From assembly GCF_022810765.1 (NCBI RefSeq), contig NZ_CP094494.1, positions 2,852,001 through 2,916,000 on the forward strand: DNA of 64,000 bases. The letters run 5' to 3'. The DNA is from Winogradskyella sp. MH6 (GTDB lineage: Bacteria; Bacteroidota; Bacteroidia; Flavobacteriales; Flavobacteriaceae). The notes under the pieces are model-generated. The model was not told the DNA's origin. It ran no database searches and saw only the letters and a program-made list of their open reading frames with translations. The first letter of the stretch is position 1. The number at the start of each line of letters is the position of its first letter. Shown here in pieces: positions 1-64,000 of this stretch. A program made the position numbers and the translations under genes.

Positions 1-2665
1 CTCCATGAGAAATTTGCTAGGTGGTAAAGGTGCCAATCTAGCAGAAATGAGTGCAATTGGTATTCCTGTGCCTCCTGGATTCACCATTACTACAGAGGTT
101 TGTACAGAGTACAATCAATTAGGGAAAGACGAAGTTATCAATCTTATTAATAGCGAAGTAGAATTAGCAGTGGCCAAGATTGAAAAAACCATGAACACCA
201 AATTTGGTGATGCTAAAAATCCGTTGTTATTATCAGTGCGTTCCGGAGCTAGAGTTTCTATGCCAGGAATGATGGATACTGTATTGAATTTAGGCTTAAA
301 TGATGATGTCGTTGAAGGTCTTGCTAAGAAAACTAAAAATGAACGCTTTGCTTGGGATTCATATAGACGCTTTGTACAAATGTATGGTGGTGTTGTCATG
401 GGAGTAAAAGCTATAAACAAGGAAGATTTAGATCCTTTTGAAGAAATTATAGACAATTTAAAAGAAAAACGTGGTATTGCTTTAGATACTGAGTTTACGG
501 TTCAAGATTTAAAAGATTTAGTTTTCGACTTTAAAAAAGCAATTTACAGACGTATAGGAAAAGAATTCCCAGCTAATCCTTGGGATCAACTATGGCTAGC
601 TGTTATGGCTGTTTTTGATAGCTGGAACGGAAAACGTGCGGTTTATTATAGAAATATGCATGATTATCCTGCAGATTGGGGAACAGCTGTGAATGTGCAA
701 GCTATGGTATTCGGAAATATGGGTGAAAATTCAGGAACTGGTGTTTGCTTTACTCGCGATGCAGGTTCTGGTGAGAATTTATTTAATGGTGAGTATTTAA
801 TCAATGCTCAAGGTGAAGATGTGGTTGCAGGTGTTCGTACTCCTCAACAAATCACTAAAATTGGATCTCAACGTTGGTCTGAATTAGCACAAATCACCGA
901 GAAGCAAAGAAAAAATTCTTATCCTTCGTTAGAAGAAGTTATGCCAGAAATTTTCAAGGAATTAAATGACTATCAACAAATCTTGGAAAACCATTATCGT
1001 GATATGCAGGATATGGAATTTACCATTCAAGAAGGTAAGTTGTGGATTCTTCAAACACGTAACGGTAAGCGTACTGGTGCAGCTATGGTAAAAATCGCCA
1101 TGGATTTATTAAAGCAAAAAATAATATCTGAAGAAGAAGCTTTATTAAGAATAGAACCTAATAAATTAGATGAATTATTGCATCCTGTTTTTGATCCTAA
1201 AGCTTTAAAATCTGCACATGTTATTGCTCAAGGTTTACCAGCTTCTCCTGGTGCTGCTACTGGTCAATTAGTATTCTTTGCTGAAGATGCTGATAAATTT
1301 AAAAACTCAATACTTACAAGAATTGAAACTTCTCCTGAGGATTTAGAAGGTATGAATTTGGCTAAAGGTATTCTAACAGCTCGTGGAGGTATGACATCGC
1401 ATGCTGCTGTAGTTGCCAGAGGTATGGGTAAATGTTGTGTATCTGGTGCAGGTGCTTTAAAAATCAACTATAAAACTAAAACCATGTGGGTAGAAGGAAA
1501 AGAATATCACGAAGGTGATTGGATTTCTATCAACGGATCTACAGGTAATATTATAGATGGTAAGGTAGCTACCATAGAGCCAGAATTAACAGGTGAGTTT
1601 GCTGAAGTAATGAAGTTGTCTGATAGATACAGCAGTATGAAAGTACGTACCAATGCAGATACTCCAGAAGATGCTAAAGTAGCACGTAATTTTGGTGCAA
1701 CAGGAATTGGTTTAACACGTACCGAACACATGTTCTTCGAAGTAGATCGTATCAAAGCGATGAGAGAAATGATTCTGTCTGACACCGTTAAAGGTCGTAA
1801 ACAAGCATTGGCTAAACTGCTTCCTATGCAACGTGAAGATTTTGAAGGTATTTTTGAAGCTATGGAAGGTCTTCCTGTAACTATTCGTTTATTAGATCCA
1901 CCTTTACATGAGTTTGTGCCTCACCAGTTAGCTACTTTAAGAGAGTTGGCAGATGAGATGCATGTCTCTTTAGAATCTGTTAAGATTAAAGTTGCGGATT
2001 TGGAAGAATTCAACCCAATGTTAGGTCATCGTGGTTGTCGTTTAGGAAACACATATCCTGAAATTACAGAAATGCAAACACGCGCTATCATTGAAGCAGC
2101 CTTAAACTTGAAGAAAAAAGGCATTGAAACCAAACCAGAAATCATGGTGCCATTAGTTGGTACTTATGATGAGTTTGTGGCTCAAGAAACAATTATTAGA
2201 ACTACAGCAGAAGCTATTTTTGCTGAAAGAAAAGATAAAGTAGACTATTTCGTAGGAACCATGATAGAGATTCCTCGTGCAGCGCTCTTAGCAGATAAAA
2301 TTGCTAAACGAGCCGATTTCTTCTCTTTTGGAACCAATGATTTAACACAAATGACCTTTGGTTATTCTAGAGATGACGCTGGTAAATTCTTACCTATATA
2401 TCTTGAACAGGGTATTCTTAAACACGATCCATTTGAGGTATTAGATCAAGAAGGTGTTGGACAGTTAGTAACAATGGGTACACAGCGAGGCCGTAGTACA
2501 AACCCTAAATTAAAAGTTGGAATTTGTGGAGAACATGGTGGTGAACCATCTTCTGTAGAATTCTGCTACAATAACGGTTTAGATTATGTAAGCTGCTCTC
2601 CTTATCGAGTTCCAATTGCGAGAGTTGCTTCTGCACAAGCAGCCATTAAAGCAATACTAAGCTAA
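1..2665 (+). CDS. ppdK: Pyruvate, phosphate dikinase (5' end cut by window)
   Basis: Interconverts pyruvate, ATP and phosphate with phosphoenolpyruvate, AMP and pyrophosphate in the cytoplasm. The reading frame is open to the left edge, and the first visible residues (SMRNLLGGKGANLAEM) match a point about 15-20 residues into the family, so only the extreme N-terminus is missing. The order is an N-terminal ATP-grasp domain, the swivelling phosphohistidine domain with GGMTSHAAVVARG (His near visible residue 465), and a C-terminal TIM barrel with the catalytic cysteine in GICGEHGGEP (Cys near 841). The visible 887 residues fit the usual length of about 900. A strong hairpin terminator follows the stop codon. 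The ATG at base 5 is internal and is not the true start. Confidence 0.97.
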   Translation, partial: SMRNLLGGKGANLAEMSAIGIPVPPGFTITTEVCTEYNQLGKDEVINLINSEVELAVAKIEKTMNTKFGDAKNPLLLSVRSGARVSMPGMMDTVLNLGLNDDVVEGLAKKTKNERFAWDSYRRFVQMYGGVVMGVKAINKEDLDPFEEIIDNLKEKRGIALDTEFTVQDLKDLVFDFKKAIYRRIGKEFPANPWDQLWLAVMAVFDSWNGKRAVYYRNMHDYPADWGTAVNVQAMVFGNMGENSGTGVCFTRDAGSGENLFNGEYLINAQGEDVVAGVRTPQQITKIGSQRWSELAQITEKQRKNSYPSLEEVMPEIFKELNDYQQILENHYRDMQDMEFTIQEGKLWILQTRNGKRTGAAMVKIAMDLLKQKIISEEEALLRIEPNKLDELLHPVFDPKALKSAHVIAQGLPASPGAATGQLVFFAEDADKFKNSILTRIETSPEDLEGMNLAKGILTARGGMTSHAAVVARGMGKCCVSGAGALKINYKTKTMWVEGKEYHEGDWISINGSTGNIIDGKVATIEPELTGEFAEVMKLSDRYSSMKVRTNADTPEDAKVARNFGATGIGLTRTEHMFFEVDRIKAMREMILSDTVKGRKQALAKLLPMQREDFEGIFEAMEGLPVTIRLLDPPLHEFVPHQLATLRELADEMHVSLESVKIKVADLEEFNPMLGHRGCRLGNTYPEITEMQTRAIIEAALNLKKKGIETKPEIMVPLVGTYDEFVAQETIIRTTAEAIFAERKDKVDYFVGTMIEIPRAALLADKIAKRADFFSFGTNDLTQMTFGYSRDDAGKFLPIYLEQGILKHDPFEVLDQEGVGQLVTMGTQRGRSTNPKLKVGICGEHGGEPSSVEFCYNNGLDYVSCSPYRVPIARVASAQAAIKAILS

Positions 2666-2682
2666 CATTTTCTTTTTGTATT

Positions 2683-2714
2683 AAAACTTCCTAAGAACTT
2701 TCTTAGGAAGTTTT
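2683..2714 (+). terminator. Intrinsic terminator of ppdK
   Basis: A 14-bp inverted repeat (2683-2696 with 2701-2714, loop ACTT) runs into a T tract immediately downstream of the ppdK stop. Confidence 0.85.
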
Positions 2715-2811
2715 TTTTGCATTAAACTTTAGCATTTTAAACTAAAAATTAGTTAAAATATGTAACATATTGAGATTGTTTACGTCATATAAGTGTAAAT
2801 AAATTAATATC

Positions 2812-3174
2812 ATGGAATCTAATTATCATACGCTTAAACGCACAGACAATCAATTATTGGTTATTACTCATCTTGCACAGATGTTAACCTATGTAACAGG
2901 ATTTGGTGGTTTAATAGTACCGCTAATTCTTTGGGCAACACAAAAGGATAGAGTAGATGGCATGGACGAGCATGGTAAGGCTATAATAAACTTTCAATTG
3001 AGTATAATTGTTTATTGTATACTTAGTGTACCACTTATACTTTTATTTGGATTAGGAATATTACTTCTCATATCAATAGGAATTTTGTCATTTGTAATGC
3101 CAATTATAAATGCCATAAAAGCTAGTAATGGAGAATTACCTAGCTACCCATTATCTCTTAGTTTTATTAGTTAG
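2812..3174 (+). CDS. DUF4870 (Tic20-like) small membrane protein
   Basis: A 120-residue integral membrane protein of the DUF4870 family, of unknown function. It has the family layout: a helix near residues 20-43, a short polar stretch with DEHGKAIINFQ (residues 52-62), and two further hydrophobic segments near 63-82 and 84-103. The phrase around HGK..INFQLS is the family hallmark. It is a single-gene unit with terminators on both sides, so its neighbours give no functional hint. The assignment to the family is firm. A transporter-like role is only suggested by distant similarity to Tic20. Confidence 0.8.
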   Translation: MESNYHTLKRTDNQLLVITHLAQMLTYVTGFGGLIVPLILWATQKDRVDGMDEHGKAIINFQLSIIVYCILSVPLILLFGLGILLLISIGILSFVMPIINAIKASNGELPSYPLSLSFIS

Positions 3175-3214
3175 TTAGCATTTCTGAAATACTTCAGAGT
3201 TAAAGAGATAGTCG

Positions 3215-3244
3215 AAAAACGCTCACAGAAATGTGGGCGTTTTT
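3215..3244 (+). terminator. Intrinsic terminator after DUF4870 gene
   Basis: A 13-bp stem (3215-3227 with 3232-3244, one G-T pair, four-base loop GAAA) ends in a T-rich run. Confidence 0.8.
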
Positions 3245-3307
3245 GTTTGTTTAGAAAAAAAACAAGCAATTACAGAAAAATCAAATTTAGTTTAGGTAAT
3301 TAAATAT

Positions 3308-3315
3308 TATGTTTG
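3308..3315 (+). promoter_or_regulatory. Probable promoter -7 box for the histidine kinase operon
   Basis: TATGTTTG matches the Bacteroidota -7 consensus TAnnTTTG and lies 13 bases before the ATG at 3329. I see no clear -33 TTTG, so this is a moderate call. Confidence 0.45.
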
Positions 3316-3328
3316 TTTTTGCTTAGTT

Positions 3329-6238
3329 ATGTTCAATAATTTTAGACATATTTTATTTCTTTTCCTGTTTAGTTTTTCATTGGCTTATTCTCAAAACCCA
3401 GTGATAGAACACATGTCTAATATCTCTAATTTGCCTGATGTAGAATTTTATGATATTACAGAAGATAACGCACATTATATTTGGCTTGCAGCAGATAAAG
3501 GTTTGTATCGTTACAACGGCAAAACTTATGAGCGCTTTAGCCACCCTAAACAAAAGGCAAATTCCTTATTTCAATTAAAGTTGGACACTAATGGAAAACT
3601 TTGGTCAAACAATATTTACGGTCAAATTTTTTATGTTGAAAATGATAGTTTAAAGCTTTTTTTTGATGCTAGTAAATTAGTAAAAGGACAATTAGCTCCT
3701 TATGAAATTTCAGAAAATACCATCAGATTATTTACTGTAACAGGAATTTACGATATAGACAAAACCACAAAAAATATTACTGAAGTTTTTGAAGGTATGT
3801 GTATTAGTAATGCTAATGATAATCAAACTAATTACACATTTGCAATCAATTTTGAAGGTGAAATAAAACGCCATCGTTTATATAAATTCGAAAATAAAGA
3901 AGCTGTAAAAATTCTAGAAATAACAAGTACAAAGCGTATACAATCTCCTAAATTATTCGCTTTTAAAGAGTTTGTTTTATTAACGCACAATAGCGCAAAT
4001 GGTAATATTATTTATCGTGTTGACAAAGTGAAAAACACATCAAAAAAACTAAAAACACCTTCTAGATTAGAGAACGAAACCATTTACAACATTTTAAATA
4101 TTAAAGACAACTATTGGTTTTTAACAAGTTCTGGTGTATTTGTATATTCATTTAACGACGATAAGTTTACGTTTAGAGAACAACTTTTCATTTCAGAATC
4201 TATTACAGATGTGCTAATAGATTTTAACAACAATTACTGGTTTACAACTTTAGATAACGGTGTTTTTGTATCTCCAAATCTAAATATAAGACACGTAGAA
4301 CTAAGTAATACCGAAGCTAAAGTAACAGCATCTGTTGCCCTGCAAAACAATGATTTTGTATTAGGGACAAACAATGGAAAGCTTTTGTTTTACAACCAAG
4401 ATCAACTTGTAAAAACACTTCAATTATCTGGTAAAAAGTTTATTGGTAAACTTTATTTCGATGCTGCAAAGCAACAATTAATAGTTAGTATTAATGCTTC
4501 TGATTCTTTTGTGATAGATTTAAAAACCTATAAAATTAAAGATGTTGCAAATACTTTTTCAGTAGCAAAGACCTTTTCAAAAATTGATGAGAATACTTTG
4601 TTTTATGGTAATTACAGACAAGGTGTCGTATATAAAAACCCATTCACTTTACCCATAAAAAACAGCATTCGTAACAGTCGTGTAAAGGCATCTGCAGTAA
4701 TCGATAATTTATTGTTTGTATCATATATCGATGGATTATATAAATATGATTTAAATACATTTTCTTCTGAAGAAATTAGATTTAAATCAAATAATTTAAT
4801 GGTTAATGCAATTGCTAAAAGTGATACTGTAATTTGGTTAGCAACGCAGCATAATGGGTTATTACAATTAGAAAATGGCATTTTAACTAAACTAGAAATA
4901 CATTTACCTGAAAATCTTCAAATTAACAATATAAAGTTTGATGACAATGTATTGTGGATATCAACCGATTCAGGCTTATTTCAATACAATATCAAAACTA
5001 GTGTTCTAAAGTCCTTAAGTACTCAAGATGGTCTAAACACTGCGGTAAACGATTTTCTCATTCTTGATGATAAAATTATTGTTACATTACCAAAAGCATT
5101 TTATATACTTCCTAAAAAAGACGGTCTATTTAAAGCATTTAATACTTCAGATGTTAGGATAGAAGAAATAAGTATTAACGACCGTGATACGTTGGTGCAA
5201 GCCAAATACAGGTTGCCTTATAATTTAAATAAAATCGCAATTAAATTCAACTCAAACGGATTTCAAACCAACCAACATGTCAATTATCAATATCGAGTAA
5301 AACAGATAGATACAAGTTGGAAAAGCATACCATTAAACACACATTTTGTTAATTTTAATAGCTTGTCTAATGGTACATATACGTTTGAGCTTAAAGCCCA
5401 AAATGTAAGTGATCAAAGTCCAGTTTTTGCGACACCAATAACTTTTGTAATTGCTAAGCCGTTTTGGGAAACCTACTGGTTTTATGCCCTTGTTTTATTT
5501 GTTTTTCTGGGTTTGTTCTGGTTATATTTTATAAGGCGATTAAGGCAAAAAGAAGCACAACGCATTGCTGAAATAGATAAAATATTAATCGATAAAAAAA
5601 TCACGAATTTAAGATTAGAAAACCTGCGATCTCAAATGAATCCGCATTTCATCTTTAATGCTTTAAATTCCATTCAAGATTACATCATTTCAAATGAAAA
5701 AGAATTAGCGAGTTCGTATTTGGTAAAGTTTAGCCGATTGATTAGAATGTATTTAGAATACAGTCAGCAAAACGAAATTACTTTAGAAGAAGAATTAAAA
5801 GCCTTAAAGCTTTATTTAGAGTTAGAAAAGGTTCGTTTTGAGGATGAATTAGAATATGAAATAGTGATTGATAACTTGTTAAAAACCAATAAAATAAAAG
5901 TTCCGTCATTATTCATTCAGCCGTATGTTGAAAATGCCTTAAAACACGGATTGTTACATAAATCTACAGACAGAAAGTTGAAGGTTGAAGCAAAAATTAT
6001 TCAGCAAAATAAATTGCAAATCATTGTTGAAGACAACGGCATTGGTAGAGCGCAATCCGAAAAGCTAAAACGACCAGACCAACAGCACAAACCTTTTGCA
6101 ACTAAAGCAAATGAAGAACGTGTACATCTATACAAAAACAAGTTAAAACGAGATATAACCATTGCTATTGAAGATTTGCAGGATGAAAATCAAATACCTT
6201 CAGGTACAAAAGTGGTTATAACCATGCCAATAGAATAA
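3329..6238 (+). CDS. Two-component sensor: beta-propeller LytS-type histidine kinase
   Basis: A 969-residue membrane sensor kinase. A signal peptide (residues 1-21) precedes a long periplasmic region of repeated propeller blades (WLAADKGLYRYNG, WLATQHNGLLQLENG, WISTDSGLFQYN), then a Y_Y_Y-type domain (about 640-705) and one membrane helix (715-735). The cytoplasmic part is a His_kinase domain with the phospho-acceptor in MNPHFIFNALNS (His773), a HATPase with QPYVENALKHG (about 865) and DNGIGRAQ (about 902). The layout resembles hybrid two-component sensors of Bacteroidetes, but the receiver and output lie in the separate next gene, four bases downstream. The ligand is unknown. The pair probably senses an envelope signal or oligosaccharide. 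Confidence 0.9.
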   Translation: MFNNFRHILFLFLFSFSLAYSQNPVIEHMSNISNLPDVEFYDITEDNAHYIWLAADKGLYRYNGKTYERFSHPKQKANSLFQLKLDTNGKLWSNNIYGQIFYVENDSLKLFFDASKLVKGQLAPYEISENTIRLFTVTGIYDIDKTTKNITEVFEGMCISNANDNQTNYTFAINFEGEIKRHRLYKFENKEAVKILEITSTKRIQSPKLFAFKEFVLLTHNSANGNIIYRVDKVKNTSKKLKTPSRLENETIYNILNIKDNYWFLTSSGVFVYSFNDDKFTFREQLFISESITDVLIDFNNNYWFTTLDNGVFVSPNLNIRHVELSNTEAKVTASVALQNNDFVLGTNNGKLLFYNQDQLVKTLQLSGKKFIGKLYFDAAKQQLIVSINASDSFVIDLKTYKIKDVANTFSVAKTFSKIDENTLFYGNYRQGVVYKNPFTLPIKNSIRNSRVKASAVIDNLLFVSYIDGLYKYDLNTFSSEEIRFKSNNLMVNAIAKSDTVIWLATQHNGLLQLENGILTKLEIHLPENLQINNIKFDDNVLWISTDSGLFQYNIKTSVLKSLSTQDGLNTAVNDFLILDDKIIVTLPKAFYILPKKDGLFKAFNTSDVRIEEISINDRDTLVQAKYRLPYNLNKIAIKFNSNGFQTNQHVNYQYRVKQIDTSWKSIPLNTHFVNFNSLSNGTYTFELKAQNVSDQSPVFATPITFVIAKPFWETYWFYALVLFVFLGLFWLYFIRRLRQKEAQRIAEIDKILIDKKITNLRLENLRSQMNPHFIFNALNSIQDYIISNEKELASSYLVKFSRLIRMYLEYSQQNEITLEEELKALKLYLELEKVRFEDELEYEIVIDNLLKTNKIKVPSLFIQPYVENALKHGLLHKSTDRKLKVEAKIIQQNKLQIIVEDNGIGRAQSEKLKRPDQQHKPFATKANEERVHLYKNKLKRDITIAIEDLQDENQIPSGTKVVITMPIE

Positions 6239-6242
6239 GAAA

Positions 6243-6995
6243 ATGAAAGCGATAATCATAGACGACGAAAAGCGCGCCAGACATTTATTGTCTAATTTAA
6301 TAACAGAACATTGCTCAAGCATTGAAGAAATTTATGAAGCTTCAGATTTAAAATCGGGTGTAGATTTAATTAAAACAGAGCATCCAGATATAGTGTTTTT
6401 AGATATTGAAATGCCAAACCAATCAGGTTTAGATATTTTAGAATATTTCCCTAATCAGATAGATTTTAAAATCATTTTTGTAACAGCATATAACCAATAT
6501 GCAATAGAAGCTTTTAAACTTTCAGCAGTAGATTACTTACTTAAACCTGTTGATATTACAGAACTTAAAGAAGCGGTTATAAAAGCAAAAGAAGCTATAG
6601 AAGCCAACAATTTAAGTGGTCAGTTAAATAAGTTACGAGACTCTTTAAGGCAACTATCAATGGATAAAATAGCTCTAGAAATTCCTAAAGGAATTCTTTT
6701 TGCATCGCATAACGACATTGCTTATTTTGAGGCAGATGGTATGTACACCAACGTACAATTGGTAGAAGGAAAGCAAAAAACCATTTGCAAACCGTTAAAG
6801 CATTTTGTAGAGCAATTATCTAAAAACGCTATGTTTTTTAAGTGTCATCGTTCGTATTTAATCAACTTAAAATATGTAGACGAATTGGTGAAAGACGATG
6901 GTGATTATTTACTAATGAACAATCAAAAGCGCATCCCAATTTCAAAATCTAAACACGATCAGTTTTTAGATGTGATTAAGGAAACGTTTATGTGA
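6243..6995 (+). CDS. LytTR-family response regulator
   Basis: A 250-residue regulator paired with the upstream kinase (gap of four bases). The receiver domain has acidic residues D7/D8, the phospho-acceptor D54 in VFLDIEMP, a Thr in FVTAY and a Lys in LLKPV. After a linker, a LytTR DNA-binding domain occupies about residues 145-248, recognisable from the FEADGMYTNVQLV and FFKCHRSYLINLKYV stretches. It should bind direct repeats as a dimer when phosphorylated. The next gene, a secreted beta-helix protein about 100 bases downstream, is an obvious candidate target, but this is inference. Confidence 0.93.
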   Translation: MKAIIIDDEKRARHLLSNLITEHCSSIEEIYEASDLKSGVDLIKTEHPDIVFLDIEMPNQSGLDILEYFPNQIDFKIIFVTAYNQYAIEAFKLSAVDYLLKPVDITELKEAVIKAKEAIEANNLSGQLNKLRDSLRQLSMDKIALEIPKGILFASHNDIAYFEADGMYTNVQLVEGKQKTICKPLKHFVEQLSKNAMFFKCHRSYLINLKYVDELVKDDGDYLLMNNQKRIPISKSKHDQFLDVIKETFM

Positions 6996-7099
6996 TTTTC
7001 ATTCAGAAAGAAATTAGAGCTATTCAGAAAAAAGCAAATTGAAAACCTTACATGTAGTAGTTGTTTTGTAGTTGAAAATAATAATAAATCTCGACTAAA

Positions 7100-9163
7100 A
7101 TGAAAAAAACATTACTCTTATTTACAACCTACCTATGTTTGGGAGTGTCTGCAATTTTTGCTCAAAATGTAAACATTCCAGATTTCAACTTTAAAAATTA
7201 TTTGTTAAACAATCCTGCAATTAATACAAATTCTGATACGGAAATTTCGGTAGCTGAAGCGCAAGCTTTTACAGGAACAATATCGGCTACAAGTCTAGGA
7301 ATCACAGACTTAACAGGAATTGAAGCTTTTGTAAATATAACTACATTAGAAGTATATTCAAATATTTTAACATCATTAGATGTTAGTAACAACACCAGTT
7401 TAACACGATTACATTGTGCAAATAACCAAATAACCACAATAGATGTTAGTGGTATTCCGACATTAAATCAAATTCATTGTCAAAATAATCAGTTGGTAGA
7501 ATTAAATTTAGCTAATGGGAACAATGCTAATTTTACGTATATGAAATCTTACGGAAACCCAAATTTAACGTGTATTCAACATGATTCTAATTACACACCT
7601 TCATATACTAATGCTGGTCAGTATGCACAAGGATGGACAAGAGATGCAAATTCTAGCTATTCTTCTAACTGTAATTATGGACCTGTTTATGTAGATGCTA
7701 ATGCTTCTGGAGCTAATGACGGAAGCTCGTGGATTGATGCTTATACAACAATTGATGCAGCATTGGCTGTAGCAGGTCCAAATAGAAAAATATGGGTAGC
7801 TAAAGGTGTTTATAAGCCTTCAGCTCAAAACACACCTTTAGAAATAAATGATACTAGTATTTCTATTTATGGAGGTTTTGATGGTACTGAAACTCAATTA
7901 TCAGATAGAGATTTAACACTAATAAATACAACTAATGCAACTGTTATTACTGGTGATATGAATGGAGATGATATTGATGGTGATTTTACATCTAATAAAT
8001 CTGATAATGCCGATAGATTAATTTTAGTTGATGCTACAAACATTACTATTGATGGTTTTGTTTTAGAAAATATTTACGATAATTCAAGTAATGCTCTTAA
8101 TCAAGATAACGGAGTTATTTATTCAAGATATAGTGGTGCTTCAACTTGGATTGAAAATCTGAGTATAAAAAATTGTAGTTTTAAAAATAACTATAGTAAT
8201 GATTTTTTAATTAAAGGATTTGGTTTAAGAGATAATTTTAAACTTTACAACGTAAGTTTTACAAATAATGTAAGTACTGGACAAAGTATTATTTTATTAC
8301 ATACAGATCGCTTTAATAATATTTATGCAGATTTTTCTAATGTTCTGTTTGCTGATAATGAAACCAAGTTTTCTGTTATTAATGCATATAGAATTCCTGA
8401 TGGCTCATTTATCAACTACAGAGACTTAGATTTAATAATATCTAATTCATCTTTTATTAATAATAATGTAGTAAATGTCAATAATACATCTTATGGACAG
8501 GCTATTATCATGGGATCTGATAATACTAGAGGACACTTAGAGATAAATAACTCTATCTTTTTTGGCAATACGTTAAACGGAGTTTATGCAGACAGAGATA
8601 TTTCTTATGGTACTCAAGGTAATCATTATGAATTAGTAATTAATAATTCAATAACTCAAATTACCAACAATGGAGGTGCATCAGGAGCTTTTGCAGCACC
8701 AATATTTAATAATGTTCAAGATTTAGATCCAAATACTGTTTCACTTAATTTAAGTACAGATTATAAACCAACAGCAAGTTCATCTTACATTATAGACCAA
8801 GGCGACAATACTTTATACGATACTGCTTTATTTGGTGATTTAGATTTATCAGGTAATGATAGAATATTTAACACTACGATAGATTTAGGAGCTTATGAAT
8901 ACAATTCTACATTAGGAATTGATGCTGTTTCTTTAAATACAAATTCAGTAAAACTATACCCAAACCCTGTAAGTGATAGGTTATTTATTAAGTCTACAGA
9001 GCAAATTGAAGGCATATCTATTTACAATATTAACGGTCAACTTATAAAGCAAGCTATTGAAACTACAAATGGTATTGATGTATCTGTATTACCTTCAGGG
9101 TTATACATGATTCAAATCAAAACCTCTAACAATACTATTAATCAGAAGTTCCTTAAGGGCTAA
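7100..9163 (+). CDS. T9SS-secreted protein with leucine-rich and beta-helix regions
   Basis: A 687-residue exported protein. Order: signal peptide (1-21), a leucine-rich-type region (about 60-150, LTSLDVSNNTSLTRLHCANN), a DUF1565-like/right-handed beta-helix region (about 197-600, beginning VYVDANASGANDGSSW and rich in Asn-containing short repeats), and a C-terminal type A sorting domain (about 615-687) with KLYPNPVSDRLFIKS and a GLYMIQIKT ending. The sorting domain shows that it is secreted and usually surface-anchored by the type IX system. The beta-helix could bind or cut polysaccharide, but I see no catalytic motif. It follows the LytS/LytTR pair and ends with its own terminator. Confidence 0.85.
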   Translation: MKKTLLLFTTYLCLGVSAIFAQNVNIPDFNFKNYLLNNPAINTNSDTEISVAEAQAFTGTISATSLGITDLTGIEAFVNITTLEVYSNILTSLDVSNNTSLTRLHCANNQITTIDVSGIPTLNQIHCQNNQLVELNLANGNNANFTYMKSYGNPNLTCIQHDSNYTPSYTNAGQYAQGWTRDANSSYSSNCNYGPVYVDANASGANDGSSWIDAYTTIDAALAVAGPNRKIWVAKGVYKPSAQNTPLEINDTSISIYGGFDGTETQLSDRDLTLINTTNATVITGDMNGDDIDGDFTSNKSDNADRLILVDATNITIDGFVLENIYDNSSNALNQDNGVIYSRYSGASTWIENLSIKNCSFKNNYSNDFLIKGFGLRDNFKLYNVSFTNNVSTGQSIILLHTDRFNNIYADFSNVLFADNETKFSVINAYRIPDGSFINYRDLDLIISNSSFINNNVVNVNNTSYGQAIIMGSDNTRGHLEINNSIFFGNTLNGVYADRDISYGTQGNHYELVINNSITQITNNGGASGAFAAPIFNNVQDLDPNTVSLNLSTDYKPTASSSYIIDQGDNTLYDTALFGDLDLSGNDRIFNTTIDLGAYEYNSTLGIDAVSLNTNSVKLYPNPVSDRLFIKSTEQIEGISIYNINGQLIKQAIETTNGIDVSVLPSGLYMIQIKTSNNTINQKFLKG

Positions 9164-9187
9164 GTTGATGCTACTTCAACTTGATTT

Positions 9188-9216
9188 AGCGCTCACTTTT
9201 GTGAGCGCTTTTTTTA
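9188..9216 (+). terminator. Intrinsic terminator of the T9SS beta-helix gene
   Basis: A perfect 9-bp stem AGCGCTCAC/GTGAGCGCT (9188-9196 and 9201-9209) with loop TTTT is followed by T residues. Confidence 0.85.
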
Positions 9217-9224
9217 TGAACAAA

Positions 9225-9255
9225 AAAAAGGCTTACCATTACAGTAAGCCTTTTT
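9225..9255 (-). terminator. Intrinsic terminator of dnaN
   Basis: A 12-bp inverted repeat (9225-9236 with 9244-9255) flanked by A and T runs lies between the convergent T9SS and dnaN genes. The long A run at 9222-9229 becomes the U tract for minus-strand transcription. Confidence 0.8.
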
Positions 9256-9292
9256 AATAAGTAAATGTTGAAATAGCAATATTATTATAAGC

Positions 9293-10411
9293 TTAGTTAT
9301 TTAGCATTACTGGCATTACTAGCATAGTTACATGCTCACCTTCATCTAACCCATCAACTGGAGTTAAAATACCAGCTCTGTTTGGTAAACTCATTTCTAA
9401 CTGAACATCATCAGAGCTTAAGTTATTAATCATTTCTGTTAAGAAGCGAGAGTTAAAACCAATTTGCATATCGTCACCTTGGTAATCACATGTTAATCGT
9501 TCTTCTGCTTTGTTGCTGTAATCAACATCTTCGGCAGAGATATTTAACTCAGCACCAGCAATTTTTAAACGGATTTGATGCGTTGTTTTATTAGAGAAAA
9601 TACTAACACGACGAACAGAATTCAAAAATTGTGTTCTTGCAATAACAAGTTTGTTTGGATTTTCCTTAGGAATTACCGCTTCGTAGTTTGGATATTTACC
9701 ATCAATTAAACGGCAAATTAACACAGAATTATCAAAGGTAAACTTAGCGTTAGATTCGTTATATTCTACTAAAACGTCTTCCTCATTTCCTGCTAAAATT
9801 CCTTTTAAAAGATTTAAAGGTTTTTTAGGCATTATAAATTCAGCAGATTCTGTTGCGCTGACGTCATCTCTAGTATATTTTACCAATTTATGAGCATCTG
9901 TAGCTACAAAGGTTAAATTATCTTGAGAGAACTGAAAAAACACACCACTCATTACAGGTCTTAAATCATCATTACCTGCAGCAAAAATAGTTTTGCTAAT
10001 TGCTGTAGCAAGAATGTCTCCCATTATGGTTGTTTTGCTGGCATCTTCTACAGAAACAGCATTTGGGAATTCAGCACCATCAGCATAAGCTAAAGCATAT
10101 TTACCATGATTAGAACTGATTTCTACGGTATTGTTTTCTTCAACCACAAACGTTAATGGTTGCTCAGGAAACGTCTTTAACGTATCTAATAATAAGCGCG
10201 CTGGTAAAGCAATGCTACCTTCAGAATCACTTTCTACATCAATTGTAGAAGACATTGTTGTTTCTAAATCACTAGCCGAAATCGTAAGTTTCGATTGGCT
10301 TAATTCAAATAAGAAATTATCTAAAATAGGTAATGTGTTACTGTTATTAATAACACCTCCTAATACTTGAAGTTGTTTGAGTAAATATGTACTTGAAACT
10401 ATGAATTTCAT
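9293..10411 (-). CDS. dnaN: DNA polymerase III beta subunit (sliding clamp)
   Basis: Ring-shaped processivity clamp of the replicative polymerase, acting as a dimer around DNA. The 372 residues match the family length and divide into three clamp folds of about 120 residues. Recognisable stretches are SKTIFAAGNDDLRPVMSGV, FVATDAHKLVKYTRDD and, near the C-terminus, EMSLPNRAGILTPVDG. The C-terminal VTMLVMPVMLNN corresponds to the usual MPM(R/L) ending. It has its own likely promoter upstream and terminator downstream, so it is transcribed apart from gldG. dnaA is not nearby, as is common in Bacteroidota. Confidence 0.97.
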   Translation of the reverse strand: MKFIVSSTYLLKQLQVLGGVINNSNTLPILDNFLFELSQSKLTISASDLETTMSSTIDVESDSEGSIALPARLLLDTLKTFPEQPLTFVVEENNTVEISSNHGKYALAYADGAEFPNAVSVEDASKTTIMGDILATAISKTIFAAGNDDLRPVMSGVFFQFSQDNLTFVATDAHKLVKYTRDDVSATESAEFIMPKKPLNLLKGILAGNEEDVLVEYNESNAKFTFDNSVLICRLIDGKYPNYEAVIPKENPNKLVIARTQFLNSVRRVSIFSNKTTHQIRLKIAGAELNISAEDVDYSNKAEERLTCDYQGDDMQIGFNSRFLTEMINNLSSDDVQLEMSLPNRAGILTPVDGLDEGEHVTMLVMPVMLNN

Positions 10412-10451
10412 GCTTAAAATGTAAAATTTTTAAAATTTAAAACGTATCCTA

Positions 10452-10459
10452 CAAATATA
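10452..10459 (-). promoter_or_regulatory. Probable dnaN promoter -7 box
   Basis: Read on the minus strand this is TATATTTG, a full match to TAnnTTTG, about 40 bases before the dnaN ATG. A TTTG lies about 24 bases further upstream, slightly wider than the usual spacing to a -33 box. Confidence 0.5.
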
Positions 10460-10501
10460 TCTTAATAGAAGGGTTTTGTAAAACAAACTTATTAACAAAT
10501 T

Positions 10502-12166
10502 CTAGGTGTATTTCTTCTTTCTGAAGAAGTTAAAAGCCAAACCAAAAAGACCAAGTAGTGCCAATGGTAATGCAATGTTTAAGAGCTGCCAACTACTGCT
10601 TTCTTCCTTTATTTTATCTTCATCAAGGTAAGCAACGCTTATTTCTTTGGCTCTAATGTTTATAAGTCCTGTGTCGTCTAAAAGATAATTTACCGTGTTA
10701 AGCAAGAATTCTTTATTACCATAAAGAAAGCCTCTATAATCTACACCGAGTTCTAATGGTCTTCTTTGTCTAACATCATTTTTTATAATGTCACCATCTG
10801 CAATAACTACCATTTTGGTAGATATACTTTTAGATTGAAAGTTCTTCACCTTAAAAGGTAAAATACGTTGGTCGTATACAGAGGTAAATTCACCCTCTAA
10901 TAAAACAGCCAAATTTTGTGGGCCAGAATTATATAAACTCTCATCGGGAGATTTGGTAACATCATTTAGAGATATACCAGTTGGTACACCTTCTAATCTA
11001 GATTTAGGGGAACTTTGAAGCAGTATTGTTTTATCAACATCATTTTTAAGTGTGTCTATAGGACTTGTAAAATCAAATCTAACAAGCTCTAAGTTTTTAG
11101 TTATAGGATGGTCTTGATTTGATGCTGCTAATGGTGCATATTGCCATTGAATTGGTTGCAATTGTGCTTGGCTACCTTCACCTATAGCTAACATAATGGG
11201 AGCAGAGTAGAGGTCTTTTACCAAACTAGGATTTACCCTTACACCATATTTAAAAAAGAAATCATTAAGGTTAAGATCTCGCATGATAGAAACAGAAGAG
11301 CCAGAATTATTATACAGACTATCCTTATCCATAATAACAGATTCGGTAAGCCATAAGCTTTTGCCACCTCTCATGGTATACTGATCGAGTACCAGTTTTT
11401 CTTCTTCAGAAAAAGCTTGAGTTGGTTTAGCAACAACTATTAAATCGTATTGCTTAAGTTTATCTAAAGTACCTTGAGGATTAGAACTAACACTATCTAA
11501 AGTAAACGGAGCAATTTTGTAGTAAGATTGAGCGGTTTGGAGAAAGTCTGCTATATTTATATCAGCGAGTTCTCCATTGCCTTTTAAAACCGCAATGGTT
11601 TTGGATTTTGAATTTACAAGCTTGCTAAAAGCATCCGCAAAAGCATATTCTAAACCTTGTACTGAGTTATTGATTTGTTCTGATAGATCTTGAGTAATGC
11701 TCTTTTTTAATAACGGGATTTTTACCGTCTGACCTTTATAGCTGGCAAATGCCCAAGGAAAAATAATCTCTTGTGTTACTTTACCAGTGCTATTATCTGT
11801 GTTAATATAGGGTTCTAATCCTGTGCGTGTAAGTTCAGCAATAATTTGTTCTCTGGTAGATTCATCTTCAATTGGGTCGATGTAGTTAACCCTAATGTTA
11901 TTGGTTTTAAGTTGAAATTCTTCAATGATTTGACGTACTTCGGTTTGAAGTAGTCTAAATTCTGAAGGAAATTCACCTTCTAAAAAGATATCAATTACTA
12001 ATGGAGAATCTATTTTATCTATAATAGTATTTGTGGCATCAGATAATGTATAGCGTTTATCCTTTGTTAAATCAAAACGACCATATACCGAACTCGATAT
12101 AGCGTTTACTATTACGAGCCCAGCCAATACAATGAGTATGTAAATTAGACTTTTATTCTTTTTCAT
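10502..12166 (-). CDS. gldG: Gliding motility ABC transporter subunit GldG
   Basis: The 554-residue GldG family protein, predicted partner of GldF in an ABC complex needed for gliding in Flavobacterium. It has an N-terminal membrane anchor (residues 7-25) followed by the family signature FDLTKDKRYTLSDAT, a large periplasmic region of the ABC-type uncharacterised transport fold (with NIRVNYIDPIEDES and ADGDIIKNDV), and a C-terminal helix (about 525-545) before a basic tail. The ATPase (GldA) is not in the window. Its start overlaps the preceding small gene by 14 bases, so the two are translationally coupled. In most relatives gldG follows gldF directly. Confidence 0.94.
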   Translation of the reverse strand: MKKNKSLIYILIVLAGLVIVNAISSSVYGRFDLTKDKRYTLSDATNTIIDKIDSPLVIDIFLEGEFPSEFRLLQTEVRQIIEEFQLKTNNIRVNYIDPIEDESTREQIIAELTRTGLEPYINTDNSTGKVTQEIIFPWAFASYKGQTVKIPLLKKSITQDLSEQINNSVQGLEYAFADAFSKLVNSKSKTIAVLKGNGELADINIADFLQTAQSYYKIAPFTLDSVSSNPQGTLDKLKQYDLIVVAKPTQAFSEEEKLVLDQYTMRGGKSLWLTESVIMDKDSLYNNSGSSVSIMRDLNLNDFFFKYGVRVNPSLVKDLYSAPIMLAIGEGSQAQLQPIQWQYAPLAASNQDHPITKNLELVRFDFTSPIDTLKNDVDKTILLQSSPKSRLEGVPTGISLNDVTKSPDESLYNSGPQNLAVLLEGEFTSVYDQRILPFKVKNFQSKSISTKMVVIADGDIIKNDVRQRRPLELGVDYRGFLYGNKEFLLNTVNYLLDDTGLINIRAKEISVAYLDEDKIKEESSSWQLLNIALPLALLGLFGLAFNFFRKKKYT

Positions 12167-12653
12167 TGCTCTCGTATGAAATTTCTTCTTGATAATGCCT
12201 TAATTCTTTAACTTTACCATCCTTAAAAATGACTTCTACACATTCTTTTTCACCGTTAAATGCTCCTGGTTCAATACCTAAAGCATAGTTCCATTTATTA
12301 TTGTCGTGATTTTTTAAACTATCACTCCATGTTAGCCATTCGTATTTTCCTAGAAGGGAAGTAATTTTTTCTTTTGGGACTCCTATAAGTGTATCAGATT
12401 CAATTGTATAGTCAATCATTTCGTAGCGTAGAGCTGGTTTTTCAATCCATGCTTCACTATCAAAATATTTCTGGTGATGGTAATTACTAACAATATTTAC
12501 AAACGGATAAAACAAATAGAAATACACAAAAGGTGTTAAAATTAGGCTTATCAATCCTGTCAGCCATTTGCGTTTGTCTACAGTATTCAAAAACAAAAAG
12601 AGTAGTATAAAAACTACTAACATAAATATGACTAAAAAAGGTGTTATAATCAT
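12153..12653 (-). CDS. Unknown membrane protein between gldF and gldG, possible BamE-like domain
   Basis: I do not recognise this 166-residue protein as a known gliding component. It has two hydrophobic segments (about 4-22 and 32-52) and then a soluble domain (about 75-160). That domain reads like a small SmpA/BamE fold: a DTLIGVPKEKITSLLGKYEW stretch resembling the family's 'GMskeqVxxLLG', a tryptophan-tyrosine strand (KWNYALG) and a closing strand (VEVIFKDGKVKEL). The gene overlaps gldF by 4 bases (ATGA) and gldG by 14, so it is made together with both. The BamE-like reading is inference from pattern alone. Confidence 0.6.
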   Translation of the reverse strand: MIITPFLVIFMLVVFILLFLFLNTVDKRKWLTGLISLILTPFVYFYLFYPFVNIVSNYHHQKYFDSEAWIEKPALRYEMIDYTIESDTLIGVPKEKITSLLGKYEWLTWSDSLKNHDNNKWNYALGIEPGAFNGEKECVEVIFKDGKVKELRHYQEEISYESNEKE

Positions 12654-13372
12654 TGTTTCTGAATTCTAAGTTTTGTGAATATTAAAAAGGCCAAAGCGAT
12701 GCTTATAAAATAAACTAAATCTCTAGTGTCAATAACACCACGACTCATACTGTTGTAATGCGCAGACATACCGAGATTTTCCATATACACTAAATCTCCA
12801 AAAACATTGTAGTTTGAAAGCCCTTCGAAACCAAAATACATAAAGAAGCATATAAAAACAGCAATGATAAACGTAACGATTTGATTATCTGAAAGCGTTG
12901 ATGCAAAAACTCCAATGGCTGTATATGCAGCAATGAGGAATAATAGCCCAAAGTAAGATCCAATGGTGCTTCCCATATCTAAATTACCTTCTGGATTACC
13001 TAATTGGTAAACAGTATATACATATAAAAGTGTTGGAATTAATGCCAATAAAATGAGAATAAAAGCACCAAAATATTTGCCCAACACAATTTGAAAATAA
13101 GAAATAGGTTTGGTGACTAATAGCTCTAAAGTACCTTGCTTTTTCTCATCACTAAAACTACGCATGGTTACAGCAGGAACTAAAAAGATAAGAATCCATG
13201 GTGCTAATAGAAAGAACGAGGATAAGCTTGCGACACCATTATTAAAAATATTGAAATCACCTTTAAATACCCATAAAAACAAACCGTTTAATAATAAAAA
13301 CACACCAATGACCAAATAACCAATTGGCGAGGCGAAGAAGGTGTTTATTTCTTTTTTTAGTATTGCGAACAT
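12650..13372 (-). CDS. gldF: Gliding motility ABC transporter permease GldF
   Basis: A 240-residue permease with about six membrane helices. The family pattern is clear: FFASPIGYLVIGVFLLLNGLF at the N-terminus, the loop VTMRSFSDEKKQGTLELLVTKP (about residues 66-87), and a C-terminal hydrophobic pair. GldF and GldG form the membrane part of the ABC complex known from Flavobacterium johnsoniae gliding. The gene sits six bases after an unknown lipoprotein gene and is coupled downstream to the small gene and gldG. Confidence 0.95.
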   Translation of the reverse strand: MFAILKKEINTFFASPIGYLVIGVFLLLNGLFLWVFKGDFNIFNNGVASLSSFFLLAPWILIFLVPAVTMRSFSDEKKQGTLELLVTKPISYFQIVLGKYFGAFILILLALIPTLLYVYTVYQLGNPEGNLDMGSTIGSYFGLLFLIAAYTAIGVFASTLSDNQIVTFIIAVFICFFMYFGFEGLSNYNVFGDLVYMENLGMSAHYNSMSRGVIDTRDLVYFISIALAFLIFTKLRIQKQ

Positions 13373-13378
13373 ACTTAT

Positions 13379-13876
13379 CTAGTAATCAAATATATTTTTA
13401 CTTATAAATTTGTTTATTAATTCAGTGTCAGAACTAACAGGTTTTCTAGTGCTCAAGTTAACTCTAATAAATGGGTAACAACTTCCACCATCCAAAACAT
13501 TACCAATTATGTCTTTTTTCCAATTGCCAATTTCTTTAGGCTTGTTTGTTGGATTGCACATAAAAGATATTTCTACAATCTTATTCATATTATCATCATA
13601 ATGCGCAAAATATTGTCTTACGTAGGTATTGTGTTCTAATCTTTTCCTTCCTTTAAGACCTAAGTAATCGGCTTTTAATTCTCTATAATACTTAAGGGTT
13701 TTAATATCTTTTTCTATAATATTTTCTATCTCTCTTACTTCAGTGTGACTTAATTCAAAATAAGATTCATCATCATATACTGTTGTAAATATTGCATATT
13801 CATCACCAGATATTATCCCTGTTTTATTTCCGCAGCTTAAAGTTAAAAACAGTAAAAAAAAAGCGATTTTTTTCAT
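13379..13876 (-). CDS. Unknown lipoprotein upstream of gldF
   Basis: A 165-residue protein with a lipoprotein signal: MKKIAFFLLFLTLSC places the lipidated cysteine at residue 15. The mature part is mixed alpha/beta with many acidic residues and an ELSHTEVREIENIIEKDIK helix (about 41-60). I know of no family or function. It overlaps the ABM-fold gene by 4 bases (ATGA) and ends six bases before gldF, so it belongs to the same transcript. It is not part of the usual gliding gene set as I know it. Confidence 0.6.
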   Translation of the reverse strand: MKKIAFFLLFLTLSCGNKTGIISGDEYAIFTTVYDDESYFELSHTEVREIENIIEKDIKTLKYYRELKADYLGLKGRKRLEHNTYVRQYFAHYDDNMNKIVEISFMCNPTNKPKEIGNWKKDIIGNVLDGGSCYPFIRVNLSTRKPVSSDTELINKFISKNIFDY

Positions 13877-14169
13877 TTTAAACTTACCAGTTTATCCACA
13901 CTCCAAGCTTCAGGTTTAGCATTAAACAGAGGTTTGGTTTTGGCCCAGACACTTTTAAATAAATCAGAATGTCTGTAATTATTCAAATCGTTTTCAGACT
14001 TCCAATAACTATACGTAAAAAAGATGTTGGTATTGTTCTTATCGCGATATAATTCTAAAAAATTACAACCTTCAAACGCTCTTATTTTATCTTTATTAGC
14101 TTCAAAATTAGCCAAGAATTCTTCAATCTTAGACGGTTCAAAACTCATTTTTACAATTCTTACTAACAC
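13873..14169 (-). CDS. ABM-fold (antibiotic biosynthesis monooxygenase-like) protein
   Basis: A 98-residue protein of the dimeric alpha/beta-barrel ABM family. The pattern is MLVRIVKMSFEPSKIEEFL at the start, then EGCNFLELYRDKNN and FFTYSYWKSENDLNNYRHSDLF. Family members are heme-degrading, quinol-oxidising or of unknown role, and the sequence alone does not choose between them. It starts three bases after the SAM hydrolase gene and overlaps the lipoprotein gene, inside the run that leads into gldF. Association of this small gene with the gliding operon is common in Flavobacteriaceae. Confidence 0.8.
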   Translation of the reverse strand: MLVRIVKMSFEPSKIEEFLANFEANKDKIRAFEGCNFLELYRDKNNTNIFFTYSYWKSENDLNNYRHSDLFKSVWAKTKPLFNAKPEAWSVDKLVSLK

Positions 14170-14172
14170 TAC

Positions 14173-15009
14173 TTAAGATTTTAAAAAGTTTACCGTTACT
14201 GTATCCATTGTTTTTAATCCCATAAGGGTTGAAGCACTGCCAACAGTACTGCAATTACTTTTATAAACAGCGATTTCTAAATAACCAGACGAATTGAAAA
14301 CCACTAGGCCTTTGCCTTCATCATTTCGTTTAGATTCTTCAATTTCAAAATTTACTATATCACTATATCTGCCATATATTTTAGTAAACTTATGGTTGCG
14401 TGCATAGATTTCGTATGCACGAGTTTTCTGTATATCTTCAAAAAACTTCTTTTTTATGTTTGTAACAACGTTACCATAATTATCTATGTATATAACACTT
14501 CCTATAATTTGATTTTTGTCATCATTCACAAATGGATTCAAATTTTTTATAGGCTTAATAGTGTTAATAACTTTTCCAATAACCTCAAGCGTACCTCCTC
14601 TGGCAATATGGCAAGCGACTTTTACAAAGACATCGAGAACCGGGAAATTAGTTTCAATCTTATCATGAATATTAATCTCAACAATTTTCTCTGGAGCTAT
14701 TTCTGAGCAAATCATGCTCATTATACCATTGTTGGCACATATAAAGTAATGGTCATCTAACTTAACTGCAATGTGCTTATTTTCAGGGCTTAACTCAGAA
14801 TCAATTCCTACAATATGAATTGTTCCTTTTGGAAAACTACTGTAAGCATTTTGAATGATATAAGCCGCTTCAGAAATATTAAAAGGGGAAACAGAATGGG
14901 ATACATCTACGATTCTAACCTCAGGTAATTCACTATAAATAGCTCCTTTAATCGCACCAGCAAAGTGATCTTTTTCTCCAAAATCAGTGGTTAAAGTGAT
15001 AATTGCCAT
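14173..15009 (-). CDS. SAM hydrolase / SAM hydroxide adenosyltransferase (DUF62)
   Basis: A 278-residue member of the chlorinase/fluorinase-like DUF62 family. In most bacteria these enzymes split S-adenosylmethionine into adenosine and methionine using water. Signatures are ITLTTDFGEKDHFAGAIKG at the N-terminus, VDVSHSVSPFNISEAAYI, and the C-terminal domain with IGSVIYIDNYGNVVTNI and FNSSGYLEIAV. Halogenation is not expected from such a standard sequence. It is the first gene of a minus-strand run of six genes ending in gldG and diverges from phoH across 121 bases. Confidence 0.88.
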   Translation of the reverse strand: MAIITLTTDFGEKDHFAGAIKGAIYSELPEVRIVDVSHSVSPFNISEAAYIIQNAYSSFPKGTIHIVGIDSELSPENKHIAVKLDDHYFICANNGIMSMICSEIAPEKIVEINIHDKIETNFPVLDVFVKVACHIARGGTLEVIGKVINTIKPIKNLNPFVNDDKNQIIGSVIYIDNYGNVVTNIKKKFFEDIQKTRAYEIYARNHKFTKIYGRYSDIVNFEIEESKRNDEGKGLVVFNSSGYLEIAVYKSNCSTVGSASTLMGLKTMDTVTVNFLKS

Positions 15010-15055
15010 GGATTAATTGTTGATATTTTTTTTAGAATTGAGGTTGTAAAATTGT

Positions 15056-15063
15056 TAGATTTG
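15056..15063 (+). promoter_or_regulatory. Probable phoH-purC promoter -7 box
   Basis: TAGATTTG fits TAnnTTTG in the divergent region between the SAM hydrolase and phoH genes, leaving a leader of about 60 bases. The -33 element is unclear. Confidence 0.45.
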
Positions 15064-15130
15064 TTTGTACACAATCGTTACACAAAACTAAGAAAAGAAA
15101 ACAGATTAACACACTAAATTAATTAGCCTT

Positions 15131-16084
15131 TTGAACGAACTTATTCTAGAATTAGAAGAAATTACCCCAAAAGAATTCTTCGGTGCCCAAAATGCCAACA
15201 TTGAACTACTAAAAAAATACTTCCCTAAACTGAAAATCGTTGCTCGTGGTAACAAAATTAAAGCCTATGGTGATGAAGATTTACTAGAGGAGTTTGATAC
15301 ACGTATGATGATGCTAATGAAGCATTTTGGTAAGTACAACAAGCTTGATGAAAATGTGATTGAGCGTATATTAACAAGTAACAGTAGCGAAGATTATTCT
15401 ACTTCTGCTTCAAGTGGTGAAGTTATTGTACATGGTGTAGGTGGTAAGCTGATAAAAGCACAAACGGTTAATCAAAGAAAACTGGTAGAAAGCATACGTA
15501 ATAATGATATGGTTTTTGCTATTGGTCCTGCTGGTACAGGTAAGACCTATACAGGTGTAGCGTTGGCTGTACAAGCACTAAAGAATAAAGAAGTAAAACG
15601 AATTATACTAACTAGACCAGCTGTTGAAGCTGGAGAGAATTTAGGGTTTTTGCCTGGTGATCTTAAAGAAAAGTTAGATCCATATATGCAACCTTTATAC
15701 GATGCTTTGCGCGATATGATTCCACACGAAAAACTCGAAAGTCATATTGAAAAAGGTATTATACAAATTGCACCATTAGCTTTTATGCGTGGTCGTACAT
15801 TAGATAATGCTTTTGTAATTTTAGATGAAGGTCAGAATACAACGCATGCACAAATGAAAATGTTCTTAACACGTATGGGTAAAAACGCCAAGTTTCTTTT
15901 AACAGGAGATCCTGGTCAGGTAGATTTACCACGTCGTACCATTTCTGGTTTAAAAGAAGCTTTATTGGTTCTTAAAAACATTGAAGGTATTGGTATGGTT
16001 TATTTGGATGATAAAGATGTCATTCGTCATAAATTAGTTAAGAAAGTAATTGCTGCATATAAAAGTATAGAAAACAGAGATTAA
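15131..16084 (+). CDS. PhoH-family ATPase
   Basis: A 317-residue PhoH-like P-loop protein. It has an N-terminal domain (about 1-105, [19 protein letters not shown]), Walker A GPAGTGKT (about 137-144), an acidic Walker [11 protein letters not shown], and the sensor-like [12 protein letters not shown]. PhoH proteins are ATPases linked to RNA metabolism. The precise substrate is not known. The start codon is TTG: the residues after it ([20 protein letters not shown]) match the family N-terminus, and no ATG is available nearby. The stop codon overlaps the purC start by one base (TAATG), indicating translational coupling. Confidence 0.93.
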
Positions 16085-17040
16085 TGAGTCAGAATAATAC
16101 TATAACGGACACAAACTTTAATTTTCCAAATCAAAAAAGTGTTTATAAAGGAAAAGTAAGAGAAGTTTATAACATAGACGATGAGCAATTGGTAATGATT
16201 GCTACTGACAGATTAAGTGCTTTTGATGTTGTGATGCCTAAAGGAATACCTTATAAAGGGCAAATTCTCAACCAGATTGCAACCAAAATGATGAAAGATA
16301 CTGAAGATTTGGTGCCAAATTGGTTAGTGGCAACACCAGACCCTAACGTTGCGGTAGGTGATTTATGTGAACCTTTTAAGGTTGAAATGGTCATAAGAGG
16401 TTATATGTCTGGTCATGCGGCACGCGAATATAAATCAGGTAAACGTTTGCTTTGTGGAGTCCCTATGCCTGAAGGAATGAAGGAAAATGATAAATTTCCA
16501 GAACCGATTATAACTCCTGCTACAAAAGCAGAAATGGGAGACCATGATGAGGATATTTCAAAAGAAGATATACTTAAACGTGGTATCGTTTCAAAAGAAG
16601 ACTATGAGGTTCTTGAAGATTATACCAGAAAGTTGTTTCAACGCGGTACTGAAATTGCTGAGAAGCGAGGCTTAATTCTTGTTGATACAAAATACGAATT
16701 TGGAAAAACCAAGGATGGAAAAATTGTTTTGATTGATGAAATCCATACACCAGATTCTTCACGTTATTTCTATGCATACGGTTACCAAGAACGTCAAGAT
16801 AAAGGTGAAGCTCAAAAACAGCTATCTAAAGAGTTTGTACGCCAATGGTTGATTTCTAATGGTTTTCAAGGTAAAGAAGGTCAAGAAGTGCCATTTATGA
16901 GCGATGAATACATAGAAACTGTAAGTGAGCGTTATATTGAGTTATACGAAAACATTACTGGTGAAACTTTTGTAAAAGCGGATGTATCTGATATTCAGAG
17001 TAGGATAGAGGCTAATGTTTTAGAGTATTTAACTAGTTAA
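16084..17040 (+). CDS. purC: Phosphoribosylaminoimidazole-succinocarboxamide synthase
   Basis: Catalyses the ATP-dependent joining of aspartate to CAIR in purine synthesis. The 318-residue protein shows the SAICAR synthetase motifs: [49 protein letters not shown] and the signature [12 protein letters not shown]. It is the longer Bacteroidota/yeast-like form rather than the form of about 240 residues found in Escherichia. It is coupled to phoH by a TAATG overlap. Its 3' end overlaps the convergent DinB gene by four bases, with no terminator between them. Confidence 0.97.
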
Positions 17041-17561
17041 TATTTAGTTTTCAAAATCTCTGTATGGTGCTCAACATGATGCGCTGTCCACATTATAATC
17101 TCACGAATTGGCATTTTGCCCATTAATGGATGTGGTAAGATTAACTTGTCTAAGTTTTTATCACTTATCTTTTTTGTTTTGTATTTCAGTTTTTTGCTTT
17201 CGGTTTGCAATCTATTGAGGATGTATTGCTTTTCGTTAATTTCAGGAACCTTCATGTTTTGAGAGCCTTTGAACGTTTTTCCTTTAGCATCTTTTAATCG
17301 CTCTTCATAACGATTAACAATAGTATCATAATCTCTAACCGGTCTGTTGGCTTTTCCGAATTTATAGCGAATTAAAAATTTAGGGAGACTTAAGGCATTG
17401 TTGAGAGGAACAATACTTTGTAGCAAATGAAGTGCTTGCTGCCCTTGTGTCCATTTACCTTCGGGACCTTGAGTCCAAGCATCGTTTTGTTGTTGTTCTA
17501 ACCAGTGAATTAACTCAGAATGCTTAGCATCGATAAGCTCAGCAATTTCTTCTTTATCCAT
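17037..17561 (-). CDS. DinB-family four-helix protein
   Basis: A 174-residue protein of the DinB/YfiT-like metal-binding four-helix bundle superfamily. The likely metal ligands are the histidine in QALHLLQS (about 44) and the pair in TAHHVEHH near residues 160-165. Members act as thiol-dependent S-transferases or are of unknown role. The enzymatic substrate cannot be read here. It stands alone on the minus strand, converging on purC. Confidence 0.75.
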
Positions 17562-17623
17562 AAGAGTTGATTTTAGATAAAGAAAAGATAGGGATTTTTG
17601 TTGAATGTTTATTCAGCAGTTAA

Positions 17624-18379
17624 TTATTCTTCTTCCTTTTCCTGAACAACAATTTTGTCTTTTTTAAAGATAGGTACTAAGTAAGATATATTAAAGCCAA
17701 AGCCAACACCAAAACGACCACTGTCGTAGGTGCGATTAAAACCAGGTATGTATAGATTTTCAAAATTATCTGGTGCTGTTTCGGTAATTAAGCCTTTAAG
17801 TTGTGCATTGATACCTGCGTAAAAATTATTAAATATTTCAGCTTTTATACCAATAATAATTTCTGCCCAAATTGCTGTAAGACCAGAAAACTCTGTGCCT
17901 TCTTCAACGGTAAACTGTTCATTCCAATATTGGTTGTAAACATTGTAGATATCGTAACTATTCAAGGTTTGACTAAATGTACTGGCACCACCTCTAAAAC
18001 CAACATAGATCATATTTTCCATATCTAGCCAGTTTTTGTAGAAGTTAAGGTCAATTCCTCCTTTAAAATAGCTTCCTTTGGTAGTGTTGCTTAAAACTTC
18101 GTTCTCAATGGTACGCTCTTCATTTCCAATTTCACCAGCCAGATATATTTTTTTGGTTAGACGATAGTCTCCCATAATTTCAATACCTGTGTAGTTGTCA
18201 TCAAAAAAAGTCCTTGCTAATTTACTGAGGTCAGTACCTAAACGCAGTCCGTATTTTTGTTTATAAATTAAGGTGTCTTTTACGGTTTTCTTTTCTTCCT
18301 GAGCCATTGCTATTGTAGAAAACAATAACAACAGAATAATACTTTTAATGTAAGATGCGTACATGTACTGTGTTTTCAT
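17624..18379 (-). CDS. DUF6048 outer-membrane-type protein
   Basis: A 251-residue protein with a signal peptide (about 1-26, ending IAMAQ) and amphipathic strands typical of a small beta-barrel: YGLRLGTDLSKLARTFF, YFKGGIDLNFYKNW, GRFGVGFGFNISYLVP. It matches the DUF6048 family found in Flavobacteriaceae. Function is unknown. Its start overlaps the end of the DUF6452 gene by 35 bases, and the pair follows the RNA methyltransferase gene. The C-terminus is a short charged tail (KDKIVVQEKEEE), unlike a classical barrel end, so it may sit on the membrane rather than span it. Confidence 0.7.
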   Translation of the reverse strand: MKTQYMYASYIKSIILLLLFSTIAMAQEEKKTVKDTLIYKQKYGLRLGTDLSKLARTFFDDNYTGIEIMGDYRLTKKIYLAGEIGNEERTIENEVLSNTTKGSYFKGGIDLNFYKNWLDMENMIYVGFRGGASTFSQTLNSYDIYNVYNQYWNEQFTVEEGTEFSGLTAIWAEIIIGIKAEIFNNFYAGINAQLKGLITETAPDNFENLYIPGFNRTYDSGRFGVGFGFNISYLVPIFKKDKIVVQEKEEE

Positions 18380-18896
18380 TTTCTACTATTTCTACTGTGT
18401 CAACAACTTCAAAACCACTAATCCAAGCTCCATCATCTGAAGTTTCAAAGCTTACTTGTATGTTTTTGAAAATACTTTTATAACCACAAGCTCTAGACAC
18501 ATATACGAATTCTGTTTCATAAGAGATTTCAATAATATCTATGTTAGAATCTGTATCTACATCTTCATCTAGTCTAAGATTGGTGTCTTTTTCTAGAATA
18601 AATCGAGATGTCGTTATTTCACCTTCATTACCAATCAATAACGGTAATTCTATTGCTGTAGCATTGGTATTGTAAACTAATGTACCTTCTGTATTATCAT
18701 TAGTTGGATTATTAGCTAAGCCTTCACCATAAGCTGTTAGACGTGTTACAGGTTTGAGTTCTTCTGTTTCTGTAGCGTCATAAAACTCTACCATAAGTCT
18801 AGGTGTCGTTGGAGTGGTTTCTGCACAAATATCGTCGCGTTCGCAACTAATAAGTGCTACCAAAAGTAATAGGAATGTAAATTTTAACTTTTTCAT
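18345..18896 (-). CDS. DUF6452 lipoprotein
   Basis: A 183-residue lipoprotein with signal MKKLKFTFLLLLVALISC (lipidated Cys18). It contains EISYETEFVYVSRACGYKSIF and AWISGFEVVDTVEIVENENTVHVRILH, typical of DUF6452, a family of unknown function encoded with DUF6048. Cysteines at the start of the mature chain (CERDDIC) and in the SRACGY stretch could form a disulfide. It lies three bases after the RNA methyltransferase stop and overlaps the DUF6048 gene, so all three are one transcript. Confidence 0.72.
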   Translation of the reverse strand: MKKLKFTFLLLLVALISCERDDICAETTPTTPRLMVEFYDATETEELKPVTRLTAYGEGLANNPTNDNTEGTLVYNTNATAIELPLLIGNEGEITTSRFILEKDTNLRLDEDVDTDSNIDIIEISYETEFVYVSRACGYKSIFKNIQVSFETSDDGAWISGFEVVDTVEIVENENTVHVRILH

Positions 18897-18899
18897 TAA

Positions 18900-20351
18900 T
18901 TATTTTTCAAACAAAACTACAGTTTCAATATGCGCTGTATGCGGAAATTGATCGACCAAACTTAACTTTTTTATTTGATATCCTGCAAGTAATAATTGCT
19001 CTGTATCTCTAGCTTGTGTTGCTGGATTACAAGATACATAAACCAAACGGTCTGCATTAAGGTTTATTATTTTTTTAAGGGTTTTTGGCGCAATCCCAGC
19101 TCTGGCTGGATCTAAAATAATGGTTCGTATTTTATTTTGGTATTCAGGGTGCTCAGTTAAGAACTTACCAACATCTGCTGCATAGAACTCTAAACCTTTA
19201 ATATTGTTGCGCTTTGCATTTTCTTTGGCATCTTCAATAGCAGACGCAACAATATCTACACCTACAATTTTGGTGTTGTTTGCTTTGCTGGCAACAATTT
19301 GACCAATAGTTCCTGTTCCGCAAAATAAATCTAAAACAACAGTATTATCTATAGCGTCTTTATTTTCTAAAGCATAGTCTACAACTTTAGAATAGAGTTT
19401 TTCGGCACATTTAGGATTGGTTTGAAAAAAGCTCTTCATGCTAATTTCAAAGTTGAGTCCTAATAACTCTTCAACAATCTTGTCTTCACCATAAATTAGA
19501 TTTATACTTCCTGTTGTAGCAATAGTTCTATCACCAATTTCATCATTTATAGTATGAAGTAATCCTGCAACTCTATCACCAAACAATTCAACTAAATAGC
19601 TGGCAAATGCATCTAAATTAAACTGATCTAAATCGTGAGAAGTTGTTACAAGATTAAAAAGTAATCTGTTTGTTTTATATGATTTTCTAACTACAAAATA
19701 TCGAAAGAAGCCTTCCTTTTTTGGTCCGTGCCAAGGTGCTAAACCTGTATTCTTGCAATAGGTTCTAATGTCTTTCAGGTGGTTTTCTACGTCAGCGTCA
19801 AATAAACCAGAATCGCTATTAAGGTTATCTCCACACCACCAAAGGCCTCTACGTTTAAAACCTAGTGTAAACTCATCTACATCTGTATTGGCTTCGCGAT
19901 CAAAACCAATCGCAGAAAATCCATATTCCATTTTATTACGGTAGTGGAATGTATTTGGAGAACCGACAAACGCATCAAATTTGGTTTCAATATCTTTTAC
20001 CTTGCCAATACGCTTAAAAAGTTCTAAAGTACTTTGCCTTTTATACTCATGTTGTTTTTCTATTGGTAACTGAATATAAGGTGCTCCAGGAATATCCTGA
20101 TACGGCATTTTTATTTCATCTTCAGAAGGTTTTAAAACATCAAGTAACTTACATTCAGCATATTTTTTGCTCGACTTTTTTACTTGTGCCTTAACTAATT
20201 GTCCAGGTAATGTATTAGGTACAAAAACTACAAATTCGCCATGTTCATTTCTAATTCTACCAATACCTTTTCCTCCAAAAGCATAATCTTCTATTAAGAT
20301 TTCTATTGTCTCACCTCTTTTTACAAACTTATTGCGTTCTCGTCTTGGCAT
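18900..20351 (-). CDS. TrmA/RlmD-type RNA m5U methyltransferase
   Basis: A 483-residue class I SAM-dependent RNA uracil-C5 methyltransferase. An N-terminal TRAM domain (about 8-70, GETIEILIEDYAFGGKGIGRI) is followed by a central domain and the Rossmann domain with VLDLFCGTGTIGQ (about 342), LDPARAGI, and the catalytic-cysteine stretch VYVSCNPATQARD. Naming software usually calls this RlmD (23S U1939). However, the cluster normally seen as CxHFGxCGGC after the TRAM domain is absent here (PYQDIPGAPYIQLPIEKQ at that point), so it lacks the usual iron-sulfur ligands and its target is uncertain. It leads the DUF6452-DUF6048 transcript. Confidence 0.9.
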   Translation of the reverse strand: MPRRERNKFVKRGETIEILIEDYAFGGKGIGRIRNEHGEFVVFVPNTLPGQLVKAQVKKSSKKYAECKLLDVLKPSEDEIKMPYQDIPGAPYIQLPIEKQHEYKRQSTLELFKRIGKVKDIETKFDAFVGSPNTFHYRNKMEYGFSAIGFDREANTDVDEFTLGFKRRGLWWCGDNLNSDSGLFDADVENHLKDIRTYCKNTGLAPWHGPKKEGFFRYFVVRKSYKTNRLLFNLVTTSHDLDQFNLDAFASYLVELFGDRVAGLLHTINDEIGDRTIATTGSINLIYGEDKIVEELLGLNFEISMKSFFQTNPKCAEKLYSKVVDYALENKDAIDNTVVLDLFCGTGTIGQIVASKANNTKIVGVDIVASAIEDAKENAKRNNIKGLEFYAADVGKFLTEHPEYQNKIRTIILDPARAGIAPKTLKKIINLNADRLVYVSCNPATQARDTEQLLLAGYQIKKLSLVDQFPHTAHIETVVLFEK

Positions 20352-20369
20352 GTACTAAAATTTTGAGTG

Positions 20370-20377
20370 CAAAGATA
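20370..20377 (-). promoter_or_regulatory. Probable promoter -7 box of the RNA methyltransferase operon
   Basis: TATCTTTG on the minus strand matches TAnnTTTG, 18 bases before the ATG at 20351. Confidence 0.5.
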
Positions 20378-20443
20378 GTGGCATTTTGTAAAACTCTATG
20401 CTTAAAATTGATTGTGATTATTTATATATCGTATAGAAATTAC

Positions 20444-20588
20444 TAAATTTACGACCTCTAGGGATGATTTCTCTCCCACGCTGCTTTTTCTAGGCTTCAC
20501 CATAACTTCAAAAATGGTTGCGCAAAGCTTACGAAGGAATAAAGGTAGAGCAGGAATGGTTATTTTTTCACAATTAAATTATTTTAAA
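20444..20588 (+). promoter_or_regulatory. Promoter-like box and long leader of rocD
   Basis: TAAATTTA (20444-20451) resembles a -7 box. It would give a leader of about 130 bases before the rocD ATG, much longer than other leaders here. The leader contains short hairpins (GGGA/TCCC at 20461-20477; ACCAT/ATGGT at 20499-20518) and is richer in G and C than nearby intergenic DNA. No known riboswitch is recognised. Confidence 0.3.
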
Positions 20589-21830
20589 ATGGCTGTTTTA
20601 GACCAATTAACATCGCAACAAGCGATAGATTTAGAAAACAAGTATGGTGCACATAACTATCATCCATTACCAGTGGTATTAAGTAAAGGAGAAGGTGTGC
20701 ATGTATGGGACTTAGAAGGAAAACAATATTACGATTTCTTGTCTGCATATTCTGCAGTAAACCAAGGACATTGTCATCCTAAAATTGTTGGTGCAATGAC
20801 CAACCAGGCGCAGACATTAACGTTAACGTCTAGAGCCTTTTATAACGATATGTTAGGTAAGTACGAGAGGTTTGCAACCGAGTATTTTGGTTTTGATAAA
20901 TTATTACCAATGAATACAGGTGCAGAAGCTGTAGAAACCGCATTAAAGCTTTGTAGAAAATGGGCTTACGAAGTAAAAGGTATTGAAGAAAATGAAGCAG
21001 AAATTATAGTTTGTGAGAACAACTTTCACGGAAGAACAACAACCATTATATCATTTTCTAACGATCCTGTGGCTCGTAAAAACTTTGGTCCTTATACCGA
21101 TGGATTTATCAAGATTGAATATGATAATTTAAAAGCTTTAGAGACCGCTTTAAAGCACAATAAAAATGTTGCAGGATTTTTAGTAGAACCAATTCAAGGT
21201 GAAGCTGGAGTTTATGTACCGAGCGAAGGCTATTTAGCTAAAGCTAAAGCATTGTGCGAAGCACATGGTGTACTTTTTATTGCAGACGAAGTGCAAACAG
21301 GTATTGCCAGAACAGGAAAGTTACTTGCGGTAGATCATGAAAATGTTAAACCTGATATTTTAATTTTAGGTAAAGCACTTTCTGGTGGCGCATATCCTGT
21401 TTCTGCTGTATTGGCTAATGATAATGTAATGAACGTTATAAAGCCAGGTAACCACGGAAGTACTTTTGGTGGTAATCCTGTTGCAGCTGCTGTTGCTATT
21501 TCTGCTTTAGAGGTTGTTAAAGATGAAAGTTTAGCTGAGAATGCTGAAAAATTAGGTCAGCTTTTTAGAAGTGAATTAAACAAGTATATAGAAACTAGTA
21601 CTATAGCTAAATTAGTAAGAGGAAAAGGCTTGCTAAACGCTGTAGTTATTAATGATGATGAAGATAGCGATACGGCTTGGAATATTTGCTTAAAACTTAG
21701 AGATAACGGTTTGTTAGCAAAACCTACACATGGCAATATCATAAGATTTGCACCACCTTTAGTAATGACTGAAGATCAGTTATTGGACTGTGTATCTATA
21801 ATTACAAAAACTCTAAAGGAGTTTGAATAA
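20589..21830 (+). CDS. rocD: Ornithine--oxo-acid transaminase
   Basis: PLP enzyme converting ornithine and 2-oxoglutarate to glutamate semialdehyde and glutamate. With the start at 20589 it is 413 residues, the family length, beginning [20 protein letters not shown]. Signatures are [42 protein letters not shown], and the PLP lysine in [13 protein letters not shown] longer in-frame start at 20514 adds 25 residues ([10 protein letters not shown]...) unlike the family and lies in the leader, so I reject it. The gene ends in a strong terminator. Arginine-catabolic neighbours are absent. Confidence 0.95.
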
Positions 21831-21847
21831 TACATAAACGCTACATA

Positions 21848-21884
21848 AAAAAAATACCACGATGAAAAGTCGTGGTATTTTTTT
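21848..21884. terminator. Bidirectional terminator between rocD and the CCC-motif gene
   Basis: A 15-bp inverted repeat (21848-21862 with 21870-21884) has A residues on one side and T residues on the other, and so can serve both converging genes. Confidence 0.85.
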
Positions 21885-21903
21885 TGTTTGATTATTAGTT
21901 TAA

Positions 21904-22266
21904 TTATCTACAACCTGCGTTTTCTGCAGCATCATATAGTTGTTGCATGGTTTCGGCTGGTATGTTTGGATTGTTTTCAAACATTCCAATATACCAATCA
22001 AAGAATTCGCAAGGATTAATAATTAACCATACAATAAATGCAACTCCAATAAAAGAGATAAACAGCGATACAATTGCGAATATTCTTGCACTTTTCATAG
22101 CAGAACCGTTGCTATATTCTTCTGGGTTGGCATTGTATTTTTTAAGTTCTTGAGTGGCAATGATAATCGCTACAATAGCAGAAATAGTACCAAGACCATA
22201 GACACAACAGCATATGATTCCTATTACAGATAAAATGTAAACTAGTGTGGTGTTAAGTTTTTGCAT
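21904..22266 (-). CDS. CCC-motif small membrane protein
   Basis: A 120-residue protein with two main hydrophobic segments (about 8-37 and 60-85). The first holds the tri-cysteine GIICCCVYGLG that names this Flavobacteriaceae family. A polar loop (KKYNANPEEYSNGS) lies between them, and the tail NPCEFFDWY... ends in NAGCR. The function is unknown. The gene follows a DUF2752 gene by twelve bases on the same strand, a pairing I recall from related genomes. Confidence 0.75.
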   Translation of the reverse strand: MQKLNTTLVYILSVIGIICCCVYGLGTISAIVAIIIATQELKKYNANPEEYSNGSAMKSARIFAIVSLFISFIGVAFIVWLIINPCEFFDWYIGMFENNPNIPAETMQQLYDAAENAGCR

Positions 22267-22278
22267 GAATTAAGTTAA

Positions 22279-22578
22279 TTAGTTGATATATAGTTTTAAA
22301 ATATAGTTAGTAACAGCTGCTAAAATTGTAAAGGCTGCCAAAGCTAGTTTTATTTTTTCGCTATGCTTTATTTTTATGAATAAATCAAAAATAAGAAAAG
22401 CAAAAAAAAGTAGCATAGGATAAAGAGCAGGATACATTAAAAACGAATCTACAAACTGACCTTTTAAAAATAACAGAGCAGAACGTTGTAAGCCACAACC
22501 AATACAGTCAATGCCAAAGTATTTTTTTGTAACACATGGCAACATGTAATCTTCAAGACCTTTTACAAGTAGAAACAT
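22279..22578 (-). CDS. DUF2752 membrane protein
   Basis: A 99-residue protein of the DUF2752 family with the hallmark CVTKKYFGIDCIGCGLQRSAL (residues 15-35): conserved cysteines ahead of a helix that contains an arginine. Two hydrophobic segments follow (about 47-68 and 77-95). The function is unknown. It precedes the CCC-motif gene, and both probably form one transcript. Confidence 0.8.
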   Translation of the reverse strand: MFLLVKGLEDYMLPCVTKKYFGIDCIGCGLQRSALLFLKGQFVDSFLMYPALYPMLLFFAFLIFDLFIKIKHSEKIKLALAAFTILAAVTNYILKLYIN

Positions 22579-22638
22579 AAAGCTAAATTAATCATTTACA
22601 TTTATTTTCGATAATATTAAAATTACTATTCTATGCCT

Positions 22639-22646
22639 TATTTTTG
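22639..22646 (+). promoter_or_regulatory. Probable -7 box for the small membrane protein-Smr pair
   Basis: TATTTTTG fits TAnnTTTG and ends 22 bases before the ATG at 22669. It lies inside the longer frame that could start at 22633, which argues for the later start. Confidence 0.5.
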
Positions 22647-22668
22647 TAGGGGAATTATTAGACTTAAC

Positions 22669-22896
22669 ATGAATATTTCAAGACTTATTAATCTTATTTG
22701 TATCGTTGTTGGTGGCATAATAGCGATTTATGCTCAAGCAGGCGAAGAACAAAACACTTTTCTCTTAATAGGAGGTATTGTATTATTAATGTTTGGTTTC
22801 TATAGAACATCCAGAAATATTCCAAGTAAGTATGAAAAACAAGAGGAAGACTCTTTTGTAAAATCTGAACCAATAGAAGACGATGAAGATAGGTGA
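22669..22896 (+). CDS. Unknown small two-helix membrane protein
   Basis: A 75-residue protein starting MNISRLINLICIVVGG, with two membrane helices (about 5-22 and 27-44) and an acidic cytoplasmic tail (EDSFVKSEPIEDDEDR). I do not recognise a family. The start at 22669 is preferred over 22633 because a promoter-like box occupies the extra codons. Its last 14 bases overlap the Smr gene, so the two are translationally coupled. Confidence 0.6.
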   Translation: MNISRLINLICIVVGGIIAIYAQAGEEQNTFLLIGGIVLLMFGFYRTSRNIPSKYEKQEEDSFVKSEPIEDDEDR

Positions 22897-23434
22897 TATT
22901 GTAGAAACCATTGATGATGCAATTACAGGAACCGTTATACGTGTTTCTGGCACTACCATTACCGTTGAAGATGCTAATGGTTTTGAGTTTCAGTTTGAAG
23001 ATAATGAGTTAATGCTAATATCCTCAAAGAAAATTTTAGACAATGCCATCTACGATACAGATATAGAAACTGTAAAAAAAGAAAAAGAAATTCCTAAACG
23101 AAAAGCATCACAATCTGTAAAACCAAAAGAACGTCATGCTCCAAAATTTGAAGTCGATTTACACATACATCAACTTACAGATTCTACAAAAGGCATGACT
23201 AATTTTGACATGATGAACTTACAATTAGATACGGCCAGAAGACAATTAGAATTTGCCATTCGAAAGCGTATCCCAAAAATGGTGTTCATTCACGGAGTAG
23301 GAGAAGGAGTGCTTAGACAAGAACTCGAAACACTTTTAGGGCGTTATAGTAATGTGCAATTTTATGATGCTGACTATAAAACCTATGGAATAGGTGCTAC
23401 TGAAGTCAGAATTTTTCAGAATATAGAGCCTTAA
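22883..23434 (+). CDS. Smr-domain protein (MutS2-like C-terminal nuclease domain)
   Basis: A 183-residue protein. Its N-terminal part (MKIGDIVETIDDAITGTVIRV) is a small beta-barrel of the DUF2027 type, followed by a basic linker (about 65-88). The C-terminal part is an Smr domain (about 90-183) with FEVDLHIHQL and the nuclease-loop motif FIHGVGEGVLRQEL. Smr domains cut DNA or RNA. In Bacteroidota this stand-alone form is common and of unknown substrate, possibly ribosome-associated mRNA cleavage. It is coupled to the small membrane protein gene by a 14-base overlap. Confidence 0.85.
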   Translation: MKIGDIVETIDDAITGTVIRVSGTTITVEDANGFEFQFEDNELMLISSKKILDNAIYDTDIETVKKEKEIPKRKASQSVKPKERHAPKFEVDLHIHQLTDSTKGMTNFDMMNLQLDTARRQLEFAIRKRIPKMVFIHGVGEGVLRQELETLLGRYSNVQFYDADYKTYGIGATEVRIFQNIEP

Positions 23435-23436
23435 TT

Positions 23437-24363
23437 TTACTCAGGTAGATTAAAAGAGTACGTTAAAGTACCAAAATCTATTTCATCAGCTGATAATATA
23501 TCTAAATTGAAATTTGTTACTAAAAAATTCACAGTAACAGTTCTGGTGTAAGTATTATTATCTGTCAGTCCAGGATTTTCATAAGGTGTATTCTCAAGCG
23601 TATTTAAGTAATGTGGCACTGTAGCACCATCGGCATTGAGATTAAGGTCGTTACGAGGATTTTTGTCTTGATTTTCATCTTCTAAAATAGTGTTTACACC
23701 ATCACCATCGTCATCTTCATCTAAATAATCTGGAATACCATCACCATCAGTATCTAAAGGGTTTGTTGTTGGGTCATCATCACCATCTAAATCATCAGTA
23801 TCAATCTCGTTTATAGTTGGTACATTATCGTTATCATCATCTTGATCTAAATAATCAGGGATACCATCTCCATCACTATCTTGCGCATCAGGATAATCAC
23901 CATTTTCATCCATTTCACCTCTACCTTCTAAATCAGAAGGGATACCATCGTTATCATCATCTTCAATAGTTACTGTTGCATAAGCCGTTCCAGAGGGTGC
24001 TTCGTGATCATCAACAATAGCTAAATCAGATGGAGGCACAGGGTTACACAATTCATTGTTAGCAAGCGATCTATTATAGGTTCTATATAAAAATCGAACT
24101 GATGATCCGTTGATAACATACTCTATGGGCTCATCTACCGGAGTAGCTTCCGTAAAAGGTAACTCATCATTAATGCCGCGAGGTATAATTAACGATAAAG
24201 ATTCGTCAGGATCTTGTCTTGTATCGTATATGAGGAAAGACTCTGTATTATTGGAGCAAAGGTCTAATTCTTTATCAAACTCAAGGTCTACCGTAAAAAT
24301 ATCTCCATCATCACAAGCAGTTAAAAGTAGTAGGGCAAAAATTATATAAAAGAAACGCGTCAT
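23437..24363 (-). CDS. Lipoprotein with calcium-binding aspartate repeats
   Basis: A 308-residue lipoprotein (signal MTRFFYIIFALLLLTAC, lipidated Cys17). The middle (about 130-255) is a run of thrombospondin type 3-like repeats such as DSDGDGIPDYLDQDDDNDNV, expected to bind many calcium ions. N-terminal (about 18-120) and C-terminal (about 256-308) beta-rich parts flank it. The repetitive codons for Asp and Gly give a simple-looking DNA stretch at 23680-23960. The role is unknown, probably an outer-membrane surface protein. Confidence 0.8.
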   Translation of the reverse strand: MTRFFYIIFALLLLTACDDGDIFTVDLEFDKELDLCSNNTESFLIYDTRQDPDESLSLIIPRGINDELPFTEATPVDEPIEYVINGSSVRFLYRTYNRSLANNELCNPVPPSDLAIVDDHEAPSGTAYATVTIEDDDNDGIPSDLEGRGEMDENGDYPDAQDSDGDGIPDYLDQDDDNDNVPTINEIDTDDLDGDDDPTTNPLDTDGDGIPDYLDEDDDGDGVNTILEDENQDKNPRNDLNLNADGATVPHYLNTLENTPYENPGLTDNNTYTRTVTVNFLVTNFNLDILSADEIDFGTLTYSFNLPE

Positions 24364-24438
24364 AAACTTACATTTTGAACAAAAATAAAGGATTTGTAAA
24401 ATTATAACGTTGCATTATCTAAATAATTTTATTTGAGA

Positions 24439-24446
24439 TATTTTTG
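24439..24446 (+). promoter_or_regulatory. Promoter -7 box almost touching the cysteine desulfurase start
   Basis: TATTTTTG lies four bases before the ATG at 24451. If it is used, transcription would begin at or next to the start codon (leaderless message). Confidence 0.5.
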
Positions 24447-24450
24447 TAGC

Positions 24451-25596
24451 ATGAAGCAAGTATATCTAGATAATGCGGCTACAACAGCCTTACGACCAGA
24501 AGTAATACATCGTATGACGGAAGTTCTTGCCAATAGTTATGGTAATGCCTCTTCTACACATAGTTTTGGACGTTCATCTAAAGCACTCTTAGAACATTGT
24601 CGTAAGAACATAGCTGGTTATTTTAATGTATCAGCCTCTGAAATTGTTTTCACTTCTGGAGGTACGGAAGCAGATAATTTAGCTTTACGAAGTGCTGTTA
24701 GAGATTTGGGTGTAACAGAAATCATCACCTCTAAAATTGAGCATCATGCGGTTTTGCATACTGTTGAACAATTACAGAAAGAATATAATGTTAAGCTAAG
24801 TTTTGTTAACCTTGATGAATGTGGAATGGTAGATTACACACATTTAGAAAGCTTATTACAAAATTCTGAAAAAGCTATTGTAAGCTTAATGCATGTAAAT
24901 AATGAAATTGGAAATATCCTTGATATTGAACGTGTTGCAAAGTTGTGTAAGGGTAACGATGCTTTGTTTCATTCAGACTGTGTGCAGTCTGTAGGTCATT
25001 ATAAGTTAGATTTACAAAACATACCAATTGACTTTTTTGCAGCAAGTGCTCACAAATTTCATGGGCCAAAGGGTGTTGGCTTTTGTTTTGTTAGAAAAGA
25101 ATCCGGATTAAAGCCTTTAATCTTTGGAGGCGAGCAGGAGAGAGGTCATAGAGCAGGTACAGAATCTATACATAACATTGTTGGTATGGATGAAGCCTTA
25201 AAAATAGCTTACAACAATCTTGATGCTGAAAAAGAACAAATAACTTCAATTAAAGCATACTTTATAAATCAGCTAAAAGCAGCTGTGCCTAATGTAAGTT
25301 TTAATGGTGGATGCGAAGACAACGAAAAAAGTACGTACACGCTAGTAAATGTTTGCTTGCCTTTAGAGCCGTCAAAGACATCAATATTACAGTTTCAACT
25401 CGATCTAAAGGGTATTGCATGTTCTAGAGGCAGTGCTTGCCAAAGTGGTAGCAGTCAACAATCTCATGTGCTCACAGAAATTCTAGATGAAGAAAAATTA
25501 AAGCATCCTTCGGTACGATTTTCCTTTAGTATTTTCACAACCAAAGAAGACATCGATTATACTCTAAATGTTTTAAAAGACATTATTAGTGCTTAA
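24451..25596 (+). CDS. Cysteine desulfurase (NifS/IscS-like)
   Basis: PLP enzyme releasing sulfur from cysteine as a persulfide for Fe-S clusters or tRNA thiolation. The protein is 381 residues from the ATG at 24451 (MKQVYLDNAATTALRPEV). Seen: FTSGGTEADNLAL, EHHAVLHTVEQL, the PLP lysine in ASAHKFHGPKG, and the catalytic cysteine in SRGSACQSGSSQQSHVL. A longer frame starting at 24433 would include the promoter box. No iscU or sufE is beside it, so the sulfur acceptor is not indicated. Its last 11 bases overlap the convergent T9SS gene. Confidence 0.93.
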   Translation: MKQVYLDNAATTALRPEVIHRMTEVLANSYGNASSTHSFGRSSKALLEHCRKNIAGYFNVSASEIVFTSGGTEADNLALRSAVRDLGVTEIITSKIEHHAVLHTVEQLQKEYNVKLSFVNLDECGMVDYTHLESLLQNSEKAIVSLMHVNNEIGNILDIERVAKLCKGNDALFHSDCVQSVGHYKLDLQNIPIDFFAASAHKFHGPKGVGFCFVRKESGLKPLIFGGEQERGHRAGTESIHNIVGMDEALKIAYNNLDAEKEQITSIKAYFINQLKAAVPNVSFNGGCEDNEKSTYTLVNVCLPLEPSKTSILQFQLDLKGIACSRGSACQSGSSQQSHVLTEILDEEKLKHPSVRFSFSIFTTKEDIDYTLNVLKDIISA

Positions 25597-27439
25597 CAAT
25601 AATCTTCTCAGATTTTACAGTATTGGCTTTAGAAGTTACATTGACAATATACACACCATCACTTAAATCTATAGTTGATAATTTGTAACGGTTAGAAACA
25701 GAATCGTACAATTCATTTAACATACGCTTACCAGCGACATCGAAAACTTCGATAGTTTTTACATCTAAACCATTAGGGTTGATAACTGATAATTGGTGAA
25801 TGTTGTTATCTTGTCGAATAGTTAAATCACTAACTTCAAAATCATCAATACCGAGGGACTGACCGGGAGTAAATACAATTTCAAAACGATCTGTGTAGCT
25901 TCCTGGTTCTATATTTAAGTTGTAGTCTTGAGTTCTTAAGTCAACATAAAGATTATCTTGAATATCGTGTATATATATACCTTGAGTATCATCAAAATTT
26001 TGAATATCAAAGATTCTAAAACGCAATGGTTGCTGTTCTTCTATATCTACAACTAATGGAATTGTAAGTGCTTCGTCAAAAGCATAGGCTTGACAACCGT
26101 AGGCCTTATTTTGTAAATCAAAATAAGCATCAGAGTCATAAACCTGAGCTAGTTTTAACTCTAAACCTCTATCATAATCTGGTGTAGCTGAATCATGAAA
26201 ATTGAGTACTAATTGTCTTGTGTATTGACTTTCACCTACAGTAAAATCAACATTAATCCTGAATCTTTTATAATCCTCAGGAACTAATGACAAACCATTG
26301 TCTTGATATTGAATTTGGTTATTGCTAGACACAGATTCGTTTTCTCCACTATTGTTAGTCGTTCTGAAGAAAAAACTAGTTGTACCATTTTCTTTTACAA
26401 ATTCTCTCATCGAATTATTAACAGTAACTTCACCATTAGGTCCATTAATTCCTTCTACCATAAAACCTTGCCCAACTGGGATATACCTTCCAGCAATTTT
26501 TACGCCTTCAGCCTGAACAGGAGCTGGTGGTGGAGTGAAGACAGGAGTTGAGTTGTCTTGTTCGTCGTAAGTATAAAACAAAGCGTAATTAAATGTCTCA
26601 TTTGTACCTGTTACATCAATTGTGTAAGTAGCATAGCCACCTACATAATCTTGTAATACATGTGACGCTACATTACCATCTTGTTCCCAATAAAAGAGAG
26701 TTCCATCTATTTCATTAACATTCGCTGGATCATGAATAAAGTCTCTGGCGTCTATAGCACTTGGATAAGGATTTCCAATTAGTGTAAATTGAGAGTCTAA
26801 AACAGTGTTTGTTATTACTCCATTATTTGGTTTACCTCTAAAATCATAGATAGTGTTACCAGTTGTTGCTGTACCATGACCTTTCATTGTAAAACCTAAG
26901 CCTGGGTTTAGGTCATTGTTAAATCCAAGATAGATCCATTCAGCATATTGGTCAGAAGCAACAAATGAATATAACCATCTAGTGGATATTACTAAAGGAT
27001 CTGCTGTTCCCTCAAATGCAGTTGTCGGAGTACTATTATTACTAGCTCTAGGGTCCGCATTACCAATTAGGGAATCATCTATTAGATTCACTTGGAAAGG
27101 ATTATTAATATTACTAGGTAAAATATCTCCAATTGGAGAGCACCAATAATTGTAAGCCCATTGATTAGCGGTTCCGTTTTGATAAACACTTAATTCACCT
27201 TGCCCTGAGTTTCCTGTGGTTCCAGAACCTTGTAGCAGTTGTGCATCATTGCGTAAATAAATATGTGAGTTTGTTTCTAGGTTGACATCATCAGTAACAA
27301 AAAGCGGAGCAATATTTGGTCCACTAGAAAATCCTGTTCCATCTACAAAGATGTAACTTCCATTACTTACAAATAAATCTGATTGTGCTGAGGCCACACT
27401 AAAACATAGCAATAGGCATGCGATGAGGGTGTTTTTCAT
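25586..27439 (-). CDS. T9SS-secreted beta-sandwich protein
   Basis: A 617-residue exported protein. A signal peptide (1-18, ending SVASAQ) precedes a large beta-rich region with features common to Flavobacteriaceae surface proteins (NQWAYNYWCSPIG, FTLIGNPYPSAIDARDFI, GRYIPVGQGFMVEG). The C-terminal type A sorting domain (about 545-617) contains IEVFDVAGKRML and ends GVYIVNVTSKANTVKSEKIIVKH. I recognise no enzymatic motif. Related proteins are usually annotated only by their sorting domain. Confidence 0.85.
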   Translation of the reverse strand: MKNTLIACLLLCFSVASAQSDLFVSNGSYIFVDGTGFSSGPNIAPLFVTDDVNLETNSHIYLRNDAQLLQGSGTTGNSGQGELSVYQNGTANQWAYNYWCSPIGDILPSNINNPFQVNLIDDSLIGNADPRASNNSTPTTAFEGTADPLVISTRWLYSFVASDQYAEWIYLGFNNDLNPGLGFTMKGHGTATTGNTIYDFRGKPNNGVITNTVLDSQFTLIGNPYPSAIDARDFIHDPANVNEIDGTLFYWEQDGNVASHVLQDYVGGYATYTIDVTGTNETFNYALFYTYDEQDNSTPVFTPPPAPVQAEGVKIAGRYIPVGQGFMVEGINGPNGEVTVNNSMREFVKENGTTSFFFRTTNNSGENESVSSNNQIQYQDNGLSLVPEDYKRFRINVDFTVGESQYTRQLVLNFHDSATPDYDRGLELKLAQVYDSDAYFDLQNKAYGCQAYAFDEALTIPLVVDIEEQQPLRFRIFDIQNFDDTQGIYIHDIQDNLYVDLRTQDYNLNIEPGSYTDRFEIVFTPGQSLGIDDFEVSDLTIRQDNNIHQLSVINPNGLDVKTIEVFDVAGKRMLNELYDSVSNRYKLSTIDLSDGVYIVNVTSKANTVKSEKIIVKH

Positions 27440-27585
27440 GCTTAAAAAATTTATAACTATAGCTTAGTAGGGTAACCTAAAGTGAATTAGACAATTACAA
27501 ATTTATAAATTTTGAGGAATGTAAGTGTGTATTACAACGAGGATTTAGGTCGTTTCGCTAAAAGTTTAGCTATCTATGTGAAAAA

Positions 27586-28242
27586 TTAACCACCATCAAT
27601 TAGTTCTTTAAAACAATCGATGATATTTCCAGAATGATATTCGCTAAAAAAAGAAATGTAATTTTTAGAATAATTATTGACAATAACAAAACTATGACAA
27701 GGATAAGGAAGTTTGAAGAACAAGTTTTCGACAGTTCTATTGACGTCAGCTTGCCATTTGACTGATTTCACTTTATCATAATCTATCCTTTCGTCTTCTT
27801 TGTGAACCCAAAATTTATCTATTCCAACTTCTTTATTTATTTTTTTTAAATATCCCTTTTCAAAGATTGTGATTTTATCGAATCTAACTTCAGCATTACC
27901 GCTATTACATTGGTCTTTTCCTGGGTGATACTGAATTACTGTATATTTATTTCCAGATTTAGTTGTACTTCCTACAAGACTTTTTTGTAGGCTATCAAAC
28001 TCACTTTGCTTCAGTTTACCGTACTTTTTTCTTCTAACTAGAATTCTAAAAAAACTAGTGTCTACTTCAAAGTGGAGATTTAAAAATTCAAATTCACCTT
28101 TATTCTGTTTTACTTTTTCAAAATAAAGACTATCTGATATTTGAAACTCATTTTCATCATAATAATAAGTTGGTTTATCATTTTGTGAAAACGATTTAAT
28201 CGTAATTAGTGAGAGTGTAAATAATAAGAAGTAAAACCTCAT
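27586..28242 (-). CDS. Unknown exported protein
   Basis: A 218-residue protein with a signal peptide (about 1-19, ending SFSQ) and no family that I recognise. The mature part is rich in charged and aromatic residues, with two cysteines near the middle and end (KDQCNSGN, LPYPCHSF). It begins two bases after the TonB-dependent receptor gene, so it is the last member of that operon and probably acts in the periplasm or outer membrane with it. Confidence concerns the gene being real, not its role. Confidence 0.6.
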   Translation of the reverse strand: MRFYFLLFTLSLITIKSFSQNDKPTYYYDENEFQISDSLYFEKVKQNKGEFEFLNLHFEVDTSFFRILVRRKKYGKLKQSEFDSLQKSLVGSTTKSGNKYTVIQYHPGKDQCNSGNAEVRFDKITIFEKGYLKKINKEVGIDKFWVHKEDERIDYDKVKSVKWQADVNRTVENLFFKLPYPCHSFVIVNNYSKNYISFFSEYHSGNIIDCFKELIDGG

Positions 28243-28244
28243 AA

Positions 28245-30710
28245 TTAAAATCTCGCAGACAACCTTAAGTTAAAAACACGAGGTGTTAAATAATTAGGAA
28301 TTGCAAATTGTCGTTTGGTATACACATCTCTAACCCAAGTATTGGTTATTGAATTTTGGTTATTAAACATGTTATAGATTTCAAAACCAAGAGAGAGTTC
28401 TCTAAACTTCTTTTTCCAGTTGGCTTTATATGTTTTTGTTGGATTAACCAATTCTAATTGAATTCCTAAATCAGCACGTCTGTAATCTCTTAGCCTTATT
28501 TGATAATCGTAAGAATCTGCATAACTTGGTGAACCACCAGGAACACCAGTGTTGTACACTAAATTAAGATACATTTTTAGATGTGGCATATTAGGTACAT
28601 AATCCTGAAATAACGCTCCAAACTTTAATCGTTGGTCTGTAGGTCTTGCAATATAGCCGCGATTATCTATATTTTCTTCAGTTTTTAGGTATCCAAAACT
28701 AAACCACGATTCGGTGCCAGGAACAAACTCTCCGTTTAAGCGCATGTCTAATCCGTAGGCATATGCTTTGGCATTGTTTTCGGCTCTGTATCTAATCCTT
28801 ACGTTTTCTAGTGTGTAGGTATTAACATTAGATAAGCCTTTGTAGTAGGCTTCGGTAACTAACTTAAATGGTCTATCCCAAATCTTAAAACTATACTCAT
28901 TACCCAAAACGACGTGAAAAGACTTCTGAGCTTTTACGTTAGGTTGTACAACACCTGAAGAATCTCTTAATTCCCTATAAAAAGGTGGTTGGTAGTACAA
29001 ACCTCCAGCAACTCTAAAAAGCATGTCCTTATCCCAATCTGGTTTTATGGCAAATTGTGCTCTTGGACTAATAACAGTTTGCGTATTGCTTTCTAGGTTT
29101 TCGCCACTAACAGTCCAGTTGTGCAGTCGCACACCAGCATTGTAAAACACCTCGTTGTTTCCCCATTCTGTGCGTTTGCTATATTGGGCAAAAGCCTGCA
29201 TTCTGTCTATCTTAACTCTGTTTAACGCTCTAATATCTTCAAAAGCAGTTAATGGTCCTTCATAAGGTTCATAAGGTTGAAGGTTAGGGATACTAAAGTT
29301 TGGTGGACGAATAGAGAAACCAGCAGAATCGATAATCTCATATTCTACCAAACGGTCTCTTATATCTTCGTGAGTGTATTTTACAGACCATTCAACCGTA
29401 GATTCTTCGTCAATTTTATAATCTCCTCTGTGTTCTGCATTAACTATAAATGCATCTAAGTCATTACGTGCATGCGTCAACTGCGATCCAATACCTTCGC
29501 TAAATTCTACTTCACCTAAATTTTCATCTCCAATATTAGTATTGACTTCACCTAAACGGTATTGCGCAAAAATGTCAAAATATTCTTGTTCTAATGTGTG
29601 ATATGCTGAACCAATAAACTTCAGTGTTAAATCCTCGTTGACAAAGTAATTGGCTTTTAAAGCACCAAAATAAGTTTGGTATTGGTCTTCTTCATTACCG
29701 TCATAAAAGACTAATAAGGCTACGGGTTCTTGTAGCGTCCCGAAGTTGGTTTGTCTGTTTTCTGGCTGAAAATTATATCTGTTGAGTGAAATGTTCCCAA
29801 GAAAATTTAAATGAAACTTATCAGAAAAGCGATACGTTAAATAGGTTTGAGCATCTGCAAAAACAGGTTCTACATTACCTTCGGTTTCGAGGTTGTTAAG
29901 AATTAAACTGTTATCTCTGTAGCGAACACCTGCAATACCTGAAAATTTACCGTCTTTAGATACGGCTTCTGCTGCAACACTTCCGCCTAGCATACTTAAA
30001 TCCGCACGAACACCAAATGCTGCTGGATTACGATACGTAATATCTAATACTGAAGATAGTTTGTCTCCGTATTTAGCCTGAAATCCACCAGCAGAAAAAT
30101 CGACATTAGACACTAAATCAGTATTTACAAAACTTAGTCCTTCTTGATTACCAGAACGTATTAGAAAAGGTCTATAGACTTCAATTTCATTGACATAAAC
30201 AAGGTTTTCATCAAAATTTCCACCTCTTACAGAATATTGTGTACTTAACTCGTTTGAGATATTAACACCTGGCAAGGTTTTTAGAATGTTTTCTATTCCT
30301 GGTTGTGCACCTTTTATGGTTCTTAATGTTTTTGGGTCTATATTTACGACACCATCGTCATTTTGTCGTGTATTGGTAGAAATGACAACTTCAGCAATTT
30401 GCTCTGCTTCAACCTTCATTACAGGATTAAACTCTAACTCCTGGCCATTTTTTAATTGAAACTTTTGTACTATTCGGCTATGCCCTAAGTGTGTAAATTC
30501 TATTGTCACTTCAACATCAGAAGGTATTCTAAGCTCATAAAAGCCATTTTCATTGGTAGCTGTGCCTTCACCAGTAGAAGCTTTTATGTTTACATCTTCA
30601 ATTGGGCTGTTTGTTTCGTCGAGAATTACACCTCTAATAACAGCAGTTTGTGAAAAAGAAAGTGCACTAAAAAGTAAGCTAAGGAGTAGTGTGAGTTGTA
30701 AGCGTTTCAA
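28245..30710 (-). CDS. TonB-dependent outer-membrane receptor
   Basis: An 821-residue outer-membrane receptor. A signal peptide (1-20) is followed by a carboxypeptidase-like regulatory domain (about 22-105, VIRGVILDETNSPIEDVNIK, ENGFYELRIPS) and a plug domain (about 115-230, with GIENILKTLPGVNISNELS and YSVRGGNFDENLVYVNEIEVY). A long beta-barrel ends in FNLRLSARF. The substrate is unknown. No SusD partner is present, so it is not a classic polysaccharide-utilisation pair. It lies 11 bases after an M23 peptidase gene and two bases before an unknown exported protein gene. Confidence 0.92.
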   Translation of the reverse strand: MKRLQLTLLLSLLFSALSFSQTAVIRGVILDETNSPIEDVNIKASTGEGTATNENGFYELRIPSDVEVTIEFTHLGHSRIVQKFQLKNGQELEFNPVMKVEAEQIAEVVISTNTRQNDDGVVNIDPKTLRTIKGAQPGIENILKTLPGVNISNELSTQYSVRGGNFDENLVYVNEIEVYRPFLIRSGNQEGLSFVNTDLVSNVDFSAGGFQAKYGDKLSSVLDITYRNPAAFGVRADLSMLGGSVAAEAVSKDGKFSGIAGVRYRDNSLILNNLETEGNVEPVFADAQTYLTYRFSDKFHLNFLGNISLNRYNFQPENRQTNFGTLQEPVALLVFYDGNEEDQYQTYFGALKANYFVNEDLTLKFIGSAYHTLEQEYFDIFAQYRLGEVNTNIGDENLGEVEFSEGIGSQLTHARNDLDAFIVNAEHRGDYKIDEESTVEWSVKYTHEDIRDRLVEYEIIDSAGFSIRPPNFSIPNLQPYEPYEGPLTAFEDIRALNRVKIDRMQAFAQYSKRTEWGNNEVFYNAGVRLHNWTVSGENLESNTQTVISPRAQFAIKPDWDKDMLFRVAGGLYYQPPFYRELRDSSGVVQPNVKAQKSFHVVLGNEYSFKIWDRPFKLVTEAYYKGLSNVNTYTLENVRIRYRAENNAKAYAYGLDMRLNGEFVPGTESWFSFGYLKTEENIDNRGYIARPTDQRLKFGALFQDYVPNMPHLKMYLNLVYNTGVPGGSPSYADSYDYQIRLRDYRRADLGIQLELVNPTKTYKANWKKKFRELSLGFEIYNMFNNQNSITNTWVRDVYTKRQFAIPNYLTPRVFNLRLSARF

Positions 30711-30721
30711 TTAGTTTAGTT

Positions 30722-32407
30722 TTATTTTCTAAAAAAGGTTGCTTCAAATGTAGAACTATTTCCAACATTATCGGTAACAATTATCTTTAAATCGTTCTTA
30801 GTATCCTTAACGATGTTATCGTTAAAATCGTGTACCAACATATTTGTCTTATAATCATACTCCATTAAAATCCATTTACCATTTACAGTTGCTCTATACT
30901 TGCTTATTCCAGATAAATCGTCATCAATTTTCACTTTAAGATAACGATACTTACTCAACCATTTTTTGTCTTTAAAATTTAAAGGAGTAATAGTTGGTGC
31001 TACAGTATCCATAGCAAGTGTATAGGTTCCAAAAATTTTACTACCAGCACTTAAGATGTTGCTTTTTCGCTTGGTGCTAACATAACTCGGTCTTTGGTAG
31101 TAACCATATAATCTTGCAATAAACATTTTGTCTAAATCTTCAGACTTATAATTATTTAGATCATAATTGATGTAAAAATTCTTTTGTAATGGAATGTTAT
31201 CTTCATGAAGGTGAAGCGTATCTGAGCTCACACTATAATCTATGTTGACATCTTCATAAACCGTATTTGGGTAAAAATTAACTGTAATTAAACCCGATTT
31301 TAACTCTGTTGCTTGGTCTGCAAATATGGTTGTTTTATTGTAAGAATGATTTTCAGGTGTTTCTAATACTTCGTGTTTGCCTCTAATAGGAATGTTTATC
31401 CAAGTTTCGTTGCCTTTAAAATCTCTTATTCTGGTTTTGTATACCGAAGATGTGCTGTCTTCAATAGTAACGTAGCCATTGTCGTAAGCATCTTTGTAAA
31501 GGCTCAACGTATTATTTTTTTCAATGAATAATTTCTGAATTCTTGATTTTTTAGTTTTAAAGTATTCGTAATCAATTAAACGCTTAATGTGTTTGGTTTC
31601 GTCAAAACTGAAGCGTTTAAAATCTATTTCAAGACTTTTATTGCCATTAAAAAAGGTTTGAATGTTACTAACACCATTATTATTAGGTGCTAAATCTTGC
31701 TTATCATAAGAGGTTATACCAAAGCCTATGTTGCCGTAAGCTGTAATTTTTTCAACCTCGTAATCTCCACTCTGTTGAGGAATTAAACGTAATGGAACAC
31801 GTTCGTTTTTACCGTTAATTACAGCATTTTCATCTTTGGGATAAGCATATACTGCAGAAACAAATGGTTTTTTGGAATCCTTGATATCTATACCAAATAG
31901 CATGGGATTAATTGGACGTTCTTGATTATCTCTAATTTCAAAGTGTAAGTGAGGTCCACCTGAGCCACCTGTATTTCCGGAATAGGCGATAACTTCATCG
32001 GGAGCAATTAACAATTCATCTGTACTTGGAAAAACTTCAACCTCAAAACTTTCCTTGTCATATTGGCACTCTTTGATATATTTTTCTAGTCGGTCAGAAA
32101 ATTTCTGAAGATGTGCATATACAGTTGTATATCCATTAGGATGTGTAATGTAGAGTGCTTTACCGTAACCGTAATGCGATATTTTTATTCTGCTTACATA
32201 GCCTTCAGCGGCTGTATATACTTTTAAACCCGTTTTTTGTTGTGTTTTTATGTCTAGACCAGAATGAAAGTGTGACGATCTAAGTTCTGCAAAAGTGCCA
32301 GAAAGGACTAAAGTGATATCCAAAGGATCCCTAAAATAATCTTGAGGGTATTCCGACTGCGAAAACATCGAACTCGAAACTAAGAATAAAAGCAAAAGTT
32401 TTTTCAT
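30722..32407 (-). CDS. M23-family metallopeptidase (LytM-like)
   Basis: A 561-residue exported protein. A signal peptide (1-17, MKKLLLLFLVSSSMFSQ) precedes an LytM/peptidase M23 domain (about 35-165) with zinc ligands in SSHFHSGLDIKT and GPHLHFEIRDNQ, then a long C-terminal beta-rich region ending in an Ig-like fold (VKIDDDLSGISKYRATVNG). It would cut peptidoglycan cross-links if active, and both key histidine motifs are intact. A GTG at 32416 could add three residues, but the ATG at 32407 begins a better signal peptide. It is the first gene of the operon with the TonB receptor. Confidence 0.9.
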   Translation of the reverse strand: MKKLLLLFLVSSSMFSQSEYPQDYFRDPLDITLVLSGTFAELRSSHFHSGLDIKTQQKTGLKVYTAAEGYVSRIKISHYGYGKALYITHPNGYTTVYAHLQKFSDRLEKYIKECQYDKESFEVEVFPSTDELLIAPDEVIAYSGNTGGSGGPHLHFEIRDNQERPINPMLFGIDIKDSKKPFVSAVYAYPKDENAVINGKNERVPLRLIPQQSGDYEVEKITAYGNIGFGITSYDKQDLAPNNNGVSNIQTFFNGNKSLEIDFKRFSFDETKHIKRLIDYEYFKTKKSRIQKLFIEKNNTLSLYKDAYDNGYVTIEDSTSSVYKTRIRDFKGNETWINIPIRGKHEVLETPENHSYNKTTIFADQATELKSGLITVNFYPNTVYEDVNIDYSVSSDTLHLHEDNIPLQKNFYINYDLNNYKSEDLDKMFIARLYGYYQRPSYVSTKRKSNILSAGSKIFGTYTLAMDTVAPTITPLNFKDKKWLSKYRYLKVKIDDDLSGISKYRATVNGKWILMEYDYKTNMLVHDFNDNIVKDTKNDLKIIVTDNVGNSSTFEATFFRK

Positions 32408-32585
32408 AAAGAGCACTATTACAGCTAAAATATCAAATTGAACAAGAATTACAAACCAGAAATCTGTATTATTTTTCTGAACGTTTTAATTTTTAAGATG
32501 TTATATCAATTAAAAATAATTGTAAAAGAATTGTGTTTTTTAAATAGGTATGTTAAATTTGTTTCAACAGTATTGAATTACTTAA

Positions 32586-32876
32586 ATGAGTAAAATAGAA
32601 GAAATTGTTGATGCTTTAGAGAATAAAATTAGCAAGGTTTTACATAAGCAAGAAGTCTTAAAGCAAACCAATGCAAGATTATCTCAACAGCTTGAAGAAC
32701 AGCAACAAAAACTTCTGGAGCAGCAAGAAGAGATTGCTTCTTGGGCAGATAAATATGAAACACTCAAAATAGCAAATTCAATGCTTGGTAGTGACGAAAA
32801 TAAACGAGAAACAAAGCTCAAAATAAATGCACTTATAAGAGAAATTGACCATTGTATTGGTCAACTCTCAGAATAA
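32586..32876 (+). CDS. ZapB-like coiled-coil protein
   Basis: A 96-residue protein that is mostly one coiled coil: heptad-like hydrophobics run from IEEIVDALENKISKVLH through a glutamine-rich centre (QQLEEQQQKLLEQQEEI, about 35-51) to the C-terminal helix. It has no membrane segment. It lies 19 bases upstream of zapA, a position held by a conserved coiled-coil gene in Flavobacteriaceae, and may play the part of ZapB or another Z-ring linker. The link to division is inferred from context and structure type only. Confidence 0.7.
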   Translation: MSKIEEIVDALENKISKVLHKQEVLKQTNARLSQQLEEQQQKLLEQQEEIASWADKYETLKIANSMLGSDENKRETKLKINALIREIDHCIGQLSE

Positions 32877-32881
32877 AGTTG

Positions 32882-32889
32882 TAAATTTA
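32882..32889 (+). promoter_or_regulatory. Promoter -7 box just before zapA
   Basis: TAAATTTA (close to TAnnTTTG) has TTGG 22 bases upstream (TTG at 32857-32859) as a -33 box, and sits six bases before the zapA ATG. This is one of the better promoter pairs here and predicts a leaderless or near-leaderless zapA message. Confidence 0.45.
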
Positions 32890-32895
32890 GACTAG

Positions 32896-33183
32896 ATGTC
32901 AGATCAATTAAAAATTAAACTTTCTATTGCCAATAGAGTATATCCGTTGACAATTAATCCTAAGCAGGAAGAAGGTTTGCGTAAGGCCACAAAGAAAATT
33001 GAGGCTATGATTGGTCAGTTTGAGCAGAATTACTCTGTTAGAGATAAGCAAGATGTTTTGGCCATGTGTGCCTTGCAATTTGCAGCTCAGGTAGAGCAAA
33101 AATCGATAGATAAGGAATATGTAAATGAAGAGGTACAGGAAAAGCTAGAAGCTTTAAATGACCTTTTAAATAAGCATATTTAA
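32896..33183 (+). CDS. zapA: Cell division protein ZapA
   Basis: A 95-residue ZapA that cross-links FtsZ filaments at the Z-ring. The N-terminal strand region KIKLSIANRVYPLTINPKQEE and the helix EEGLRKATKKIEAMIGQFEQNY followed by ALQFAAQVEQ are the family pattern. It follows the coiled-coil gene and precedes a structured RNA that I read as 6S RNA. The same zapA-ssrS order is well known in proteobacteria. Confidence 0.92.
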   Translation: MSDQLKIKLSIANRVYPLTINPKQEEGLRKATKKIEAMIGQFEQNYSVRDKQDVLAMCALQFAAQVEQKSIDKEYVNEEVQEKLEALNDLLNKHI

Positions 33184-33216
33184 CTCGTACGTTCTTTAAA
33201 ATACAAAAAGGTTACT

Positions 33217-33397
33217 GCCTACATTAGTTATATTTTTTGATAAACTCAACGTTAATTCTTTAAAAAGGGTGAGTTTGAATTGTAAAAGCATGCTGCTAAT
33301 ACGCTTAGTATTTGGGCAGATCCTTGATCAGTTTGTTAGCCCTAAACTTGTTTTTAAGGAGTTTATACAAAATCCAAAACTGATGTAGGCTTTTTTT
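33217..33397 (+). ncRNA. ssrS: Probable 6S RNA
   Basis: A region of about 180 bases between zapA and rny folds as a long rod. A 13-bp closing helix (33217-33229 with 33378-33390, one G-T pair) is followed directly by a T tract. A second helix pairs 33234-33248 with 33360-33373. Between them lie an unpaired central part and a hairpin-bearing upper arm (AATAC/GTATT at 33298-33312; GGGC/GCCC at 33314-33342; GATC/GATC inside it). Length, rod shape with a central bubble, own terminator and position after zapA fit 6S RNA, which binds RNA polymerase and mimics an open promoter. No covariance search was possible. Confidence 0.72.
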
Positions 33398-33420
33398 ATA
33401 TACTAAACTAAACTATAAAC

Positions 33421-34998
33421 ATGGACACTAACACGATACTATATATTGTTGGAGGAGTAGTATTAGGATTAATAATAGGATACGTAATTGCTAAATCTCT
33501 GGAGAAAGGCAAAGCGTCTAAGTTAATCGCTAATGCTGAGAGCGAATCCAAATCAATTTTAAAACAAGCTAAAGCAGATGCTGAGGCTTTAAAAAAAGAT
33601 AAAATACTACAGGCCAAAGAGAAATTTATTGAGCTAAAGGCAGAACATGAAAAGGTAATTCTGTCTAGAGACAAAAAAATGGCAGAGGCCGAAAAGCGCA
33701 TTAGAGATAAAGAATCTCAAGTTTCTAATGAGCTGTCTAAAGCTAAAAAATCCAATCAGTCTTTAGAAGACAAATTAAAGGATTACAACTTTAGATTAGA
33801 ATTCTTAGATAAAAAGAAAGATGAAATAGAGAAAGCGCACAAAAGCCAAATAAAACAGCTAGAGGTTATTTCTCAATTATCAGCAGAAGAAGCTAAAGAG
33901 CAATTGGTAGAATCGTTGAAAGAAGAAGCCAAAACAGATGCGATGGCTTATGTACAAGATAGGGTAGAAGAAGCTAAAATGACTGCTCAGCAAGAAGCTA
34001 AGAAGATAATCATCAATACTATTCAACGTATTGGTACCGAAGAAGCAATTGATAACTGTGTGTCTGTTTTCAATATTGAATCTGATGATGTTAAAGGTAG
34101 AATTATTGGTAGAGAAGGTAGAAATATTAGAGCTATAGAAGCAGCAACAGGTGTAGAGATTATTGTAGACGACACACCAGAAGCTATTATTTTATCTTGT
34201 TTTGATTCTGTAAGACGTGAAGTAGCACGTTTATCACTTCATAAATTAGTAACAGACGGTAGAATTCATCCAGCTCGTATTGAAGAAGTTGTAAAGAAAA
34301 CGCAGAAGCAAATAGAGCAAGAAATCATAGAAGTTGGTAAACGTACCGTAATAGATTTAGGTATCCATGGTTTACACCCAGAACTAATAAAAATGGTAGG
34401 TCGAATGAAGTATCGTTCGTCTTACGGTCAAAACTTATTACAGCACTCTAGAGAAGTTGCCAAACTTTGTGGTGTAATGGCTGCCGAATTAGGATTGAAT
34501 CCTAAATTAGCAAAACGTGCAGGATTATTACACGATATAGGTAAAGTACCATCGTCTGAGACAGATGTAGAAACTCCACACGCTATCTTAGGTATGCAAT
34601 GGGCAGAAAAGCATGGCGAAAAACCAGAAGTTTGTAATGCTATTGGAGCGCACCACGACGAAATAGAAATGACAACATTGCTATCTCCAATTATTCAGGT
34701 TTGTGATGCCATCTCTGGCGCAAGACCAGGTGCGAGACGTCAAGTTTTGGATTCTTATATTCAACGTCTTAAAGATTTGGAAGATGTAGCATTTGGTTTT
34801 ACAGGTGTTAAAAAAGCGTATGCCATACAAGCAGGTAGAGAGTTGCGTGTTATTGTAGAAAGCGAAAAAGTATCTGATGAAAAGGCAGCAAGCTTATCGT
34901 TTGAAATTTCTCAGAAAATTCAAACAGACATGACTTATCCTGGTCAGGTAAAAGTTACAGTGATTAGAGAAACAAGAGCAGTGAATATTGCTAAATAA
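33421..34998 (+). CDS. rny: Ribonuclease Y
   Basis: Membrane-anchored endoribonuclease that starts mRNA decay. The 525 residues show an N-terminal helix (about 5-25, [19 protein letters not shown]), a long charged coiled coil (about 35-200), a KH domain with [16 protein letters not shown] (about 222-237), and an HD domain with the metal-binding motif [10 protein letters not shown]. Length and order are exactly those of the family. It follows the 6S RNA and ends at a terminator shared with xerD. Confidence 0.96.
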
Positions 34999-35021
34999 AG
35001 ATAACTAACTCAAGTAATGGT

Positions 35022-35055
35022 AAAAGGGTGTTCTATTAGTTTAGGACACCTTTTT
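35022..35055. terminator. Bidirectional terminator between rny and xerD
   Basis: An inverted repeat GGTGTTC/GGACACC (35027-35033 and 35044-35050) is bordered by A residues on the left and T residues on the right, serving both converging genes. It runs into the last xerD codon. Confidence 0.75.
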
Positions 35056-35962
35056 ATTTTCTAGGATGAAACTTATTGAGTACATCACTTAAGTGAGAGC
35101 GATCTACATGCATATAGACTTCGGTTGTAGTAATACTTTCGTGGCCAAGCATCATTTGTATAGCTCTAAGGTCCGCACCATTTTCTAATAAATGCGTTGC
35201 AAAAGAGTGTCTAAATGTATGTGGCGATACGGTTTTATTTAATCCAGACTTTTTAACCAGATTTTTAATAATCGTAAAAATCATAGCGCGTGTTAGTTTA
35301 TTGCCTTTATAATTAAGGAATAAAATATCTTTTGATTCTGGGTTTACATCAATATGGTTTCTAATATCTCTCCATATATATATGTATTTTTTAGTAGACT
35401 CACCAATAGGAACAAAACGTTGTTTATCTCCCTTACCTGTAACCTTTATAAAACCTTCGTCAAAAAACAGATCTGATATTTTTAATTCAATAAGTTCACT
35501 AACACGCAGACCACAACTATATAAGGTTTCAATGATAGCTCTATTGCGCTCTCCAAGATTAACTCCTTGGTATTGGTAGCTTAGATCTATAGTGTTAATC
35601 AGTAAATCAATATCATCGACAGATAACGTATCTGGAAGCTTTCTACCAATTTTTGGGGACTCAATTAAATCCATAGGATTAGAATCTCTATAATTTTCAA
35701 AAACCAAATAATCAAAAAAGTTTCTTAAACCAGAAATTAATCTTCCTTGAGATCTTGGATTTATAGTTTTAGATATAGAATAGATGAATTGTTTTATTTG
35801 GTCTTTATCAATCTTATCTGGAGCTATATGTATTTCATTATCTTCTAGATAGTTGATGAGTTTTTTTATATCGAAGCTATAATTTTCAATAGAATTATGA
35901 GATAGGCCACGTTCTATTTGCAAATAATGCCTATAATCTTTAATTGCCTGAGACCATTTCAT
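35054..35962 (-). CDS. xerD: Tyrosine recombinase XerD
   Basis: A 302-residue site-specific recombinase. It has an N-terminal SAM-like core-binding domain (about 1-85) and a catalytic domain with Arg in YSCGLRVSELIEL, Lys in GKGDKQRFVPIG, HTFRHSFATHLLENGADLR, LGHESITTTEVY and the nucleophile Tyr in EVYMHV. Length and ending (VLNKFHPRK) fit chromosomal XerD, which resolves chromosome dimers at dif, rather than an element integrase. It is a single gene on the minus strand. Confidence 0.92.
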   Translation of the reverse strand: MKWSQAIKDYRHYLQIERGLSHNSIENYSFDIKKLINYLEDNEIHIAPDKIDKDQIKQFIYSISKTINPRSQGRLISGLRNFFDYLVFENYRDSNPMDLIESPKIGRKLPDTLSVDDIDLLINTIDLSYQYQGVNLGERNRAIIETLYSCGLRVSELIELKISDLFFDEGFIKVTGKGDKQRFVPIGESTKKYIYIWRDIRNHIDVNPESKDILFLNYKGNKLTRAMIFTIIKNLVKKSGLNKTVSPHTFRHSFATHLLENGADLRAIQMMLGHESITTTEVYMHVDRSHLSDVLNKFHPRK

Positions 35963-36181
35963 GGTAAAAAATAGAGGTTTTAGGGCTAAAAAGTAATGAA
36001 AATGATACGTAATTCATCGTATTTTTAATAAAAAATGTTAATAACGTAATTCGTAAAAATCTAACTTTTAGAACTTTACAAAAAAATGTTTACAAAATTG
36101 TTAATAACTCTATGCGAAAATTTTAATATTATAAAAAAAAGGCTTTAGTTTGTATTAATCAATTTTAAAACTTAAAAGATT

Positions 36182-36661
36182 ATGAAAAAATTATTTTTAG
36201 CTGCTTTTGCAGTTTTTGCTTTTGCAAGTGTTAATGCACAAGAATTTAAAGTAGGTTTAAATGCTGGTATACCTGTTGGTGATGCTGATACAGCATATAG
36301 CTTTAATATTCAATTAGATGTTGCTGCTTTATGGGAGGTGTCTGATGCTTTTGATGCTGGTGTAACAGCAGGTTATTCTAATACGTCACTTAAATCTGAA
36401 TATAAGGATTTTGGTGATTCAGCTGGATTTATTCCAATTGCTGCGACTGGTCGTTATGCGGTTTCTGATGATTTTACATTAGGTGCTGATTTAGGTTATG
36501 CTTTAGGTGTAAACGAAGGTAACGATGGTGGATTTTATTACAGACCTAGAGCTTCTTATAGCGTAAGTGAACCACTTGATGTTGTACTTGCTTTTTCAAA
36601 TGTTAGTGCAGATGGATTTACTTTTAGCGCACTGACTTTAGGAGTTGAATACGGATTTTAA
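36182..36661 (+). CDS. Small outer-membrane beta-barrel protein
   Basis: A 159-residue protein with a signal peptide (1-20, ending VNAQ) and about eight alternating strands (EFKVGLNAGIPVGD, FDAGVTAGYSN, YRPRASYSVSE), ending FSALTLGVEYGF with the aromatic last residue typical of barrels inserted by BamA. It is one of four such genes close together. The function cannot be read from sequence. Confidence 0.8.
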   Translation: MKKLFLAAFAVFAFASVNAQEFKVGLNAGIPVGDADTAYSFNIQLDVAALWEVSDAFDAGVTAGYSNTSLKSEYKDFGDSAGFIPIAATGRYAVSDDFTLGADLGYALGVNEGNDGGFYYRPRASYSVSEPLDVVLAFSNVSADGFTFSALTLGVEYGF

Positions 36662-36681
36662 GAATTAAAAAAATTCTAAAT

Positions 36682-36713
36682 AAAAAAGAGAGGCAATTTT
36701 GCCTCTCTTTTTT
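36682..36713 (+). terminator. Intrinsic terminator between two barrel genes
   Basis: A 14-bp stem (36682-36695 with 36700-36713, loop ATTT) has GAGAGGC/GCCTCTC at its core and a T tail. Confidence 0.85.
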
Positions 36714-36744
36714 TATTTTATCAATTAAAAACAAACAAAAAATT

Positions 36745-37302
36745 ATGAAGAATATTTTATCTGCAAGTTTAGTCTTTTTAATGGCTGTAATAGGTAATGC
36801 ACAAAATGATGCTAAAACTAAATCAGTTAATTTGTCTTATGGAATTAAGGGAGGTTACAACTCTTTTACCGAAAGATTTTCCTTTGAAGGCGATTCTGCT
36901 TCTGAAAGTGGATCTGGGTTTTATTTAGGATTCTTTACCGATTTTTCAATTACAGATAAAATTAGTATCCAACCAGAGTTGTTATATGTTTTAGTAACTC
37001 AATATAATATTGATGGAGATGTGTTGGTATTTCCTATTATGGGGAAATATAAGGTAAAAGAGTCTTTTAGCATTTTATTAGGGCCACAATTAGATTATAT
37101 ATTAGAAAAAGATGTTGAAGATATAAAGCGGTTAGGTGTGGGCTTAGCTGCAGGTGTTACTTTTGATATATCTCAAAGTTTATTTATGGATATGCGTTTT
37201 TCTTATGGCTTAAGCAATCGTTTAGGCGATGCCTACGATGGTTTTGATGCAAAGCTTAAAGTTAATTTTTTGCAAATAGGTTTAGGATATAAATTTAAGT
37301 GA
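36745..37302 (+). CDS. Outer-membrane beta-barrel (porin-family) protein
   Basis: A 185-residue protein with a signal peptide (about 1-19, ending GNAQ) and the PF13568-type barrel pattern: YGIKGGYNSFTERF, FYLGFFTDFSITDKISIQPELLY, FSILLGPQLDYILEK, and a final strand LQIGLGYKFK. The phrase IQPELLY is very characteristic of this family. It resembles the barrel gene at 38627 in layout, so the two may be related copies. Function unknown. Confidence 0.8.
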   Translation: MKNILSASLVFLMAVIGNAQNDAKTKSVNLSYGIKGGYNSFTERFSFEGDSASESGSGFYLGFFTDFSITDKISIQPELLYVLVTQYNIDGDVLVFPIMGKYKVKESFSILLGPQLDYILEKDVEDIKRLGVGLAAGVTFDISQSLFMDMRFSYGLSNRLGDAYDGFDAKLKVNFLQIGLGYKFK

Positions 37303-37466
37303 TAATATATCTACTTAGTATGTTTTCAGATTTTTATAATTATTTAGAGCCAATTAAAATTACTTTAAGTTATTTATAGTTTAAGATTTTTTTCTTGCTT
37401 TTTTCAATATCGATAAAATACACTTTTTGTTAACAATTTTTTAAGTTTTATATGTAGCTCATAACT

Positions 37467-37474
37467 TACATTTG
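37467..37474 (+). promoter_or_regulatory. Probable -7 box of the third barrel gene
   Basis: TACATTTG matches TAnnTTTG and is followed by C, 32 bases before the ATG at 37507. No clear -33 TTG is at the right distance. Confidence 0.45.
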
Positions 37475-37506
37475 CCGACCAAATTAATTTTAAACTTTAT
37501 ACAATT

Positions 37507-38127
37507 ATGAAAAAAGTATTACTTACAGCTGCTATTGCAGTATTCGGTTTAACAAATATGAACGCTCAAGAAGATGACAAAACTTTCGGATTTTCTGAAG
37601 GAGACATCTTTGTAGAAGGTAACGTTGGCTTTAACAGCTACAATGACAAAAATACTGATGAAAAATCAAACAGTTTTAACATTAGCCCAAAGGTAGGTTA
37701 TTTTATTAGTGATGATTTAGCTATTGGTGGTGAGTTAATGTTCAACTCATACAAAACAGAAGTTGGTGGTACAGATACATCTGACGTAACTGGATTTGGT
37801 GTTGGTGCTTTTGCGCGTTACTATTTCTTAGATTTAGGAGAGCGTTTTAAAACTAATGCAGAGTTTGGTGTTGCTTATTCTTCTGCCAACGATAAAATTG
37901 CTGATGCAAAGTTAAATGGCTTTGGAGCTGGTTTAGGTTTAGGTATTAACTACTTTGCTACTGAAAACATTGCTTTAACTTTCGGATTAAAGAATGTATT
38001 ATCTTTCTCTTCTGCTAAGTATGATACTGATGGTGCAGAAGCAGAAACTAACTTTAACTTCGGTTTTGGTGATGTAGCTAACCCATTTGGTGGTAACGCT
38101 TCTTTTGGTTTATTATTTGTATTCTAA
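37507..38127 (+). CDS. Outer-membrane beta-barrel protein
   Basis: A 206-residue protein with a signal peptide (1-20, ending MNAQ) and about eight to ten strands (IFVEGNVGFNSYND, ISPKVGYFISDDLAIGGEL, VGAFARYYF, GFGAGLGLGINYFATENIALTFGLKNVL), ending NASFGLLFVF with a terminal Phe. The codon use is smooth and highly expressed in style (many GGT and GCT codons), suggesting an abundant envelope protein. It has its own promoter box and terminator. Confidence 0.82.
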   Translation: MKKVLLTAAIAVFGLTNMNAQEDDKTFGFSEGDIFVEGNVGFNSYNDKNTDEKSNSFNISPKVGYFISDDLAIGGELMFNSYKTEVGGTDTSDVTGFGVGAFARYYFLDLGERFKTNAEFGVAYSSANDKIADAKLNGFGAGLGLGINYFATENIALTFGLKNVLSFSSAKYDTDGAEAETNFNFGFGDVANPFGGNASFGLLFVF

Positions 38128-38151
38128 ACCAAACACTATATTATAATTAAG

Positions 38152-38178
38152 ACCGAAGCATTTGCTTCGGTTTTTTTA
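38152..38178 (+). terminator. Intrinsic terminator of the third barrel gene
   Basis: An 8-bp stem ACCGAAGC/GCTTCGGT (38152-38159 and 38164-38171) is followed by seven T residues. Confidence 0.85.
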
Positions 38179-38192
38179 TGCACTAATTTTTC

Positions 38193-38200
38193 TATATTTA
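38193..38200 (+). promoter_or_regulatory. Promoter -7 box almost touching aroQ
   Basis: TATATTTA, one base off TAnnTTTG, ends four bases before the aroQ ATG, predicting a near-leaderless message. Confidence 0.4.
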
Positions 38201-38204
38201 CTCT

Positions 38205-38624
38205 ATGAAGCAACTGATTATAATCAACGGACCAAACTTAAATCTATTAGGGAAACGTGAACCAGAAATTTATGGCAGTCAAACTTTTGAAGATTATTTA
38301 AAAACACTTCAATCTAAATACAGTAATATTGCGTTAGATTATTTTCAATCTAATATAGAAGGTGAGCTTATTGATAAGTTGCAAGACGTTGGTTTTAGTT
38401 ATGATGGTATCATTTTAAATGCTGCTGCCTATACACATACTTCTGTTGGTATTGGTGATGCTGTAAAAGCTATTGATACACCAGTTGTAGAAGTGCATAT
38501 ATCCAACACATTTTCGCGTGAGGAATTTAGACATCAATCCTATATTTCGCCTAATGCAAAAGGAGTAATTCTCGGCTTTGGTCTAAAAAGCTATGATCTT
38601 GCTATTGAAAGTTTTATGCTTTAA
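38205..38624 (+). CDS. aroQ: Type II 3-dehydroquinate dehydratase
   Basis: Shikimate-pathway enzyme removing water from 3-dehydroquinate; usually a dodecamer in the cytoplasm. The 139 residues carry all family motifs: LIINGPNLNLLGKREPEIYG with the catalytic Tyr, YFQSNIEGELIDKL, ILNAAAYTHTSVGIGDAV, VEVHISNTFSREEFRH with the catalytic His, and GLKSYDLAI. It is followed two bases later by a barrel gene. In many Flavobacteriaceae aroQ and xerD are close divergent neighbours; here about 2.2 kb with three barrel genes lies between them. Confidence 0.96.
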   Translation: MKQLIIINGPNLNLLGKREPEIYGSQTFEDYLKTLQSKYSNIALDYFQSNIEGELIDKLQDVGFSYDGIILNAAAYTHTSVGIGDAVKAIDTPVVEVHISNTFSREEFRHQSYISPNAKGVILGFGLKSYDLAIESFML

Positions 38625-38626
38625 CT

Positions 38627-39100
38627 ATGAGAAAATGTGCCTTTACAATTCTAATTGCTTGTTTTTGTTTGATGCTTTCTGCTCAAACAGAATTTGGTGT
38701 TAAAGGTGGATTAAACTTTACTTTTTTTAAGGTTACGGAAGGTGATTTTGGTACTAATCCAGATACTGAGATAGGTTATTATGGAGGTGTTTTTGTAGAT
38801 TTTCCAATAGAAAGTGGGTTTCATATTCAAACTGAACTCTTGTATAATGGAGTTGGTGATTTTAAATTTTTAAATGCACCTATTTATTTAAAATATGATA
38901 TCTATGATAATGTTCATATTCTGGTAGGTCCAAGTTTAAATTATTTTTTTGATTTCTTCTCTAATAAATTTAAAGTAAGAGCAGATCTTAGTTTAGACTA
39001 TGATTTTTCATCAGACTTAAGTATGCATATGAAATATACCTTTGGCCTCGAAGAATTATCTCCCAATGTATTATTTCTAGGATTAGGATATAGGTTATAA
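38627..39100 (+). CDS. Outer-membrane beta-barrel protein coupled to aroQ
   Basis: A 157-residue protein with a signal peptide (about 1-19, ending LSAQ) and a short PF13568-type barrel: TEFGVKGGLNFTFFKV, GGVFVDFPIESGFHIQTELLYNG, VHILVGPSLNYFFDFF, with the last strand VLFLGLGYRL. It starts two bases after aroQ with no room for a promoter, so it is transcribed with it even though the functions look unrelated. It ends in a terminator shared with lpdA. Confidence 0.8.
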   Translation: MRKCAFTILIACFCLMLSAQTEFGVKGGLNFTFFKVTEGDFGTNPDTEIGYYGGVFVDFPIESGFHIQTELLYNGVGDFKFLNAPIYLKYDIYDNVHILVGPSLNYFFDFFSNKFKVRADLSLDYDFSSDLSMHMKYTFGLEELSPNVLFLGLGYRL

Positions 39101-39130
39101 AAAATGCGATTCATATAGAATCGCATTTTT
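39100..39130. terminator. Bidirectional terminator between the barrel gene and lpdA
   Basis: A 13-bp perfect stem (39100-39112 with 39118-39130, loop ATATA), with A and T arms, lies between converging genes. Confidence 0.85.
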
Positions 39131-39153
39131 TATTTATTGTAATTGTTATTCAA

Positions 39154-40530
39154 TTATAAATGAATAACTTCATCATAAGCATCTGCAACAGCCTCCATAA
39201 CCGCCTCACTCATTGTTGGGTGTGGGTGAACTGCTTTTAAAACTTCGTGACCTGTAGTTTCTAATTTACGACCTAATACAGCTTCTGCAATCATATCGGT
39301 AACTCCAGCACCAATCATGTGGCATCCTAACCATTCGCCATATTTGGCATCAAAAATAACTTTTACAAAGCCATCTTTGTTTCCTCCTGCACTTGCTTTA
39401 CCAGATGCAGAGAATGGGAACTTACCAACTTTAATATCGTAACCTTGCTCTTTTGCTTGTGCTTCAGTAAGTCCTACACTGGCAACTTCTGGCGCGCAAT
39501 ATGTACAACCAGGAATGTTTCCGTAGTCTAGAGCTTCTACATGCATTCCAGCTATTTTTTCAACACAAAGAATACCTTCGGCAGAAGCAACGTGTGCTAA
39601 AGCCTGTCCAGGTGTTACGTCACCTATAGCATAATATCCTGGTATATTGGTTTGGTAGTAATCATTTACTAAAATTTTATCTCTATCAACTGCAATACCT
39701 ACATCTTCTAAACCAATATTTTCGATATTAGATTTAATTCCAACAGCAGAAAGTACAAGGTCAGCCTCTAAAACTTCTTCACCCTTTTTAGTTTTAACAG
39801 TAGCTTTTACACCATCACCAGAGGTGTCAACAGAAGTTACTTCTGCAGAAGTCATAATTTTAATTCCAGATTTTTTAAAGCTACGCTCCAATTGTTTTGA
39901 TACTTCATCATCTTCAACAGGAACAATTTTTGGCATATATTCTACAATGGTTACTTCTGTACCCATTGCGTTGTAGAAATAAGCAAATTCAACACCAATG
40001 GCACCAGAACCAACAACAATCATCTTCTTTGGTTGCTTATCTAGAGTCATGGCTTGTCTGTAACCAATTACTTTTTTACCATCTTGAGGTAAGCTTGGTA
40101 ACTCACGAGAACGCGCACCTGTTGCAATTATGATGTGGTCTGCGGAATAGTCTTTACCGTCAACTTCAACTTTCTTTCCTGGCTTCACTTTTCCATAGCC
40201 TTCAATAACGTCAATTTTATTCTTTTTCATTAAGAACTTTACACCATTACTCATGCCATCTGCGACACCACGGCTTCGTTTTACAACTGCATCAAAATCG
40301 TGTTCCGCATCTTTAACTTTTAAACCGTAATCTTCAGCGTGTTTTAGGTATTCAAAAACCTGAGCGGATTTTAAAAGTGCTTTTGTTGGGATACAACCCC
40401 AATTTAAACATACACCACCAAGACTTTCTTTTTCTACTACAGCAGTTTTAAAACCTAATTGTGATGCTCTAATTGCTGTTACGTAGCCACCAGGACCACT
40501 TCCTAATACTATGATATCGTATTTACTCAT
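39154..40530 (-). CDS. lpdA: Dihydrolipoyl dehydrogenase
   Basis: FAD enzyme (E3) reoxidising lipoamide in 2-oxoacid dehydrogenase and glycine cleavage complexes. The 458 residues show the FAD-binding GSGPGGY (10-16), the redox disulfide GGVCLNWGCIPTK (Cys41, Cys46), the NAD-binding VVGSGAIGVEFAYF, the FAD-contacting YYAIGDVTPG and the C-terminal active-site HPHPTMSEA. It stands alone; no E1 or E2 gene is nearby, so it probably serves several complexes. Confidence 0.96.
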   Translation of the reverse strand: MSKYDIIVLGSGPGGYVTAIRASQLGFKTAVVEKESLGGVCLNWGCIPTKALLKSAQVFEYLKHAEDYGLKVKDAEHDFDAVVKRSRGVADGMSNGVKFLMKKNKIDVIEGYGKVKPGKKVEVDGKDYSADHIIIATGARSRELPSLPQDGKKVIGYRQAMTLDKQPKKMIVVGSGAIGVEFAYFYNAMGTEVTIVEYMPKIVPVEDDEVSKQLERSFKKSGIKIMTSAEVTSVDTSGDGVKATVKTKKGEEVLEADLVLSAVGIKSNIENIGLEDVGIAVDRDKILVNDYYQTNIPGYYAIGDVTPGQALAHVASAEGILCVEKIAGMHVEALDYGNIPGCTYCAPEVASVGLTEAQAKEQGYDIKVGKFPFSASGKASAGGNKDGFVKVIFDAKYGEWLGCHMIGAGVTDMIAEAVLGRKLETTGHEVLKAVHPHPTMSEAVMEAVADAYDEVIHL

Positions 40531-40586
40531 GAGTAATTTTTTAGTTGAATTTTAAGAGTACGAATTTACGAAACCAAAACGTAATA

Positions 40587-41138
40587 TTAAAGGTCTTCGG
40601 TAAAATGTCTTTTGCCTTTGTCTTTTGCGAATTTTTCTTGATTGTAATCTTTTGATTTTCCTTTAGGTATTGATAGCGATTGCCAATTATTTCCTTTGGT
40701 AAGTTTACCTAAAAACACAATCTGACCTACATGGTAGGCATAGTGCATCATTTGTCGGTTTATGGCTTCAACAACTGTGTGACCTTGATTTCTTATGTAG
40801 ATAATTCGATCTAAATCTTCGGTTTTAAGTGGTTTTATGGCATTAAATAAGCAATCCCAACCTTTGTTCCATGTAGATAAAAGCTCTTCTTTTGTATGAA
40901 ACGAATCCATAAATTCTTCATCACGCATTCTCCATTCTTTTTCGCCATCTTCTGTTAAAAAATTGGTCCAGCGACTTAGCATGTTGCCAACAATATGTTT
41001 TACAATAATGGCAATGGAATTAGAGTCTTTTGTAAACTCGTTTTTTAATTCTTCAAACGTTAGTTGGTCAAAAGTTTGATCTCCAAGACTTTTGTAATAT
41101 TCAAATTGTTTTATGCTACTTTCAAGATAACTATTCAT
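40587..41138 (-). CDS. DinB-like (DUF1572) protein
   Basis: A 183-residue four-helix protein of the DinB superfamily, DUF1572 type. Likely metal-binding histidines are in IVKHIVGNMLSRW and MMHYAYHVGQIVFLGKL. The chain begins MNSYLESSIKQFEYYKSLGDQ. A TTG at 41162 would add eight residues, but the ATG at 41138 is better and overlaps the msrB stop by eight bases. It is coupled to msrB. Both could belong to a thiol or oxidative-damage response, an inference from context. Confidence 0.8.
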   Translation of the reverse strand: MNSYLESSIKQFEYYKSLGDQTFDQLTFEELKNEFTKDSNSIAIIVKHIVGNMLSRWTNFLTEDGEKEWRMRDEEFMDSFHTKEELLSTWNKGWDCLFNAIKPLKTEDLDRIIYIRNQGHTVVEAINRQMMHYAYHVGQIVFLGKLTKGNNWQSLSIPKGKSKDYNQEKFAKDKGKRHFTEDL

Positions 41139-41625
41139 CTTTTGTGTTGTTTTCTGGAACAAATTTTAATGCTACACCATTAATACAATGACGCTTTCCG
41201 GTTGTGGCTTTTGGACCGTCATTGAACACATGGCCTAAATGTCCACCACAGGTTGCGCAATGTTCTTCGGTACGTGCATATCCAATTTCATAATCTGTTG
41301 TAAAAGCCACATTACCTTCAATTTCTTTATCAAAACTTGGCCAGCCTGTGCCAGAATCAAATTTATGTTCACTTTTAAATAAAGGTGTATCACAGGCAGC
41401 ACAATGATAAACACCCTTTTCATAATTTTTATTTAAAGGACTAGAAAACGCACGCTCTGTGCCAGCTTCTCTAAGAACATAATATTCCATTTTGGTCAAT
41501 TCTGCTTTCCATTCTGCATCGGTTTTGGTGATTGGAAAGCTGTCTTTTTTTGTTTCTTTTTTTTGGGCAGAGCCATTGCAGTTAAATAAAATGGCAGCTA
41601 ATGCGAATAATAAAATCTTTTTCAT
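41131..41625 (-). CDS. msrB: Peptide-methionine (R)-S-oxide reductase, exported lipoprotein form
   Basis: Repairs methionine-R-sulfoxide in proteins. The 164-residue chain starts with a lipoprotein-type signal (MKKILLFALAAILFNC, Cys16), so this copy should sit in the envelope. The MsrB domain (about 35-160) has two zinc CxxC pairs (HCAACDTP and HCATCGGHLGHVF), SGTGWPSF and the catalytic cysteine in TGKRHCINGVALKF. It is coupled to the downstream DinB-like gene. Confidence 0.93.
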   Translation of the reverse strand: MKKILLFALAAILFNCNGSAQKKETKKDSFPITKTDAEWKAELTKMEYYVLREAGTERAFSSPLNKNYEKGVYHCAACDTPLFKSEHKFDSGTGWPSFDKEIEGNVAFTTDYEIGYARTEEHCATCGGHLGHVFNDGPKATTGKRHCINGVALKFVPENNTKDE

Positions 41626-41888
41626 AGTTTAAATTTACAAATTTTTGATTGTAATTTTCGTCGTATCAAGTTTTGAAAAATTACAAAACTAGCAGTGTGA
41701 TTTTTTATAAATGAAATACCTTAAAGAGTTGATAAAATCATAATATTTATTTAATTTTCAGAGGAGATTTTTTTGATACTTTTCTCATCGGTTTTAGTTT
41801 TATGAAATGAGTTCTAATATTATTAGCACCAAAAAAATGTTAAAGAACGAATGACATCATAAGACTTTAAAGCAATAAACAGTTATAG

Positions 41889-43097
41889 ATGAAAGCATTA
41901 TTTCTTACCAGAGAGTTTCCTCCTTATGTTTATGGAGGAGCTGGTGTGCACGTAGAATATTTAGCCAAAGAATTATCTGAATTAATGCAAGTTGAAGTCA
42001 GGGCTTTTGGCGACCAAGATAAAACAGCTAACAACTTAAGTGTTAAAGGTTATCCTTTTGAAGATGGTTTTTTTAAAGATAGTGATAGCAAATTAAAATC
42101 TATATTTAAAACCTTAAGTACTGGATTACACATGAATGCTGATATCATCGATGCAGATATTGTACACTGCCATACCTGGTATTCTCATTTTGCAGGCATA
42201 ATGGCAAAATTGTGTTATGGTGTGCCAATGGTTTTAACTACACACTCCCTAGAACCATTACGACCTTGGAAACGTGAACAATTAGGCAGGGGCTATGATG
42301 CTTCTTCCTGGATTGAAAAAACAGCAATAGAAATGGCTGATTGTCTAATTGCTGTTTCAGAAGAAACAAAGCAAGATATTTTAACCCACTTTAATGTTGA
42401 TGAAGATAAAATTGAAGTGGTATACAATGGTATTGATTTAAAGGAGTATGCTGTTGTAAAAGAAACTAATGTTCTTGAAGCTTATGGTATAGATAAAAAC
42501 AAACCTTATGTGCTTTTTGTTGGAAGAATTACAAGACAAAAAGGAATCGTTCACTTAGTAAATGCCATAAAATATATAGATGCTAATACTCAAATAGTCT
42601 TATGTGCTGGTGCGCCAGATACAGAAGAAATTGCCAAAGAGATGGAAGATGCTGTGGCAGAAGCGTCTAAAACGAGAGATAATATCTTTTGGATTGATAA
42701 GATGCTAGACAAGAAAGACGTCATTCAGTTGTATTCTCATGCAGATGTGTTTTGTTGTCCATCTATTTATGAACCCTTCGGAATTATAAATATAGAAGCC
42801 ATGGCTTGTGAAACAGCTGTTGTTGCGAGTGCTGTTGGTGGTATTAAAGAAGTTGTGGTTGAAGGTGAAACAGGTTTGTTAGTTAACTTAGAACAGCAAA
42901 ATGTAGCGCCTTTTGAACCTGTAAACCCAGATCAATTTTCTAGAGATTTGGCAGAAGGTGTAAACAAAGTAATAGCAGATAAAGAACTCAGGGATAAAAT
43001 GGCAAAAAATGGGAGACAGCGTGTAGAAGAGTTTTTTGACTGGAAAGCAATTGCAAAGCAAACTAAAAATATATATCAATCATTAATTAATAAGTAA
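41889..43097 (+). CDS. Glycogen synthase / maltose-1-phosphate synthase (actinobacterial GlgA/GlgM type)
   Basis: A GT4-fold retaining glycosyltransferase using a nucleotide-glucose donor. The 402-residue chain is the short type named glgA in Corynebacterium and GlgM in mycobacteria rather than the GT5 GlgA of Escherichia: MKALFLTREFPPYVYGGAGVHVEYL, CHTWYSHFAG, THSLEPLRPWKREQLG, VVYNGIDLKEY, FVGRITRQKGI and PSIYEPFGIINIEAMAC. In mycobacteria this enzyme makes alpha-maltose-1-phosphate from ADP-glucose. With glgC beside it (TAATG overlap) and glgE downstream, the same use is likely here. It is first in the cluster, after a 263-base upstream region with no recognisable element. Confidence 0.9.
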   Translation: MKALFLTREFPPYVYGGAGVHVEYLAKELSELMQVEVRAFGDQDKTANNLSVKGYPFEDGFFKDSDSKLKSIFKTLSTGLHMNADIIDADIVHCHTWYSHFAGIMAKLCYGVPMVLTTHSLEPLRPWKREQLGRGYDASSWIEKTAIEMADCLIAVSEETKQDILTHFNVDEDKIEVVYNGIDLKEYAVVKETNVLEAYGIDKNKPYVLFVGRITRQKGIVHLVNAIKYIDANTQIVLCAGAPDTEEIAKEMEDAVAEASKTRDNIFWIDKMLDKKDVIQLYSHADVFCCPSIYEPFGIINIEAMACETAVVASAVGGIKEVVVEGETGLLVNLEQQNVAPFEPVNPDQFSRDLAEGVNKVIADKELRDKMAKNGRQRVEEFFDWKAIAKQTKNIYQSLINK

Positions 43098-44362
43098 TGG
43101 TAAACAATAAAGTCTTAAGTATCATTTTAGGTGGAGGACAAGGTTCTCGTTTATATCCACTGACAGAAAAGCGTTCTAAACCAGCAGTACCTATAGCTGG
43201 TAAGTACAGATTGGTGGATATTCCTATTTCAAACTGTATCAATTCAGAAGTAAAGCGTATGTACGTTTTAACACAGTTTAATTCGGCATCTTTAAATAGA
43301 CATATAAAAAACACTTACCATTTTAGTTTTTTCAGTTCAGCATTTGTGGATGTATTAGCAGCAGAACAAACTATTAAAAGCGATAAATGGTTTCAAGGAA
43401 CGGCTGATGCTGTAAGACAAAGTATGCACCATTTTCTTCAGCACGAGTTTGAGTATGCATTAATACTTTCTGGCGACCAATTGTACCAAATGGATTATAA
43501 CGACATGATTAATGCTCACATAGAAGCCAAGGCAGATATCTCTGTGGCTACTTATCCTGTAAATGCTAAAGACGGCACTTCGTTTGGTATATTAAAGACA
43601 GATGACGATAATAGAATTACATCTTTTATTGAAAAGCCATCAGCAGAGGTTATTGTAGATTGGAAGTCTGAAGTTAGCGACGAAATGAAACAACAAGGTC
43701 GTGAATATTTAGGATCAACAGGGATTTATATTTTTAATAAAGACCTTTTGGTTGAATTGATGAATGACGAAAGCACAGTAGACTTTGGAAAAGAAATTAT
43801 TCCGCAAAATATAGATAAACACAAAGTAATAAGTTTCCCTTTTGAAGGTTATTGGACAGATATCGGAAATATAGATTCTTTCTTTGAAGCTAACTTAGGA
43901 TTGACCGATGAAATACCTCAATTTAACCTTTATGATTTAAACAATAGAGTCTACACTAATGCACGTATTTTACCAACATCGAAGGTTTCTGGTACTACAT
44001 TAAATAGAGCTGTAATTGCAGAAGGTTGCTTGATTCATGCAGCAACTATTGAAAAATCGGTAATTGGTATACGATCTAGGATTGGTAAAGAATCTACAGT
44101 TATAAACACGTATATGATGGGTAGTGATATTTATGAATCTCTTGAAGATATTGAGACAAAAAAGATTGATATTTTAATGGGAATAGGTGAACGCTGCTTT
44201 ATAAAAAATGCTATTATCGATAAAAATTGTAGAATAGGAGATGATGTAAGGATAAATGGCGGTCCACATCTAGAAGATACGGAAACGGACAAATACGTTA
44301 TAAAAGACGGAATTGTAGTCATAAAAAAAGACGCAATAATTCCTCACGGAACAATAATTTAA
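43097..44362 (+). CDS. glgC: Glucose-1-phosphate adenylyltransferase
   Basis: Makes ADP-glucose, the donor for glucan and maltose-1-phosphate synthesis. The 421 residues have the nucleotidyltransferase motif ILGGGQGSRLYPLTEKRSKPAVP, YRLVDIPISNCINS, LSGDQLYQMDY, FIEKPS and a left-handed beta-helix C-terminal domain (about 295-421, VIGIRSRIGKESTVINTYMMG) that normally carries allosteric sites. The start overlaps the synthase stop by one base, so donor synthesis and use are coupled. It converges on the otsAB gene across 14 bases. Confidence 0.96.
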   Translation: MVNNKVLSIILGGGQGSRLYPLTEKRSKPAVPIAGKYRLVDIPISNCINSEVKRMYVLTQFNSASLNRHIKNTYHFSFFSSAFVDVLAAEQTIKSDKWFQGTADAVRQSMHHFLQHEFEYALILSGDQLYQMDYNDMINAHIEAKADISVATYPVNAKDGTSFGILKTDDDNRITSFIEKPSAEVIVDWKSEVSDEMKQQGREYLGSTGIYIFNKDLLVELMNDESTVDFGKEIIPQNIDKHKVISFPFEGYWTDIGNIDSFFEANLGLTDEIPQFNLYDLNNRVYTNARILPTSKVSGTTLNRAVIAEGCLIHAATIEKSVIGIRSRIGKESTVINTYMMGSDIYESLEDIETKKIDILMGIGERCFIKNAIIDKNCRIGDDVRINGGPHLEDTETDKYVIKDGIVVIKKDAIIPHGTII

Positions 44363-44376
44363 ATGCGTTTTTACAT

Positions 44377-46560
44377 TTATAATTGTTGAAGTAATTCGCG
44401 TACTTTCTCAGTGTCTTGTATTTGAAATTTTGCCTTGGTTTTGGTGAAGCCAACTTTTATGGTATAGGCCCAATCGGGTGCTTCTTCAAACATGTATTCG
44501 TCTGTCCAGTCATCACCAATAACAGATACAAAATTATAATCTTGTTGAGTGAGCAAGCGGCTTACAACACGTCCTTTATTAACGTTGCTGCTTTTTATTT
44601 CAATAACTTTATTTCCTTTTAAAATAGACAAACCATTGTTAGCCACCATACTCGTGAGGACAGTATTAAGTTCTATCGTACGGATTTTGGCAAGTTCAGG
44701 ATCTGCTTTTCTGTAATGCCACGCTAAGGAATAGTTTTTTGTTTCTATGAACGTTCCTGGTGTTCTGTCTACAAAAGTTTCTAATATTGGTCTTATGTTT
44801 TGCATCCAGTCTGTTTTTAAACGCTCTAAGGCTTTCCATTCTTTATTTTTATAAAGCCAAACACCATGGTCGGTTACAAGATTATAAGGCTTGTGTCCAA
44901 ACCATCGTTGAAAAGTATCTCTGTCTCGTCCACTTATAAGTACTAAAGTAGATTTTTCTTGTAATTTATCTAATAGATTGAATAAAGCCTCGTCTGGTTC
45001 TGCATCTTGAGGATTATCTTTAAACCCAACAAGTGTTCCATCATAATCCAAAAGGAGCAGTCTTTTGTCTTTATCTTTAAAGCTTTTTATAAATTCTGTT
45101 TCATAATCACTAGAAAGTTTTTTGGTAACCTTTTGATTCTTTACATTTTTTGTACTCTCTAGAGACTTTAAAAATTCATCAGCCCATTTCTCAACATCAT
45201 AACGTTTTAAGCGCTTTTGCAAAAACTTTATTCGTGTTTTTTGTTCCTCTAAAGGCATGGTTAAGGCACGCTTTAGATTAACTGCAAAAGCTTCATAACT
45301 ATTTGGGTTTATTAAAAGCGCTTCGTTCATTTCTTTAGAAGCACCAGCCATTTCACTAAGAATAAGCACACCATTGCCATTGGTTCTAGTCGCTACATAC
45401 TCCTTGGCTACTAAATTCATTCCATCTCTAATAGGTGTAATTAAAGCCACATCAGATGAAATATAAAGATCAATTAAGTCATCAAATGGTAGTGACCTAT
45501 AGAAATACCAAATAGGTGTCCAACTAACCGTTGCAAATTTTCCATTTATTCTACCAACAAGTTCATCCGTTTCGCGTTTTAGTTTTTGGTATTGCGGAAC
45601 ATTAGAGCGCGAAGGCACAGCTAACATTACCAATCTAACTTTTTCCTTATATTCTGAGTAAGTATCTAGAAAGTATTCAAAAGCCTTAATCCTGTTGGGA
45701 ATACCTTTGGTATAGTCCATTCTGTCAATGGATAATATCAGTTTTTTATCCTCAGTTATGTGTTCTTCAAGACGCTTTCTAAGGTCCGACTTTTCTCTAG
45801 ACTCATTATGATGCTCTAAAGCAGCGTTATAAAATTTATCATAATCAATTCCCATTGGGAAAGAATCGACTTTAATTATTCTGTCATGGTAACTAATCTC
45901 GTTGAATTGCACATCTAATCGCAATATTCGTTTTACAGAACTTAGAAAATGACGTTCGTAATCATACGTATGAAAACCTAACAAATCGGCACCTAACATT
46001 CCGGTTAGGATTTCTTCACGCCACGGAAAAGTTCTAAAAATTTCATACGAAGGAAAAGGGATGTGCAAAAAGAAACCAATAGTTGTATTGGGCTTTCTGT
46101 CTTTTATAAGCTGTGGTAATAATAATAATTGGTAATCGTGTACCCAAACCGTATCTCCATCTTCTAAATTATCAATTACAACTTCAGCAAACTTTTCATT
46201 AACACGTTTATACGCTTCCCATTCTTTCTGTTCAAATTTTGAATATTCCATAAAGTAATGGAACAATGGCCAAAGTGCTCTGTTGCTAAAACCTTCATAA
46301 TATTCTTCTATATCTTGGTTGGTAAGTGGAACAGAAACACATTTTTCGTTTCTAATTTTAGATTGCACTTCATTAGAAAGCTCTGTACTTAATTCATTTT
46401 CTGGTATTCCAGACCAACCAATCCAAATGCCATTACCTTCTGCGTGTACCGATTTCATTCCTGTGGCTAAGCCGCCAACACTTGGTACAATTTCTAGAGA
46501 ATTTTCTTGGATAGAAACCTGAAGAGGTAAACGATTTGAAACGATTATAGTTTTATTCAT
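44377..46560 (-). CDS. Bifunctional trehalose-6-phosphate synthase/phosphatase
   Basis: Makes trehalose in two steps from UDP-glucose and glucose-6-phosphate. The N-terminal GT20 domain (about 1-470) shows IVSNRLPLQVSI, VGGLATGMKSVH, VWVHDYQLLLLPQLI, IGFFLHIPFPSYEIFR, RMDYTKGIPNRI and RDGMNLVAKEYVAT. The C-terminal HAD phosphatase domain (about 495-727) has LLLDYDGTLVGF with the catalytic aspartates, LISGRDRDTFQRWF and GDDWTDEYMFE. The 727-residue fusion is of the yeast/plant/Bacteroidota kind. It lies on the opposite strand inside the glucan cluster and diverges from the GH15 gene across 81 bases. Confidence 0.95.
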   Translation of the reverse strand: MNKTIIVSNRLPLQVSIQENSLEIVPSVGGLATGMKSVHAEGNGIWIGWSGIPENELSTELSNEVQSKIRNEKCVSVPLTNQDIEEYYEGFSNRALWPLFHYFMEYSKFEQKEWEAYKRVNEKFAEVVIDNLEDGDTVWVHDYQLLLLPQLIKDRKPNTTIGFFLHIPFPSYEIFRTFPWREEILTGMLGADLLGFHTYDYERHFLSSVKRILRLDVQFNEISYHDRIIKVDSFPMGIDYDKFYNAALEHHNESREKSDLRKRLEEHITEDKKLILSIDRMDYTKGIPNRIKAFEYFLDTYSEYKEKVRLVMLAVPSRSNVPQYQKLKRETDELVGRINGKFATVSWTPIWYFYRSLPFDDLIDLYISSDVALITPIRDGMNLVAKEYVATRTNGNGVLILSEMAGASKEMNEALLINPNSYEAFAVNLKRALTMPLEEQKTRIKFLQKRLKRYDVEKWADEFLKSLESTKNVKNQKVTKKLSSDYETEFIKSFKDKDKRLLLLDYDGTLVGFKDNPQDAEPDEALFNLLDKLQEKSTLVLISGRDRDTFQRWFGHKPYNLVTDHGVWLYKNKEWKALERLKTDWMQNIRPILETFVDRTPGTFIETKNYSLAWHYRKADPELAKIRTIELNTVLTSMVANNGLSILKGNKVIEIKSSNVNKGRVVSRLLTQQDYNFVSVIGDDWTDEYMFEEAPDWAYTIKVGFTKTKAKFQIQDTEKVRELLQQL

Positions 46561-46641
46561 AAAGATTATTTGTGCTAATTGATAGGTTTTCGTTAATTTA
46601 AAGAAAATAAAAGGTTTTACATTATAAAAAACAAAGATTTG

Positions 46642-48441
46642 ATGAACAATTTAGATTATGGTGTTATTGGTAATTGTAGAAGTGCTGCTCTAATTTCAAA
46701 AAATGGCTCTGTAGATTGGTGCTGTTTGCCTCAGTTTGATTCACCTTCTGTTTTTGGAAAACTATTAGATGAAAATATTGGAGGTTCCTTTGGTTTTGAG
46801 GTCGATGATAGTTATCAAATAAGCCAGCAATATATTGAGAATACAGTAGTTTTGGTTACGAGATTTAGTAACGGTTTAGATGCTTTTGAAGTTAGAGACT
46901 TTATGCCGAGATATTACAAGCAAAATGGTACTTACCACTCTCCTCCAGAATTCATTAGATATATAAAATACATTTCTGGTAAACCTACTGTAAAGGTTGT
47001 TTACGATCCTAAATTAGAATATGCAAAAGGAGAGACCAGTACGTATATAAAAAACGATTTTATAGTTAGCTTAACTGATAAAGAAACGTACGACACCTTG
47101 TTTTTATATACAGATTTAGATAAAGACAAAGTTGTAAAAGGTGAAGATATTAAAATTACCTCAGATCACTTTTTACTTGTAGGCTATCATGAAAAGCTTT
47201 TTGTACCCACTTTAAAAATGGCGCGTTTAGAGTTAGAACGCACCAAAGTCTATTGGTTAAATTGGATGGAGCGTACAACATCTTACAAAAAATATAACTC
47301 TCAAATAGCAAGAAGTGCTATGACATTAAAATTGCTTAGTTATGATAAGACAGGAGCAATTTTAGCAGCTATTACGACTTCTCTTCCAGAAACAATAGGA
47401 GAAGTAAGAAATTGGGATTACAGATTTTGTTGGATTCGTGATGCATCCATGGTTATAAAAGTAATGTCAACCTTAGGACATAAAAATATAGCAAAACGAT
47501 ACTTAAAATTTATTATCAACCTAATACCGGATAAGGACGAAAAACTTCAAATTATGTATGGTATTAATGGTGAAAAGAAGTTAACAGAAGCGTTTTTAGA
47601 ACACTTAGCGGGTTATAAAAATTCTAGTCCAGTAAGGATAGGTAATGCTGCCTATAAACAAAAACAGAATGACATTTATGGTATTTTAATGGACATGATT
47701 CATCAATTGTTATTAGACTTTAGTAATGATATAGATGATGGTGAAGACTTATGGAATATTACAAAAGGTATTGTTTGGGTTGTAAACAAGCACTGGAAAG
47801 AACCCGACAAAGGTATATGGGAATTTAGATCAGAAGATCAGCATTTTACCTTTTCTAAGGTTTTATGCTGGACAGCTGTAGATAAAGCCATAAAAGTTGG
47901 CAAATTATTAGGTAAAACTTCAAAGTTGGCTCGTTGGCAATTATTAGAACAAGCCATTAGAGAAGATATTATGGTTAATGCTTGGAGTGATTCGGCTCAG
48001 GCTTTTACACAAGCTTACGGCTCAGACGATTTAGATGCTTCTGTTTTATTGATGGAAAACTATGGATTTATAGAAGCTAAGCATCCCAAATATGTAAGTA
48101 CAGTAAAAGCTATAGAACGAGAGTTATCTCATGATGGGCTTTTGTACCGTTATAAAAATAAAGACGATTTTGGTTTACCATCCTCATCGTTTACCATTTG
48201 TACATTTTGGTTTATAAATAGCTTATTTAAGATAGGAGAGGAAGAAAGAGCTGTAAAACATTTTGAAAAATTATTGTCTTACAGTAATCATTTAGGATTG
48301 TTTAGTGAGGATTTAGATTTTAAAACAAAACGACTGTTAGGAAATTTTCCACAAGCCTATTCTCATTTAGCACTTGTTGAAACAGCAATAAATCTATCTA
48401 AGGTTACAAAAGATGAAAAGGTAAAAGACGTATTGTCTTAA
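46642..48441 (+). CDS. Glycoside hydrolase family 15 protein (glucoamylase/trehalase-like)
   Basis: A 599-residue GH15 enzyme. It has an N-terminal beta-sandwich (about 1-220, beginning MNNLDYGVIGNCRSAALIS, NGSVDWCCLPQFDSPSVF) and an (alpha/alpha)6 catalytic barrel with GEVRNWDYRFCWIRDASM and GIWEFRSEDQHFTFSKVLCW. This intracellular kind (no signal peptide) includes glucoamylases and the mycobacterial trehalase. Placement opposite otsAB makes trehalose a fair substrate candidate, but the sequence does not decide between glucan and trehalose. The ATG at 46642 is chosen over a TTG one codon upstream. Confidence 0.9.
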   Translation: MNNLDYGVIGNCRSAALISKNGSVDWCCLPQFDSPSVFGKLLDENIGGSFGFEVDDSYQISQQYIENTVVLVTRFSNGLDAFEVRDFMPRYYKQNGTYHSPPEFIRYIKYISGKPTVKVVYDPKLEYAKGETSTYIKNDFIVSLTDKETYDTLFLYTDLDKDKVVKGEDIKITSDHFLLVGYHEKLFVPTLKMARLELERTKVYWLNWMERTTSYKKYNSQIARSAMTLKLLSYDKTGAILAAITTSLPETIGEVRNWDYRFCWIRDASMVIKVMSTLGHKNIAKRYLKFIINLIPDKDEKLQIMYGINGEKKLTEAFLEHLAGYKNSSPVRIGNAAYKQKQNDIYGILMDMIHQLLLDFSNDIDDGEDLWNITKGIVWVVNKHWKEPDKGIWEFRSEDQHFTFSKVLCWTAVDKAIKVGKLLGKTSKLARWQLLEQAIREDIMVNAWSDSAQAFTQAYGSDDLDASVLLMENYGFIEAKHPKYVSTVKAIERELSHDGLLYRYKNKDDFGLPSSSFTICTFWFINSLFKIGEEERAVKHFEKLLSYSNHLGLFSEDLDFKTKRLLGNFPQAYSHLALVETAINLSKVTKDEKVKDVLS

Positions 48442-48590
48442 TGTTTTGAATAACTTTTATAAAAATGAATAAAAACAAATTAGTACCCAAAAGTAATACA
48501 ACGATGTAGTTTAATTAACCACATTTATTCTTTTTAAATGTCGATAATGTATATTACATTCGTTACATAATAAACAATCAAAATAGCAAT

Positions 48591-50528
48591 ATGCAAAACC
48601 AAAGACGTGTTGTCATAGACACAGTTACGCCTCAAATTAACTGTGGTGAGTTTTATATAAAACGCATTGTAAACGAAGTTGTAAATGTAGATGCTCATGT
48701 CCTTGTAGATGGACATGATGTTATTGCGGCTTCTGTACTTTATAAGCATGAAAAAGAACGAAAATGGAGCGAGGTAAGAATGCATCATGTAGTTAATGAC
48801 GAATGGAAAGCCTCATTTACAGTAGAAAAACAAGGCTTTTACACTTATAAGGTTGAAGGTTGGGTAGACTATGCATTAAATTGGCAACATGGTATTGAAC
48901 GAAAAATTGACGATAATCAGCATGTAAGGTCAGAGCTTTTAGAAGGGGTAACTTACCTTAAACCATTACTAAAAAAAGCTTCAAAAAAGGAAAAAGAATA
49001 CTTAGCCCATTGCATAGATTGTTTTGAAAATGAGGACAAATATGATGATGCTATCAAAGAAGCAACATCTCACAAACTGCATGATATCTTTGTAAAATAT
49101 CCAGAAAAGCATTTGGCTAATGCATCTAAAGAATTACAAATCTATGTAGATAGAAAGAAAGCACTTTTCAGCACTTGGTATGAATTCTTCCCTAGATCTT
49201 CTTCTCAAACCGAAGGTCAACATGGAACATTTAAAGATTGTGAGCGTTTATTACCTCGAATAGCAGAAATGGGTTTTGATACCTTGTATTTTCCACCAGT
49301 TCATCCAATTGGTGAAGTTAATCGTAAAGGAAAAAACAACACAACCAATGCCAAAGAAGGAGATGTAGGTTCGGCTTGGGGAATTGGCTCGCAATATGGA
49401 GGTCATAAAGATATTCACCCACAACTAGGAACAGTTGAAGACTTTAAAGCATTGATTAAAAAAGCTAAAGATTTGGGTATTGAAATTGCTATGGATTACG
49501 CATTACAGGCAGCACCAGATCATCCTTGGGTAAAAGAGCATCCAGATTGGTTTAAATGGAGACCAGACGGAACAGTTCAGTATGCTGAGAATCCTCCAAA
49601 AAAATATCAGGATATTTTACCAATTTACTGGGAAAGTAAAGACTATAAAAACCTTTGGAAAGAATGTTTAGACATTTTAATGTACTGGATAGATTGTGGT
49701 ATCAAAGTTTTTAGAGTAGATAATCCGCATACAAAACCTTATTATTTTTGGAATTGGATTATAGCTGAAGTAAAAAAACAACATCCAGATATCCTTTTCT
49801 TAGCAGAGGCATTTACTAAGCCAAAGGTAATGCAGCAATTAGCTAAACAAGGATATACACAATCGTATACATACTTTACTTGGAGAAATAATAAGCAAGA
49901 GCTTATTGAGTATATGACAGAGCTTACCCAATCCGATCAGCGTGAGTATATGAGACCAAATTTTTGGCCAAATACACCAGATATCAATCCCTATCATTTA
50001 CAAGGAGCTAATGAGTCTAAATATTTGCAACGTTATGTTTTAGCTGCAACATTAAGCTCTAACATAGGTATTTATGGCCCTGTATTTGAACAACAGATAG
50101 ATGATGCTATTCCTGGAAAAGAAGAATATTATATGTCTGAGAAGTTTGAAGTGAAGCATTACAATTGGGATGTGCAAAATAAGCTGACGTCTATAATATC
50201 AAAGGTAAATGCTATCCGTCATCAACATGAAGCATTACAACAAACAAATAACATTAAATTTTGCCATGTAGAGAACGATAACCTATTGGCTTTTTACAAA
50301 TGGAATGACTCAAAAACAGACGAGTTATTAATCATTGTTAGTTTAGAACAATACTATGCACAACAAGGAACGGTTCAATTGCCTTTGCAAGATTTAGGAA
50401 TCCATTCTGGTCATCAAATAACTGTAAATGATTTAGTTACAGGAAGCAGTTATAATTGGCATAACGAATGGAATTTTATTGAGTTGCATCCCACCTTACC
50501 ATTTCATATATTTAAGATAAATAAATAG
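48591..50528 (+). CDS. glgE: Maltose-1-phosphate maltosyltransferase GlgE
   Basis: GH13 enzyme that transfers maltosyl units from alpha-maltose-1-phosphate to the non-reducing end of alpha-glucan. The 645 residues follow GlgE: an N-terminal domain (RVVIDTVTPQINCGEFYIKR), then ARG-like helical insert, FFPRSSSQTEGQHGTF, DTLYFPPVHPIGEVNRKGKNN, the nucleophile Asp in KVFRVDNPHTKP and the acid/base Glu in ILFLAEAFTKPKVM, plus WPNTPDI near the active site. It starts a tight run with the maltokinase gene (2 bases) and glgB (4 bases). A gap of 149 bases before it has room for a promoter. Confidence 0.95.
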   Translation: MQNQRRVVIDTVTPQINCGEFYIKRIVNEVVNVDAHVLVDGHDVIAASVLYKHEKERKWSEVRMHHVVNDEWKASFTVEKQGFYTYKVEGWVDYALNWQHGIERKIDDNQHVRSELLEGVTYLKPLLKKASKKEKEYLAHCIDCFENEDKYDDAIKEATSHKLHDIFVKYPEKHLANASKELQIYVDRKKALFSTWYEFFPRSSSQTEGQHGTFKDCERLLPRIAEMGFDTLYFPPVHPIGEVNRKGKNNTTNAKEGDVGSAWGIGSQYGGHKDIHPQLGTVEDFKALIKKAKDLGIEIAMDYALQAAPDHPWVKEHPDWFKWRPDGTVQYAENPPKKYQDILPIYWESKDYKNLWKECLDILMYWIDCGIKVFRVDNPHTKPYYFWNWIIAEVKKQHPDILFLAEAFTKPKVMQQLAKQGYTQSYTYFTWRNNKQELIEYMTELTQSDQREYMRPNFWPNTPDINPYHLQGANESKYLQRYVLAATLSSNIGIYGPVFEQQIDDAIPGKEEYYMSEKFEVKHYNWDVQNKLTSIISKVNAIRHQHEALQQTNNIKFCHVENDNLLAFYKWNDSKTDELLIIVSLEQYYAQQGTVQLPLQDLGIHSGHQITVNDLVTGSSYNWHNEWNFIELHPTLPFHIFKINK

Positions 50529-50530
50529 AA

Positions 50531-52162
50531 ATGTCTAAAAAGAAATCTACATCAGTCAATCTTAAAACACCGTACAATTTTAATGTACAGTGGGAGGAGT
50601 TGATGGAAAATGAAGATTTTGTAAAAACATTTCTTTCAGACGTCTTAGAAAAATATATCATAAAGCAACGCTGGTACGGTGGCAAGTCGAGTAAGCTAAA
50701 ATATATTGAACTTGCTGAATATTTCAGAATCCAACAAAACGAAGAAGTATACTATGGGCTTATACTAGAAGTTAATTTCAATGAAGCTTTTTACCAACAT
50801 TACTTTTTGCCTATAGCTTTTGTGTCTGATGAAAATTTTGCTAAGGACGACAGGATTTTACCAATAAGCATTCAAAATCAAGAAGGTTTTATAATAGATG
50901 CTATAAACTTAGAAGCATTCAGAAAGGTGGTTTTTGAGCGTATACTAACAGCTGTACCAAAAGATCGTACTCGAGTACAATACAAAAAGAGTTCATTATT
51001 TAATGATTGCAAGTACGAATCATCGAGATTTATGGGTATGGAACAAAGCAATACGTCCATTATTTATAATGATAAGTATGTTTTAAAATTCTTCAGACGC
51101 ATTTATGCAGACCGCAACCCTGATTATGAAATGAGTCGTTTTTTATCTGAAAAGAAAGATTTTAAAAATACTCCTGCTTACTTAGGAAGCATGCAAATTA
51201 AAGACCACGAAAACATAAATATCACCATTGCGTTAATGAACGAATTGGTGCCAAACGAAGGTGATGCTTGGGCTTATATGTTGCAGGAACTTCATAAAGT
51301 GTTTTTAAATTTAGAGTATAAAAACATTAACATAAACCGTCTGCCTCACACAGAACCTTTTGAGCGATTGACTATTAGAGATATTCCTGCGCAAATTATT
51401 GATTGGGCTGGTTTAAATGTCTTTACAAAAATGCAGACGCTAGCTAAACGCACCGCAGAGATGCATATAGCTTTGGGATCTGAGTTTGAGGATACATCCT
51501 TTACGCCAGAAAGGTTTAATGGTGATTATACAGTTTGGTTAAAAAACAGATTGTTGTATCAATTTCAAAATCGTTTAAATGCGGTTGAGAACAATCTTCA
51601 TAAGTTAGATGGTTTGGCATTAGAACTGGCAAATGAGTTTCTGGAACGTAAAAACGAAATTAGAAAACGATTCTTAAATTTTGATTGGACTAAGTTAAAA
51701 GGCGAACGACTCAGAGTACATGGAGATTACCACTTGGGTCAAATTCTCGTTAAGAACGATGATTTCTACATCCTCGATTTTGAAGGTGAACCAGAAAGCA
51801 CCATTAGAGACAGAAAAGTAAAACAGCCACCACTAAAGGATGTTGCAGGATTATTTAGGTCGTTTCATTATGCCATTTACGCAACAATCTTCAACAACCA
51901 AGAGAAGTACAAGCAAAGCCAAGAAGAACTTTTTAAGGCAGGCGAGATTTTGTATCAATATTTTATAGGGTTATTTTTAGGAACTTATGTTGTAGAAATT
52001 CAAAATGCTAATATTAACATTGGCTATCAGCAAGAACGTATATTTTTATTAAAATATTCACTATTAGAAAAAGCAGTTTACGAATTAGGTTACGAGCTTA
52101 ATTCTCGACCACTTTGGGCAGTTATTCCGTTAAAGGGAATTTCAAATATTATCAACCACTAA
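50531..52162 (+). CDS. Maltokinase (Mak/Pep2-like), stand-alone
   Basis: An aminoglycoside-phosphotransferase-fold kinase of 543 residues expected to phosphorylate maltose to alpha-maltose-1-phosphate with ATP. An N-terminal cap domain (about 25-130, IIKQRWYGGKSSKLKYIELAEYF) precedes the catalytic loop LRVHGDYHLGQILV and the metal-binding FYILDFEGEPE, followed by VAGLFRSFHYAIY. In many bacteria this domain is fused to trehalose synthase (TreS). Here it is separate and no TreS gene is in the window, so its maltose source is unclear. It is sandwiched between glgE and glgB, which supports the assignment. Confidence 0.9.
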   Translation: MSKKKSTSVNLKTPYNFNVQWEELMENEDFVKTFLSDVLEKYIIKQRWYGGKSSKLKYIELAEYFRIQQNEEVYYGLILEVNFNEAFYQHYFLPIAFVSDENFAKDDRILPISIQNQEGFIIDAINLEAFRKVVFERILTAVPKDRTRVQYKKSSLFNDCKYESSRFMGMEQSNTSIIYNDKYVLKFFRRIYADRNPDYEMSRFLSEKKDFKNTPAYLGSMQIKDHENINITIALMNELVPNEGDAWAYMLQELHKVFLNLEYKNININRLPHTEPFERLTIRDIPAQIIDWAGLNVFTKMQTLAKRTAEMHIALGSEFEDTSFTPERFNGDYTVWLKNRLLYQFQNRLNAVENNLHKLDGLALELANEFLERKNEIRKRFLNFDWTKLKGERLRVHGDYHLGQILVKNDDFYILDFEGEPESTIRDRKVKQPPLKDVAGLFRSFHYAIYATIFNNQEKYKQSQEELFKAGEILYQYFIGLFLGTYVVEIQNANINIGYQQERIFLLKYSLLEKAVYELGYELNSRPLWAVIPLKGISNIINH

Positions 52163-52166
52163 ATTT

Positions 52167-54077
52167 ATGGCAGAAGTAATTGCACACAGTTTATTTACAG
52201 ATTTTGATATCGATTTGTTTAAATCTGGTAAACATTATCGTCTTTACGAAAAATTCGGTTCTCATATCACAACCGTTAATGGAGTAGAAGGTACCTATTT
52301 TGCGGTTTGGGCACCAAGTGCTAAATCAGTTTCCGTTGTTGGTGATTTTAACTTTTGGTTAGAAGGAGATCATAAACTTAATGTGCGTTGGGATGAAAGC
52401 GGAATTTGGGAAGGTTTTATACCTGGTGTTGGTAAAGGCAATATTTACAAGTATAAAATTCATAGTCATCATAACGATATAAAGACAGAGAAAGCAGATC
52501 CGTATGCCAGACGTTGTGAGCATCCGCCAAATACAGCTTCAATAGTTTGGGAAGATGATTATAAGTGGAAGGATAACAAATGGATGAAAAAGCGTAAGGA
52601 TCACAATGCTTTAGATGCTCCTTTTTCAGTTTACGAAGTTCATTTAGGCTCGTGGAAAAAGAAGGTTGAAGAAAATAGATTCTTAACTTACGAAGAACTT
52701 GCGGAAGATCTTGTGACCTATGTAAAGGATATGAATTTTACGCACGTAGAGCTTATGCCAATTATGGAATATCCTTATGATCCATCTTGGGGTTATCAAC
52801 TTACAGGTTATTTTGCACCAACATCGCGTTTTGGTTATCCTGAAGATTTTAAACTACTAGTAGATAAATTACATCAAAACGATATAGGAATCATTTTAGA
52901 TTGGGTACCATCGCATTTTCCTGAAGATGCTCATGGACTTGGTTTTTTTGATGGCTCGGCTCTATACGAACATCCAGATAGACGAAAAGGTTACCATCCA
53001 GATTGGAAAAGCTTAATCTTCAATTACGGAAGAAATGAAGTAAAATCGTTCCTAATTAGTAATGCCATTTTTTGGCTAGATCAATACCATGCTGATGGTC
53101 TAAGGGTTGATGCTGTTGCATCCATGTTGTTTTTAGATTACAGTAGAGAAGAAGGTGAATGGGAACCAAATATGTTTGGTGGCAGAGAAAATCTTGATGC
53201 TATCTCGTTTATGCGCGAAATGAATGAAGCGGTTTACACTTCGTTTCCCGATGTACAAACCATTGCAGAAGAATCAACGTCGTTTCCTATGGTTTCTAAA
53301 CCAACCTACCTTGGTGGATTGGGTTTTGGAATGAAGTGGATGATGGGCTGGATGCATGATACATTACAGTATTTTGCTAAAGAACCAATTTATAGAAAGC
53401 ATCATCAGAATGACTTAACTTTCAGTATGACATATGCTTTTACAGAGAATTTTATGTTACCACTAAGCCATGATGAAGTTGTTTATGGTAAGCACTCAAT
53501 TTTAGGAAGAATGCCAGGTGACGAGTGGCAACGTTTTGCGAACTTAAGATTGTTGTACTCTTACATGTTTACACATCCAGGAACAAATTTATTATTTCAA
53601 GGAGCTGAATTTGGGCAAAGTGAAGAATGGAATTTTCAACAAAGCTTAGATTGGCATCTCTTGCAATATGCACCACATAAAGGTGTGCAAGCATTGATTA
53701 AGGACTTAAATGCTTTGTATAGAAATGAACCAGCATTGCACCAAAAACAATTTACAGGTGAAGGTTTTGAATGGATAGATTATAACGATTCTGAAAATTC
53801 TGTTTTGTTATACATTAGAAAAGGGAATGATAAAGAAGACCATTTGATTATTGCTTGTAATATGACTCCAGTGCCAAGAGATAAATATAAAATTGGAGTT
53901 CCGAGACAAGGCAAGTTGAAAGAAATATTCAATAGTGATTTGAAAAAATATTTTGGTACAGGTAAGTATAAAAATACGATTCAAACCGTAAAAGCAGAAC
54001 CATGGCAATACAGAGACTATTCTGTTGAGGTTAATATTCCACCTTTAGGTATGGTTGCATTAAAATATTCTAAATAA
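52167..54077 (+). CDS. glgB: 1,4-alpha-glucan branching enzyme
   Basis: Introduces alpha-1,6 branches into linear alpha-glucan. The 636-residue protein has the N-terminal CBM48 (about 30-125, GTYFAVWAPSAKSVSVVGDFN) and a GH13 barrel with HVELMPIMEYPYDPSWGYQ, DWVPSHFPEDAHGL, the nucleophile Asp in GLRVDAVASMLFLDY, the acid/base Glu in IAEESTSFPMV and LPLSHDEVVYGK. It is the shorter branching-enzyme form without the extra N-terminal CBM48. It starts four bases after the maltokinase gene in the same operon. Confidence 0.96.
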   Translation: MAEVIAHSLFTDFDIDLFKSGKHYRLYEKFGSHITTVNGVEGTYFAVWAPSAKSVSVVGDFNFWLEGDHKLNVRWDESGIWEGFIPGVGKGNIYKYKIHSHHNDIKTEKADPYARRCEHPPNTASIVWEDDYKWKDNKWMKKRKDHNALDAPFSVYEVHLGSWKKKVEENRFLTYEELAEDLVTYVKDMNFTHVELMPIMEYPYDPSWGYQLTGYFAPTSRFGYPEDFKLLVDKLHQNDIGIILDWVPSHFPEDAHGLGFFDGSALYEHPDRRKGYHPDWKSLIFNYGRNEVKSFLISNAIFWLDQYHADGLRVDAVASMLFLDYSREEGEWEPNMFGGRENLDAISFMREMNEAVYTSFPDVQTIAEESTSFPMVSKPTYLGGLGFGMKWMMGWMHDTLQYFAKEPIYRKHHQNDLTFSMTYAFTENFMLPLSHDEVVYGKHSILGRMPGDEWQRFANLRLLYSYMFTHPGTNLLFQGAEFGQSEEWNFQQSLDWHLLQYAPHKGVQALIKDLNALYRNEPALHQKQFTGEGFEWIDYNDSENSVLLYIRKGNDKEDHLIIACNMTPVPRDKYKIGVPRQGKLKEIFNSDLKKYFGTGKYKNTIQTVKAEPWQYRDYSVEVNIPPLGMVALKYSK

Positions 54078-54229
54078 AGTCTTGATATTCGGTTTATTAA
54101 TTGCGATTTAAGCAAAAATATTATTCGAAAACGTTGTAGTTAACAATTCTGTATAATAACAGTGTTAACCTCTTTCTTAATATCTAATTTTTCCGTTTTT
54201 TTACACGCCCTTTTATATTAAATCATGCT

Positions 54230-56650
54230 ATGATTACAAATACAGAATTAGAAAATAAAGGAAATCAGTTTCCTTCACAAATAATAGGTTTCGAGAAAGA
54301 TGTAGATAAGCTTTATTTCTCAACAGACAATGATGTTATTCTTCAATTAACTGTTGTTCGCGATAGCCTTTTAAGATTTAGATACACAACCGTAGGTACT
54401 TTTGATAACGATTTTTCTTATGCCATAACTAAATATGCGAGTATTGGTTACAACAAGCTAGAAATTGAAGAAAATGAAGATTCTTACGTAGTAATCACTT
54501 CAAAATTACGATGCGAAATTTCTAAAGAAAGCCTTCGTGTTTCTTTATACGATGTTAAAGATGACATTTTAATAAACCAAGATGAAATAGGTTTTCATTG
54601 GGAAGAAAGTTATGAGTTCGGTGGAAACATCGTAAAGATGAGTAAAGTCTCAAATGATGGTGAAAGTTATTACGGACTCGGAGATAAACCTAACCACTTA
54701 AATTTAAAGGGTAAGCGTTATGATAATTGGGTAACCGATTCTTATGCTTACGGAAAAGATACAGATCCTATTTACAAGGCTATTCCTTTTTATACAGGAC
54801 TTCATCATGGGAAAGCTTATGGTATTTTCTTTGATAATTCTTTTAGAAGTTCATTCGATTTTGCTCAAGAAAGACGGAATGTAACGAGTTTTTGGGCGCA
54901 AGGAGGTGAAATGAATTATTATTTCTTCTACGGACCAAAAATGAGTGATGTCGTAGAAAGTTATACAGATTTAACAGGAAAACCACATCATTTACCGCCT
55001 CTTTGGGCACTTGGTTTTCACCAATGTAAGTGGAGTTATTATCCTGAAAGTAAAGTAAAAGAGATAACTTCTACGTTTAGAAAACTTCAAATTCCTTGCG
55101 ATGCCATCTATTTAGATATCGACTATATGGACGGTTTCCGTTGCTTTACTTGGAATAAGGACTATTTTCCAGATCCAAAAGGTATGGTTAAGGAGTTGAA
55201 GGAACAAGGTTTTAAAACTGTAGCCATAATAGATCCAGGTATTAAGATAGACAAAGACTATTCAGTTTATAAAGAAGCATTAGAAAAAGATTATTTCTGT
55301 AAACGTGCTGATGGTCCATATATGAAAGGAAAAGTTTGGCCAGGTGAGTGTTATTTTCCAGACTTTACAAATCCTGAAGTAAGAGATTGGTGGTCTGGCT
55401 TATTTAAAGAACTCATTGAAGAGATAGGCATTAAAGGAGTTTGGAATGACATGAATGAGCCTGCTGTAATGGAAGTGCCTAATAAAACTTTTCCAGATGA
55501 TGTAAGGCATGATTACGACGGAAACCCTTGCAGCCATAGAAAAGCGCACAACATTTATGGAATGCAAATGGCTCGTGCAACATATCAAGGATTAAAGAAA
55601 TATTCATTCCCAAAACGACCATTTGTAATCACAAGAGCAGCATATTCTGGTACGCAGCGTTACACATCTACATGGACAGGAGATAACGTAGCAACTTGGG
55701 AGCATTTATGGATAGCGAATATTCAGGCACAACGTTTAGCAATGTCTGGCTTCTCATTTGCAGGAAGCGACATAGGAGGTTTTGCAGAGCAACCACAGGG
55801 AGAGTTATTTACACGTTGGATTCAATTAGGTGTTTTTCACCCATTCTTTAGAGTGCATTCATCTGGTGATCATGGAGACCAAGAACCTTGGGCTTTTGAT
55901 GAGGATGTAACAGATATTGTACGTAAGTTTATTGAGCTTAGGTATCAACTGTTACCGTATTTATATACTGCTTTTTGGAATTATGCAGATCATGGGACAC
56001 CATTGTTGAAATCTTTGGTAATGTTTGATCAAGATGATGTTCAAACCCATTACAGAACTGATGAGTTTATTTTTGGAGAACAGATTTTGGCTTGTCCTGT
56101 TTTAGAACCAAATGCAAGAGGTCGCAGAATGTATATACCTAGAGGAAACTGGTATAATTTCTGGACAGATGAAATTATAAAAGGAGGTAAAGAAATGTGG
56201 ATAGATGCAGATATAGACAGCATGCCAATTTTTATAAAAGAAGGTGCTATTATTCCAAAATTCCCAATACAACAGTATGTTGGTGAAAAAGAAATAAAAG
56301 AGATTACTCTAGATGTATATTATAAAAACGGTAAAGAAGTTAGCGAATTGTTTAGTGATGCTAATGACGGTTATGATTATACAAAAGGGCGCTATAGCTT
56401 AAGAAACTTTAGGCTTACAGGTAGGGAGAATGAGCTTATTATAAATCAATATAAAGAAGGTAAGTTTATTACAGAATACGAAACATTCAACATTCGCATT
56501 CATGGATTACCTTTTGATATTTCAGAAATTCAGATAGATAATCAAGTTATATCTTTAAAGCATTTAAAATCTAATGGTACAAACTCTTTTGTTGTAGATA
56601 AAAACTTCTCCGAACTTCATATCATGGGAATAGAAGCAAAATCTAAGTGA
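54230..56650 (+). CDS. GH31 alpha-glucosidase
   Basis: An 806-residue retaining alpha-glucosidase. It shows an N-terminal galactose-mutarotase-like domain, PPLWALGFHQCKWSYYPESKV, DAIYLDIDYMDGFRCFTWN, the nucleophile Asp in GVWNDMNEPAVMEVP, the likely acid/base Asp in TSTWTGDNVATWEHL and AGSDIGGFAEQPQGELFTRW, then a C-terminal beta domain. There is no signal peptide, so it should act in the cytoplasm, releasing glucose from maltose or glucan ends. It follows glgB by 152 bases and probably has its own promoter but belongs to the same glucan locus. Confidence 0.93.
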   Translation: MITNTELENKGNQFPSQIIGFEKDVDKLYFSTDNDVILQLTVVRDSLLRFRYTTVGTFDNDFSYAITKYASIGYNKLEIEENEDSYVVITSKLRCEISKESLRVSLYDVKDDILINQDEIGFHWEESYEFGGNIVKMSKVSNDGESYYGLGDKPNHLNLKGKRYDNWVTDSYAYGKDTDPIYKAIPFYTGLHHGKAYGIFFDNSFRSSFDFAQERRNVTSFWAQGGEMNYYFFYGPKMSDVVESYTDLTGKPHHLPPLWALGFHQCKWSYYPESKVKEITSTFRKLQIPCDAIYLDIDYMDGFRCFTWNKDYFPDPKGMVKELKEQGFKTVAIIDPGIKIDKDYSVYKEALEKDYFCKRADGPYMKGKVWPGECYFPDFTNPEVRDWWSGLFKELIEEIGIKGVWNDMNEPAVMEVPNKTFPDDVRHDYDGNPCSHRKAHNIYGMQMARATYQGLKKYSFPKRPFVITRAAYSGTQRYTSTWTGDNVATWEHLWIANIQAQRLAMSGFSFAGSDIGGFAEQPQGELFTRWIQLGVFHPFFRVHSSGDHGDQEPWAFDEDVTDIVRKFIELRYQLLPYLYTAFWNYADHGTPLLKSLVMFDQDDVQTHYRTDEFIFGEQILACPVLEPNARGRRMYIPRGNWYNFWTDEIIKGGKEMWIDADIDSMPIFIKEGAIIPKFPIQQYVGEKEIKEITLDVYYKNGKEVSELFSDANDGYDYTKGRYSLRNFRLTGRENELIINQYKEGKFITEYETFNIRIHGLPFDISEIQIDNQVISLKHLKSNGTNSFVVDKNFSELHIMGIEAKSK

Positions 56651-56728
56651 CCATCTAACAAAAGAAGTGTCTTATAATTACGAATAGATTTTCGTACATT
56701 AGTAAATACATAATTAAACCCATTAGCT

Positions 56729-57559
56729 ATGACTTTTAAAAAAGGAATATCAATATTAGGAATAGTAGCCGTTATTGTATCATGTGCTACAAATCCATTT
56801 ACAGGAAAAAAGACAATGGCATTTGTGTCTAATGACCAATTGTTTCCTTCATCTTTCGCACAATACAATCAGGTTTTAAATGAAAGTAAAATTATTACCG
56901 GAACCAAGGATGCAGAAATGATAACCAGAGTAGGTCAACGTATAGCAGTTGCTGCAGAACGTTGGTTAAATGCCAATGGACATCAAGGTTATTTAGATGA
57001 TTATAAATGGGAATATAAGCTGATAGAATCAGAGCAAGTAAATGCATGGTGTATGCCAGGTGGTAAAATAGCTTTTTACACAGGAATTCTACCAATTGCC
57101 CAAAATGAAACCGGAATAGCTGCAATTATGGGGCATGAAGTTGCACATGCTTTGGCAAATCATGGTCAACAACGTATGAGTTCTGGTATGTTACAACAGT
57201 TAGGTGGTATTGGTGTTGCTGTAGCAACAGGAAATGAAAGCCCAGAAAAACAACAGATGTGGATGCAAGCTTACGGATTAGCAAGTAACGTAGGAGGCAT
57301 GTTGCCATTCAGTAGAGCACATGAAACTGAAGCTGATAAAATAGGTGTAATTCTTATGGCAGTTGCAGGATACAATCCAGACGAGGCTGCCGAATTATGG
57401 AAGCGTATGAAGGCGAATAGTGGAGGACAAGCACCACCAGAATTTTTAAGTACACACCCAAGTAACGACTCAAGAATTAAGACTTTACAAGAGTTATCTC
57501 CAAAAGCAAAAGCGGAGGCAAAAAAGTTTGGAGTGACTTCGTTTAGACCAATAAATTAA
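56729..57559 (+). CDS. M48-family metalloprotease lipoprotein
   Basis: A 276-residue zinc protease with a lipoprotein signal (MTFKKGISILGIVAVIVSC, Cys19). The catalytic domain contains NAWCMPGGKIAFYTGIL, the zinc motif GHEVAHALANHG and the third ligand region SRAHETEADKIGVILM, then LSTHPSNDSRIKTLQEL, as in BepA/LoiP-type envelope proteases. It probably degrades or matures misfolded outer-membrane proteins on the periplasmic side. It is a single-gene unit ending with a terminator. Confidence 0.92.
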   Translation: MTFKKGISILGIVAVIVSCATNPFTGKKTMAFVSNDQLFPSSFAQYNQVLNESKIITGTKDAEMITRVGQRIAVAAERWLNANGHQGYLDDYKWEYKLIESEQVNAWCMPGGKIAFYTGILPIAQNETGIAAIMGHEVAHALANHGQQRMSSGMLQQLGGIGVAVATGNESPEKQQMWMQAYGLASNVGGMLPFSRAHETEADKIGVILMAVAGYNPDEAAELWKRMKANSGGQAPPEFLSTHPSNDSRIKTLQELSPKAKAEAKKFGVTSFRPIN

Positions 57560-57590
57560 TATTGGCTTAAAAAATAAATGATTACTTTAG

Positions 57591-57619
57591 AAGCTGCTCA
57601 AAAAGAGCAGCTTTTTTAA
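57591..57619 (+). terminator. Intrinsic terminator of the M48 protease gene
   Basis: A 9-bp stem AAGCTGCTC/GAGCAGCTT (57591-57599 and 57605-57613, loop of five A) is followed by T residues, directly upstream of the transporter gene. Confidence 0.87.
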
Positions 57620-57628
57620 TTTATATAT

Positions 57629-59002
57629 ATGGGCGAACTTAAAAAGGGAAGTAAAAAACTTCTTAATGCTTGGGCATTTTATGATTGGGCAAATTCAGTA
57701 TATACCCTTACAATAGCATCATCTATTTTTCCAATTTTTTACTCGGCATTATTTCTTTCAGAGAAAAAAGTAGTAACTGCTTTTGGCTATGATTTTAAAA
57801 GTACTGCGCTCATTACTTTTGTAACCGCATTTACGTTTTTGGTTGTAGCTTTTTTATCACCAATTTTATCTGGTATTGCAGATTATATTGGTAATAAGAA
57901 GAATTTTATGAAGTTTTTCTGCTATGTTGGTTCTGCAGGTTGTATCGGTTTGTATTGGTTTAGTTTAGATAGAATACATCTTAGTTTGTTATTCTATTTT
58001 ATGGGATTAATTGGGTATTGGGGAAGTTTGGTATACTACAACTCATATTTGCCAGATATCGCATTCGAAGAACAACAGGATAGCATAAGTGCAAAGGGTT
58101 TTAGTTTAGGGTATCTAGGAAGCGTTATTCTTTTATTGATAAATCTCGCAATGGTAATGAAACCGAGCTGGTTTGGATTTGATGTTAATATATCTACTTC
58201 AATTTTAGAAAATGGAACAGATGCAGAGATAGCTGAAGCGTTAAAAAAAGCTAAGAATATGGCTTCATTTCAAGCTATGAAAGTTTCATTTATAACGGTA
58301 GGAATCTGGTGGGCAGGATTTAGCCAGTATACATTTTATATTTTACCAAAAGGTGCTTCTTCAGGACACAAGGTTACAAAGGATGTCATATTCAATGGCT
58401 TTAAAGAATTGAAAAGTGTTTGGATAGACCTAAAAGGCAACTTAAGATTAAAACGTTATTTAAATGCCTTTTTTGTATTTAGTATGGCTGTTCAAACTAT
58501 AATGTTAGTAGCTGTCTATTTTGGTGAGGAAGAAATTAATTGGGGAAGTGATGAAGCTAAAACAACTGGCTTGATTGTAAGTATATTAGTGATTCAACTA
58601 GTTGCGATAATTGGAGCAGTGTTAACATCAAAAGCATCTTCTAAGTTTGGAAATATACCAACGTTAATTGCTGTTAATTTTATATGGATGTGTTTGTGTT
58701 TTTACGCCTATTTTATGAAAACACCTATTCAGTTTTATATAGCTGCTTCTTTGGTTGGTTTAGTAATGGGAGGTGTACAATCTTTAGCTAGGTCTACGTA
58801 TTCTAAATTTTTGCCAGAAACAGAAGATTCAACATCCTATTTCAGCTTTTACGACGTTGCAGAAAAAATAGGCATCGTTATAGGAATGCTTATTTATGGT
58901 TTTATAGATCAGATAACAGGTAGTATGCGTAATTCTATACTATTTCTTTTTGTGTTCTTTTTAATCGGAATAATTTTATTGTTAAGGGTACCTAAAAAAT
59001 AA
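57629..59002 (+). CDS. UMF1-family MFS transporter
   Basis: A 457-residue transporter with about 12 membrane helices, of the UMF1/Atg22-like branch of the major facilitator superfamily. The hallmark is the N-terminal AWAFYDWANSVYTLTIASSIFP, then SPILSGIADYIGNKKNFM between helices 2 and 3 and VGLVMGGVQSLARSTYSKFLPE in the second half. A loop with repeated Ala-Lys (EIAEALKKAKNMASF) precedes helix 7. The substrate in bacteria is unknown; eukaryotic relatives export amino acids from vacuoles. The start lies only eight bases after the previous terminator's T run. Confidence 0.9.
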   Translation: MGELKKGSKKLLNAWAFYDWANSVYTLTIASSIFPIFYSALFLSEKKVVTAFGYDFKSTALITFVTAFTFLVVAFLSPILSGIADYIGNKKNFMKFFCYVGSAGCIGLYWFSLDRIHLSLLFYFMGLIGYWGSLVYYNSYLPDIAFEEQQDSISAKGFSLGYLGSVILLLINLAMVMKPSWFGFDVNISTSILENGTDAEIAEALKKAKNMASFQAMKVSFITVGIWWAGFSQYTFYILPKGASSGHKVTKDVIFNGFKELKSVWIDLKGNLRLKRYLNAFFVFSMAVQTIMLVAVYFGEEEINWGSDEAKTTGLIVSILVIQLVAIIGAVLTSKASSKFGNIPTLIAVNFIWMCLCFYAYFMKTPIQFYIAASLVGLVMGGVQSLARSTYSKFLPETEDSTSYFSFYDVAEKIGIVIGMLIYGFIDQITGSMRNSILFLFVFFLIGIILLLRVPKK

Positions 59003-59018
59003 ATTCAAAATTAATTCT

Positions 59019-59026
59019 TAACTTTA
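59019..59026 (+). promoter_or_regulatory. Promoter-like -7 box just before the duplicated-cysteine lipoprotein
   Basis: TAACTTTA, one base off TAnnTTTG, ends seven bases before the ATG at 59034. Confidence 0.35.
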
Positions 59027-59033
59027 GCATGCT

Positions 59034-59939
59034 ATGGTTAGGAAGATTTCTATACTCGCTGTATTTGCTACACTCTTTATGGCTGTAAACTGTGATAACG
59101 AGCCTTATGAAGGTGAAATTATCTTTGAAGATACAGCTTGTCTAGAAGCTATAGAAGCTACATCTATGGCTCTTAGTAGCTTTCTTAACACTTCACAAGA
59201 AGATTACTATGAATTTTGTTTAGATTACAAGGAAGCTTTATTGAATCAGATAGAAATCTGTGGTGATGACGATGGAAGTTTGCAATTACTTGCTGATAAT
59301 TTAGATGATTGTTATAATGATGATTTATGTGCAGATGCGATGCAAGCTACTGAAATAGCTGAGAATAATTTCAATAACTATACAGAAGATACTTACCAGC
59401 AATTATGTAATCAGTATAAGGCTGCATTAGAATATCAATTAGAAGTTTGTGGTGAGAGTGCAATTTTACAATTATTACTTTCAGAATTAGGTGATTGCCA
59501 ACAAGAATTTGTTGAAACACCTGGCGACTGGATACTTGTAGGTTGGGTTACCGATAACTTAAGAGATATTGATAACGATGGTATTGTTACAAACAACTAT
59601 TTAGATGAAATAGACTGCTATAATAATGAAACCATGACATTTAATGCCGATGGAACAGGTACTATGTTTTTTAGGTCTTATGCAGACATTACTTTTACTC
59701 CTAATAATAGTGGTGAAGATTTTTTTATAAACTGTATTAGTATTAATCAAGCTTCAACTTTTGATTGGTCACAAGATGGTAACACTATTTATATTACTAA
59801 TAACGAAGGTATTACTAATCTATATTTTAGAAATGGTAATTCCATGTATGTAGCTATTGACGATGCATTCTATGCGGAAAGTACCACAGATGATTCCGTT
59901 ATAACTGAGCGTATTACCTTTATTTATATTAAACTTTAG
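59034..59939 (+). CDS. Unknown lipoprotein with two copies of a four-cysteine helical module
   Basis: A 301-residue lipoprotein (lipidated Cys20 in FMAVNC). Residues 36-93 and 99-155 are a tandem duplication: cysteines at 36/62/76/93 and 99/125/139/155, with spacing 26-14-17 and 26-14-16. Shared pattern is Cys-x-x-Ala-x-x-Ala-Thr, (Y)xxLC or (Y)xFC, YK(E/A)AL...Q(I/L)E(I/V)CG and LxDC at the end. Each module is likely a helical bundle with two disulfides. The C-terminal part (about 165-301) begins GDWILVGWVTDN and resembles a lipocalin-like beta domain. I do not know a named family for the module. Confidence 0.75.
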   Translation: MVRKISILAVFATLFMAVNCDNEPYEGEIIFEDTACLEAIEATSMALSSFLNTSQEDYYEFCLDYKEALLNQIEICGDDDGSLQLLADNLDDCYNDDLCADAMQATEIAENNFNNYTEDTYQQLCNQYKAALEYQLEVCGESAILQLLLSELGDCQQEFVETPGDWILVGWVTDNLRDIDNDGIVTNNYLDEIDCYNNETMTFNADGTGTMFFRSYADITFTPNNSGEDFFINCISINQASTFDWSQDGNTIYITNNEGITNLYFRNGNSMYVAIDDAFYAESTTDDSVITERITFIYIKL

Positions 59940-60017
59940 ATTTTTGTTACTATTCTAAGTATTTACGATATATACTTCATAAATATTCTTATATTGCCAG
60001 TAACTAAACAATATGTA

Positions 60018-60569
60018 ATGAAAAAACTATTTATTCTTTCTATTTTATTTTTAACTGTATTTTCATCTTGTAGTAGTAAAGTAGATCTAGCTATTGACAA
60101 TCCAACAGATGTCTCTGTAGAAATTGTAGTAGATACATTACGTGTATTAGTACCACCAAAAGATGTTGTTTGGGTAGAAATGGGACCAGGAGAGCATCAG
60201 TTAACTCTAGAGAATGATAGTATAATAAAATATAACTTCACTGAGTCTGTATACATGATTAACCCGTCGTTATCTGAGTATTTAGTAGCTGACGAATATT
60301 ACGGACCACCTGCTTTTCAAAATTCGTATGCTTCTACTTTACCTAACAAAGTAGTTACATTTTTAGGTATGGAGATTGAAGGTAACTACGATGTATTAAC
60401 TAATGTTATCAATAAAGTGACTTGGGATTATGGTCCAAGAGAAACATTACCAGAAATGGTAGAAGTAGATGCTGATGAATCTTACACAACATTGGTTAAA
60501 GTTTACGATCCTGCAGAATTTATGAGCTTAATGCTTAGTTCTTATAACGACTATTCAGAGGACGAATAA
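60018..60569 (+). CDS. Unknown lipoprotein
   Basis: A 183-residue lipoprotein; signal MKKLFILSILFLTVFSSC with Cys18 as the probable lipid site. The mature N-terminus (VDLAIDNPTDVSVEIVVDTLRVLVPPKDVVWVEMGPGEHQLTL, about 22-64) looks like a small beta-sandwich. An acidic tail follows (DYSEDE). No family is recognised. The ATG at 60018 is used; the frame could begin at a TTG eight codons earlier, but those residues are not part of a signal peptide. It lies 13 bases upstream of the SAM decarboxylase gene and may be co-transcribed with it. Confidence 0.65.
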   Translation: MKKLFILSILFLTVFSSCSSKVDLAIDNPTDVSVEIVVDTLRVLVPPKDVVWVEMGPGEHQLTLENDSIIKYNFTESVYMINPSLSEYLVADEYYGPPAFQNSYASTLPNKVVTFLGMEIEGNYDVLTNVINKVTWDYGPRETLPEMVEVDADESYTTLVKVYDPAEFMSLMLSSYNDYSEDE

Positions 60570-60582
60570 TTTATCATAAATC

Positions 60583-60957
60583 TTGAAAACCTCTCTCGGC
60601 ACACATATCACTTGGGATGTGTATAACTGTAATGCAGATACGCTATCATTTATACCTACTGTAAAAACAGTATTAAATGCCATAGTTGAAGAATTACAGC
60701 TCACAAAAGTCAATGAATCTTACAAACAGTTTGAGCCCATAGGTGTCACAGGTTTTATTCTCTTAGAAGAAAGCCATGTAAGTATTCATTCCTGGCCAGA
60801 ACATCAATTTGCTGCAGTAGATATTTTTTCATGCAGACCTTTTGACGCTAAGAAAATTCAAGAATTATTAATGGAGTCTTTTAGCTCAGATAAAGTTGTT
60901 ATAAAGCAGATTGAAAGGGGAGAGGCTATCTCTATTATTTCACCAGATCTTATATAA
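60583..60957 (+). CDS. speD: S-adenosylmethionine decarboxylase
   Basis: Pyruvoyl enzyme making decarboxylated SAM, the aminopropyl donor for spermidine. The 124-residue chain is the small bacterial class 1B form. Self-cleavage would occur at Glu63-Ser64 in LEESHVSIHSWPEHQFAAVDIFSC, leaving pyruvoyl at Ser64, with His69 and Cys84 as processing and catalytic residues. The start codon is TTG (no ATG fits before the conserved GTHITWDVYNC). Its 3' end overlaps the convergent ATP-grasp gene by eight bases, and a spermidine-synthase-like gene lies 1.7 kb on, so this is a polyamine locus. Confidence 0.94.
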   Translation: MKTSLGTHITWDVYNCNADTLSFIPTVKTVLNAIVEELQLTKVNESYKQFEPIGVTGFILLEESHVSIHSWPEHQFAAVDIFSCRPFDAKKIQELLMESFSSDKVVIKQIERGEAISIISPDLI

Positions 60958-62131
60958 TAAAGTGAGACATAAACTCACAATCATCAGTAATAATCTTAGA
61001 GCCTTGTGCTCTTAAGTTTATGGCAGACGCTCTCGTTGTATAGAACATTCCTAATTGATAAAAATAATTTTCTTCATCCTTGTTTAGTGGATAGAATTTT
61101 TGAAATACCATATCCTGATGTCCAAAATCACCTTTAGATGTGGCTTCAGAATTACCCATAGCTTCAATAGAAATATTTTCACCCAAGCGACCATAAACAG
61201 GCTTTTGTACATAATTGTATAAGCTAGGCTCTTTGCTCAAATACGTTTCTGCCAATATGTTATTCGGGAAGTTCTGTGTGATATAAGCCAAAAACTTTTT
61301 ATTCTGCCAAATAGCTGTATAGGGTGGATTTAAAACAACCACTTTATCGTTTAAAATTAGGTCAGAAAGCGTATGTGCTAATTCAGGTTCATCGTTAAAC
61401 ATCCAATCCCAAGGAATCATTTTAAAAAGCACATCAACATCTTCATATTCATCACCAATTTGATGAAACACACCTTCATCAGAAAAAATAACATACTCCA
61501 AGTCTGAATAAAACGGTTTATAGCCTGCTTCGTAAGCAATATCTATAATGCAGTTAACGTTTTCTTTGTCTTCAATATAACCAAAGGAAGTGCCTAAAAA
61601 CACGGGTTTGTCTTTACCTAAATAAGATTTTAGATTAGACAAAACATCTTTTATATCAAACTTTAAAGTATTAAAACTTTGTGGATTGCCTTTTAATTGT
61701 TCTAATTGAAGCGGTTGCCACAATAAAGTTTCTGGCAATGTACTGCATGTGTCTGCATTAAACTCAATAATGCGACCATAATCAGATTTTAAACCTCCAT
61801 TAATATCAAAACGACCATAAAGAAATGGATGCTTGTTCTTGTTTTTCCAGCTATGCTCAATACATTTTTGAAACGATAACGGAATACCAAGTTCACCTAA
61901 TTTATGTTCGGCTATAATTTTGTCTGTAGCGCGTTGAAATAAGTAAAACGCTTCATCAGAAATACGACGTAGTTGCTCTACCTCAGAACGGTAAATACCA
62001 AGTAATTCTTCAGAAAAATAATCTTCTTCTAAATACCAATGTAAGCGATGTGGAACGTGTTTCTTTTTAAGACGTTTTATCTCTTTAAAACGACTATCCT
62101 CCAAACGATCTAAACGACTTTCCGCTGCCAT
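60950..62131 (-). CDS. Glutathionylspermidine-synthase-like ATP-grasp ligase (YgiC/YjfC type)
   Basis: A 393-residue protein with the C-terminal synthetase fold of glutathionylspermidine synthase but no amidase domain, as in Escherichia YgiC and YjfC. Family features seen: HSWKNKNKHPFLYGRFDINGG, RIIEFNADTCSTLPETLLW, DVLFKMIPWDWMF, VLNPPYTAIWQNKKFLAYI and the nucleotide-binding KPVYGRLGENISI. It should form an amide or peptide bond from a carboxylate and an amine using ATP; real glutathionylspermidine synthesis is unproven for this branch. Start chosen at the ATG 62131 (a GTG at 62158 is possible). It overlaps the lipoprotein gene by 38 bases. Confidence 0.88.
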   Translation of the reverse strand: MAAESRLDRLEDSRFKEIKRLKKKHVPHRLHWYLEEDYFSEELLGIYRSEVEQLRRISDEAFYLFQRATDKIIAEHKLGELGIPLSFQKCIEHSWKNKNKHPFLYGRFDINGGLKSDYGRIIEFNADTCSTLPETLLWQPLQLEQLKGNPQSFNTLKFDIKDVLSNLKSYLGKDKPVFLGTSFGYIEDKENVNCIIDIAYEAGYKPFYSDLEYVIFSDEGVFHQIGDEYEDVDVLFKMIPWDWMFNDEPELAHTLSDLILNDKVVVLNPPYTAIWQNKKFLAYITQNFPNNILAETYLSKEPSLYNYVQKPVYGRLGENISIEAMGNSEATSKGDFGHQDMVFQKFYPLNKDEENYFYQLGMFYTTRASAINLRAQGSKIITDDCEFMSHFII

Positions 62132-62654
62132 ATCCTCTAGATGATTTTCCTGGTACACTAACTCTTCGAGATGTTGCAGAGCTTCTTAAATCGTTTTTTA
62201 AGCCTGTAGATTTATTATAAGCAGAAGCGTTTTTGTAGTTACTTTGGTTTGGTGTAACGTTGCGTAAACTTCTATTAAAATAAGAAGCGGCTAACGAATA
62301 GTATAGGATGCTTCTTAAACCCGAATGACGACTGTAAGACGACTCGTCATTTTTCATTTTTCTTAAAGATAATGTATCTGTTGTTCCTTCTAATGTGTGT
62401 ACAATAGCAATAGATTTATCTTTATCGTCAATTAAACGCTCATCGATGATTTTATAATCATTCCCTGGTTCTACTTCTTCAACCTCAGTGATAACACCTT
62501 GAGTAGATTCGTAAACAGTTTCTTGCTGTGCATCTTTAATGTGTGGACTTGGATCGTCGTCGCCACAACTCTGAAGTGTTAACGCAGCAGCTACAGCAGC
62601 CATAAGCGTTATTTTTTTAGTTAAAGCAAGACCAGTTATAATTTTTTTATTCAT
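62094..62654 (-). CDS. YgiB/DUF1190-like lipoprotein with Ser/Gly-rich tail ending Gly-Gly
   Basis: A 186-residue lipoprotein from the ATG at 62654: MNKKIITGLALTKKITLM, then AALTLQSCGDD with a clear lipobox. The middle (about 50-120) is polar, with SILYYSLAASYFNRSL (about 118-133). The last 40 residues are rich in Ser, Arg, Gly, Tyr and Phe and end KSSRGYGSGKSFRSFGG. In Escherichia, ygiB (DUF1190) precedes the ATP-grasp gene ygiC, and the order and 38-base coupling here are the same. I take it as the partner, possibly the substrate, of the ligase. The family call rests on layout, tail and context rather than strong identity. In-frame codons upstream of 62654 lie in a promoter-like box. Confidence 0.7.
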   Translation of the reverse strand: MNKKIITGLALTKKITLMAAVAAALTLQSCGDDDPSPHIKDAQQETVYESTQGVITEVEEVEPGNDYKIIDERLIDDKDKSIAIVHTLEGTTDTLSLRKMKNDESSYSRHSGLRSILYYSLAASYFNRSLRNVTPNQSNYKNASAYNKSTGLKNDLRSSATSRRVSVPGKSSRGYGSGKSFRSFGG

Positions 62655-62674
62655 CTTTGACAGGTTAATTTGCT

Positions 62675-62682
62675 CAAACATA
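62675..62682 (-). promoter_or_regulatory. Probable promoter -7 box for the lipoprotein-ligase operon
   Basis: On the minus strand this reads TATGTTTG, a full match to TAnnTTTG, 20 bases before the ATG at 62654. It occupies the 39-base space between the divergent lipoprotein and aminopropyltransferase genes. Confidence 0.45.
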
Positions 62683-62693
62683 ATCAATTTTTA

Positions 62694-64000
62694 ATGAATA
62701 AAAAAGCACTAATTCCATTTGCTGTATTTATTGCAGGTTTATGCTCAATCATCTACGAATTATTAATCAGTACTACTGCAACTTATTTTTTGGGAGATGG
62801 AGTAAGACAGTTTTCAATAATTATTGGTGTGTATCTATTTTCTATGGGAATAGGTGCCTTTTTGTCTAAGTTTTTTAAGGATAAACCACTGACGTTTTTT
62901 ATCAATGTTGAGTATTTACTTGGGTTTATTGGAGGCGTTTCTGTGCCACTGCTTTATATGCTATTTGTGTACGTATCTCCAATGGTTTTACAAATAAGTT
63001 GTTTGGCAATTATTTTTGTAATAGGCTTACTTACAGGTATGGAAGTGCCATTACTAACCTTTGCCTTAGAGGAGAGCAACATTAAAAACAACCTTTCTAA
63101 CGTGTTGTCCTTAGATTATATTGGTGGACTTATTGCCACCTTGATTTTTCCATTTATCATTCTTCCATTTGTTGGCTTGTACTATTCGTCGCTAATCTTC
63201 GGAATTGTAAATATTGTCTTAGGTATTCTTTTGAATTACACCTTGCTCAAAGACAAAAAACGAAACAGTATTTTTGGGTTTATAGCAGTCATTGCACTGT
63301 TGGTTTTGGTGCTATTTGGTGGTAAACTTTTAAAAGTTTGGGATCAGAAAATTTACAAGCGTCCGATTGTATTGAATGAGCAAACACCATATCAAAAAAT
63401 TGTAATGACCAAAACACAAGGGGATGTTAGGTTGTATCTAAATAGGGTAATACAATTTTCATCTGCAGATGAGCATCGTTACCATGAATCATTGGTGCAT
63501 ATTCCTTTAGCGATGCATTACAACCCAAAGCGTGTTTTAATTCTTGGAGGTGGCGAAAATTTAGCAAGTAGAGAAGTGCTAAAGCATAGTTCTGTGCAGC
63601 GTGTTGATGTTGTAGATATTGATAGTACCATGTTTTATCTGGCAAAAGAGAACAAGTATTTAAAGGACATTAACGCTGATGCTGCAATAAATGAAAAAGT
63701 AAATCTCATACCTGAAGATGCGTTTACTTATCTTTTTAATAATACTGAAAAGTACGATGTAATCATTGCAGATTTGCCAGACCCAACCAATCAGGCATTG
63801 GCAAGATTGTACAGCAAGCAGTTTTTTTTAATGGCAAAGCGAAACCTTAAAAAAGATGGTGTTTTTGTAACACAATCTGGTGAAATCTATTTCTCAAATA
63901 AAGTTTTTAGTTGTATCAACAATACCTTGGCATCAGTTTTTGAAGACGTACAACCTTATCATACCTATATACCATCATTTGGAGATTGGGGATTTATTAT
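62694..64000 (+). CDS. Membrane-embedded spermidine-synthase-like enzyme (3' end cut by window)
   Basis: The frame is open from the ATG at 62694 to the right edge (at least 435 residues). About seven membrane helices fill residues 1-225 (MNKKALIPFAVFIAGLCSIIYELL, FIIGLLTGMEVPLL-like stretch near 105-125). A soluble aminopropyltransferase domain follows: QFSSADEHRYHESLVH, VLILGGGENLASREVLKH (about 281-298), VDVVDIDSTMFYLA and VIIADLPDPTNQALARLYS (about 355-373). These correspond to SpeE motifs, though GGGDG is GGGEN here. It diverges from the lipoprotein-ligase pair and would use decarboxylated SAM from SpeD. The amine acceptor is unknown. Confidence 0.88.
   Translation, partial: MNKKALIPFAVFIAGLCSIIYELLISTTATYFLGDGVRQFSIIIGVYLFSMGIGAFLSKFFKDKPLTFFINVEYLLGFIGGVSVPLLYMLFVYVSPMVLQISCLAIIFVIGLLTGMEVPLLTFALEESNIKNNLSNVLSLDYIGGLIATLIFPFIILPFVGLYYSSLIFGIVNIVLGILLNYTLLKDKKRNSIFGFIAVIALLVLVLFGGKLLKVWDQKIYKRPIVLNEQTPYQKIVMTKTQGDVRLYLNRVIQFSSADEHRYHESLVHIPLAMHYNPKRVLILGGGENLASREVLKHSSVQRVDVVDIDSTMFYLAKENKYLKDINADAAINEKVNLIPEDAFTYLFNNTEKYDVIIADLPDPTNQALARLYSKQFFLMAKRNLKKDGVFVTQSGEIYFSNKVFSCINNTLASVFEDVQPYHTYIPSFGDWGFI

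Follow-up and report, generated by a model that had tools for sequence, protein, structure and literature searches.

What does an ATP-grasp ligase modify when its gene overlaps that of a lipoprotein and lies among genes of polyamine metabolism? Here we address this question for a four-gene cassette at positions 60583 to 64220 of a 64,000-nucleotide stretch of Winogradskyella sp. MH6 (contig NZ_CP094494.1; hereafter the window), the last gene of which runs beyond the window end. From sequence comparisons we consider it probable that the lipoprotein encoded in the cassette is itself modified at its C-terminus, with the ligase amidating the tail carboxylate with a polyamine.

A first-pass annotation had described a chain of SpeD, ligase, Gly-Gly-tailed lipoprotein and membrane SpeE, and profile matches together with re-read translations confirmed all four genes. 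The S-adenosylmethionine decarboxylase gene speD (60583..60957, plus strand, TTG start; PF02675, E 6.8e-32) meets the curated class 1b AdoMet decarboxylase model (TIGR03330, 108.1 bits, cut-off 75.65). It is followed on the minus strand by the gene of a GspS-type ATP-grasp ligase without amidase (60950..62131), for which ATG 62131 is a more likely start than the alternative GTG 62158, and by that of the lipoprotein (62094..62654, minus strand, ATG 62654; the longest open reading frame reaches 62687), which carries a lipobox-like LQSC motif. The last 13 codons of its Ser/Arg/Gly tail, GYGSGKSFRSFGG (62097..62135, minus strand), are the proposed substrate end for the ligase. The two genes overlap, as annotated; with the ligase start at ATG 62131 the overlap measures 38 nt (62094..62131, minus strand), and it is also 38 nt in two other genera (L104, L105). 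The fourth gene encodes the membrane aminopropyltransferase (membrane SpeE; 62694..64000 and on to 64220, plus strand, ATG 62694; curated model PRK03612, 550.5 bits, cut-off 472), in which a topology estimate places seven hydrophobic segments ahead of the SpeE domain. Residues D360, P362, D363 and P364 of its DxPDP stretch are invariant in 27 aligned rows. The catalytic domain is predicted to lie outside, apart from decarboxylated SAM, an orientation that counts against tail amidation.

The same four-gene set occurs at loci L018, L019, L020, L023, L104, L105 and L170. DUF350, PspA-like or channel genes had been named as genes to look for past base 64000, and phmmer probes found none of them in the 11 kb beyond the window end; positions 56000 to 64000 gave no Rfam match at the gathering score. 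A separate operon with genes for arginine decarboxylase, agmatinase and a deoxyhypusine-synthase-like protein is a possible source of putrescine.

The ligase (402 aa) covers positions 12-371 of the 371 in PF03738 (E 6.8e-67) and has no second Pfam domain at E 0.1, which bears out its earlier assignment to the GspS fold without amidase. It belongs to the same synthetase fold family as the bifunctional glutathionylspermidine synthetase/amidase GspSA (gss), and when ten ligases, the window ligase among them, were aligned with E. coli GspS, all of them agreed with it in 14 columns. These ten share R316, D318, E330, N332, E391, K498, K533, R538 and R598 of E. coli GspS, nine positions that we take to have functional roles. 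Identity with GspSA itself was rejected, because the window ligase lacks the amidase and scores 78.6 bits against the NCBIfam equivalog PRK10507, for which the cut-off is 882. The closest solved structure is that of E. coli YgiC (7uk8, E 1.2e-27). YgiC and its relative YjfC are annotated as peptide--spermidine ligases, an annotation that reportedly goes back to Pederick in 2023. The earlier statement that no substrate is proven for such ligases therefore has to be tempered as regards peptides; we know of no proven protein substrate for the YgiC/YjfC type. A signal peptide is not evident in the ligase, which moreover depends on ATP, so that it should be cytosolic and act before export of the tail; ligation at the envelope, as first proposed, is less certain for this reason. 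The predicted export of the lipoprotein, set against the ATP requirement of its ligase, counts against tail amidation.

The conserved C-terminal Gly-Gly expected of the lipoprotein orthologues was found in 100 of 101 homologues, the exception (P0094) being a 124-aa fragment. Only 3 of 619 background open reading frames end in this way, so that the GG ending is more frequent than by chance. The tail is also the best-conserved 13-column stretch among the 174 columns of an alignment of 56 rows. The rest of the protein did not agree with the annotation as DUF1190-type: neither it nor five homologues matched any family in the local Pfam copy at E 0.1, and the hhalign probability for DUF1190 was 0.5% after removal of signal and tail. 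PF26303 is precomputed for most homologues, some of which carry the source name UPF0323, and the lipoprotein matches a group of Campylobacterota lipoproteins with an hhalign probability of 94%, although the local Pfam copy assigns the window protein to no family. We call this group UPF0323-type, a label of our own. For these comparisons P0088 and P0094 were omitted from one profile, and the other groups were represented by samples. The lipoprotein profile had no match among solved structures. Gly/Ser/Arg tails occur on domains that are unrelated by profile, among them E. coli YgiB and YjfM, which both end in GG. For Cj0371 a chemotaxis phenotype has been reported, and the part of that article consulted mentions no tail, lipoprotein or ligase (PMC6104132).

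Tailed proteins recur beside the ligase across genomes. Among the best 80 of at least 578 confirmed ligase relatives, a Gly/Ser-tailed protein is encoded near the ligase at 73 loci, where partner calling required a Gly/Ser-rich tail and five more distant partners (L026, L030, L033, L063, L072) were assigned by hand. These partners end in GG (57) or in S or A (16). When the tail criterion was dropped, 74 of these 80 loci had an upstream open reading frame of at least 150 aa, and the nearest such frame ended in GG at 54 of them. As for the seven loci with no near partner, a tailed protein is encoded in all six searchable genomes (the genome of L032 was left out); the partner of L024 is still within the stretch of its ligase, at a distance of about 4 kb upstream, and the other five lie beyond the stretches examined. 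More divergent ligase loci (11 of 13 examined) had ten tailed neighbours, four of them GG-ended and one (L011) L-ended. Relatives of YjfC are encoded in 164 plasmid records and relatives of membrane SpeE in 61, of which 13 and 8, respectively, were fetched; the plasmid-borne ligase relatives are accompanied by a tailed protein in 11 of the 13 fetched.

A strict Gly-Gly rule for the partners was rejected in view of the endings in S, A or L. No tailed neighbour accompanies the ligase at L012, in the divergent set, or at L180 and L190, among the plasmid relatives. Both the relaxed ending and these solitary ligases count against tail amidation.

The co-occurrence of ligase and lipoprotein proposed in the first-pass annotation was borne out in 299 Flavobacteriaceae genomes, where the ligase (above the cut-off) and the lipoprotein (strong matches) are present in the same three genomes, all of which also encode SpeD and a full-length membrane SpeE. 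By a hand count, the chance that three ligase genomes all fall within the 15 of 299 with a full-length membrane SpeE is about 1e-4, or about 2e-3 once the window's own, pre-chosen genome is excluded.

A new observation is that cassettes in which speD and membrane speE occur but the ligase does not contain a lipoprotein that ends in GK. This lipoprotein is present in 16/16 such cassettes, the genomes of which have no ligase (0/16), and the GK end was found in all 120 homologues listed (120 of 162). The GK cassette and the ligase cassette occupy one common chromosomal slot in Flavobacteriaceae, which holds neither cassette in 6/6 relatives fetched; the gene set of the ligase cassette is gained or lost at this slot as one unit. 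In a tree of membrane SpeE, the 17 sequences from GK cassettes form one clade, and L172, from a locus that lacks both ligase and tail, stands beside the sequences from ligase cassettes. Because of this single clade, several independent changes from G to K cannot be claimed, and the contrast between GG and GK tails may stem from few evolutionary events, a further point against tail amidation. Of 21 full-length membrane SpeE matches, 13 belong to a third cassette type. No tailed lipoprotein was seen near its membrane SpeE in the stretches read other than L162 (L168 was noisy); one member that was checked, L159, encodes a flavin amine oxidase-like protein as well as DUF4178, and one of the 13 genomes (G454) carries a ligase elsewhere, with a GG-tailed neighbour of its own (L193).

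Several known systems resemble the cassette in part. The E. coli pairs ygiB-ygiC and yjfM-yjfC likewise combine a ligase of this family (PDB 7uk8, 7uk6) with an adjoining lipobox-like protein whose Ser/Arg/Gly tail ends in GG, but their lipoproteins have the DUF1190 domain, which is unrelated by profile to the window lipoprotein, and speD and membrane speE are not adjacent to ygiC or yjfC. Moreover, yjfC is found with DUF350 and PspA genes, both of which are missing from the window cassette. The Campylobacterota UPF0323-type loci share a probably related lipoprotein domain and the tailed partner adjoining a ligase, whereas SpeD and membrane SpeE probes had no match in those stretches. Operons of 7TM-SpeE, DUF350, DUF4178 and a lipoprotein, as described in the portion of PMC11237479 consulted, have SpeD, membrane SpeE and a tailed lipoprotein in common with the window cassette and occupy its slot in two genomes; they differ in lacking the ligase, in a GK-ended lipoprotein with a domain unrelated by profile (0.3%), and in additional channel and DUF4178 genes. 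In eukaryotes, according to the sections consulted of PMC12270671, the C-terminal GG of SUMO is amidated with spermidine, for which that article gives a mass difference on Gly of +127.147. These SUMO- and ubiquitin-spermidine conjugates likewise carry spermidine on a protein C-terminal Gly-Gly carboxylate at the expense of ATP, but are formed by E1 and E2 enzymes instead of an ATP-grasp ligase.

Ligation at the tail is favoured because GG is kept, tailed partners recur beside ligases, the GspS residues are retained and the whole set is gained or lost at the slot. From these observations we infer the following chemistry, order of steps, location and purpose. SpeD would supply decarboxylated SAM. 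The ligase would convert the Gly-Gly carboxylate of the tail into an acyl phosphate and this into an amide with a primary amine of the polyamine, as modelled on GspS acting on the glycine of glutathione, and the product would be a flexible Ser/Arg/Gly tail capped with an amine. Ligation would precede export of the tail, which the gene overlap would help. Membrane SpeE could either synthesize polyamine locally or lengthen the amine on the tail, and we prefer the latter. In the ligase-less sister cassettes, the amine would come from the encoded C-terminal lysine (GGFGK). The cationic lipoprotein tail might then act on the envelope.

A rival reading, which we consider rather unlikely, holds that the product of the ligase is a small metabolite of peptide and polyamine, comparable to the glutathionylspermidine of GspS, and that the lipoprotein serves separately as a sensor or binder, with a tail kept for another reason such as binding to membrane, cell wall or a partner. 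GspS itself uses a tripeptide, the annotation of YgiC and YjfC refers to action on peptides in vitro, Ser/Arg/Gly-rich tails could bind anionic surfaces, and the few ligases at L012, L180 and L190 do without a tailed neighbour. A metabolite would leave it unexplained, however, that tails ending in small residues recur beside the ligase on profile-unrelated domains, and that the six searchable genomes with no near partner still encode a tailed protein.

It is improbable that the cassette is mainly a polyamine pathway, in which SpeD and membrane SpeE turn putrescine into free spermidine, with storage, sensing or export of the spermidine left to ligase and lipoprotein. Putrescine could be provided by the arginine decarboxylase operon, and membrane SpeE retains the SpeE-type active-site stretch, but many ligase-tail pairs lie in stretches that match neither SpeD nor membrane SpeE probes, and bacterial membrane-aminopropyltransferase fusions were shown to have no role in spermidine or spermine synthesis, as stated in a passage of PMC12803844 citing Li 2019. 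The same frequent absence of SpeD and membrane SpeE from ligase loci would suit a ligase that attaches to the tail not a polyamine but, for instance, an amino acid or amino sugar, and ATP-grasp ligases are known to use many different amines. We regard this as very improbable, as spermidine ligation is the annotated activity of its close relatives YgiC and YjfC, and SpeD and membrane SpeE share the cassette with the ligase here.

Tail amidation may be one case of a wider scheme, which we put forward tentatively as a possibility. Bacterial C-terminal tags might be capped with polyamines by two routes that lead to nearly the same chemistry: where the last residue is small, as in -GG, by a YgiC/YjfC-type ligase (YgiB and YjfM included), and where the tag ends in -GK, by membrane SpeE, which would use decarboxylated SAM to aminopropylate the lysine. 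Both enzyme families would then find their missing substrates in the tagged lipoproteins, and the two versions would interchange at one slot.

As far as we found, no natural target has been assigned to either of two enzyme families, the ligases of the YgiC/YjfC type and the aminopropyltransferases fused to membrane segments, and the final residues of the adjoining lipoprotein are a candidate target for each of them. If this is true, bacteria would gain a C-terminal protein modification, polyamines would be linked to the cell envelope, and the joint travel of the cassette genes would be explained.

The cassette consists of speD (60583..60957, + strand), a gene for a GspS-type ligase (60950..62131, − strand), a lipoprotein gene (62094..62654, − strand) and the gene of a membrane aminopropyltransferase (membrane SpeE; from 62694, + strand), which extends 220 bases beyond the window end. 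As stated in the first-pass annotation, these four genes are neighbours and the ligase and lipoprotein genes overlap; the overlap is 38 nt with the ligase start at ATG 62131, and likewise in the related cassettes L104 and L105. The start codons of the divergent lipoprotein and membrane speE genes are separated by 39 bases (62655–62693), and this gap is also short in other cassettes, so their promoters may overlap. One flank of the cassette encodes a transporter and an M48 peptidase, and the other two DUF2807-type proteins, an anti-sigma factor, a sigma factor and Lon (one DUF2807 protein named by Pfam, the rest by reading). Immediately upstream of speD (60018–60569) lies a gene for a small, lipoprotein-like protein whose end is acidic; such a protein also precedes speD in L104, L105 and L023.

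The lipoprotein terminates in GYGSGKSFRSFGG. The conserved C-terminal Gly-Gly anticipated earlier is present in 100 of 101 homologues, the remaining one being a fragment. Across an alignment of 56 rows, mean identity to the commonest residue was 0.89 in the final 13 columns, the highest value of 174 alignment windows, vs 0.65 in the domain. With signal and tail removed, the domain resembles the ligase's partner lipoproteins from Campylobacterota (94%) and Cytophagales (99%). The earlier DUF1190-type label has to be corrected, since the domain, trimmed in the same way, matches DUF1190 at 0.5% by profile. The local Pfam copy named no family for the lipoprotein; PF26303 is listed by the protein database for most homologues.

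The ligase contains PF03738 as its only Pfam domain, and its closest solved structures are Escherichia coli YgiC (E 1.2e-27) and YjfC (E 1.9e-22), and RefSeq annotates both as peptide--spermidine ligases. All ten ligases aligned with E. coli GspS share 14 identical columns with it, among them R316, D318, E330, N332, D334, E391, K498, K533, R538 and R598; the window ligase is one of the ten and looks intact by these residues. The positions include residues that bind ATP, metal or substrate in GspS. This enzyme couples spermidine to glutathione at its terminal glycine.

The co-occurrence of ligase and tailed protein, also expected from the first-pass annotation, was found in 73 of 80 ligase loci (the best 80 of 578 confirmed), where a Gly/Ser-tailed protein is encoded nearby on the same strand; 57 of these partners end in GG, 15 in S and one in A. 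When the tail criterion was dropped, the nearest upstream open reading frame of at least 150 aa ended in GG in 54 of the 74 loci having one; the background was 3/619 open reading frames, and 0/59 among those with a lipobox-like motif. Seven loci lacked a near partner, and all six searchable genomes among them encode a tailed relative (ends FSS, MGG, FSS, FRG, ASS and FGG), in one case about 4 kb upstream of the ligase. Plasmid-borne ligases (Alpha- and Gammaproteobacteria, an Arthrobacter, a Leptolyngbya and a Virgibacillus) had a tailed neighbour in 11 of 13 fetched cases; none was found for L180 and L190, YgiC-like ligases on a Photobacterium and an Azospirillum plasmid, which are preceded by an untailed protein of ~650 aa, perhaps a different substrate. 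In a Bacteroidota sample, ten of the 11 loci listed, all but L012, also had a tailed neighbour (ends VSS, ASS, LGS, GGG, FGG, YGG, SGG, FSL, FSS and VNG). The partner ends thus share a Gly-aromatic, Ser/Arg-rich tail with a small last residue, mostly GG. Such tails are carried by domains without detectable relation, which fits a tag recognised by the enzyme better than a domain partner. Divergent PF03738 ligases (L010, L011, L013, L014) adjoin tailed ~460-aa proteins or a 423-aa open frame, and a DUF350-like gene was matched next to L011.

Among 299 Flavobacteriaceae genomes, the ligase was above the cut-off in three, with four further matches below it; strong lipoprotein matches were confined to the same three, and two more were partial (E 1e-4 or worse). 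SpeD was present in 16 genomes and full-length membrane SpeE in 15, all with SpeD. Twelve of these 15 lack the ligase, and each of the 12 has an in-cluster lipoprotein ending in GG[FYT]GK. The lipoproteins of four further clusters in other Bacteroidota and of an Alteromonas plasmid cassette also end in GK, as do all 120 homologues listed of 162 and 16 of 17 homologues of the plasmid lipoprotein (P0230 ends in GKGKGN); the background was 4/619 open reading frames. PF03738 was absent from the 16 genomes of the 12 Flavobacteriaceae clusters and the four in other Bacteroidota, and by profile the domain of the GK lipoprotein shows no relation to that of the window lipoprotein (0.3%). In a third type of cluster, where membrane SpeE occurs with SpeD (L157–L161, L163–L167, L169), no tailed lipoprotein was seen; in L159, DUF4178 is encoded along with a protein resembling flavin amine oxidases.

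Both cassette kinds occupy one chromosomal place in Flavobacteriaceae, with the ligase in the window, L104, L105 and L023 and without it in L113 and L117. This slot adjoins the DUF2807-type, anti-sigma, sigma and Lon genes (56729–59002 and positions 8771–14419 of L002, the continuation beyond the window), which remain where the cassette is absent. The L105 stretch has the transporter after membrane speE and stops before the sigma factor. In 6/6 cassette-free relatives the flanks lie together with no cassette gene between them (L207 gave no Lon match); L202, of the same genus, retains the small acidic lipoprotein, and L203 another window neighbour. Presence or absence of the four genes as a set argues for their working together. 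Two points go beyond the first-pass annotation, namely the GK cassettes that lack the ligase and the slot common to both cassette kinds. Its interpretation, a polyamine joined to the lipoprotein C-terminus, is supported in part, the lipoprotein family excepted. Pederick (2023) and Li (2019) may already propose a substrate.

The accessible part of PMC11237479 describes operons of 7TM-SpeE with DUF350, DUF4178 and a lipoprotein, and an ATP-grasp ligase neighbouring DUF1190, and proposes that other substrates are aminopropylated; no mention of the lipoprotein tails was found in that part. The nearest precedent, as far as the available text goes, is the attachment of spermidine to the Gly-Gly end of SUMO (PMC12270671). 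The open-access literature searched yielded no report of a polyamine attached to the end of lipoproteins of this kind; as evidence of absence, this is weak.

The function proposed here is predicted from sequence. In the simplest reading, the ligase would join the terminal glycine of the tail to a polyamine, as GspS does with glutathione. Putrescine supply could be independent of the cassette, since a separate gene row in the genome matches the arginine decarboxylase, agmatinase and deoxyhypusine synthase families; beyond membrane SpeE, one 221-aa frame passes the SpeE family cut-off, with a match confined to part of the model. The weakest part of the proposal is the membrane SpeE step. The protein has seven hydrophobic segments, with a mean of 1.8–2.4 K+R in loops 0, 2, 4 and 6 and 0.2–0.4 in loops 1, 3 and 5, and the topology estimated from these positive loops would place the catalytic domain outside, on the side of the tail, where decarboxylated SAM would not be expected; the membrane part may carry decarboxylated SAM across, or the estimate may be wrong. 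In ligase-less cassettes, the terminal lysine would supply the amine, so that no ligase is needed. Aminopropylation of this lysine would fit the statement, in the portion seen of PMC12803844, that bacterial membrane-aminopropyltransferase fusions play no part in spermidine or spermine synthesis. An aminopropyl group on the terminal lysine would give nearly the same structure as a tail amidated with a triamine, which would account for the presence of SpeD and membrane SpeE with both tails.
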